From positions 1 to 41,751 of the forward strand of contig CAIUFY010000011.1 of the NCBI GenBank assembly GCA_903898555.1: DNA of 41,751 bases. The letters are read 5' to 3'. This document shows, one piece after another, positions 1 through 41,751 of the stretch. Position numbers and translations under genes: made by a program. The stretch comes from an uncultured Actinomycetes bacterium. GTDB lineage: Bacteria; Actinomycetota; Actinomycetes; Nanopelagicales; Nanopelagicaceae. How positions within the stretch are numbered: position 1 is the stretch's first letter; each line of letters opens with the position of its first letter. The notes under the pieces were generated by a model, which worked only from the letters and a program-made list of their open reading frames with translations, ran no database searches and had not been told where the DNA came from.

Positions 1-551
1 AGCTCGGCTTCCTTGTGCTTGAGAAGTTCATCGATTTTAGTTACATGATCGCTCGTTGCCTTTTCAAGATCCTTTTCCGCACGGGCAACATCGTCTTTAC
101 CCGCATCGCCATCTTTCTCCATCTTCTCCATCGCTTCTTTTGTTGCGCGACGGATATTTCGAATAGAGATGCGTGAATCTTCTGCCTTATTTCGAGCTAC
201 TTTTATGTAATCCTTGCGGCGCTCTTCTGTGAGTTGGGGGAAATTAACGCGAATTACTCCACCATCAGTTTGAGGATTTACACCCAAATCAGATTCGCGG
301 ATGGCCTTCTCGACCAATGCGATTGCACCTTTATCGAATGGACTTACAAGAGCCATGCGATTTTCAGGCACTTGGATAGTGGCTAATGAAGCAAGCGGCG
401 TAAATGAACCGTAATAATCCACCATAATCTTGGCAAACATTGATGGATGAGCCCGTCCGGTACGGATTGCACCAAAGTCATCCTTAGCAACTTCAATTGC
501 CTTGGTCATTTTTGTATTGGCGTCGGCCAAGAGTGCGTTCAAATCAGACAT
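1..551 (-). CDS. frr: Ribosome recycling factor (3' end cut by window edge)
   Basis: RRF works with EF-G in the cytoplasm to split the post-termination ribosome. The reading frame starts at ATG 551 (MSDLNALLADANTKM) and stays open to the window edge for 183 codons. The family is about 185 residues, so only the last two or three codons and the stop should be missing. Family signatures are visible: IRTGRAHPSMF near residue 29, the segment INFPQLTEERRK-like (VNFPQLTEERRKDY), and the charged C-terminal helix ending in KHKEAEL. An AAGGGG stretch about 12 nt upstream may be the ribosome binding site. It is last in rpsB-tsf-pyrH-frr, the usual bacterial order, 26 bp after pyrH. Confidence 0.96.
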   Translation of the reverse strand, partial: MSDLNALLADANTKMTKAIEVAKDDFGAIRTGRAHPSMFAKIMVDYYGSFTPLASLATIQVPENRMALVSPFDKGAIALVEKAIRESDLGVNPQTDGGVIRVNFPQLTEERRKDYIKVARNKAEDSRISIRNIRRATKEAMEKMEKDGDAGKDDVARAEKDLEKATSDHVTKIDELLKHKEAE

Positions 552-577
552 CAGCGTCACGTTCCCCTTTTTTCAAT

Positions 578-1303
578 TTAGCGGTTTCCGGAAACGAGCG
601 TTCCGATTTGGTCGCCCTTTACTGCTCGAGCGATATTTCCCTTGTTCTTGAGATCAAAGACAATTATTGGCAGATTATTTTCACGGCAAAGACTGAAGGC
701 TGCCGCGTCTGCAACAGCTAAAGATTTTGAAAGAACATCGTCGTAACTTACTGAATCATATTTTGTTGCTGTTGGATCCTTTTTAGGATCCGCGGTATAT
801 ACGCCGTCGACGCCGCTCTTTGCAAGAAGCAAGCACTCTGCTCCTATTTCAAGTGCACGCTGAGCTGCCACTGTGTCGGTTGTGAAGAAAGGCATTCCCG
901 CGCCTGCGCCAAAAATTACGACTCTGCCTTTTTCAAGGTGGCGTATTGAGCGACGTGGAATATAAGGCTCTGCAACTTGGCCCATGGTGATTGCTGTTTG
1001 TACGCGTGTATCGATATTTTCTTTTTCCAAGAAATCTTGCAACGCTAAACAGTTCATAACTGTTCCGAGCATTCCCATATAGTCTGCGCGAGCGCGATCC
1101 ATTCCGCGCTGCTGCAACTCTGCTCCGCGGAAATAATTTCCTCCGCCTACAACAATTGCTACCTGAGTTCCGCTTCGCACTACATCTGCAATCTGCGATG
1201 CAATGTCGTGTACTACATCGGGATCTACGCCGATGCCCTTAACTCCGCCAAATACCTCTCCAGAAAGCTTAAGGAGCACTCTCTTGTAACCATTTCGGGC
1301 CAT
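578..1303 (-). CDS. pyrH: Uridylate (UMP) kinase
   Basis: Phosphorylates UMP to UDP with ATP, feeding pyrimidine nucleotide synthesis; a cytoplasmic hexamer in the amino-acid kinase fold. 241 residues, normal for the bacterial family. Visible motifs are [11 protein letters not shown] at the N-terminus, [10 protein letters not shown] (about residues 50-60), the [11 protein letters not shown] segment that contacts UMP, and the [15 protein letters not shown] region. AAAGGAG lies 8 nt before ATG 1303. It follows tsf after 56 bp and precedes frr by 26 bp, the standard translation-linked cluster. Nothing odd. Confidence 0.98.
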
Positions 1304-1359
1304 GAGAAGTGCTCCTTTCGCTTTAATTACTGGGTGATTACTAGTTCTACTGGATGAGA

Positions 1360-2187
1360 TTACTGCCCAACCTTGAAACGGTGAAACGCCGACACAGCGG
1401 TCTTTGCCTCATCGAGGATTTGCTGGACTGTCTTCTTCGCATCTTTAGCAAAAGATTGCTCAAGAAGGCTGATTTCCTTGACGAAACCAGTTACTCGGCC
1501 TTCAACAATCTTGGTGAGAGAAGCTTCTGGCTTTCCCTCAGCGCGAGCTGTCTCTTCGGCAATACGGCGCTCTGCCTCGATTTGATCTGCAGGAATATCT
1601 TCCCGGCGAACAAACTGAGGTGCAAAAGCAGCAATATGTTGCGCAACGTCCTTACCTGCTTCAACAGCATCTGCTGTGAGCTGAACCAAGACACCAAGTT
1701 GTGGTGGAAGGTCTGGGTTTGTGCGGTGCAAGTAGAGAGAAACTGGTGATCCATCTAGAACTGCAATACGACGAATTTCAATCTTTTCGCCGAGGGTTGC
1801 ATTTCCTTCGTCAACACGGGCTTGAACTGTCTGTCCGCTTGGAAGTGTTGAAGCCAAGAAAGCAGGGAGTTCATTAATGCTTGATGAAGATAGGTGGTTC
1901 AAGAGTTCATTTGCGAGCTCCTGAAAACGCTCTCCTTTAGCCACGAAATCAGTTTCGCAGTTAAGTTCGAGCATTACTCCACGAGTTCCTTCAGCTTTTG
2001 CAATAACCAAACCATTTGAGGTTGAGCGGCCTTCACGCTTTGTGACGCCCTTCAAACCCTTCACGCGAATGATTTCAACAGCTTTGTCGAAGTCGCCATC
2101 GGCTTCATCGAGTGCCTTTTTGCAATCAAGCATTCCTGCTGCGGTTTGTTCGCGCAGTTTCTTTACATCTTCAGCTGTGTAAGCCAT
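1360..2187 (-). CDS. tsf: Translation elongation factor Ts
   Basis: Guanine nucleotide exchange factor for EF-Tu. 275 residues, in the actinobacterial size range. The N-terminal UBA-like domain is recognisable ([19 protein letters not shown]), followed by the conserved [13 protein letters not shown] segment around residue 76 that inserts into EF-Tu. The C-terminus FHRFKVGQ matches the usual ending of actinobacterial EF-Ts. It starts 11 bp after the rpsB stop, so the two are almost certainly co-transcribed, as in most bacteria. Confidence 0.98.
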
Positions 2188-2198
2188 AACTATTTCAC

Positions 2199-3026
2199 TT
2201 ACTCCTTAACTTCTGTAACAACGGCCTCTGGTGCAGCAGCAGTTTCAACAACTGGTGCAGCAGCAAGAATTTCTGCTTCCAACTTATCTGCATCTGTAGC
2301 AGCTGCGGCTGGAGCCTTATCTGGGTTTGATGCTGCGTTAGCTGAACGAGCAGCGAGTCCTGCAGCCGCTGCATCAGCGATAACGCGAGTAAGCAAACCG
2401 ATTGAACGGATTGCATCATCGTTACCAGGAATCTTGAAATCAACTTCATCTGGATCGCAGTTTGTATCCAAGATTGCTACAACTGGAATACCAAGCTTGT
2501 GAGCTTCAGCTACTGCAAGGTGTTCCTTCTTTGTGTCGACAACCCAAATTGCTGAAGGCAATTTAGTCATGTTGCGAATACCTTCGAGGTTCTTTGTGAG
2601 CTTTTCGCGCTCGCGACGTAGAACAAGAAGTTCCTTCTTTGTAAGAACTTGATCGTTCTTCTCTTCTAGAAGTTCCAACTCCTTCAAGCGTTGAATACGC
2701 TTGTAAACGGTTGGGAAGTTTGTGAGCATTCCACCAAGCCAGCGCTCAGTAACGTAAGGCATATCTACGCGAGCTGACTGTTCCTTGATAGGTGCGTGTG
2801 CTTGCTTCTTGGTTCCAACGAAAAGTACGTGGCCACCCTTTGCAACTGTGTTCTTGATGAACTCGTAAGCACTGTCGATAAGAGCAAGTGATTGCTGGAT
2901 ATCGATGATGTAAATTCCATTGCGCTCGGTGAAAATGTAGCGCTTCATTTTTGGATTCCAACGACGAGTCTGGTGTCCGAAGTGGACTCCGCTGTCGAGG
3001 AGTTCTCGCATTGTTACAACCGCCAT
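2199..3026 (-). CDS. rpsB: 30S ribosomal protein S2
   Basis: Component of the 30S head/body junction, needed for S1 docking where S1 is present. 275 residues. Begins [19 protein letters not shown]; the family signatures [19 protein letters not shown] and [11 protein letters not shown] are intact. The last about 45 residues are Ala/Glu/Pro-rich and probably unstructured, a common actinobacterial extension. AAAGGAG is placed 9 nt before ATG 3026. A perfect 9-bp inverted repeat ends 4 nt before this site, a position from which it could control translation or transcription. First gene of the rpsB-tsf-pyrH-frr unit. Confidence 0.98.
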
Positions 3027-3044
3027 GGCGGCACGCTCCTTTAT

Positions 3045-3066
3045 TGCATATGTATAAACATATGCA
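3045..3066 (-). promoter_or_regulatory. Perfect inverted repeat next to the rpsB ribosome binding site
   Basis: TGCATATGT and ACATATGCA form perfect 9-bp arms around a 4-nt centre. Read in the rpsB direction the repeat ends just before ATAAAGGAG. In RNA it would be a small AU-rich hairpin beside the ribosome binding site; in DNA it is a 22-bp symmetric site. It also contains TATACA, which could serve as a -10 box. rpsB leaders are known sites of S2 feedback control in several bacteria, but I do not recognise this as a described S2 motif. Confidence 0.5.
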
Positions 3067-3121
3067 CTCGGTTAACGATCCAACGATTTGTCGAATCTCT
3101 AACGCCTTGTCACCGACCAGA

Positions 3122-3151
3122 CTTTTACCTCTGGACCGAAGTGGTTCTCAA
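3122..3151 (-). promoter_or_regulatory. Candidate rpsB promoter with overlapping palindrome
   Basis: In the rpsB direction TTGAGA (3151-3146) is followed after 18 nt by TAAAAG (3127-3122). The predicted transcript would begin near 3115, giving a leader of about 90 nt that includes the 3045-3066 inverted repeat. The -35 box overlaps the perfect 14-bp palindrome CTCAATTAATTGAG (3147-3160), which may be an operator. The hexamers are only moderate matches, so this is a suggestion. Confidence 0.3.
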
Positions 3152-3176
3152 TTAATTGAGTAAGACGTATGAAGTC

Positions 3177-3202
3177 AGGAATGCCAGATATCTGGCTTTC
3201 CT
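3177..3202. repeat. 26-bp near-perfect palindrome between xerC and rpsB
   Basis: The core GCCAGATATCTGGC (3183-3196) is a perfect 14-bp palindrome. One mismatched position on each side is followed by another perfect 5-bp arm (AGGAA/TTCCT). As RNA it can fold into a stem with an ATAT loop but has no T-run after it, so it is a poor intrinsic terminator. As DNA it resembles a dimer-binding operator. It lies 40-65 bp after the xerC stop. Confidence 0.45.
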
Positions 3203-3224
3203 GCTGGGTGAATCTTATTGGGGC

Positions 3225-3239
3225 TGGGCTATACGCCCA
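3225..3239 (-). terminator. Small hairpin directly after xerC
   Basis: TGGGC GTATA GCCCA begins a few bases after the xerC stop. The stem is 5 bp, GC-rich, and has no U-tract. Together with the 26-bp palindrome further on it may mark the 3' end of the long amino-acid biosynthesis transcript, but as an intrinsic terminator it is weak. Confidence 0.2.
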
Positions 3240-3241
3240 AA

Positions 3242-4141
3242 TTACGCTCGAGGATGAGCCTGCTCATAGGCCCTTTGCAGCCTTTCAGGCGAAACATGCG
3301 TATAAATCTGAGTAGTCGAGAGGGATGAGTGGCCAAGAATCTCTTGCACCGTTCTTAAATCAGCCCCTCCCTCAAGTAAGTGGGTCGCGGCCGTGTGCCT
3401 AAGTCCATGGGGTCCCATCGAAGATCCGATTGCCTCCATTGCGTCATACACAGCATCGCGAGCAGTTCGTTGATCAATTCGCTTGCCGCGAGAACCAAGA
3501 AATACGGCGCTCCCAGATTTTTCGTTTGCCATTTGAGGGCGAGCAATTTTCAGATAATTTTGAAGTGCCTCCATGGCTGGAATTCCAAGGGGAACCACCC
3601 GCTCCTTGTTGCCCTTACCAATCACTCTCAATGTATTGCGACTTGTGTCGATGGAGAGATTATCCAGACCACATAATTCAGAGATTCGAATTCCAGATGC
3701 GTAAAGAACTTCAACCATTGCGAGGTTTCGAAGATTCACCGCTGTTGGTTCCTCTCCAGCCTTCAGTTGCAAAGCGGCCAGAACTATTTCCGTATCTGCA
3801 ATATCGAGCACTTCAGGTAAATGAGGCTGAGGTTTTGGAATTGCTAGCGCGGCACCGTAATCAGACTTTATCCAACCGTTGCTTGCAGCCCAATAAGTAA
3901 ATGCACGCATTGAAACAATTCGGCGGGCCAACGTTGCACGGGTAGCGCCATTTGCTTGTAAAGAGGCTAACCAGGATCGGATATGGGAAAGATCCAAATT
4001 TTTGAATTCATCAATCTTTAGCGTTTCAAGATGTTTCAAGAATGACTCTAAATCACTCACATAACCACGAATGGAGTTATCAGCCAGATTGCGCACGAGA
4101 GCCAAATGCTCTTCATATTGCGCAATTAGTGGTGAGGACAT
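3242..4141 (-). CDS. xerC: Tyrosine recombinase XerC-like
   Basis: Site-specific recombinase that with a partner resolves chromosome dimers at dif. 299 residues, the normal Xer length. An N-terminal SAM-like core-binding domain spans about residues 1-90. The catalytic domain shows the full set: R152 (SGIRISEL), K176 (GKGNKER), H245 and R248 (PHGLRHTAATHLL), H271 (LGHSSLSTTQIY) and the nucleophile Y280. No attachment site, integron or phage genes are nearby, and it lies near rpsB in the context typical of housekeeping XerC in Actinobacteria, so a mobile-element integrase is less likely. It follows cimA by 9 bp. GAGG sits only 2-3 nt from the ATG. Confidence 0.9.
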   Translation of the reverse strand: MSSPLIAQYEEHLALVRNLADNSIRGYVSDLESFLKHLETLKIDEFKNLDLSHIRSWLASLQANGATRATLARRIVSMRAFTYWAASNGWIKSDYGAALAIPKPQPHLPEVLDIADTEIVLAALQLKAGEEPTAVNLRNLAMVEVLYASGIRISELCGLDNLSIDTSRNTLRVIGKGNKERVVPLGIPAMEALQNYLKIARPQMANEKSGSAVFLGSRGKRIDQRTARDAVYDAMEAIGSSMGPHGLRHTAATHLLEGGADLRTVQEILGHSSLSTTQIYTHVSPERLQRAYEQAHPRA

Positions 4142-4150
4142 GTCCTCACA

Positions 4151-5740
4151 TTACTCTGGCTTGCGGCCTTGACGTAGAAGGCCGAAGGTGACGGCGTCTT
4201 CAAGTGCCATCGCCGATGCGGCAATAACATTTTCGTGCACACCGATTGTGCTCCACTCCCCTTCGCCATCGCTTGTTTCAACTAGAACACGAGTTACAGC
4301 GCCAGTTCCGAGTCGACCTTCGAGGATACGAACTTTATAATCTGTGAGTTCGAGCTTAGAGAGTTCAGGATAAATCTTTTCAAGACCTGAACGAATAGCC
4401 ATATCAATAGCGTTCACAGGGCCATTTCCCGATCCAACAGCTTTAATGACTTCACCCTTAGCCTTTATCGTGACTGTCGCAGTGGAAGTCACTTCAGTCT
4501 CATCTCCGCCATGGACGCTTGTTGTCCAGTCTTCAAGTTCAAAAAACTGAGGGCGCTTTCCGTGAAGTTCTTCAAGAAGCAGAAGCTCAAAAGAAGCATC
4601 CGCTGCTTCAAATGTGAAACCTCGAGATTCCATCTCCTTTACGCGGGCAACAACGCGAGTTACTACATCTTTATCCTCGCCAAGATCAATCCCAAGTTCT
4701 AAAGACTTCAATTCGATAGATGCACGGCCAGCCATATCTGAAACCAACATGCGCATGTCGTTTCCGACAGAAGCTGGATCTTCATGCTGATAAAGGTTTG
4801 GATCAACCTTGATGGCAGATGCGTGAAGTCCGGCCTTGTGAGCAAATGCTGAGACACCAACGTAAGGCTGACGAGGACTTGGCGCAACATTTGTAACTTC
4901 AGCAACTGCATGAGCTATGCGGAAGGATTCGCGAAGTAACCCAGCTGGTAGAACTATTTTGTTTTTCTTTAATTCCAGATTAGCAATGATTGAGACGAGA
5001 TCAGCATTTCCCGTGCGCTCTCCATAACCATTTAAAGTTCCCTGAACATGAGTTACGCCCGCTTCAACCGCTGCAAGTGAGTTTGCAATCGCGCATCCCG
5101 TGTCATTATGACAATGAATACCAAGTCGAGCTGAAGAACTCTGCAGCACATCGTTTACTACTTGTTGCAATTCATCGGGAAGCATTCCGCCATTTGTGTC
5201 GCAAAGTGCGGCTACATCTGCCCCAGCTTCCATAGCGGTGCGAATTACTTCCAAGGCGTAATTACGATTGGATTTATATCCGTCAAAGAAGTGTTCTGCG
5301 TCCAAGAAAACACGCTGACCATTTCCTTTTAGAAACTCAATAGAATCCTTAATCATTGCGAGGTTCTCATCGAGATTTGTCTTCAAAGCAAGATCAACGT
5401 GTCGATCATGACTCTTGGCCACCAGTGTGACCACAGGTGCACCCGAATCAGCTAGGGCTCGAAGAAGTACGTCATCTGCAGCCTTAACATTTGGACGTCG
5501 AGTTGCTCCGAAAGCAACAAATGTTGCGTTCTTCAATTTCAATTCAGTTTGGGCTCGTTTAAAGAATTCGGTGTCCTTCGGATTTGCTCCTGGCCAACCG
5601 CCTTCAATAAACCCAACACCTAGGTCATCGAGGTGACGCGCGATGGAAAGCTTGTCATGAACTGAAAGATTTAGGCCTTCTTGTTGGGCACCATCACGAA
5701 GTGTGGTGTCGTATATGTGAAATGCATCTGAGATTGTCAT
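4151..5740 (-). CDS. cimA: (R)-citramalate synthase
   Basis: Condenses acetyl-CoA and pyruvate to (R)-citramalate, the first step of the threonine-independent route to 2-oxobutanoate and isoleucine. 529 residues, typical of the CimA branch and unlike LeuA in its opening. Catalytic-barrel motifs: YDTTLRDGAQQEG (residues 10-22, with R15 and D16), the CimA-like EGGWPGANPKDTEFF, and metal ligands in HCHND (H209, H211), followed by GTLNGYGERTGNADL. The C-terminal about 130 residues form the LeuA-type regulatory domain, which suggests feedback by isoleucine. Its ATG overlaps the ilvE stop by one base (TAATG), so the two are probably translationally coupled. A 2-isopropylmalate synthase is the main alternative; motifs favour CimA. 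Confidence 0.92.
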   Translation of the reverse strand: MTISDAFHIYDTTLRDGAQQEGLNLSVHDKLSIARHLDDLGVGFIEGGWPGANPKDTEFFKRAQTELKLKNATFVAFGATRRPNVKAADDVLLRALADSGAPVVTLVAKSHDRHVDLALKTNLDENLAMIKDSIEFLKGNGQRVFLDAEHFFDGYKSNRNYALEVIRTAMEAGADVAALCDTNGGMLPDELQQVVNDVLQSSSARLGIHCHNDTGCAIANSLAAVEAGVTHVQGTLNGYGERTGNADLVSIIANLELKKNKIVLPAGLLRESFRIAHAVAEVTNVAPSPRQPYVGVSAFAHKAGLHASAIKVDPNLYQHEDPASVGNDMRMLVSDMAGRASIELKSLELGIDLGEDKDVVTRVVARVKEMESRGFTFEAADASFELLLLEELHGKRPQFFELEDWTTSVHGGDETEVTSTATVTIKAKGEVIKAVGSGNGPVNAIDMAIRSGLEKIYPELSKLELTDYKVRILEGRLGTGAVTRVLVETSDGEGEWSTIGVHENVIAASAMALEDAVTFGLLRQGRKPE

Positions 5741-6825
5741 TACTTAACTCGCACATTCCAGCCGTGTTTATCTTCAATTGTTCCGTGTTGAATACCAAGT
5801 AAATGGTTGCGAATTTCCATTGTGATTTGACCCGGTTCACCATCGCCTGTTTTCCACGATCCTTGAGAGCTCTTCGCCATACCGATTGGCGATACGACAG
5901 CCGCGGTTCCGCAAGCAAAGATTTCGGTGATTTCTCCTGATGCAACGCCATCACGCCATTCATCGGTTGAAATCATTCCTTCTTCAACTTTATATCCAAG
6001 GTCTTTTGCAACAGTAAGAATCGAATCGCGTGTAATTCCTGCGAGGAGAGTGCCGGTTAGTTTTGGCGTAAATATGGTCGCGTCTTTTCCTCTTCCCTTC
6101 ACAAAGTAAAGGTTCATTCCGCCCATCTCTTCAACCCACTTATGTTCAACAGCATCTAGCCACACAACTTGATCGCATCCTTCTGCCGCTGCCTGCTTCT
6201 GTGCCAGTAATGAAGCTGCGTAATTTCCGCCAGTTTTTGCTGCGCCAGTTCCACCCTTTGCCGCGCGGACAAACTCTGTTGAAATCCAGACAGTCACAGC
6301 TTTGCTTGGATCAAAATAAGCCGATGCTGGAGTTGTAATGACGATATATGTTGCATGGTTTGAAGGGCGAACACCTAAACCAACTTCAGTTGCAATCATG
6401 AATGGGCGGATATAGAGAGACTCGCCAGTATTTTTTGGAACCCACTTAATATCCTGCTTAACAAGCGCATGCACAGTCTCAACAAAATCTTCTACTGGAA
6501 TTTCAGGAAGAGCCATACGAACAGCGCTCTTATTAAAACGCTCAGCGTTTGCCGTTGGACGAAAGAGGCTAACTCCCCCATCTGGCTGGGCATATGCCTT
6601 CATTCCTTCAAATATCTCTTGGCCATAATGAAGAACAGATGTTGCAGGATCAAGGGCAAGTGGTCCATATGCCTTTAGTTCCGCATCGCTCCACCCTGTT
6701 GCCTCATTCCACTCAGCAATCACCATATTGTCGGTGTAGTACTTGCCGAATCCCCCAGCAGCAATCTTCTCTTCGCGAGAAGAATCACTTGCAGGCTGTG
6801 AGTTTGGATTGAGGTTGATCTTCAT
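5740..6825 (-). CDS. ilvE: Branched-chain amino-acid aminotransferase
   Basis: PLP-dependent class IV transaminase that makes Val, Leu and Ile from their keto acids with glutamate. 361 residues, the long BCAT form typical of Actinobacteria. HYGQEIFEGMKAY (about 66-78), the Schiff-base lysine K197 in GGTGAAKTGGNYAAS, and the EEMGGMNLYFV segment are all present. It directly abuts leuB (no spacer) and overlaps cimA by one base, placing the last step of the pathway inside the same operon as the first. Confidence 0.96.
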   Translation of the reverse strand: MKINLNPNSQPASDSSREEKIAAGGFGKYYTDNMVIAEWNEATGWSDAELKAYGPLALDPATSVLHYGQEIFEGMKAYAQPDGGVSLFRPTANAERFNKSAVRMALPEIPVEDFVETVHALVKQDIKWVPKNTGESLYIRPFMIATEVGLGVRPSNHATYIVITTPASAYFDPSKAVTVWISTEFVRAAKGGTGAAKTGGNYAASLLAQKQAAAEGCDQVVWLDAVEHKWVEEMGGMNLYFVKGRGKDATIFTPKLTGTLLAGITRDSILTVAKDLGYKVEEGMISTDEWRDGVASGEITEIFACGTAAVVSPIGMAKSSQGSWKTGDGEPGQITMEIRNHLLGIQHGTIEDKHGWNVRVK

Positions 6826-7863
6826 TTACTTAACCGCCTCCGCTAGCGCGGTTCCAACTTCAGCAGTTGTACGTTTTGTTGAACCGCGATTCTCGAGATC
6901 TTTCGTAACAGCTGCAGCAATTTCTGCAGCAGCATCTAAGTGTCCTAGGTGAGCAAGCATCATGCCAACTGAAGAAATTGTTGCAGTTGGGTCAGCAATC
7001 TGTTTTCCAGCGATATCAGGAGCCGAACCGTGAATTGGTTCAAACATAGATGGGAATTTTCCAGTGGGGTTGATGTTGCCAGAAGCAGCAAGTCCAATTC
7101 CCCCGCTTATTGCAGCTGCAATATCGGTGATTATGTCTCCAAAGAGGTTATCGGTGACAACTACATCGAAACGATGTGGCTGGGTCACGAAGAACATGGC
7201 AGCCGCATCAACGTGAAGATAGTCGGTTGTGATTTGTGGATACTCAGCTGCAACTTCATTAAAGGCGCGAGTCCAGAGATTTCCGGCACGAGTGAGAACA
7301 TTGTTTTTGTGCACGAGAGTGACCTTCTTACGAGGGCGCTTCATTGCAGTTTCAAATGCGTAGCGAATGGCTCTTTCTGCACCTCGGCGAGTGTTGATGC
7401 TCTCTTCAGTTGCGATTTCATTCTCAGTTCCGAGCGCTAAAACTCCACCAGCCCCAATGTATGGGCCTTCAGTTCCTTCTCGAACCACAACGAAATCGAC
7501 TTCGCCAGGATTTGATAGCGGTGAGGCGACTCCAGGGTAAAGACGAGTCGGACGAAGATTAATGTAATGGTCAAAAGCAAAACGAAGTTTTAGCAAGAGT
7601 CCTCGCTCAAGAACACCACTTGGAACTGTTGGGTCACCAACTGCGCCAAGAAGAATTACATCCGCTTGTGCTAGTTCAGCCATGACTGAATCAGGAAGCG
7701 TTTCTCCTGTCTTATGCCAATACTTTGCACCGAGCTCATATTCGGTCTTTGCGAAGTTAAGCCCATGCTTAGCGGCAATAACATCTAGTACTTTCAAACC
7801 CTCAGCAACTACCTCTGGTCCAATTCCATCACCAGGAATAACAGCCAACTTGTATGAAGTCAT
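6826..7863 (-). CDS. leuB: 3-isopropylmalate dehydrogenase
   Basis: NAD-dependent oxidative decarboxylation of 3-isopropylmalate in leucine synthesis. Enzymes of this family also process erythro-3-methylmalate from the citramalate route, which fits its position beside cimA. 345 residues. Visible: [10 protein letters not shown] at the N-terminus, the substrate-binding [12 protein letters not shown], the metal-binding [10 protein letters not shown], and the cofactor-binding [10 protein letters not shown] followed by NPTATI-like DPTATISS. leuCD and leuA are not in the window. It is flush with serA upstream and ilvE downstream (zero spacer). Confidence 0.96.
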
Positions 7864-10486
<2,623 letters not shown>

Positions 10487-10984
10487 TTATTTGCCTTTCC
10501 CTGGTTTAAGCCCGCGCTCCATTGCGACAAGACCTGATTGCACTAGTTCCTTTATTCCATATGGCTCAAGCACTCGCAAAAGAGCCTGAATTTTCTCTGC
10601 ATTACCCGTTGCTTCGATTGTGACAGCGTCTTGTGCGACGTCCACAACTTTCGCGCGGAATAACTGAACGGTCTCAAGTACTTGAGAACGTGTTTCTGGG
10701 GTTGTATTTACTTTGACAAGTAAAAGTTCGCGTTGTACCGACGTCACAGGATCTAGACGGTCTGTACTTATAACGTCAATCAATTTATCTAATTGAGCAA
10801 TAACTTGCTCAAGAGCATGATCCTCAACATCAATCACAATAGTCATGCGAGACACATTGGCATCTTCTGTCGGACCCACTGCAAGTGAATCGATGTTGTA
10901 ACCACGACGAGAAAATAGCGATGCAATACGAGCAAGTACGCCTGGGCTATTTTCAACGAGAACTGAGAGTGTATGAGTGGCCAT
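10487..10984 (-). CDS. ilvN: Acetolactate synthase regulatory subunit
   Basis: Small subunit that activates IlvB and confers valine feedback. 165 residues. N-terminal ACT domain (HTLSVLVENSPGVLARIASLFSRRGYNIDSL, described by its key run NSPGVLARI and RRGYNIDSL), then the C-terminal domain with VTIEATGN and the ALLRVLEPYGIKELVQSG ending. Its ATG overlaps the ilvB stop by one base and it abuts ilvC, so the catalytic and regulatory subunits are translationally coupled. Confidence 0.97.
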   Translation of the reverse strand: MATHTLSVLVENSPGVLARIASLFSRRGYNIDSLAVGPTEDANVSRMTIVIDVEDHALEQVIAQLDKLIDVISTDRLDPVTSVQRELLLVKVNTTPETRSQVLETVQLFRAKVVDVAQDAVTIEATGNAEKIQALLRVLEPYGIKELVQSGLVAMERGLKPGKGK

Positions 10985-12735
10985 TAGAGCTCCTGTGAAT
11001 CCCAGACAGGCGCGAGTGAACGCGCGAGAGTGATTGAGTCATTTGATGTGCCGGCTGCAACCATCGGCCAGACCATCGCATCTCGGTGAACGCTAAAGTC
11101 AACGACGACTGGTTGATCGTTTATTGACATAGCTTTTTCAATAACGGCATCAACTTGATCGCGTGAATCAGCGCGTAATCCAACGCATCCCATTGCTTCA
11201 CCAAGTTTGGCAAAATCCGGAATTCGCTTTGAATGTAAGTCAGTATTTGAGTAGCGCTCGTTATAAAACAATGATTGCCATTGGCGAACCATGCCAAGGC
11301 TTTCATTATTGATAATTGCGATCTTCACTGGAATTCCATTTAGTGCGCACGTTGTAAGTTCTTGATTTGTCATTTGGAAACAGCCGTCTCCATCAATCGC
11401 CCAAACGGTGCGATCAGGTGCACCAACTTTTGCTCCCATGGCTGCTGGAACTGCGTAACCCATAGTTCCTAAACCACCAGAGTTCAACCAGCTTCGCGGG
11501 CGCTCGTACTTCACAAATTGCGAAGCCCACATTTGATGTTGGCCAACACCGGCAACATAAATTGCGTCGGGACCAGCAATCTTTCCCAATCGTTCAATGA
11601 CATATTGTGGCGATAACGAACCATCTGCAGGGTGGTCATAGCCCAGTGGATATGTTTCGCGCCATCCCTGTACTTGTTTTACCCAAGCAGTGATGTCTGG
11701 CTGACTCTTCTTAAACTCCGACTTAAGTGCGGGAATCAGCGCGTCAATTGTGTTCTTCAAGTCTCCAACAAGTGGAACGTCAACGCGACGCAGTTTGCCA
11801 ATTTCTGCCGGATCAATATCCGCGTGAATAACTTTGGCATTTGGTGCGAATGATGAAAGTTTTCCAGTTACACGGTCATCGAATCGCGCTCCAAGGGTTA
11901 TGAGTAGATCTGCTTTTTGAAGTGCAGTAACAGCAGCGACTGTTCCGTGCATTCCCGGCATTCCTAAATGTTGCGGATGGCTGTCAGGGAACGCTCCGAG
12001 TGCCATCAGTGTTGTAACAACAGGAGCGCCTGTGAGTTCGGCAAGCTTCATCAATTCCTTGCTTGCATTTGCCTTGATGATGCCGCCGCCAACATACAAA
12101 ACTGGTTGGCGTGACTCGGCAATTAAGCGAGCAGCGTCACGAATATCTCCATCGTTTGGATCAAGCTTTGGCTTATAGCCAGCAAGATTTACAGAAGATG
12201 GATAATCAAAGGTCGTCATGGCAGACAACGCATCTTTTGCAATATCAACCAAGACCGCACCGGGGCGACCTGTCGATGCAATGTGAAATGCTGAAGCAAT
12301 CGCATGAGGAATATCTTTTGGATTTGTTACTAAGAAATTGTGTTTAGTAACCGGCATGGTGATTCCACGAATATCGGCTTCCTGGAATGCATCTGTGCCT
12401 ATAGAAGTTGAGTTGACCTGACCGGTAATTGCAACAAGTGGGACAGAATCCATTTGTGCATCTGCAAGAGGAGTTACTAAGTTCGTTGCACCAGGGCCTG
12501 AGGTTGCAATACAAACGCCAACACGTCCAGTTACTTGGGCATAACCAGTTGCCGCATGACCGGCTCCTTGTTCATGTCGAACAAGGATGTGGCGAATCTT
12601 TGAATCAAAAATTGGATCGTAAGCAGGAAGAATCGCGCCGCCCGGAATTCCGAACATCACGTCGACGCCTGCATGCTCCAAAGATTTCACTAGGGACTGT
12701 GCCCCTGTTACTGAATCAGCGTTGCTGTTTGTCAT
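10984..12735 (-). CDS. ilvB: Acetolactate synthase catalytic subunit
   Basis: ThDP-dependent carboligation of two pyruvates, or pyruvate with 2-oxobutanoate. I place the start at the second ATG (12735, MTNSNADS; 583 residues), because AAGGAG lies 6 nt before it and would directly touch the first ATG at 12741. Motifs: [11 protein letters not shown], catalytic E55 in [15 protein letters not shown], the FAD-linked middle domain, and the ThDP-binding stretch from [12 protein letters not shown] to [13 protein letters not shown]. It is preceded by a 195-bp leader with promoter, leader peptide and intrinsic terminator, so it is the regulated entry gene of ilvBNC-serA-leuB-ilvE-cimA. Confidence 0.97.
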
Positions 12736-12781
12736 GTTCATCTCCTTCCGGTTCCTTGTGCTGCGATTAGATTGTTAAATG

Positions 12782-12811
12782 AGAAAACCCTCAGTTTTTC
12801 CACTGAGGGTT
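12782..12811 (-). terminator. Intrinsic terminator of the ilvB attenuator
   Basis: In the ilvB direction a perfect 10-bp stem AACCCTCAGT/ACTGAGGGTT with loop GGAAAA runs straight into TTTTCTC. It lies between the leader peptide stop and ilvB and about 45 bp before the ilvB start. This is the classical geometry of transcription attenuation: readthrough would depend on leader peptide translation. Confidence 0.85.
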
Positions 12812-12843
12812 AGCGCGCGATCGTCTTGCTTAGATCGCACGCT
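12812..12843 (-). promoter_or_regulatory. Pre-terminator hairpin in the ilvB leader
   Basis: AGCGTGCGATC and GATCGCGCGCT pair over 11 positions with one G-U, closing a 10-nt loop. The 5' arm covers the last codons of the leader peptide and the loop begins at its stop codon. The 3' arm directly abuts the terminator stem. A ribosome stalled at Val-Val-Ile would reach this 5' arm, one that reads through to the stop would disrupt it. It may be the pause or protector hairpin. I do not see a clear competing antiterminator. Confidence 0.55.
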
Positions 12844-12877
12844 CTCGAATCACGACGGCTTTCTTGTCAGATGCCAT
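12830..12877 (-). CDS. ilvL: ilv operon leader peptide (15 aa)
   Basis: ATG at 12877 opens a 15-codon frame, MASDKKAVVIRERAI, ending in TAA. It carries Val-Val-Ile at codons 8-10 and Ile at the last codon, as expected for a peptide that senses charged Val and Ile tRNA. No ribosome binding site precedes it. The candidate -10 box (12884-12889) is 6 nt upstream, so transcription should begin at or next to the A of the ATG, giving a leaderless message. Corynebacterium glutamicum ilvBNC is known to use a leader peptide without a ribosome binding site, a close parallel. The function is inferred from position, residues and the following terminator. Confidence 0.72.
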   Translation of the reverse strand: MASDKKAVVIRERAI

Positions 12878-12883
12878 GGCTGT

Positions 12884-12912
12884 ATTCTCGCCGACCATTA
12901 AGAGGCAGTCAA
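12884..12912 (-). promoter_or_regulatory. Promoter of the ilv leader and ilvBNC
   Basis: TTGACT (12912-12907) and GAGAAT (12889-12884) are separated by 17 nt. The -35 box matches the consensus at five of six positions and the -10 at four of six. The expected start site is at 12877-12878, the first base of the leader peptide. The gene upstream, ilvD, ends at 12937, so ilvB is served by its own promoter as well as any readthrough. Confidence 0.6.
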
Positions 12913-12936
12913 CCCCTGAGATGTAAGTCTCATTAT

Positions 12937-14610
12937 TTAGGACGTTACTGCTCCTTGCGAGGCAGATCCGACGACCTTTGAATACTTTGCCAAGACTCCC
13001 CGCTTGTACTTATGTGGCACTGGCGTGAAGTGCTTGCGACGTTCAGCCATAGTTGCGTCATCCACAAGTAAGTCCAGCTGACGAGTCACGGTATTAATGC
13101 GAATTCGATCTCCGTCTTGCACGAATGCAATCGGTCCACCATCAACGGCTTCTGGAGCAACGTGTCCAACACAAAGACCCGTACTTCCGCCAGAGAAGCG
13201 ACCGTCTGTAAGAAGAAGCGTGGATTTACCAAGCCCTGCGCCTTTGATTGCGCCGGTGATCATTAACATTTCGCGCATTCCTGGTCCGCCCTTAGGGCCT
13301 TCGTAACGAATGACAATTGCATCTCCGGCTTTGATCGTTCCGTTCTCAAGAGCCTCCATTGCAGCCTGTTCGCGTTCGAAAACTCGAGCCGGTCCTTCAA
13401 ATTCATCGACTCCAACGCCTGCGGTTTTGCATACGGCGCCTTCAGGAGCAAGTGAACCCTTGAGGATTGTAATTCCGCCGCCGACCGAGAGGGGTTCTTT
13501 AATTGAGTGGAGAACTTCTCCATCGGGATCAAGTGGCTTCACATGTGCAAGATTCTCAGCCATTGTCTTTCCAGTGACAGTCAATACATCTCCATGCAGA
13601 AGACCTGCGTCAAGTAGTGCACGTAGAACTACAGGAATTCCACCAACTTTATCAACGTCAGTCATTACATATTTTCCAAATGGTTTTACGTCAGCTAGAA
13701 GTGGAACCCTAGAGCTGATTACTTGGAAATCCTCAAGAGTTAAATCAACTTCAGCTTCGTTAGCCAGAGCCAAGAGGTGGAGAACTGCGTTTGTTGATCC
13801 ACCAAGTGCCATAACGACAGTAATCGCATTCTCAAATGCTTTCTTAGTCAAAATATCGCGAGTTGTAATTCCTTGACGAATCAATTCAACAACAGCTGCG
13901 CCAGAAGCAACTGCATAATCATCGCGACGATGATCGACAGATGGAGGTGAAGCAGATCCTGGAAGTGAAAGGCCTATAGCTTCGCCGACCGCAGCCATCG
14001 TGTTAGCTGTATACATACCGCCACAGGCACCCTCGCCTGGACAAATCGCGCGTTCAATTCGGTCTACTTCTTCTTCTGAAATCAAACCACGAGCACATGC
14101 GCCAACCGCTTCAAATGCATCAATGATTGTGACATTTTTGCCATCAACATTTCCAGGAAGTGTTGAGCCTGCATAAACAAATACTGCGGCAACATCGATA
14201 CGAGCCGCTGCCATCATCATTCCTGGAAGTGACTTATCGCAACCGGCGAACATCACCATTCCGTCCAAGCGTTCTGCTTGCATTACAGTTTCAACGGAAT
14301 CGGCAATCACTTCGCGAGAAACTAAGCTGAAGTGCATTCCTTCGTGGCCCATTGAAATTCCATCAGATACTGAAATTGTTCCAAATTGCATTGGAAACCC
14401 GCCGCCATCGATAACGCCTTTACGTGAGGCCTTTGCAAGGCGATCAAGAGATAGGTTGCAAGGGGTAATTTCATTCCACGATGAGGCAATTCCGATTTGT
14501 GGTTTTTTGAAATCAGCATCTTCCATTCCAACCGCACGCAACATTCCACGGGCAGGAGAACGTTCCAGACCGTCAGTTACAAGACCTGAACGTGGCTTCA
14601 TATTTGTCAT
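12937..14610 (-). CDS. ilvD: Dihydroxy-acid dehydratase
   Basis: Dehydrates dihydroxy-isovalerate or -methylvalerate to the keto acids using an iron-sulfur cluster. 557 residues. Cluster cysteines are visible at C51 (ITPCNLSLD), C124 (GCDKSLPGM) and C196 ([14 protein letters not shown]), the ilvD/edd pattern. The C-terminal half has [25 protein letters not shown] sits just before the start, and the gene begins 8 bp after gatB. It is separated from ilvB by the attenuated leader, so its expression can be set apart from ilvBNC. Confidence 0.97.
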
Positions 14611-14618
14611 TTTAACCT

Positions 14619-16121
14619 CTACGCCCCTTGACCTAAGTGGTTGAGTAATAATTCTCGAACGCGCGCAGCGTCTGCTTGTCCTCCGGTCGCCTTCATGACA
14701 GCGCCGATAAGTGCTCCAGCAGCAGGAATGTTTCCATCGCGAACGCGTTGGGCGGTATCTGGCTGGGATGAAATAGCGGCTTCAATCGCGGCCATTAGGG
14801 CAGAGTCATCTGAAACGACTTTAAGACCACGCTTCTCGATAACTTCACGCGGAGAACCCTCTCCCGCAATAACGCCTTCAACAACTTGGCGGGCAAGCTT
14901 GTCTGTTAACTCACCAGATGCAACAAGTCCAATAACTTCTGCAACTTGTGCAGGGTTCATCAATGAAGTTGCTTCAACTTCTTTTTCATTTGCAACTCGT
15001 GAAATTTCTCCAAGCCACCATGTGCGAGCCTTTGTTGGATCGGCGCCAAGCTTCACAGTTGCTTCGACTGTGTCAAGAAGTTCAGCATTTATCATCGCTG
15101 TCATTTCTTTATCAGGGACAGCCCATTCGGCTTGCAAACGCTTTCTGCGTACTGAAGGTCGCTCTGGAAGTGTTGCGCGAATTTCTTCAATCCAAGAAGC
15201 TTCAGGTGCTACTGGAACTAAATCTGGCTCTTGGAAATAACGATAATCCTCAGCAGTTTCCTTCGAACGACCAGGGCGAGTTTCACCGCTTTCCTCTAGG
15301 AAGTGGCGAGTCTCTTGAATAATTCTTTCGCCATTTTCAAGGAGGTTTCCTTGGCGAATCATTTCGCCATGAATTGCTCGTTCAACAGAACGCAAGGAAT
15401 TCACATTCTTTGTTTCACTTCGGGTTCCAAGTTTTCCACTGCCTCGTGGAGAAAGAGAGACGTTTGCGTCACAACGAAGTGAGCCTTGTTCCATCTTCAC
15501 ATCGGAAACCCCGAGTGAGCGAAGGATGTCGCGAAGCTCTGTCACATATGCTCGCGCAACTTGCGGGGCATATTTCTCAGTTCCTGGAATCATCTTTGTA
15601 ACGATTTCCATTAAAGGAATGCCGGCGCGGTTGTAATCAAGAAGTGAATACTCGGCACCATGGATACGTCCAGTTGCTCCGCCAACGTGCAGGGACTTAC
15701 CCGTATCTTCTTCCATATGCACGCGTTCAATTTCTACGCGGAAAGATTTTGTTCCTTCATCTATGTCGATTTCAACATCAAGGAAACCATTTACACAAAT
15801 TGGTTCGTCGTACTGTGAGATTTGGAAATCTTTTGGCATGTCAGGGTAGAAATAATTTTTACGTGCAAAGCGGCTAAAAGGGGCGATTGAACAATTAAGT
15901 GCAAGCCCAATTTTAATAGCTGATTCAATTGCAACTTCATTAACAACAGGCAACGAACCAGGTAGCCCGAGGCAGACCGGGCAGGTTTGAGTGTTTGGCT
16001 CTGCTCCAAATTCAGTTGAGCATCCACAAAACATCTTGGTATTTGTGTTGAGTTCTACGTGGACTTCTAGTCCAAGTGTAGGTTCGTATTTTTCAATCAC
16101 TCCGTCGTAGTTAAGAGCCAT
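14619..16121 (-). CDS. gatB: Asp/Glu-tRNA(Asn/Gln) amidotransferase subunit B
   Basis: tRNA-binding and kinase subunit of GatCAB, which converts misacylated Glu-tRNA(Gln) and Asp-tRNA(Asn) to the cognate amides. The start at ATG 16121 ([19 protein letters not shown]; 500 residues) gives a 1-bp overlap with the gatA stop and the family length. A longer frame exists up to 16169 inside gatA and is rejected. Motifs include [22 protein letters not shown], the [12 protein letters not shown] segment, and the C-terminal Yqey-like domain ending in NHLGQGA. Its presence suggests the indirect route for Gln- or Asn-tRNA. Confidence 0.97.
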
Positions 16122-17620
16122 TATTTTGCTCCCAGCGCTGGTGCTTGTGACATCAATGTCGAACCCCATTTTGAATTAAGTGCAGCTTCCAGTGTTCCAC
16201 CAACTTGATACATCAAGTCATCCTTCATTGCTGGGGACATGATTTGGAATCCAACAGGCAAGTTATCTTCGGGGGCAAGACCACAAGGAAGACTCATTCC
16301 ACCAATTCCAGCCATGTTTACAGGAATGGTTGCAATATCGTTTAAGTACATTGCCACTGGATCATTAGCTTTCTCGCCAATCTTGAAAGCTGTTGTTGGA
16401 GCCGTTGGCGAGACGAGTACATCTGCCTTTGCGAATGCTGCCTCGTAGTCGCGCATGATTAATGTACGAACTCTTTGAGCCGACCCGTAGTAAGCATCGT
16501 AATAACCAGAAGAAAGCGCATAGGTTCCAAGAATAATTCGGCGCTTCACTTCTTTGCCAAAACCAGCTTGTCTTGTAAGGCTCATGACTTCTTCTGCGCC
16601 ACGAGATCCATCATCTCCCACACGAAGGCCATAACGCATCGAATCAAAACGAGCTAAGTTTGATGAAGCTTCCGAAGGGGCAATTAGGTAATACGCAGCA
16701 AGGGCATATTCGAAGTTAGGACAAGAAACTTCAACAATTTCTGCGCCAGCTTTAACAAGCTCCTCAAGGGCCTCATTAAATCTTTCGCTAACACCCTTCT
16801 GGAATCCTTCACCACCAAGTTCTTTAACAACACCAATCTTCATTCCTTTAACATCAAGTTTCTTTGCAGCAGCAACCACTTGTGGCACTGGCGCGTTAAT
16901 TGATGAGGAGTCTTTTTTGTCATGTCCTGCAATAACTTCGTGCAGCATGGCTGCATCTAGAACTGTTCTTGCGCATGGGCCTGCTTGATCTAATGATGAT
17001 GAGAATGCAACGAGACCATAGCGAGAGACTGCGCCATAAGTTGGTTTAACTCCAACGGTTCCTGTCACCGCTGCTGGTTGGCGAATTGATCCACCCGTGT
17101 CGGTTCCAATTGCCAAAGGTGCTTCGAAAGCCGCGAGAGATGCCGATGAACCGCCGCCTGAACCACCAGGAATGCGAGTTAGGTCCCAAGGATTGTGAGT
17201 TGGACCGTAGGCTGAATTTTCAGTTGAAGACCCCATAGCAAATTCATCCATGTTGGTTTTACCCAAAATAACAATTCCCGCATCTTTCAAACGAGTTACA
17301 ACTGTCGCATCGTACGGCGGACGCCAGCCTTCAAGAATTTTTGATCCGCAAGTGGTTGGGATTCCGCGTTGCGCCATGACATCTTTAAGTGCAAGGGGAA
17401 CACCAGCTAGTGGGGAGAGCTTTTCTCCAGCTGCTCGCTTTGCATCTACGTTCTTAGCCTGCTCCAATGCACCTTCTTTATCTAAATAAAGAAATGCATG
17501 AACATCTGTATCCACACTTTCAATTCGATCAAAATGCTCATTTGCCAGGTCGACAGCGCTGATCTCTTTACTTGCTAACGCGTTTGCCATTTCAGCAGCA
17601 CTCTTATAAATAAATGTCAT
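16121..17620 (-). CDS. gatA: Asp/Glu-tRNA(Asn/Gln) amidotransferase subunit A
   Basis: Amidase-signature glutaminase that releases ammonia for GatB. 499 residues. The Ser-cisSer-Lys triad is fully visible: K79 (LALKDVM), S154 ([10 protein letters not shown]) and S178 ([13 protein letters not shown]), at the same residue numbers I know for Staphylococcus GatA. It overlaps gatC by 4 bp (ATGA) and gatB by 1 bp, so the three subunits should be made in step. Confidence 0.98.
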
Positions 17621-17916
17621 TCGGCATCTCCCAAAATCTGTGGGACTTTGAATCGCTGTTCATCAGATGCTGGTGCGCCCGACAGGGCATCCTGCGGAGA
17701 AAGAGAGGCGACGACTACATCGGGACGAGTCACATTCTTCAATGGAAGAGGGTGTGAGGTCGGGGGAACATTGTCTTTTGCTGCCTCTTGAACGCGATCT
17801 ACTGCATGAAGAATCTGATCCAATTCGGATGCAAGATGGTCGAGTTCCTCAGAACTCATTTCGATGCGAGCTAGACGCGCAAGGTGGGCTACTTCGTCAC
17901 GTGAGATTGCGGCCAT
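17617..17916 (-). CDS. gatC: Asp/Glu-tRNA(Asn/Gln) amidotransferase subunit C
   Basis: Small belt subunit that stabilises GatA-GatB. 99 residues. The N-terminal helix pair [21 protein letters not shown], seen here as [12 protein letters not shown], is the family hallmark; the C-terminus [15 protein letters not shown] carries the conserved F-VP-I pattern. It starts 9 bp after proA and overlaps gatA by 4 bp. Confidence 0.96.
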
Positions 17917-17925
17917 AGCCCAACC

Positions 17926-19191
17926 TTATCGGATTTGCCCTGTGCCCCACACAATCCAAGTTGTGGTCGTCATCTGCTCAAGTCCCATAGGGCCTCGGGC
18001 GTGAAGCTTTTGATTCGATATTCCAATCTCAGCCCCAAAACCCATCTGTTCCCCATCGGTAAATCGCGTTGATGCGTTCACCATTACTGCGGCGCAATCA
18101 GATAGCGCAATAAATTGATTTGCTCGCTCAACATTTTCGGTGACGATGGCCTCTGTGTGCTGGGTTCCGTATTTTTGAATGTGATCGGCAGCTGCAAGAA
18201 GAGATGGCACCACAGCAACATTCATTTCAAGAGAATTATATTCGGTAGACCAATTCTCCTCTTCGGCTTGATTAACTTGCAATCCAATTGAACCTGCAAT
18301 ATTCATTGTTGCTGCATCGGCATGAATTCTTACTCTTGCATCAATAAGCGCCTTTAGAGCAACCGGAAGAAATTCATCCGCTACTGCGGCGTGGACGAGT
18401 AAAGTCTCAGCAGCGTTACACACACTTGGGCGATGAGTCTTGGAATTGATCAAAATTGGAAGAGCTTTTCCTAAATCGGCGAATTCATCGACATACACAT
18501 GACAAACGCCAGCTCCGGTTTCAATAGTTGGGACTGAGGAATCATCCACAACCCGTCGAATAAGTTCAGCGCTACCTCTAGGAATTACTAAGTCCACTTT
18601 GCCGCGTGCATGCAGAAGGGCACCAACTGTTGAACGGTCTTCCGAAGGTATGTTTTGAATAACTTCAGGGGAGATTGAAGTGCCTGCCAATACTTCTCGC
18701 ATGATGTCAATGAGAACTGCATTGCTCGATGCGGCACTTGACGAGCCTCTAAGAAGTGCAGCATTACCAGATTTCAATAAAATTGCTGCGGCATCCACAG
18801 TTACATTTGGACGTGCTTCGTAAACCATTCCAACTACACCAAATGGAACGCTGAGTTGCTTCAAATGCAATCCGTTTCCAAGTGTGCGCTCATTAATCAC
18901 CCTATTTAATGGATCTGGGAGCGCCGCAACCTGCCTAGCTCCATCTGCCATTTCCTGAATACGCTTTGGGGACAATAAGAGCCGATCCACCATTGAACTC
19001 TGCATTCCAGAAATTTCTGCCCGGGCGAGGTCCTCTTTATTGGCTTCAAGAATTCTGTCCGAATTCAAAACCAAGGCGTCAGCTATTTTTTGGACTGCAT
19101 CGGCGCGCTCAGCAGCGGAGGCTGAAATTAGAGTGCGGGCTCCTGCTCGCGCAAGACCTGCCAAGGTATCCACGACTGCAGTTGCTTCCAT
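17926..19191 (-). CDS. proA: Gamma-glutamyl phosphate reductase
   Basis: NADPH-dependent reduction of glutamyl-5-phosphate, second step of proline synthesis. Start set at ATG 19191 (MEATAVVDTLAGLARAGA; 421 residues), which gives the normal family length; a longer frame to 19299 runs through the divergent gene and is rejected. Aldehyde-dehydrogenase fold with EARPNVTVDAAA, ETGAGVCHVYVD and the catalytic cysteine C258 in HRPSVCNAAETLL. No ribosome binding site is visible; TACCCT lies 6 nt before the ATG, so the message may be leaderless. It is separated from its partner proB by a gene on the other strand and leads into gatCAB after 9 bp. Confidence 0.96.
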   Translation of the reverse strand: MEATAVVDTLAGLARAGARTLISASAAERADAVQKIADALVLNSDRILEANKEDLARAEISGMQSSMVDRLLLSPKRIQEMADGARQVAALPDPLNRVINERTLGNGLHLKQLSVPFGVVGMVYEARPNVTVDAAAILLKSGNAALLRGSSSAASSNAVLIDIMREVLAGTSISPEVIQNIPSEDRSTVGALLHARGKVDLVIPRGSAELIRRVVDDSSVPTIETGAGVCHVYVDEFADLGKALPILINSKTHRPSVCNAAETLLVHAAVADEFLPVALKALIDARVRIHADAATMNIAGSIGLQVNQAEEENWSTEYNSLEMNVAVVPSLLAAADHIQKYGTQHTEAIVTENVERANQFIALSDCAAVMVNASTRFTDGEQMGFGAEIGISNQKLHARGPMGLEQMTTTTWIVWGTGQIR

Positions 19192-19221
19192 TGTGCAAGG
19201 GTAGGGGCAATAATCCCCCTT
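19192..19221. promoter_or_regulatory. 30-bp divergent control region, proA / serine hydrolase
   Basis: Only 30 bp separate the two start codons. Toward the serine hydrolase, AATAAT (19209-19214) is 7 nt before its ATG. Toward proA, TACCCT is 6 nt before its ATG. Neither start has a recognisable ribosome binding site. Both messages could thus be leaderless, with -35 regions inside the opposite coding sequence. The boxes are short, so this is tentative. Confidence 0.4.
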
Positions 19222-20361
19222 ATGAAATTCCTTCGTAAAACCCTTGTGACGGTCTTCGTTCTCTATTTCGCGCTTTGGGGCGTGACCCTTGTTATTCACT
19301 ACCCAAATCCGTACCAGTCAGTGAAGTTGGGCTTAGCGCCCGCTTCTAAGACTCCAGATTTAATGCCAGCGCACACAATTGCACCATCAACAAATCCAAT
19401 TTCACTCACAACAGCAAACGAGAACATGCCAGTGAGAGTTAATTGGCAAGGCAAATTAGTTCCTTGGCAAGAATTTCTAGACACAACACATACGAATGTA
19501 TTCCTAGTTCTGCGAAATGGTGTGCTCACTTACCAGTACTACCGCGATGGCTTTACTCCAACTACTCGACTTCCGTCGTATTCGGTTGGAAAGACGATGA
19601 CCTCCATAATGGTCGGCCAACTCGTAGCAGCTGGAAAAATCAAAGAGAGCGATAAATTCGTTGATTACTTCCCTGAATATAAAAATGGTACTTCTTTTGA
19701 TCGCGTAACAATCGGAGAATTGTTAGATATGCGCGGCGGAGTAGGAGTGAGTGATAACTATCCAACTGGTCCGCAAGGCTGGGGCGTTGGAATTGCGCAG
19801 ATGTATGCGACAACGGATATGAATTGGTTTATCAAGCACAACCGAAAGATGGCATTTGAACCAGGTTCTCAAGCAATCTATCGCAGCGTTGATCCTCAAT
19901 TAATCGGAATGGTTATTAAAAAGGTCACGGGAATGTCGGTAAGTGACTATTTCAGTAAGAATGTTTGGCAGCCTGTTGGAGCACTAACACCAGCAACGTG
20001 GAATGTTGACCATGTGGGTGGAATTGAAAAGACTTTCTGTTGCTTTAATGCTGCAGCCGAAGATTACGCAAAAGTTGGCTTAATGCTCATGAATAACGGC
20101 ATGGTTGGAAAGACTCGTGTACTAGATTTGAATTGGATCAAGCGCATGAGCACTTCTGTCGAACAACTTGAAGGTTCTGGCTACAGCGCCTACACATGGC
20201 ATCCATTTGCAAATATTGACATGATGGATGGGCTTCATGGCCAGTATGTATTCATCGATCGTGCGTCACGAACAGTTATTGTTAAATTGAGCGACGTTCC
20301 CACTGGAATGGAAATTACAAAACCAACAGCTCAGGTAATGATGGATATAGCTAAGAATTAA
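19222..20361 (+). CDS. Membrane-anchored serine hydrolase, beta-lactamase/NylB-like
   Basis: 379 residues, the only protein gene on the + strand. An N-terminal hydrophobic stretch at about residues 7-26 looks like a signal anchor, placing the enzyme outside the membrane. The fold family is class C beta-lactamase/esterase (PF00144). S121 and K124 form SxxK in PSYSVGKTM; Y220 in YRSVDPQLIGMVI is the likely third catalytic residue; HG at 339-340 stands where KTG-type motifs lie. The overall pattern is close to 6-aminohexanoate-dimer hydrolase (NylB)/EstB types. The natural substrate cannot be told: esters, peptides or amides are all possible. It faces proA across 30 bp and overlaps proB by 4 bp at the 3' ends. 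Not a proven beta-lactamase. Confidence 0.88.
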   Translation: MKFLRKTLVTVFVLYFALWGVTLVIHYPNPYQSVKLGLAPASKTPDLMPAHTIAPSTNPISLTTANENMPVRVNWQGKLVPWQEFLDTTHTNVFLVLRNGVLTYQYYRDGFTPTTRLPSYSVGKTMTSIMVGQLVAAGKIKESDKFVDYFPEYKNGTSFDRVTIGELLDMRGGVGVSDNYPTGPQGWGVGIAQMYATTDMNWFIKHNRKMAFEPGSQAIYRSVDPQLIGMVIKKVTGMSVSDYFSKNVWQPVGALTPATWNVDHVGGIEKTFCCFNAAAEDYAKVGLMLMNNGMVGKTRVLDLNWIKRMSTSVEQLEGSGYSAYTWHPFANIDMMDGLHGQYVFIDRASRTVIVKLSDVPTGMEITKPTAQVMMDIAKN

Positions 20362-21473
20362 AGCAGGACGAGGTCGTCCCTGTGTACGAGTTCCCGCTCG
20401 TATTCAGGGCCCATCGTTTGAGCAAGTTCCTTAGTAGATTTTCCAATCATCTTAGGAATTTCTTGTGAATCAAAAGCTACTAACCCTCGAGCAATCACAA
20501 TTCCTTGGAGTGAAACTAATTCGACGGTATCCCCTGAAATAAATTCACCTTCAACGCTCTTAACGCCAGCGGGAAGAAGTGAGACTCCACGTTCCTTAAG
20601 TGCCTTCACTGCTCCGTCGTCGATTACGAGTTTTCCATTAGGCGTTGAGGCGTGAGCCAGCCATAGCAATCGAGAGGATTTTCTATCTTTAATAGCCTCG
20701 AAGAATGTGCCCTCATCTTCTCCCCTAAGGGCCAAACTTAATTTCTCAAGTGAAGTGAGAAGCATGGAAACTCCAGCTCCTGTTGCAATTCGCGCGGCGT
20801 CAATTTTTGTGATCATTCCACCGCTGCCGACGCCTGAAGATCCAACTCCACCAACCTGCACATCAACAAGCTTTGTAACATCGGGTACTTCTGAGATTCG
20901 CTTCGCACCTGGCTTTGAAGGCGGCGCATCGTAAAGGCCATCTATGTCCGTTACAAGAACTAAGAGATCTGCTCCAATTAAATGTGAGACAAGGGCAGCA
21001 AGGCGATCATTATCTCCAAAGCGAATTTCTTGGACGCCTACGGTGTCGTTCTCGTTGATAATTGGAACTACACCGAGTTGAAGCAATTTAAAAAGAGTGC
21101 GCTGCGCATTTTGGTAATGAGCGCGCCGAACTACATCGTCAATTGTTAATAGAACTTGGGAGGAGATCAAGGAATGGCGTGTAAACGCTTCGTTGTAATA
21201 TGAAATCAATAAGCCTTGTCCAACAGAAGCTGCTGCTTGCTGAGTGGCAAGATCCTTTGGTCGCACACTCATTCCAAGTGGCGCTAGACCAGCAGCGATT
21301 GCGCCAGAGGATACGAGAACTACTTCTTTTCCTGAAGCTCGAAGGCTTGCGACAATATCTACAATGGAATCGACATGCTTTTTGTCGAGCTGCTCACCGG
21401 CCTTGCCCGTGAGGGTAGAAGAACCGATCTTGATAACAACGCGCGCAGCAGTGCCAATCTCGTTGCGCTTCAT
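20358..21473 (-). CDS. proB: Glutamate 5-kinase with PUA domain
   Basis: Phosphorylates glutamate, first step of proline synthesis and target of proline feedback. 371 residues. The amino-acid kinase domain covers roughly 10-260 (VVIKIGSSTLTG, VVLVSSGAIAAG, INENDTVGVQEIRFGDND, TDIDGLYDAPP). A C-terminal PUA domain covers about 285-360, beginning near GKLVIDDGAVKAL. It begins 9 bp after obgE. Its stop overlaps the stop of the + strand serine hydrolase by 4 bp, so the two transcripts converge. Confidence 0.97.
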   Translation of the reverse strand: MKRNEIGTAARVVIKIGSSTLTGKAGEQLDKKHVDSIVDIVASLRASGKEVVLVSSGAIAAGLAPLGMSVRPKDLATQQAAASVGQGLLISYYNEAFTRHSLISSQVLLTIDDVVRRAHYQNAQRTLFKLLQLGVVPIINENDTVGVQEIRFGDNDRLAALVSHLIGADLLVLVTDIDGLYDAPPSKPGAKRISEVPDVTKLVDVQVGGVGSSGVGSGGMITKIDAARIATGAGVSMLLTSLEKLSLALRGEDEGTFFEAIKDRKSSRLLWLAHASTPNGKLVIDDGAVKALKERGVSLLPAGVKSVEGEFISGDTVELVSLQGIVIARGLVAFDSQEIPKMIGKSTKELAQTMGPEYERELVHRDDLVLL

Positions 21474-21482
21474 GTTTTAAAC

Positions 21483-22952
21483 CTAGTTCTCGTCGATTCG
21501 TGGAGTGTGTGGATCTGCGACGTTGTACTCCCATTGTGCTTCAATTTCATCTTCATTGAGAACGTCTGCTTTGTCTTCCACGTAGCGACCAGCCCAAGGG
21601 GATTCAATACGCAAGTCACTGCCTCGTGGTCCAGCAAGAAGTTCAGCACCCGCTTCAATTGTTGGTTCCCAATCGAAAATTACAGCTGAATCGCCAGTTC
21701 CAATACGAACTTCATCCTTGGCTTTTGCGCCTGCTTTGAAAAGTGCGCGCTCAACACCAAGTTGTGCAAGACGGTCTGCCAAGTATCCAATCGCTTCGGC
21801 ATTGCCGAAATCGGTCTGGCGAACAAAGCGTTCAGGCTTGTTGCCTGTTACAGAGAATGATCCATCTGGGTTGGCAGTTACAGTGAAGCCACCATCGTTT
21901 ACTGGAGTTGGGCGAAGAACAATTCGTACCTTCTCCTCTTTTGCTTCATTCTTTCTGTACTCCTGAATGATTCTTCCCATTGCATAGGTAAGTTCTTGTA
22001 AGCCCATTCGAGCAGCAGCGGAAATTTGGTAAACCTCAAAGCCACGGGCTTCAAGTGTTGATTGCACCATGTCAGCCATTGTTTTTCCATCAGGCAAATC
22101 GATTTTGTTCAGCGCAATAATTCGTGGGCGATCAGCTAATCCACCATAGTGCGAAAGTTCTTCTTCAATCACATCAAAATCCTTAATTGGATCACGATCG
22201 GTTTCAAGAGTTCCGCAGTCGAGCACATGCACGAGAGCTGCGCAGCGTTCAACGTGACGTAGGAATTCAAGTCCCAAACCTTTACCCTGTGAAGCACCTG
22301 GAATAAGTCCAGGAACGTCAGCAACAGTGAATCGAGTTTCTCCGGCTTGGACAACGCCAAGATTTGGCACAAGAGTTGTAAACGGATAGTCAGCGATCTT
22401 CGGACGAGCCGCTGAAATAGCAGCGACCAGAGAAGATTTGCCGGCGCTTGGGAAACCAATCAACCCAATATCTGCAACGCTCTTGAGTTCTAGAATTAAT
22501 GTGCGCTCTTCACCTGGCTCACCTTTGAGAGCAAATCCTGGTGCGCGGCGCTTACGTGAAGCTAAGCCGGCATTACCTAATCCACCCTTGCCGCCTTGCG
22601 CAGCGATAAATCTAGTTCCGGTTCCAACTAAATCCGCGAGAATGTTTCCATTCTTATCTTTAACTACTGTTCCGTTAGGAACTGAAAGTATTAGGTCGCC
22701 ACCATCTGCGCCATTGCAATAGTCGCCGTATCCGGGACGTGCACTTAGGGCTTTGCGATGTGGAGAGTGGTGAAAATCAAGAAGTGTGGTTTCGCCTGAA
22801 TCTACAACCAGGATGATGTCGCCACCGCGTCCACCATTTCCTCCATCTGGGCCACCAAGTGGGACGAATTTTTCGCGGTGAATAGAAACGCAACCATCTC
22901 CACCGTTACCTGCAGAAGCATGAAGCGTTACGCGATCAACGAATGTTGTCAT
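21483..22952 (-). CDS. obgE: GTPase Obg/CgtA
   Basis: Essential GTPase linked to 50S assembly and stress control. 489 residues in three parts: the glycine-rich Obg fold (1-158, e.g. [23 protein letters not shown] as its signature region), the G domain with G1 GFPSAGKSS at 166-174, G3 DVPGLI and G4 NKID, and a C-terminal OCT domain (about 345-425) typical of Actinobacteria and Firmicutes. GGGGAG lies 6 nt before the ATG. It follows the strong terminator after rpmA, so it may depend on partial readthrough or its own promoter; TAAATAAT between the terminator and the start may be a -10 box. Confidence 0.97.
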
Positions 22953-22992
22953 TTTTCACTCCCCACTTCCTCAATTATTTAAACTGCTCTAG

Positions 22993-23027
22993 AAAAAAAA
23001 TAGCGGGTCCGCATTCCGCGGACCCGC
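22993..23027 (-). terminator. Strong intrinsic terminator after rpmA
   Basis: GCGGGTCCGC/GCGGACCCGC pairs over 10 bp around GGAAT, followed in the transcript by TA and a run of eight T. It lies 16 bp after the rpmA stop. This ends the rplU-rpmA transcript and separates it from obgE-proB. Confidence 0.93.
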
Positions 23028-23043
23028 AAAGATAAATCCGCTG

Positions 23044-23301
23044 TTAAGCGAGTACCGGAACGACGTTCACAACCTTGCGACCGCGAGCGCGACCGAACTC
23101 AACTGCTCCTGCAGCTAGAGCGAACAAAGTGTCATCTTTACCGATGCCAACATTTGCTCCTGGGTGGAAAACTGAACCGCGTTGGCGAACGAGAATCTCG
23201 CCGCTCTTAACTACCTGACCACCGAAACGCTTGATTCCGAGATACTGCGCATTTGAATCGCGACCGTTACGGGTAGACGAGACACCTTTTTTACTTGCCA
23301 T
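23044..23301 (-). CDS. rpmA: 50S ribosomal protein L27
   Basis: Peptidyl-transferase-proximal protein. 85 residues, starting [19 protein letters not shown]; the [11 protein letters not shown] and [17 protein letters not shown] signatures are intact. The N-terminus is the mature type with no processed leader. It follows rplU by 15 bp and is closed by the terminator at 22993-23027. Confidence 0.98.
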
Positions 23302-23316
23302 TTTTTATTCGCCCCC

Positions 23317-23625
23317 TTACTTATTTATTCCGGTAATTTTGACCTTGGTCAAGCTTGCACGAAAACCTTGACGACGGCGATAGCCAGTCTTGTTCTTGTA
23401 ACGAAGGATGTCGATCTTAGGACCCTTTGTCTCTTCAAGAACTTCGCCTGCAACCTTTACGGTAGCAAGAACTTTTGGATCAGATGTCACTGTTGCGCCA
23501 TCAACCAATAGAACTGCAGGGAATGACACTGTTGCGCCAATTTTTGCATCGAGACGATCGACGATGATTGTGTCGCCAACGGCAACCTTCTCTTGACGAC
23601 CTCCAGCTTTAACAACCGCGTACAT
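23317..23625 (-). CDS. rplU: 50S ribosomal protein L21
   Basis: 102 residues. [18 protein letters not shown] is the standard start, and [22 protein letters not shown] the standard end. Paired with rpmA as almost everywhere in bacteria. A 124-bp gap to rne holds a candidate promoter, so the ribosomal pair is probably expressed apart from the RNase gene. Confidence 0.98.
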
Positions 23626-23704
23626 ACTTTTCCCTACTTTTCTGTATCTAATGAAAACTGCTTATGAGCTCGAATTCCCATTTGGGGCCCGAGGGCAGAG
23701 GCTA

Positions 23705-23734
23705 AGGGTACGGAAAACCGACCCATAGGGTCAA
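23705..23734 (-). promoter_or_regulatory. Candidate rplU promoter
   Basis: TTGACC (23734-23729), 18-nt spacer, TACCCT (23710-23705), the latter fitting TAnnnT. Expected start near 23698, giving a leader of about 73 nt before rplU. The -35 overlaps the short inverted repeat GACCC-TAT-GGGTC after the rne stop, which could also be part of the rne 3' end. Confidence 0.4.
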
Positions 23735-23749
23735 ACTGAGTTCTGGAGC

Positions 23750-25948
23750 TTATTCGGGCGTAATTATCCCCGTGCTGACCGCCCGGCGACGCTTGCGCTT
23801 AGGGGCTTGAGCTGGGTTTGACTCGCTTTCTTCAGATTTAGGCTCCGGTACGGCCGGCGCCTCTACAACTACTGGCTGCTCAGGTTCAGCTGAGGCTCCC
23901 ATGTACTCGCTGGCCCTGACGTCCAAATCTTTGTCGAGTGCGACCTTGCGAACAGGTTCGCTATGAATATGAATTCCACGACCTCCGCATGATTCGCATG
24001 TAGTAGAGAAGGCTTCGATAAGGCCTTGTCCAATGCGCTTGCGCGTCATCTGGACGAGTCCGAGTGAAGTCACTTCAGCAACTTGATGCTTAGTCCGATC
24101 GCGACCTAAAGATTCAACAAGGCGACGAAGAACTAAATCACGATTTGATTCCAGAGCCATATCAATAAAGTCGATTACAACGATTCCGCCCAAGTCGCGC
24201 AAGCGAAGTTGTCGAGCAATTTCTTCGGCAGCTTCAAGATTGTTCTTTGTAACTGTCTCCTCGAGGTTTCCACCTTTACCGACAAATTTTCCTGTGTTCA
24301 CATCGATAACAACCATTGCTTCAGTGCGATCAATTACGAGTGAGCCACCTGATGGTAGGTAAACCTTGCGATCAAAAGCCTTAGCAAGCTGTTCTTCAAT
24401 TCTATGTTCAGCAAAGAGATCGCGTGGACCTACCCACTTTTCAATCTTCTGTGTGAGTTCAGGTGCAATATGGCCAAGATATTCATTTATGTCATCCCAG
24501 GCTTGATCGCCTTGAACGAGCAGCTGTCGGAAATCTTCGTTAAAGATATCGCGAATGACTCGAACAGTTAGATCTGGTTCGCTGTACAAGAGGGAAGGAG
24601 CTGAAGTACTTGGGTTTTCTGCCTTCTCTTGAATCGCCAACCATTGTTCTTGTAGACGCTTTACATCACTAGAAAGTTCTTCTTCTGAAGCACCCTCAGA
24701 GGCCGTGCGAACAATGACGCCAGCTTCATCAGGAACTAATCCTTTGAGAATTGATTTAAGGCGAGAACGCTCTTGGTCAGGAAGGCGACGACTAATGCCG
24801 CTCATCTCACCACTAGGAACATAAACAAGATAGCGACCAGGTAATGAAATCTGACTTGTTAGGCGTGCACCTTTTTGTCCGATTGGATCTTTTGTAACTT
24901 GAACAAGTACTGATTGGCCAGTCTTTAAAACGTGCTCGATCTTTCGATTCGCACTTTCCGCCATTCCAGCAGCATCCCAGTTAACTTCGCCAGCATAAAG
25001 AACTGCATTTCTGCCCTTGCCGATATCAACGAATGCAGCTTCCATCGAAGGCAAGACGTTTTGAACTTTACCGAGGTAGACGTTTCCAACGTAAGAAATA
25101 TTTGAATTTCGATTAACGTAGTGCTCCACCATGATCTTGTCTTCAAGAACGGCAATCTGAGTTCTGTCACCTGTCTGACGGACGAGCATGATGCGATCAA
25201 CGTTTTCGCGACGAGCTAAGAATTCACCTTCGGTGATAATCGTGCCACGACGTCGTACAAAATCGCGAGGTTCTCTATCGCGACGGTTGTTACGATCATT
25301 GCGATCGCGGCCTCTGTCGCGGCGATTGTTACGATCATTTCGATCTGGACGGTCTTCACGTTGTTTTGGTTCGCGAGGTTCGCGTACTTTTACAACTGTC
25401 TTTACGCCATCTTCATCAATCGTTTCTTCAATTGCATTTCCATCTACATCGACTCCGCGCGCACGGCGACGGCGACGACGGTGTGTTCCAGAAGCTTCGC
25501 TTCCATCTTCTCCTGCTGGGTTTTCATTTGAATTTTCATTTTCTTGAGTGGACTCTTGTCCCTCTTGTCCCTCTTGCCCGTCTGGGCGCTCACCTGGACG
25601 ACGGCGACCGCGGCCTCCGCGACGACGACGACGGCGCTCAGCACTTTCAGCGCTTTCTTCAGTTGATTCAGAACTCTCAACAACTGGCTTGGCCGCTGCT
25701 GGTGCAGCTTTCTTAGCTGCAGGTGCGGCTTTCTTTGTTGCTCGAGCAGGCTTTTCAGTAATTGGAGCCGCTTGAAATACAGGAACTGGAATTGCCGCGG
25801 CCTTTTTTGTTTGGCGCTTTGGCTTTTCTTCAATTAACGCTTCAACAATCTCCGGTTTCGACTCTTCAACAACCTCTGAAGTACCCGAAGCACGTGCTGC
25901 TGTTTTTTTGGTAGCGCGCTTGCGCCCACCTTTTGGCTCTGGAGCCAT
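23750..25948 (-). CDS. rne: Ribonuclease E/G, actinobacterial type
   Basis: Endoribonuclease for rRNA processing and mRNA turnover. 732 residues. The first about 235 are low complexity: Lys/Ala/Pro stretches, an Arg block at 105-117, a Gln/Glu/Asn acidic block, and a 13-residue Arg/Asp/Asn repeat at 203-225. The catalytic core follows: S1 domain (about 265-370), then the DNase I-like part with the metal-binding aspartates D548 (VIDVNTGKFVGKGG) and D592 (VVIDFIDM), and a Zn-link with C650 and C653 (TTCESCGGRG). The long N-terminal extension and short C-terminal tail fit mycobacterial/streptomycete enzymes, in which flanking disordered arms bind RNA and partners. AAGGAT precedes the ATG. Confidence 0.95.
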   Translation of the reverse strand: MAPEPKGGRKRATKKTAARASGTSEVVEESKPEIVEALIEEKPKRQTKKAAAIPVPVFQAAPITEKPARATKKAAPAAKKAAPAAAKPVVESSESTEESAESAERRRRRRGGRGRRRPGERPDGQEGQEGQESTQENENSNENPAGEDGSEASGTHRRRRRRARGVDVDGNAIEETIDEDGVKTVVKVREPREPKQREDRPDRNDRNNRRDRGRDRNDRNNRRDREPRDFVRRRGTIITEGEFLARRENVDRIMLVRQTGDRTQIAVLEDKIMVEHYVNRNSNISYVGNVYLGKVQNVLPSMEAAFVDIGKGRNAVLYAGEVNWDAAGMAESANRKIEHVLKTGQSVLVQVTKDPIGQKGARLTSQISLPGRYLVYVPSGEMSGISRRLPDQERSRLKSILKGLVPDEAGVIVRTASEGASEEELSSDVKRLQEQWLAIQEKAENPSTSAPSLLYSEPDLTVRVIRDIFNEDFRQLLVQGDQAWDDINEYLGHIAPELTQKIEKWVGPRDLFAEHRIEEQLAKAFDRKVYLPSGGSLVIDRTEAMVVIDVNTGKFVGKGGNLEETVTKNNLEAAEEIARQLRLRDLGGIVVIDFIDMALESNRDLVLRRLVESLGRDRTKHQVAEVTSLGLVQMTRKRIGQGLIEAFSTTCESCGGRGIHIHSEPVRKVALDKDLDVRASEYMGASAEPEQPVVVEAPAVPEPKSEESESNPAQAPKRKRRRAVSTGIITPE
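25274..25342 (-). repeat. 39-bp in-frame repeat in rne
   Basis: Two near-identical copies of a 39-bp unit encode RNDRNNRRDR twice, spaced 13 residues apart, in the disordered arm of RNase E. The shared 14-mer ttgttacgatcatt occurs at a 39-bp offset. Such repeats can expand or contract by slippage without breaking the frame. Confidence 0.8.
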
Positions 25949-26088
25949 AAGATCAAATCCTTTTCATGTACCCCACCTGCTGGTACTTCGTTTAGGCCTC
26001 ACACCATTAAATGCGAAGCGGTGCTCGTACAAAATCTTTATGAAATTACTCTTAAAAATTTAGCATCGGATGCAATCTGAGCTATTAA

Positions 26089-26108
26089 GGCCGCACCCGA
26101 AGGGGGCC
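26089..26108 (-). terminator. Hairpin in the rodA-rne gap
   Basis: GGCC arms enclose an inner CC-UUCG-GG with three unpaired bases; TTAATA follows in the rodA-to-rne direction. It may end the mre-mrdA-rodA transcript, though the T-run is poor. The rest of the 256-bp gap (25949-26204) holds no gene I can support; GTACC/GGTAC arms about 15 nt before the rne start may belong to an rne leader structure. Confidence 0.3.
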
Positions 26109-26204
26109 ACTCAAGTAAGTACATGCGCGAACGCTGAGATAAGTATTGCAGACGGGGTCAGAAATCAAGAATTGGGGCAGATTTACGCGTGTTTGAGCGA
26201 GCGG

Positions 26205-27368
26205 TTATCGACTACGAACGTGAACATTTTGGAGTAGCCCAAATCCAATCAAATTCGCAAACATGCTCGACCCTCCATAGGAGAGAAAAGGCAGGGGTAC
26301 TCCAGTCATGGGCACCAGCCCCATGCACATGCCGACATTTTCAAATGTTTGGAAAGCAAACCAAGCAATCACCCCAACGCATACCAATCGACCAAACATA
26401 TCCGACGTTCGCCTAGCAATCATGAACGCTCGAAGGAAAATTACCGAAAAGCAGATGAGGATGAATCCAGCGCCGAGGAAACCAAGCTCTTCCCCTGCAA
26501 CCGTAAAGATGAAGTCAGTTTGTTGTTCTGGAACAAACCTTCCATTTGTTTGTGGGCCATTAAATAAACCCTTACCCAAGAAGCCACCTGATCCGATTGT
26601 GATTCGAGATTGTCTTATTTGATAACCACTTTGCTGTGGATCAGCTGTTGGATCTACGAAAGCTTGAAGGCGCTTTACCTGGTAGTTGCTTACAACTCCG
26701 GCCTTAATTGCAACGAATCCCCCAAGAACTGCAAGTAACAACAATCCAACAATCCACCGCGAGGGTGCTCCTGAAACTGCAATCATCGCCACCATTGCGG
26801 CGCTGATGATTACTACAGTTCCCAAATCGGGTTGTAGCAAAATTAGTAAAATTGGTATTGCCGATAAAGAGAGCGCCTTTAAGACATCGCGATCTGTCGG
26901 ATCAGCATCGATATCTCGCTTCTCCGCAAGAAGCATTGCAATACCAACAATGATTGCAATCTTTGCTAATTCTGCTGGCTGAACTTGAAACCCACCAGGG
27001 AATGAAATCCACGCGCGTGCTCCATTTACAGTTGAACCAACTCCAGGAATAAGTACTGCAATAAGTCCAAGTACTCCGAGTCCCCACACAATCGGTGTGT
27101 ATGCACGCAAGAGCCGATAATCAACGAGAGTAGTTCCGTAGGAGAGAAGTCCCCCAATGACAATGTTGAGAACGTGTCTCTTTAAATAATATTGTGGATC
27201 TAGTCCTTGCGATGCGAACCATGTTCGCGTTGCTGCCCACACAAGAAGGGTCCCGACAATTAAGAGCATTAACACAGCAAGTGTTAGCCACTTGTCGAAA
27301 CCAGAGAGATTTCTTCGAATTGAATCGCCGCGAGATCGAGTGCGAAATGATTGGTTGAGCGAAGTCAT
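26205..27368 (-). CDS. rodA: Peptidoglycan glycosyltransferase RodA (SEDS family)
   Basis: Multi-pass membrane polymerase that builds glycan strands during lateral wall growth, working with the PBP2 next to it. 387 residues with about ten hydrophobic segments. SEDS signatures: GVGSTVNGARAWISF with PGGFQVQPAELAKIA (about 110-140), LQPDLGTVVI, and GVPLPFLSYGGSSMFANLIGFGLL near the C-terminus. The close pairing with mrdA and mreBCD makes RodA, not FtsW, the right name. Overlaps mrdA by 4 bp (ATGA). Confidence 0.95.
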   Translation of the reverse strand: MTSLNQSFRTRSRGDSIRRNLSGFDKWLTLAVLMLLIVGTLLVWAATRTWFASQGLDPQYYLKRHVLNIVIGGLLSYGTTLVDYRLLRAYTPIVWGLGVLGLIAVLIPGVGSTVNGARAWISFPGGFQVQPAELAKIAIIVGIAMLLAEKRDIDADPTDRDVLKALSLSAIPILLILLQPDLGTVVIISAAMVAMIAVSGAPSRWIVGLLLLAVLGGFVAIKAGVVSNYQVKRLQAFVDPTADPQQSGYQIRQSRITIGSGGFLGKGLFNGPQTNGRFVPEQQTDFIFTVAGEELGFLGAGFILICFSVIFLRAFMIARRTSDMFGRLVCVGVIAWFAFQTFENVGMCMGLVPMTGVPLPFLSYGGSSMFANLIGFGLLQNVHVRSR

Positions 27369-29464
27369 TTTGTCACCGCCTTCTTAGTCACTGCGCTCTT
27401 TGTATCAATCTTCGGAATAGAGGTCTTTGGACCGCTAGCTGGAAAGATAGCTGCCTTAGGATCAACAGTATTTCCTTTGACGCCAAAAAGTGCGGAGTAG
27501 ATTTCTTTTACCCCACCACCAGATGCTGTTGCTCCAAATCCACCTTGGCTAACCATCATCACAACCGCGTATTGCGGTTTGTCGCTTGGTGCGTATGAGA
27601 CAAACCAGGAGGTGTCATCTTTTGCGCTTCCGTTTGTATTTCGACCTAATACCTGACCCGTACCAGTCTTTCCGCTGACCGCAATTGGATAATTAGCAAA
27701 AAGTCCGGCGGCCGTTCCCCGTGTTGCTACGGCACGAAGTGCACGATGTAAGAATGCGAGATCTGAGGATGTGGCAGGGATTTTTCCATTCACTACTGGC
27801 TTGAAGTCTTTAATCACTTTGCCCTGCGGACTGACAATTGCTCGCGCAATTTGTGGTTTGTAAAGCGTCCCGCCATTTGCAATTGCCGCATACATATTAA
27901 CTAGCTGAAGAGGGGAAACCAGAGTGTCACCCTGTCCGATTGAAAAGTTAACAGCGTCTCCGGCTCGCAACATGTAGCCATCAATGCAATTTTCATGGGC
28001 GATTGCAATGAGGTACGGAGTGAGATCCTTCTTCAAGGCACGCGTTGAATAGTTGCAGAAGAAATTCTTGTTTGCATCCCAGTAATTCTTCTTCCAATTT
28101 CGATCCGGCAAGCGGCCAGCTGCTTCACCAGGAAGGTCAATGCCCGTCTTTTTCCCAACACCAAAGTTCTTAGCATTGAGGAAGAAGTAGTCCTTCAGAT
28201 TAGATTTAGGACTTAGACCACCATCGCGAACCCACGCATCGTATGCGATCTGATACCAAATGGTGTCACAAGAAACAGCAATTGCCTGTTCCATATTGAT
28301 TGTGCCCTCGTTCTTGGCTTCAAAGTTCTTGAAAACTCTATTTCCAATTTTTACAGTTGAGGGACATGCGTAATTGCCATTCAGGTTGTATCCGGCTTTA
28401 GAAGCCGCCACAACTGACAGTGCTTTGAATGTCGAAGCCGGTGCGTATGTTCCTTGAATTGCTCTCGAGAGAGCAGGGACGCCTGTTGCTTCGCTAAAAA
28501 GGTCTTTGGCTTGTTGAACCGTAAGACCTTTTTGAAACATATTTGGATCATAAGTTGGCCAAGAAGCCATTGCGAGGACGGCGCCATTCTTCACATTTAA
28601 CACAATCGCTGCACCTGAGTCCGCGTGGTAGCCCATTGATCTGGAATTGCGAACGGCTCGATTTAGGGCAGTTTCGGTTGCTGCTTGAAGACTCGCATTT
28701 AAGTTAGTGACAAGATTATCGCCCGGTATTGGAGCGGTATTTTGAGAAGTCTGAGTCACTGCTTCTTTTCGATCAACAATTACAGTCTTGATTCCAGGCG
28801 TTCCACGCAAATAATTGTCGTACATGTACTCAAGCCCAGACTTGCCTACATTCTCGTTTCGATAAAAGCCTTTTGTCGGATCGTTTAAATCATTTTCTGA
28901 AACGCCACCCACATAGCCCAGGACGTGTACTGGTGACTCACCTGCAAGTGATGGGTAGCTTCGGACTGGAACTGGTTCGGCAGTAACGCCGGCATATATA
29001 TCTGAATTTTCAAGGATTACGAGTGCTTGAGTTTGAGTTGCCTGTTTTGTAATTGGAATGGCTTGAAAACGCGTACCGTTCCAGCACCCAGATTTCTTAC
29101 CTGTTGTGATTTCACCACAAAGACGCGTGCTTTGCCATAAATCGGCGTAAGGCAGCTTTAGCAGATTACTAACTCTCGTAAGAACTGCAACACCTTTATC
29201 GGACTGCTTATCAATAACACTTCGATCCACTGCAATTGCTAAACCAGGACGGTCCATTGCAAGAGGAAGCCCTGCGCTATCTGTTATAGCTCCCCGGAGC
29301 GCAGGACTCACAATGTCACGGCTTTGGATGGAGAGCGCTGCGCTTTGATAAACCGTTGTATTTGCAACCTGCAAATAGAAAAGTCGGCCAATAAGGGCAA
29401 GCATCAATGAAATAACGAGAGTTTGAACAATTACAAGGTTAAGTCTGGAACGTTGGGAACTCAC
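27365..29464 (-). CDS. mrdA: Penicillin-binding protein 2 (class B transpeptidase)
   Basis: Cross-links peptidoglycan in the elongasome. 699 residues. One N-terminal membrane anchor (about 8-30), a dimerisation/pedestal region, and a transpeptidase domain with S344-T-F-K347 (SxxK), S398-C-D (the SxN-type motif, commonly SCD in PBP2), and K599-T-G. The loop around LKKDLTPYLIAIAHENCIDG with several cysteines (C470, C493) and the very short C-terminal Lys/Thr tail are local features. Coupled to rodA and mreD by ATGA overlaps. Being in the mre operon it is the elongation PBP2 and not the divisome FtsI. Confidence 0.95.
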   Translation of the reverse strand: MSSQRSRLNLVIVQTLVISLMLALIGRLFYLQVANTTVYQSAALSIQSRDIVSPALRGAITDSAGLPLAMDRPGLAIAVDRSVIDKQSDKGVAVLTRVSNLLKLPYADLWQSTRLCGEITTGKKSGCWNGTRFQAIPITKQATQTQALVILENSDIYAGVTAEPVPVRSYPSLAGESPVHVLGYVGGVSENDLNDPTKGFYRNENVGKSGLEYMYDNYLRGTPGIKTVIVDRKEAVTQTSQNTAPIPGDNLVTNLNASLQAATETALNRAVRNSRSMGYHADSGAAIVLNVKNGAVLAMASWPTYDPNMFQKGLTVQQAKDLFSEATGVPALSRAIQGTYAPASTFKALSVVAASKAGYNLNGNYACPSTVKIGNRVFKNFEAKNEGTINMEQAIAVSCDTIWYQIAYDAWVRDGGLSPKSNLKDYFFLNAKNFGVGKKTGIDLPGEAAGRLPDRNWKKNYWDANKNFFCNYSTRALKKDLTPYLIAIAHENCIDGYMLRAGDAVNFSIGQGDTLVSPLQLVNMYAAIANGGTLYKPQIARAIVSPQGKVIKDFKPVVNGKIPATSSDLAFLHRALRAVATRGTAAGLFANYPIAVSGKTGTGQVLGRNTNGSAKDDTSWFVSYAPSDKPQYAVVMMVSQGGFGATASGGGVKEIYSALFGVKGNTVDPKAAIFPASGPKTSIPKIDTKSAVTKKAVTK

Positions 29465-29982
29465 ACTCGCTCCCTCGAAGTAAGAGTCAATTCACGTAGT
29501 CGACGTATGACCGGCAGGAATAGTGGTGTGAAAAGAAGAGTCCAGATGAAATTCCCAGCAACAACTAAGAGATTGTGACCGAATGAACCGCTATTTTCGC
29601 CAAGCGCTAATCCGACGACTAGGTAAATGAAGAGTGCGAACGCAGATCCGATTGATATAAAAAGAACAAATGAAATTGGTTGGGAAGTGAAATCTCCAAC
29701 ACTTTCCAAATTATTAGAAACTAGGAAACCGATAATTGTAAAAATTAGCGCCCATTGTCCAAAGGGACTTTGTGAGGTCGGGGAAAGATCTAGAACTAGG
29801 CCGCCAATAAAACCCATGACAACTGATCCATTGTGATCTTCAAGTGCAATCAAACAGACGAGAACAGCTAAATAAAGTGAAAACCCAGAAATTGGAAGAT
29901 GCACAATTGAAATAATCGATTCCTGAATTACGAAAACAAAGAAGAGAATGGCGGAACTAACCCCAAGCCGAACCGAACTCAC
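29461..29982 (-). CDS. mreD: Rod shape-determining protein MreD
   Basis: Small membrane protein of the elongasome. 173 residues with about five hydrophobic segments, starting MSSVRLGVSSAILFFVFVIQ. Motifs are weak in this family; the identification rests on GFIGGLVLDLSPTSQSPFGQWAL, the standard FxGGlxxDl signature, and on position between mreC and mrdA with 4-bp overlaps on both sides. Confidence 0.92.
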   Translation of the reverse strand: MSSVRLGVSSAILFFVFVIQESIISIVHLPISGFSLYLAVLVCLIALEDHNGSVVMGFIGGLVLDLSPTSQSPFGQWALIFTIIGFLVSNNLESVGDFTSQPISFVLFISIGSAFALFIYLVVGLALGENSGSFGHNLLVVAGNFIWTLLFTPLFLPVIRRLRELTLTSRERV

Positions 29983-30944
29983 TTCTTAGCCTGTTTTGCA
30001 GATGTCGAAGGAGAAGGAGTTGGGCTTGCGCTAATCGATGGTGAAGGAGCGGGAACTGGCGTAACCATCACTGTCACCGTTGGATTAGGAGTTGGATTTA
30101 TTGGCTTGCTTGGCGCAGTCGTCGGAGCTTGTATAACCACTGACACAATGCCAAGATCATTTAAATTGCTAAAAGACTTCACAGTGGCGCTCTGTGTAAG
30201 GAGAGTTTCAGTGTGATCGACTTTTGTAACCACTCCTACAGGCAAACCTGGAATGAACGGACGATTGTTATCGCTTCCGATTGAAATGAGTGAATCACCA
30301 ATTTGTAATGAGCCAGCTGGGTCTAGCAATTCAAGATTATAGGTATTAGTTCCTTGACCAATAAGAACACCTACGCTCTGAGAACGAGCGACTCGAACGC
30401 CGATTCGGAATGTTGGGTCACTCATTAATAAAACGATTGATGAATTAACCGTTACTGACTTCACTACACCAACTAGACCATTCTCGGAAATGACAGTCAT
30501 GTTGTTTCGAATTCCGCTACTTGAACCAGCATCGAGGGTAATCGTCTGACTAAATGTCGAAGCCGATCCTCTGCCGATAACTCGCGCAGAAACAACTTTA
30601 TAACCTCCGCGTCCAGCGAGGTCTAAGACTTTACGCAGTTGCGTCAGTTGACCTTTGATATCTGCGTTGAGAACGGCTTGCTTTTTTAATCTAGCATTTG
30701 CAGTACGTAAATCCTGAATTTCCGCTTTTGTCTTTCCAAAATTCTTTACATCGCTCAAGAAGCGTCCAACGGGCGCAAAAATATCTGACGTTGCTTTTTG
30801 AATTGGAGATAAGACAGTTTGGGCAGCACTTCGAGAACCTGAAATTAAACTTACGCCTCTCAAATCGAGAGTAATTAGTAAAAGCGATGAAACCAAAAGT
30901 GTCACGAGCAGGAGTCTGGAACGATTGCTCCCGCTGCGTGCCAT
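29979..30944 (-). CDS. mreC: Rod shape-determining protein MreC
   Basis: Periplasm-facing scaffold that activates PBP2-RodA. 321 residues: a membrane anchor at about 11-30, a coiled-coil (about 70-105, LRTANARLKKQAVLNADIK), the beta-barrel MreC domain with GLVGVVKSVTVNSSIVLLMSD and GDSLISIGSDNNRPFIPGLPVGVV, and a Pro/Ser/Thr-rich tail from about 275 that is probably disordered. AAGGAG is placed before the ATG. Begins 36 bp after mreB. Confidence 0.95.
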   Translation of the reverse strand: MARSGSNRSRLLLVTLLVSSLLLITLDLRGVSLISGSRSAAQTVLSPIQKATSDIFAPVGRFLSDVKNFGKTKAEIQDLRTANARLKKQAVLNADIKGQLTQLRKVLDLAGRGGYKVVSARVIGRGSASTFSQTITLDAGSSSGIRNNMTVISENGLVGVVKSVTVNSSIVLLMSDPTFRIGVRVARSQSVGVLIGQGTNTYNLELLDPAGSLQIGDSLISIGSDNNRPFIPGLPVGVVTKVDHTETLLTQSATVKSFSNLNDLGIVSVVIQAPTTAPSKPINPTPNPTVTVMVTPVPAPSPSISASPTPSPSTSAKQAKK

Positions 30945-30980
30945 AAAAGTCTCCTTGCCTTGTCGCTACAAAATTACAAC

Positions 30981-32024
30981 TTAACGACGAGGTTCTGAAA
31001 TCAAAACCTTTTCAAGTGCTTCGAATTCCTCGATACATTTTCCGGAACCTTCAGCAACAGCATTTAGAGGACGATCGCAAACATGAACTGGCATTCCAGT
31101 TTCTTGGCGAAGTCGCTCATCAAGTCCGCGAAGCAGAGCGCCGCCACCAGTAAGAACAATTCCACGATCCATTAGGTCGCTTGCAAGTTCTGGTGGTGTT
31201 TTATCTAGCGTGCTCTTAACAGCGTTAACAATTTGATTTACAGGCTCTTCAAGAGCTCTGCGGATTTCTTCAGCAGTTACAAGGATTACCTTTGGAAGAC
31301 CTGTTGCTAAATCGCGTCCGCGAATCTCAGCGTCAGGCTCGTCTGGAAGCTTGCACGCAGAACCAATTGCCATCTTAATTTCTTCAGCCGTGCGCTCACC
31401 CAGTAACAAGGAATATTCCTTCTTAACCCAAGTAATAATTGCTTGATCAAGCTCGTCTCCACCAATTCGGATTGAGAGCGCTGTCACGATTCCGCCAAGT
31501 GAAATTACGGCAACTTCCGTTGTTCCGCCGCCAATATCTACAACCATGTTGCCTGTTGGCTCATGAATTGGAAGTCCTGCGCCAATAGCAGCTGCCATTG
31601 GTTCTTCAATGATGTAAACCTTGCGGGCACCTGCCGCATAACCAGCATCTTTAACCGCACGCTGCTCGACGCCTGTGATTCCAGATGGAACACAAACAAC
31701 GATGCGAGGCTTTGCCAAGTAACGACGCTTATGTACCTTTTGAATGAAGTAACGAAGCATGCGCTCGGTTGTATCAAAGTCTGCGATTACGCCATCTTTT
31801 AGAGGACGGATCGCAACAATATTGCCTGGTGTACGGCCAATCATTCTTTTGGCTTCGATTCCAACAGCGAGGATTGCACCTGTATCTTGATTTACAGCTA
31901 CGACAGAAGGCTCGTTAAGAACGATTCCGCGTCCGCGAACATAAACCAAAGTATTCGCAGTTCCAAGATCTACAGCCATATCACGTCCAAAAAAGTCCAT
32001 GCGTGATGGTTTCTTCTCGCTCAT
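30981..32024 (-). CDS. mreB: Rod shape-determining protein MreB (actin-like)
   Basis: Bacterial actin that organises lateral wall growth at the inner membrane face. I prefer the start at ATG 32024 ([19 protein letters not shown]; 347 residues), where GAGGAAGAAGGAAG gives a ribosome binding site. A further frame to 32048 adds eight residues and overlaps the ndk stop by one base (TAATG), so coupling from there cannot be ruled out. Motifs: [15 protein letters not shown] (phosphate 1), [18 protein letters not shown] (phosphate 2), and [14 protein letters not shown] (adenosine). First of mreB-mreC-mreD-mrdA-rodA. Confidence 0.96.
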
Positions 32025-32047
32025 CTCTTCCTTCTTCCTCATCTTCA

Positions 32048-32494
32048 TTAATTCTTAATTTCCGGAAACCAAATAGTTATTTCACGAGTTGCAGATTCGA
32101 CTGAATCTGAACCGTGAACAATATTCTGAACAACTTTTGTACCTTGATCGCGCGCTAAGTCGCCGCGGATTGTTCCTGGTTCTGCAGTCGTTGGATCAGT
32201 AGTTCCAGCCAACTTGCGGAAGCCTTCGATTACTCGATTGCCCTCAGCGATGATTGCTACGACCGAACCCGACAACATAAATTCAAGAAGAGGTTCATAG
32301 AACGGCTTTCCCTCATGCTCGGCATAGTGAAGAGCAAGAGTTGCGAGATCTGGTTGCACCATCTTCAACGCGGAAATTTTGTAACCCTTACGTTCGATGC
32401 GAGCGATTACTTCGCCTACCAATGAACGCTTAACGCCATCTGGCTTAACGAGAATGAGGGTTCTTTCCTGCTGAACTTGCGCTGGGTTGGTCAC
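32048..32494 (-). CDS. ndk: Nucleoside diphosphate kinase
   Basis: Balances NTP and dNTP pools by phosphate transfer through a histidine. 148 residues, starting at GTG 32494. Catalytic H127 in [22 protein letters not shown] and RGDLARD are typical. The N-terminus is about ten residues longer than the minimal enzyme. There is no ribosome binding site; TAGAAT, a near-perfect -10 box, is 6 nt before the GTG, so the transcript probably starts at the start codon. It lies between DUF4233 and mreB. Confidence 0.96.
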
Positions 32495-32500
32495 TGACGC

Positions 32501-32529
32501 ATTCTATGGGCTTGTCGGGAATCCCTTAA
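32501..32529 (-). promoter_or_regulatory. Candidate ndk promoter for a leaderless mRNA
   Basis: TAGAAT (32506-32501) matches the -10 consensus at five of six positions. TTAAGG (32529-32524) sits 17 nt upstream at the end of the DUF4233 gene. The predicted start falls on the ndk GTG at 32494. Confidence 0.5.
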
Positions 32530-32867
32530 ATCGGACTGTTCTGGTCTCTTTCGGCAATCAATTTGGCCCTAATCGCCTCGCCCTTGCGCCCCAGGAAGAA
32601 GGCCGTTGCCCAAAGGCCGCCGAAAAGCGCACCTATGAAATACATGGACGGCACTACCAATCCGTAGGCGATGAGCCCGACTTGAAGGGCTGTCCCGATC
32701 AACCAGCCAATTTTCTTCTTCATAAGGCCAGCTGTTAACAAGCAGGCAAGTGCCAAAAGTCCACCTAATGAAAGAGCGACGGCTCCATGGTTTTCCATGG
32801 CTAGCAAAAGGGCAAAGCCCATTATCAGCGCTTCCATTGTTATGACTGCAGAGCCGAGAATTCTCAT
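32526..32867 (-). CDS. DUF4233 family membrane protein
   Basis: 113 residues with four hydrophobic stretches (about 5-22, 29-47, 54-72, 77-93) and a basic, polar C-terminus. I recognise the DUF4233 pattern from its N-terminal MRILGSAVITMEALIMGFALLLA-like segment (key run RILGSAVITMEALIMG) and its place directly after folC, where actinobacterial genomes usually carry it. Function unknown. It overlaps folC by 4 bp (ATGA), so it should be made along with it. Nothing in the sequence points to an enzymatic role. Confidence 0.88.
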   Translation of the reverse strand: MRILGSAVITMEALIMGFALLLAMENHGAVALSLGGLLALACLLTAGLMKKKIGWLIGTALQVGLIAYGLVVPSMYFIGALFGGLWATAFFLGRKGEAIRAKLIAERDQNSPI

Positions 32868-34222
32868 GTTCGTGACTCAACAATTTTACGAAGTATGGCT
32901 CGCGATTCACCAGCTGTCACGACAGAACCTGTTATCAAAACTGCCGAAACGCCTTCACTCTTTTGATTTATCAACGTACATTGTTCGATCGATGTTGTTA
33001 TAGCGCGCTGCAAATCAACTTCTTTAAATACTCGCTCGGCTCCAAACACTTCCACAGCGGCGGCATATAAATCATCGACGGGAAGAGCTCGATCAGAAGA
33101 GTTCTGGGTAACTACAAGCCTGTCAATAACTGGCTCAAGTTCCATCAAGACTCCGTGCACATCTTTTTCTCCCAATATAGAAAGAACGCCAAAAACAGTT
33201 TCAAAATCAAACTCGGTTGAAATTGTTGAGGCAAGCGCATGAGCGCCATGTGGGTTATGCGCAGCGTCAACTATGACAGTTGGATCTCTATAAAGAACTT
33301 CGAAGCGACCCGGGGATGTAACTTTTGCAAACGCCACTCGAACGATTTCTTCATCTAGTTTTACCCCAGCAAATGCCTCGACAGCGGCGATTGCAACTGC
33401 GGCATTCGAACCTTGATGTGCGCCATAGAGTGGAATAAATATTTCTGTATATTCTCCGAAAATTCCGCTAACAGAAATCATCTGGCCGCCTACCGCGATA
33501 TCGCGATGAGATACTGAAAATTCAATTCCCTCTCGATATGGAATTGCAGACTTCTCAAGGATTTTTGCCGTCAATACTTTGGCAACTTCAGCTGGTTGGG
33601 CAGCAAGAACAACGTGCGTCTCAGGCTTAATAATTCCAGACTTTGTTTCGGCAATCTCCTCTAGGGTCTCGCCCAAGTATTCGGTGTGATCTAATCCGAT
33701 GGGAGTAATAACAGAAACTTGGCTTGCAACAATATTTGTTGCATCCCATGCCCCGCCCATTCCGGCCTCAACAACAGCGACGTCTACTGGAAATTCAGCA
33801 AAGGCTACAAAAGCCAGAGCCGTCATTGCTTCAAAAAATGAAATTGGATGTGGTTGGCGACTATCGATTAAATCCAAGTAGAGAGCGATGTCGTTATATG
33901 TGGCAATCATGCCCTCAGGGGAAATCGGTTCTCCCTTTAGTGAAATTCGCTCTAGAAAGCTTTCAAGATGAGGGCTAGTAAAGCGTCCAGTTCGATATCC
34001 AAGTTCGCTAAATAGTGAATCAATCATTCTTGAAGTAGTTGTCTTGCCATTAGTTCCTGCAATGTGCACGACCGGATATGTCCGCTCCGGACTTCCAAGT
34101 GCGTCGCAGAGCGCGGCAATACGATCTAAAGAGGGCTCGATTCGAGTCTCAGGCCAGCGCTTAAGCAGAGCTTGGTAAATATGTTCGACTGCTTCAAGAC
34201 TATCTGGGGAGCTCATGTTCAT
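32864..34222 (-). CDS. folC: Folylpolyglutamate synthase / dihydrofolate synthase
   Basis: ATP-dependent addition of glutamate to dihydropteroate or folates. 452 residues, Mur-ligase fold. P-loop HIAGTNGKTTTSRMI at about 53-67, the ITPIGLDHTEYLGET segment, and VDAAHNPHGAHAL at the C-terminal domain. Start at ATG 34222 gives ATGA overlap with valS; a second ATG lies two codons later. Linked with DUF4233 downstream. Confidence 0.95.
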   Translation of the reverse strand: MNMSSPDSLEAVEHIYQALLKRWPETRIEPSLDRIAALCDALGSPERTYPVVHIAGTNGKTTTSRMIDSLFSELGYRTGRFTSPHLESFLERISLKGEPISPEGMIATYNDIALYLDLIDSRQPHPISFFEAMTALAFVAFAEFPVDVAVVEAGMGGAWDATNIVASQVSVITPIGLDHTEYLGETLEEIAETKSGIIKPETHVVLAAQPAEVAKVLTAKILEKSAIPYREGIEFSVSHRDIAVGGQMISVSGIFGEYTEIFIPLYGAHQGSNAAVAIAAVEAFAGVKLDEEIVRVAFAKVTSPGRFEVLYRDPTVIVDAAHNPHGAHALASTISTEFDFETVFGVLSILGEKDVHGVLMELEPVIDRLVVTQNSSDRALPVDDLYAAAVEVFGAERVFKEVDLQRAITTSIEQCTLINQKSEGVSAVLITGSVVTAGESRAILRKIVESRT

Positions 34223-36813
34223 TCGGCGGGTAGAGCAGCAAGCGCTGCAGTTATTCGCTCAATGTCAGCAGTTGTATCAGCTAGGCGCTGACGAATTTCC
34301 TGGACAACTTCCATTGGAGCCTTAGCCATGAAACCTTCATTATCAATTTTTATCTTTGCTGTATTTCTATCTTTCTCCGCAGCCGCTAAGTCCTTTGTTA
34401 ATCGCGCGCGTTCAGCTTTAATGTCGATTGCACCAGATAAATCAAACTCAATAGTTACCCCAGCAACATCAATTTTTGATGTGAAGTTTCCATCTTCTTT
34501 GTCGCAACGAACAATAAATCGAATTGCATCTTCATACGATGAAAGTCCGACTTCATCCATTCCATTGAATCTGGCAACGATACGAGCTGAAGTCTTGATT
34601 CCTTGATCATTTCTAAAGCGACGAATTTCGGTGATGATTTCTTGAACTTTGGAGACAGCAATAAGAGATGATTCATCGCGTTGTGCTGGATCAAATTTTG
34701 GCCAAGCGGCAGTCACAAGAGTCTCTTTGCCAGTTAAGTTGCACCAGAGTTCTTCAGTAATAAACGGCATGACCGGATGCATTAATCGAAGAAGCTGATC
34801 TAAAACATGGCCCAGTACTCGCTGGGTATCTGCTGCATCTGTTCCGCCCTTGGCAAACGCTGATTTCGTAAGTTCCAAATACCAGTCGCAAAGGTCATCC
34901 CAGGCAAAGTGATAAATAAGTTCACAAGCCTTAGCGAATTCGAATTTTTCAAGATATTGATCTACATCAGCAACGGTTTCATCAAGACGCGTAAGAATCC
35001 ATTTGTTGATGTCATCAAGAGAATCAAAAGCTGGAAGTGCGCCTTCAGTTGTTGCGCCATTCATATTTGCGAATCGTGTTGCGTTCCAAAGCTTTGTTGC
35101 AAAGTTTCGAGCTCCTGCAATCCATTCTTCAGCAAGCGCTTGGTCTGCTCCAGGATTTGCTCCTCGAGCTAAGGTGAATCGAAGCGCATCTGAACCATAC
35201 TTATCCATGAATTCAATTGGATCAACAACGTTGCCCTTTGACTTTGACATCTTCTTGCCAAATTTGTCGCGAACTAGGCCATGGAGAGCGATTGTATGGA
35301 AAGGCTGGACGCCATCCATTGCGAACAATCCCCACATCATCATTCGCGCAACCCAGAAGAAGAGAATGTCATAGCCTGTTACAAGAACACTTGTTGGGTA
35401 AAACTTTGCTAAATCTTCCGTTTTATTAGGCCAGCCTAAAGTTGAGAAGGGCCAAAGGGCCGAAGAGAACCAGGTATCAAGCACATCGGGATCTTGCTCG
35501 TATCCGGCAGGTGGAACTTCATTTGGTCCACAAACAACTACTTCGCCATTTGGGCCGTAATAAACAGGTATGCGATGACCCCACCAGAGCTGGCGAGAAA
35601 TACACCAGTCATGCATGTTGTCGATCCAGTCAAAATATCGAGGCGATAATTCTTCAGGTTCAATCTTTACGCGACCATCACGAACAGCATCCCCTGCCGC
35701 TTTCGCGAGCGGTGCAACCTTTACAAACCACTGCTTAGAAAGGCGCGGTTCAACAGTCGTGTCGCATCGTGAACAGTGTCCGACAGAGTGCATGTATGGG
35801 CGCTTCTCTGCAACGATTCGACCGTCTGCTTTAAGCGCTTCGACAACTTTTGTGCGAGCCTCAAAACGATCCATTCCATCAAAGACAGTTCCTGTATTTG
35901 CAATTACGCCGAGGCTGTCCATAACGCTAATGTTTTCGAGTTTATGGCGCTGTCCGATTTCGAAGTCGTTAGGGTCGTGGGCAGGAGTTACTTTTACTGC
36001 ACCAGTACCAAACTCTGGATCAACGTGTTCGTCAGCAACGATTGGAATCTTCCGACCAGTAATTGGCAGAGTGACAAAAGTTCCGACAAGGGCCTTGTAG
36101 CGATCATCTTCTGGGTGAACAGCAATAGCCGTATCCCCCAACATGGTTTCAGCACGTGTAGTCGCGACAACAATCGCGCTATCACCATCTCCGTAGCGAA
36201 TGGAGACAAGTTCACCTGCATCATCTTGGTGATCTACTTCGATGTCCGAGAGCGCTGTGTGGCAACGAATACACCAGTTGATGATTCGCTCTGCACGATA
36301 AATTAATTTTGCATCGTAGAGGCGCTTAAATATTTCCAAGACAGCTTCGGAGAGATTTGCATCCATCGTGAATGCTTCCCGGCTCCAGTCAACTGAATCT
36401 CCGAGTCGCTTCATCTGTCCAAGAATGGTGCCGCCAGATTCTGCTTTCCACTCCCAAACTTTTTCTGCAAATTTTTCACGACCTAGATCGTGACGCGATA
36501 AACCTTGTGCTGCCAATTGTTTTTCGACAACGTTTTGAGTTGCGATTCCGGCATGGTCCATTCCTGGAAGCCACAGAGCTTCGAAACCCTTCATTCGCTT
36601 CATCCGAATTAAAATGTCTTGAAGCGTGTGGTCAAGAGCGTGGCCAATATGCAGACTTCCGGTCACGTTTGGAGGAGGAATAACTATGGTGAACGGAGGC
36701 TTCTCCGACTTTGCATCAGCCTTGAAATAGCCTGCGTCAATCCACTTTTGATAGAGGACACCCTCAATATCGGCAGGCGTAAAACTCGCTGCTAGTTCAG
36801 GGCGTTCGCTCAT
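34219..36813 (-). CDS. valS: Valyl-tRNA synthetase
   Basis: Class I synthetase charging tRNA(Val), with editing of Thr. 864 residues. HIGH at 55-58 (LHIGHALDHTL), KMSKS at 521-525 (FGKKMSKSKGN), the CP1 editing domain with TTRAETMLGDTA at 218-229, and a C-terminal coiled coil from about 795 (ERARLTKDLAAAEKDRNTAK). 23 bp separate it from clpX. No ribosome binding site is visible before ATG 36813. No T-box fits in the short gap. The valS-folC order is a common actinobacterial arrangement. Confidence 0.97.
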   Translation of the reverse strand: MSERPELAASFTPADIEGVLYQKWIDAGYFKADAKSEKPPFTIVIPPPNVTGSLHIGHALDHTLQDILIRMKRMKGFEALWLPGMDHAGIATQNVVEKQLAAQGLSRHDLGREKFAEKVWEWKAESGGTILGQMKRLGDSVDWSREAFTMDANLSEAVLEIFKRLYDAKLIYRAERIINWCIRCHTALSDIEVDHQDDAGELVSIRYGDGDSAIVVATTRAETMLGDTAIAVHPEDDRYKALVGTFVTLPITGRKIPIVADEHVDPEFGTGAVKVTPAHDPNDFEIGQRHKLENISVMDSLGVIANTGTVFDGMDRFEARTKVVEALKADGRIVAEKRPYMHSVGHCSRCDTTVEPRLSKQWFVKVAPLAKAAGDAVRDGRVKIEPEELSPRYFDWIDNMHDWCISRQLWWGHRIPVYYGPNGEVVVCGPNEVPPAGYEQDPDVLDTWFSSALWPFSTLGWPNKTEDLAKFYPTSVLVTGYDILFFWVARMMMWGLFAMDGVQPFHTIALHGLVRDKFGKKMSKSKGNVVDPIEFMDKYGSDALRFTLARGANPGADQALAEEWIAGARNFATKLWNATRFANMNGATTEGALPAFDSLDDINKWILTRLDETVADVDQYLEKFEFAKACELIYHFAWDDLCDWYLELTKSAFAKGGTDAADTQRVLGHVLDQLLRLMHPVMPFITEELWCNLTGKETLVTAAWPKFDPAQRDESSLIAVSKVQEIITEIRRFRNDQGIKTSARIVARFNGMDEVGLSSYEDAIRFIVRCDKEDGNFTSKIDVAGVTIEFDLSGAIDIKAERARLTKDLAAAEKDRNTAKIKIDNEGFMAKAPMEVVQEIRQRLADTTADIERITAALAALPAE

Positions 36814-36836
36814 AAGAGGTGAGTCTAGATTAAAAC

Positions 36837-38138
36837 TTAAGCGCTCTTCTCCTCGGAACCATCGGCGCTCTTTGGCTTGCTTGCTCGCTTAGGGCCGGCT
36901 CCGCGGGAGACGTACTGAGGTTCTTCTTCTTTTCGTACCACTCCAGGAGTGATGACAACGCGCTCCACATCCTTGCGGGATGGAACTTCGTACATGACCG
37001 AAAGAAGCGTTTCTTCCATAATTGCTCGAAGACCACGAGCTCCGGTTCCGCGCTTGATCGCAAGATCAGCCACAACGCCAAGAGCTTCTGGAGTTACTTC
37101 AAGTTCAACACCATCTAATTCGAATAGCTTCTCATATTGTTTTACGAGTGCATTTTTTGGCTCAGTAAGAATTTCCATGAGGGCCGGGCGATCAAGATTT
37201 TCAACGCTCGTAAGAATTGGTAAACGTCCGATGAATTCAGGAATCATTCCAAACTTCAACAAATCTTCAGGCATGACCTCGCCGAAAATATCTGTCTTTT
37301 GAACATCATCAATTGATTGAAGTTTCGCGTTGAATCCAACTCCGGCTTTGCCCTTGCGGCTCTCAATAATTTTCTCAAGTCCAGAGAATGCACCGCCAAC
37401 GATGAAAAGAATATTTGTTGTGTCAATTTGCAAGAATTCTTGATGAGGGTGCTTTCGGCCACCTTGTGGTGGAACAGATGCAGTTGTTCCTTCGAGAATC
37501 TTCAATAGTGCTTGCTGTACGCCTTCACCCGATACGTCACGAGTAATGGATGGATTCTCTGCCTTGCGTGCGACCTTATCGATTTCATCGATATAGATGA
37601 TTCCTGTTTCGGCCTTCTTAACATCAAAATCTGCAGCTTGAATAAGTTTGAGGAGAATGTTTTCTACATCCTCGCCCACATAACCTGCTTCGGTTAGTGC
37701 TGTTGCATCCGCAATCGCAAATGGAACGTTCAACATTCTGGCCAGTGTCTGAGCAAGAAGTGTCTTGCCGCAACCTGTAGGTCCAAGAATCAAAATGTTT
37801 GATTTCGCAAGCTCGACAGAATCCTCGCGCTTTGTATCGCCAGATTGAACACGCTTGTAGTGGTTATAGACAGCAACTGCGAGTGAACGCTTTGCTCGGT
37901 CCTGCCCAATTACAAATTGATCTAGGAAGTCTGAAATCTCTTGTGGCTTTGGAAGTTCAGTTAAACCAAGGGTGCTTGTCTCTGAAAGCTCTTCGATAAT
38001 GATTTCATTACAAAGTTCAATACATTCATCACAGATGTATACGCCGGGACCAGCGATAAGTTTCTTGACTTGCTTTTGTGTCTTTCCGCAGAAAGAACAC
38101 TTCAAGAGATCGCCTGATTCTCCGATGCGTGTGTTCAT
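36837..38138 (-). CDS. clpX: ATP-dependent Clp protease ATP-binding subunit ClpX
   Basis: AAA+ unfoldase that feeds ClpP. 433 residues. Zinc-binding domain with C14, C17, C36 and C39; Walker A GPTGCGKT at 119-126; Walker B IIYIDEID at 180-187; the pore loop GYVGEDVEN at 152-160; the ClpP-docking IGF-type loop is replaced around GVGFN (266-270), as in several lineages. The C-terminal Lys/Ser-rich tail is probably disordered. TAGTCT 6 nt before the ATG could give a leaderless transcript. It follows clpP2 by 77 bp with a hairpin between. Confidence 0.97.
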
Positions 38139-38154
38139 GCCTTAAGACTACAAA

Positions 38155-38176
38155 GCCCCACCATTTCTGGCGGGGC
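38155..38176 (-). terminator. Hairpin between clpP2 and clpX
   Basis: GCCCCGCCA/TGGTGGGGC pairs over nine positions (one G-U) and closes a GAAA tetraloop; the transcript continues CTTTGTAG. The stem is strong but the T-run is short, so it could be a partial terminator that sets the clpP to clpX ratio, or an mRNA-stabilising structure. Confidence 0.6.
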
Positions 38177-38186
38177 ATTTGAGCAC

Positions 38187-38201
38187 AAGCGGTGTTCGCT
38201 T
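38187..38201. repeat. Short inverted repeat after clpP2
   Basis: AAGCG-GTGTT-CGCTT, perfect 5-bp arms, starts 14 bp after the clpP2 stop. It may form a small hairpin at the 3' end of the clpP1P2 message or be a protein site. It does not fit the ClgR motif that I know from Corynebacterium or Streptomyces, in which CGC precedes GCG. Confidence 0.35.
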
Positions 38202-38215
38202 ATAGGTGAATCGAA

Positions 38216-38839
38216 TTACTTAACAGCTTTACGAGAGGCTAGAACCTGGTCGATGAGGCCGTACTCGACAGCGTCTGCGGCAGTAAGAATCTTGTCGCGC
38301 TCGATGTCTTTAGCAATTTCTTCAGCTGACTTTGTTGAATGCTTAACAAGCATCTCTTCCAAAAGTGCGCGCATGCGCATGATTTCGCGAGCTTGGATTT
38401 CGATATCCGATCCTTGGCCACCGCCCTCTGATGAAGGTTGGTGAATCAAGATACGGGCATGCTCAAGAGCAAAGCGCTTTCCTTTAGCTCCTCCTGCAAG
38501 CAAAATCGCAGCAGCTGATGCAGCTTGACCGAGACAAATTGTCATCACGTCAGGACGAACGAATTGCATCGTGTCATAAATTGCCGTTAGCGCTGTGAAA
38601 GATCCGCCAGGTGAGTTGATGTACATCATGATGTCGCGGTCTGGATCCATCGACTCGAGAGTCAATAGCTGCGCCATTACATCGTTTGCAACTGTGTCAT
38701 CAATTGGTTGACCCAAGAAAATAATGCGCTCTTCGAAAAGCTTTGTATAAGGATCAAGACGTTTGAAACCATAAGCCGTCTTCTCCTCGATTGTTGGGAG
38801 AACGTAACGAGCCGAGATGTCGTTTACTTTGTTATTCAT
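38216..38839 (-). CDS. clpP2: ATP-dependent Clp protease proteolytic subunit 2
   Basis: Serine peptidase ring subunit. 207 residues with the complete triad: S108 ([12 protein letters not shown]), H133 (ILIHQP) and D182 (IERDKIL). Actinobacterial ClpP1 and ClpP2 assemble as a mixed tetradecamer, and the tandem here matches. It overlaps clpP1 by 4 bp (ATGA), which suits equal synthesis. The about 15-residue N-terminal region may be a propeptide. Confidence 0.96.
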
Positions 38840-39447
38840 GCTGCGCCACCGCTTCCTGTTACTTGTGATGCTGACTTAACAACATGGTCAACAAGACCAT
38901 AAGCCTTTGCTTCTTCTGCATCGAACCAGCGGTCGCGATCAGAGTCAGCTGTAATTGTTTCTACGCTTTGACCTGAGTGCTTGGCAATTAGTTCTGCCAT
39001 GCGACGCTTTGTGAATGCCATTTGTTCAGCTTGAATACGAATCTCAGTAGCCGTGCCGCCAATTCCTCCGAGAGGTTGGTGCATCAATATGCGCGCGTTA
39101 GGAAGTGCGTAACGCTTTCCAGCTGCGCCGGCGGTGAGCAAGAACTGACCCATTGATGCAGCAAGTCCCATCGTCACTGTCGCAACATCATTCTTGATGT
39201 ATTGCATGGTGTCGTAAATAGCCATACCCGCAGATACAGATCCGCCAGGTGAGTTGATGTATAGGAAAATATCTTTATCTGGATCTTCAGCTGCAAGGAG
39301 CAGCATCTGAGCAGAAATTGCATTTGCCATGTTGTCTTCAACTTGACCGGTCATGAAAATGATGCGCTCTTTCAGAAGTCGCTGGTAAACCTGGTCATCC
39401 AAGCCGCCCATATTTGAACCCGCTGAACGCGAGGTGATTTCTTCCAC
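38836..39447 (-). CDS. clpP1: ATP-dependent Clp protease proteolytic subunit 1
   Basis: First ClpP of the tandem pair. 203 residues; triad S98 ([11 protein letters not shown]), H123 (ILMHQPLGG) and D172 (SDRDRWF). A strong AGGAGG is placed before ATG 39447, unlike the coupled clpP2. The C-terminal tail ([10 protein letters not shown]) is small and flexible. The 135-bp upstream region has two inverted repeats. tig lies upstream, the common order tig-clpP-clpX. Confidence 0.96.
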
Positions 39448-39468
39448 TGTTCCTCCTGAAGGCTTTAT

Positions 39469-39493
39469 TCAATACGAAATTTCTATGTATTGA
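39469..39493 (-). promoter_or_regulatory. Inverted repeat upstream of clpP1
   Basis: TCAATAC and GTATTGA form perfect 7-bp arms around an 11-nt centre containing the palindrome GAAATTTC. It ends about 20 bp before the clpP1 start. A second, smaller symmetric site, CAGGCTCAGCCTG (39540-39552), lies nearer tig. The position fits an operator for the clpP operon. I cannot assign the regulator. Confidence 0.4.
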
Positions 39494-39582
39494 CCTTAAC
39501 AATCTTTGGGTGGGAATGCTTCCCGATTGTTGGTGAAATCAGGCTCAGCCTGTTCGCCCTGAGAGAAGTTAGGTGGAGTGGC

Positions 39583-40875
39583 TTATTCAGAGTCGGCGTC
39601 AAGAACAACAGGTTGTGGACGAAGAGCTTCTAGATCCACAGCCTTTCCTGACTTAGTGACTACCTTCACGCGACTCAGAACACCAGCAAGCGCCTTAGCG
39701 CGAGCTACTTCTGAAATCATCGTGTTTACCTGACCAGCATCAGTTACTTCCTTGATGAATTGATCTGGAGACATTCCGTAACGCTGTGAAGCGCGGAAAA
39801 GGTATTCAGTTAATTCAGCTTCGTTAACTGAAACTTGCTCAGCATCAACGATGGTGTCAAAAATAATTTCTTGAGTAAATGACTTTGTAGTTGACTCAAT
39901 TACTTCAGCGCGGTGAACTGCATCATCTTGACGGCCTTCGCCTTCAAGGTGGCTGTTAACTTCGCTATCAATTAAGTTTTGTGGAACAGGGACCTTAATC
40001 TCTGTCATCAACTTGTCGACCAGAAGATCGCGAGCAGATGATCCTTGCTCCATCTCCTTGATGCGATTCAAGCGAGTAGAAATATCAGCCTTTAGTTCTG
40101 CAATGGTTTCAAACTCAGATGCCATCTTTGCAAAAGAATCATCAGCTTCTGGAAGATCGCGACGCTTTACAGACTTCACGGTTACATCGATATCGCCAGT
40201 TTGTCCTTCTGCCATTCCAACAAGGCCAGCAGTAAATCGCTTGCTCTCGCCTTCCTTTAATCCTTGAAGTGCATCATCGAGTCCATCAACCATGCGGTTT
40301 GAACCGACTTCATAAGAAACATCATTAACAGTTCCGCCTTCAATTTCTTCGCCATCAACTTTTGCACTCAAATCAATTGAAACAAAATCGCCAGTCTCAA
40401 CAAGTTTTTCAACAGAGGTCAGAGTTCCAAAGCGAGCGCGGAGTGCTGTGAGTTGTTCTTCAATTTCCGCATCCGTTACTTCTACATCATCAACCGTAAG
40501 AGTGATTTGTGAAAAATCAGGAAGTTCAATTTCAGGACGGATATCAACTTCAACTTCTAAAGAAAGTGAAACCTTGTCTTTGAGTTCTTTGATATCAACT
40601 TCAGGGCGACCGATTGGAGAAATCTTTGCTTCGCGAGCTGCTTGTGTATAAAAAGTTGGGATAGCGGCATTGATTGCTTCATCCAATACAACTGCGCGAC
40701 CAACGCGTTGATCAATCATTGCTTGAGGAACTTTGCCTTTACGGAATCCAGGAATGTTTACGCGCGAACTTACAGTTGTGTATGCGTCTGCGAGAAAGGG
40801 CGCCAGTTCGTCGAATGTAACTTCAATAGAAATCTTTACGCGGGTTTCATTGAGTTTTTCTACGGCGCTCTTCAC
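39583..40875 (-). CDS. tig: Trigger factor
   Basis: Ribosome-bound chaperone with prolyl isomerase activity. 430 residues, starting at GTG 40875. N-terminal ribosome-binding domain with the signature NIPGFRKGKVPQ (about 40-51), an FKBP-type PPIase domain (about 155-240), and a long helical C-terminal domain ending VVLDADSE. The loop motif GFRKGK is intact. AAAGGAG lies only 4 nt before the GTG. It begins 49 bp after the tRNA-Pro gene on the same strand, so the two may share a transcript. Confidence 0.97.
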   Translation of the reverse strand: MKSAVEKLNETRVKISIEVTFDELAPFLADAYTTVSSRVNIPGFRKGKVPQAMIDQRVGRAVVLDEAINAAIPTFYTQAAREAKISPIGRPEVDIKELKDKVSLSLEVEVDIRPEIELPDFSQITLTVDDVEVTDAEIEEQLTALRARFGTLTSVEKLVETGDFVSIDLSAKVDGEEIEGGTVNDVSYEVGSNRMVDGLDDALQGLKEGESKRFTAGLVGMAEGQTGDIDVTVKSVKRRDLPEADDSFAKMASEFETIAELKADISTRLNRIKEMEQGSSARDLLVDKLMTEIKVPVPQNLIDSEVNSHLEGEGRQDDAVHRAEVIESTTKSFTQEIIFDTIVDAEQVSVNEAELTEYLFRASQRYGMSPDQFIKEVTDAGQVNTMISEVARAKALAGVLSRVKVVTKSGKAVDLEALRPQPVVLDADSE

Positions 40876-40924
40876 GACACTCCTTTAAAGGGATTCCCTA
40901 TGGCAACTTGGATCTGGGTACTAC

Positions 40925-41000
40925 TGGTCGGGGCGGCGAGATTCGAACTCGCGGTCTCCTGCTCCCAAAGCAGGCGCGCTAGCCACTACGCTACGCCCCG
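40925..41000 (-). tRNA. tRNA-Pro (anticodon UGG)
   Basis: Acceptor arms CGGGGCG and CGCCCCG pair fully; the anticodon stem CCTGC/GCAGG holds loop TTTGGGA, giving UGG; the T-arm GCGAG-TTCGAAT-CTCGC is perfect. Discriminator A, and the CCA end is encoded. 73 nt without CCA. UGG can decode all four proline codons with suitable modification. Confidence 0.95.
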
Positions 41001-41020
41001 GCGGCGTAAGGCAGGAGTCT

Positions 41021-41095
41021 AAGGTATGAAATTACCTTCTCCTAACCAGAACCGGTACCTTATGCCACTGGAGCAGAAACCTCGTAATTGAGGTT
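41021..41095. promoter_or_regulatory. Divergent tRNA promoter region with two inverted repeats
   Basis: The 123 bp between the two divergent tRNA genes hold two perfect inverted repeats: AAGGTA-TGAAAT-TACCTT (41021-41038) and AACCTC-GTAATT-GAGGTT (41078-41095). I cannot place clear promoter boxes. The repeats may be transcription factor sites or hairpins. No gene here. Confidence 0.3.
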
Positions 41096-41123
41096 CCCGC
41101 CCCGAAGCAAGAAACGCCTAAAT

Positions 41124-41197
41124 GCGGGTGTAGTTCAATGGTAGAACTCCAGCCTTCCAAGCTGGTTGTGCCGGTTCGATCCCGGTCACCCGCTCCA
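41124..41197 (+). tRNA. tRNA-Gly (anticodon UCC)
   Basis: Acceptor GCGGGTG/CACCCGC, D-arm GTTC-AATGGTA-GAAC, anticodon stem CCAGC/GCTGG with loop CTTCCAA (anticodon UCC), T-loop TTCGATC. Discriminator T and encoded CCA. 71 nt without CCA. Reads GGA and GGG codons. It is the right-hand of two divergent tRNAs and points toward the convergent collagen-like gene. Confidence 0.95.
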
Positions 41198-41231
41198 GCA
41201 TTTAGAGGTATTTCCTCGTTAGTGGCCTTAA

Positions 41232-41750
41232 TTACATCGTTAGTGACGAACCAACTTGTTCAGCTAAAAAACCTCCTGACGACGTAAAAGTATTGACCGT
41301 GGTTGAAGGTGCAACAGAAATAGTCGCTTGCAACCTGAAGTCACTTGGGACTGAAGTGCCGTCCACGAGCACTTTGGCAAGAATGTTGTTTTCAATCACA
41401 GAGGTACCACTTCGGACAGACGCCCCACTTGTGACTAAGTAGGTGAATGAAATTGCAGGCGAGAATCCGGGTGATGTAAGTCGAACTAAATTAATAGCAC
41501 CTTGGGTTCCTGTCACAACGAATGTCCCATGAATCAACACATCAATCACATAAATCTTTCCAGCTAAGAAATTTCCGAATGAAGCTGAAGTTAATTCAGT
41601 ATTTGGACTCGAATTCAGATCTCCAAAACTTATTGATCCTAAGGACGCGGAAGAAATTCCCGCGGGTCCGGTTGCACCTTGCAGACCTTGCGAACCCTGC
41701 GATCCGGTTGCACCTTGTTGGCCGGTTGCACCTTGTGCACCTGTTAATCC
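41232..41750 (-). CDS. Collagen-like repeat protein, C-terminal part (5' cut by window edge)
   Basis: The frame is open from the window edge to TAA at 41232, giving 172 residues. It opens with ten Gly-X-Y triplets (GLT GAQ GAT GQQ GAT GSQ and on to GPA G), the collagen-like signature, followed by about 140 residues rich in Ser, Thr, Val and Leu (beginning ISSASLGSISFG, ending FLAEQVGSSLTM) that resemble a beta-rich trimerising head or tail domain. No signal or anchor can be seen because the start is missing. Bacterial collagen-like proteins are usually secreted or surface filaments; some are phage tail fibres. No phage gene is visible. Function unknown. Confidence 0.8.
   Translation of the reverse strand, partial: GLTGAQGATGQQGATGSQGSQGLQGATGPAGISSASLGSISFGDLNSSPNTELTSASFGNFLAGKIYVIDVLIHGTFVVTGTQGAINLVRLTSPGFSPAISFTYLVTSGASVRSGTSVIENNILAKVLVDGTSVPSDFRLQATISVAPSTTVNTFTSSGGFLAEQVGSSLTM
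41661..41750 (-). repeat. Gly-X-Y coding repeats with a recurring 14-mer
   Basis: CCGGTTGCACCTTG occurs three times on the + strand at 41668, 41704 and 41722, spaced 36 and 18 bp apart, all multiples of 9. The repeat runs past the window edge. Such arrays change length by slippage while staying in frame. Confidence 0.85.
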
Positions 41751-41751
41751 A

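Follow-up and report, generated by a model that had tools for sequence, protein, structure and literature searches.

A membrane-anchored NylB-like hydrolase gene antisense between proB and proA in Nanopelagicaceae, with predicted back-to-back leaderless promoters

Freshwater acI bacteria have very small genomes and rank among the most abundant microbes of their habitat. In one of them, a serine hydrolase gene lies between proA and proB on the strand opposite to both. How did this gene come to split the pair, what does its product do, and how is an antisense gene accommodated at this site? These questions concern a 41,751-nucleotide stretch of DNA (the window) from a 1.47-Mb assembly of 170 contigs, which belongs to the acI freshwater lineage (Nanopelagicaceae). 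The explanation that we consider probable as a whole is that an old, surface-facing Ser-Lys-Tyr hydrolase is tolerated antisense within proB-proA through back-to-back leaderless promoters.

Gene layout and the encoded hydrolase

The hydrolase ORF begins with ATG, ends with TAA and encodes 379 residues; it is present in a single copy in the source genome. The other + strand ORFs in the 41.7-kb window are shadows over − strand genes, leaving the hydrolase as the sole convincing + strand protein gene, as the first-pass annotation had recognized. That annotation also described the gene as separating proA from proB and overlapping the 3′ end of the latter. The overlap amounts to 4 bp (20358–20361), within which the two stop codons meet tail to tail. 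Where no extra ORF intervenes, the stop-to-stop offset in relatives ranges from −33 to +11 bp. Three loci (L151–L153; genomes G271, G269, and G263) contain an additional ORF between the hydrolase and proB, so the junction accepts further insertions.

At the other end, alignment with relatives places the true start of proA at the ATG at 19191, which leaves 30 bp between its start codon and that of the hydrolase. The proA start of the ORF caller, a GTG at 19299, is an over-extension beyond this aligned start. The distal end of the window encodes a collagen-like Gly-rich protein with GATGxQG repeats (41232–41750, − strand), which runs off the window.

Table 1. Features of the hydrolase locus and its surroundings, in window coordinates
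Feature	Position	Strand	Basis or remark
NylB-like/S12 (PF00144) membrane-anchored serine hydrolase gene	19222..20361	+	PF00144, 2.3e-22; NylB in PDB, 2e-23; 172/296 family genomes
proA, gamma-glutamyl phosphate reductase	17926..19191	−	TIGR00407, E = 1.1e-141
proB, glutamate 5-kinase	20358..21473	−	3′ end overlaps the hydrolase by 4 bp
Gap between proA and hydrolase start codons, 30 bp; predicted back-to-back promoter pair	19192..19221		Constant gap in relatives
Predicted proA −10 box, TACCCT, 6 nt before ATG	19198..19203	−	TANNNT 6–7 nt before proA in 53/54
Possible hydrolase −10 box, AATAAT, 7 nt before ATG, degenerate	19209..19214	+	TANNNT in 47/54 relatives
N-terminal transmembrane anchor (about residues 5–25)	19234..19296	+	Hydrophobic stretch; helix 2–24 in model
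SxxK motif, S121-V-G-K124 (catalytic Ser, Lys)	19582..19593	+	Aligns with NylB S112/K115
YxS motif, Y220-R-S222 (catalytic Tyr)	19879..19887	+	Y220 and S222 invariant; Y220 aligns with NylB Y215
tRNA-Gly	41124-41197	+	Only other + strand gene in the window

The gene product is a PF00144/S12 serine hydrolase and is NylB-like by sequence. Its match to the PF00144 profile reaches 80.1 bits against a curated cut-off of 27 (E = 2.3e-22), and the best sequence match in the PDB, found by phmmer, is the 6-aminohexanoate-dimer hydrolase NylB (2zm2, E = 2e-23). The likeness to NylB (PDB 1wyb, 2zm2, and 2dcf) extends over the PF00144 fold, the Ser-Lys-Tyr residues and the matched Y170 and GxHGQ strand. 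The S121/K124 and Y220 motifs, proposed from the first reading, align with S112/K115 and Y215 of NylB, and Tyr180 is the counterpart of Y170. All 67 members, and two outgroup homologues of 39–42% identity, have Ser121, Lys124, Tyr180, and Tyr220 unchanged; an EK-x-FCC-x-NA block is likewise invariant.

The two proteins also differ in several respects. They share about 23% identity, and the hydrolase is membrane-anchored, with its own conserved N-terminal segment and the invariant EK-x-FCC-x-NA block. D181 and N/H266, which shape the substrate pocket of NylB, correspond to G186 and F272 here. Since these specificity residues are not shared, hydrolysis of the nylon dimer is not implied.

The membrane anchor noted earlier recurs as a hydrophobic N-terminal stretch in 67 of 69 homologues. 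Lys or Arg residues ahead of it predict an N-in topology that would place the enzyme outside. An AlphaFold model of the hydrolase was obtained with a pLDDT of 84 and a pTM of 0.85. Confidence is poor at residues 179–193, a conserved loop beside the active site, and no substrate was read from the model for this reason. The closest PDB fold found by Foldseek is PIB-1 (8rlj), a class C beta-lactamase-related serine hydrolase (TM about 0.8, E = 2e-24, 20–23% identity). NylB gives a TM of about 0.67 and an E value of about 1e-18 to 1e-19 at about 23% identity, and the matches after these two are esterases, a macrolactin acyltransferase, and DD-peptidases. The curated class C beta-lactamase families, whose cut-offs are 415–882 bits, give the protein no more than about 27 bits.

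The coding sequence is under purifying selection, with a dN/dS of about 0.04–0.07 (dN 0.03–0.11; dS from about 0.7 up to saturation), and is therefore not a chance ORF. In most pairs its dN is lower than those of proA and proB.

Distribution, inheritance, and loss

Homologues of the hydrolase occur in 172 of 296 Nanopelagicaceae genomes and in 15 of 17 genera. Gene order was read in about 100 fetched loci. The arrangement obg-proB-[hydrolase, opposite strand]-proA-gatCAB was found in about 60 of them, representing at least 10 genera, and the basal genera g6 and g14 in a tree of obg, gatA, and rpmA carry the hydrolase in place. The hydrolase tree groups by genus, and the nearest neighbour of each hydrolase belongs to the same genus in 36 of 36 cases. 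Distances between hydrolases correlate with host distances (obg+gatA) at r = 0.80, compared with 0.78 for proA and 0.87 for proB (0/2000 permutations). The closest relatives outside the family are 39–42% identical and reside in other actinobacterial families at unrelated-looking loci.

These data bear on the suggestion in the first-pass annotation that the gene was inserted by transfer. A recent insertion between proA and proB in the window lineage would suit the opposite strand, the split operon, the patchy presence, the adjoining proB-proA pair of some genomes, and the relocated copies in g1, g8, and g13. It is very hard to reconcile with a shared site in at least 10 genera including basal ones, with a gene tree in line with the genera, with a hydrolase–host correlation equal to that of proA, and with nearest non-family relatives of just 39–42% identity at unrelated-looking loci. 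We regard a recent transfer as extremely improbable and have rejected it on the shared locus and the congruent tree. The comparison of protein and host phylogenies that had been proposed as a check thus turned against the transfer idea (r = 0.80; proA, 0.78). A common locus throughout the family with a congruent phylogeny, named at the outset as an argument against recent transfer, is largely what was found. It applies to the ancestral state and not to every genome, since losses are frequent. The hydrolase is instead a long-resident gene, which was already antisense between proB and proA when the genera diverged. It may have been acquired by an ancient insertion, before the family radiated.

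Presence at the locus switches at least 10 times across an 87-genome tree, which was rooted at the midpoint, and such change counts alone cannot separate gain from loss. They are read as losses because the basal genera have the hydrolase and the gene tree is congruent. The number of state changes also indicates that the hydrolase is dispensable. Contiguity of proB and proA in sister genomes, another point raised at the outset, varies accordingly: the two genes adjoin where the hydrolase was lost, often with an ATGA overlap, and are split by it in the roughly 60 loci above. In one such genome of the window genus (G108), the proB-proA spacing is 9 bp by aligned starts. As to possible recombination at the empty sites, windowed DNA identity between hydrolase-bearing and hydrolase-free sister pairs showed no sharp drop at the junctions clearly beyond the ordinary divergence of proA and proB.

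Other rearrangements involve the flanking genes. In a subclade of the window genus, proA and the hydrolase were lost jointly, leaving the order gatC-proB-obg. Three genomes (G068, G073, and G031) lost proA and proB and still have the hydrolase in place. In one locus (L186, genome G024), an unrelated glycine-rich ORF of 431 residues on the proA strand replaces the hydrolase between proB and proA (1990–3282, flipped orientation), and the proA box is retained as TAGGCT-N6-ATG.

The window genus (L096–L106, L108, and L109) has proB in 31 of 32 genomes and proC in all 32, and proA is missing in 19 of 32, among them 7 of the 16 high-quality genomes. The proA-less genomes thus retain two of the three proline-pathway genes without the middle one. 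Their ProB is intact, with a similarity to the window ProB close to that seen in proA-bearing relatives. A conserved GATAAGGTTG...ATG, with TAAGGT 6 nt before the ATG, stands at the gatC start of the proA-less genomes among L096–L109; as judged from this motif, it likely represents another leaderless start.

Copies at other loci occur in g1, g8, and g13. In three g8 genomes (L126–L128; G047, G055, and G053), a potA/ydcS/potB/potC-like ABC transporter operon ends with the relocated hydrolase, which in G055 starts 2 bp past the last permease gene. Some of the moved copies in g1 come after fructose bisphosphate aldolase and hexose kinase genes.

Possible substrates of the hydrolase

The hydrolase is most likely an extracytoplasmic enzyme that cleaves small amides or esters at the cell surface. 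Its catalytic domain would lie outside, held at the membrane, and act on an amide or ester bond. The first-pass annotation had suggested peptide or amide compounds from the environment, or peptidoglycan, as targets, and both may be regarded as candidates. A scavenging role would fit metabolic models of acI bacteria, which predict the use of di- and oligopeptides and polyamines (PMC5574706).

Scavenging might be tied to a particular importer. A partner of the polyamine-type ABC transporter would free polyamines or omega-amino acids from external amides, as suggested by the shared operon in the three g8 genomes and by the cleavage of omega-amino acid amides by NylB and polyamide-4 hydrolases (PMC13269358). 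The polyamide-4 hydrolases Nyl4Apa and Nyl4Apx, compared here by description, have a NylB-like beta-lactamase fold and a Ser-Lys-Tyr centre, but are large multi-domain enzymes with substrate-binding domains (PMC13269358). The transporter is found in just 75 of 296 genomes, G000 not among them, and in several g8 genomes it occurs where the hydrolase is missing. A partnership is improbable and was rejected, since it appears in one operon type only and does not match the family-wide presence of the hydrolase.

A role in the cell wall is a stronger candidate, though still an unlikely one. The hydrolase would then be a DD-carboxypeptidase/endopeptidase or a D-alanine esterase that edits peptidoglycan or teichoic acid. 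PF00144 includes such enzymes, the fold matches include the R61 DD-peptidase, FmtA-like proteins, and DltE, and the predicted outside location and single copy are compatible with this role. Those fold matches are weaker (E = 1e-12 to 1e-13, TM 0.55–0.6) than those to PIB-1 and NylB (E = 1e-18 to 1e-24). The hydrolase is also missing from many complete genomes of the family, which would be odd for a core wall function, and no obvious cell-wall biosynthesis genes lie next to most relocated copies.

The location invites a link to proline, in which the enzyme would feed or edit proline metabolism, for example by freeing proline or glutamate from peptides. The neighbourhood speaks for it, as does the joint disappearance of proA and the hydrolase in the subclade of the window genus. 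That joint loss is explained by a single contiguous deletion, and beyond it no co-loss was found. G108 has proA without the hydrolase, G068, G073, and G031 have the hydrolase without proA or proB, and relocated copies adjoin sugar-kinase/aldolase or polyamine-type transporter genes. We therefore rejected the functional link to proline, which appears very unlikely.

The start-codon gap and its paired −10 boxes

The start-to-start gap is 30–34 bp in all genera sampled with the hydrolase in place, except g6 (43 bp). A gap of 30–34 bp leaves no room for ordinary 5′ UTRs. Each side of the gap carries a −10-like hexamer. TANNNT stands 6–7 nt before proA in 53 of 54 in-place loci and before the first start codon of the hydrolase in 47 of 54, and is rare at other spacings in these loci. 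The typical boxes are TAGGCT (mostly on the proA side) and TACCCT, back to back, and the middle bases of the proA box (TAGGCT) are 81–91% conserved when weighted by genus.

TANNNT about 6 nt before the start is a known signature of leaderless genes in Actinobacteria (PMC3160421). The signature is present on both sides in the family; in the window, it is present for proA and degenerate for the hydrolase. The hydrolase side in the five-genome clade of the window reads either AATAAT (7 nt) or TAATCC/TAATCT (5 nt), and the T at −12 is absent. By these motifs, a shared promoter region is clearly predicted for the family and more weakly for the hydrolase side of the window. In 408 kb from five contigs of the window genus, TANNNT was found exactly 6 nt before 22 of 108 candidate divergent-gene starts, and before about 1 at other distances. 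Of the 27 divergent ORF pairs listed, only the hydrolase–proA pair, represented by two genomes, had a box at 6 nt on both sides.

The boxes persist to different degrees where the locus has changed. Among loci without the hydrolase, 8 of 21 keep the proA box and 13 of 21 have none, giving an association between box and hydrolase presence with a Fisher p of 2e-8, uncorrected for phylogeny. The box-less proA genes presumably depend on the operon. Relocated copies in g1 and the g13 copy retain a box (for example, TACCCT or TAGACT) 6 nt upstream of the start. The relocated copies in the three g8 genomes have no box and look operonic. Of the genomes that lost proA and proB, G068 and G073 keep the hydrolase box and G031 does not.

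We infer that the gap contains two leaderless promoters and that proA has its own start, with both the starts and their leaderless nature being predictions from these motifs. RNA polymerase would transcribe proA to the left and the hydrolase to the right, beginning at or beside the respective start codon, from two promoters back to back in about 32 bp with −10 boxes a few bases apart. With a leaderless promoter of its own, proA would not need read-through from proB, so that an antisense gene could be tolerated in the operon. The boxes lie so near each other that simultaneous occupancy by polymerase is improbable, and the two initiation events would then exclude each other. The hydrolase mRNA would extend tail to tail into proB and would be antisense to any transcript that reads through from obg and proB into proA. 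The unit may thus act like a noncontiguous operon, with mutual regulation possible.

Two known systems resemble this arrangement. In bidirectional bacterial promoters, a short, near-symmetrical DNA likewise serves two diverging genes; these share or overlap a −10 element, with starts 7–25 bp apart and most often 18 (PMC10268837, PMC12825309). The proA–hydrolase gap differs in having two separate −10 boxes and predicted starts about 31–35 bp apart, and so falls outside the definition of starts at 7–25 bp with a common −10 element (PMC10268837). In the noncontiguous operon menE-menC-MW1733-ytkD-MW1731 of S. aureus, an opposite-strand gene also lies within an operon (PMC7154746). The likeness here is drawn from gene order only, and the downstream gene proA differs in having its own predicted leaderless promoter.

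A stronger version of this comparison would hold that the hydrolase is kept in place because its mRNA is antisense to proB-proA read-through, in a noncontiguous operon that opposes proA and the hydrolase. The geometry forces an overlap: over many genera the hydrolase overlaps proB tail to tail or nearly abuts it, and lies about 32 bp from proA. Comparable operons are known in S. aureus (PMC7154746). The apparent promoter of proA itself weakens the dependence on read-through, the hydrolase is kept in genomes without proA and proB (G068, G073, and G031), and it has been lost repeatedly without replacement. Such a regulatory role is conceivable but doubtful. Equally tentative is the proposal of a minimal divergent promoter made up of two complete leaderless promoters back to back in about 32 bp, each of which would borrow upstream contacts from the first codons of the other gene. 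It would have been kept throughout the history of the family, with proA and the hydrolase made in mutually exclusive bursts.

Tolerance of the antisense gene through back-to-back leaderless promoters remains the explanation that we favour. The known part of this locus is the enzyme superfamily, and the unusual part is the conserved position. The back-to-back leaderless arrangement, predicted from sequence and well supported across the family, is its most interesting aspect. For the study of polymerase competition and of antisense overlap in a streamlined genome, the proA–hydrolase pair is a compact system. Many acI genomes keep the hydrolase under strong selection despite their small size, and its location would show how a gene can stay in an operon over long evolution and leave it unbroken, by giving the next gene a leaderless start of its own.
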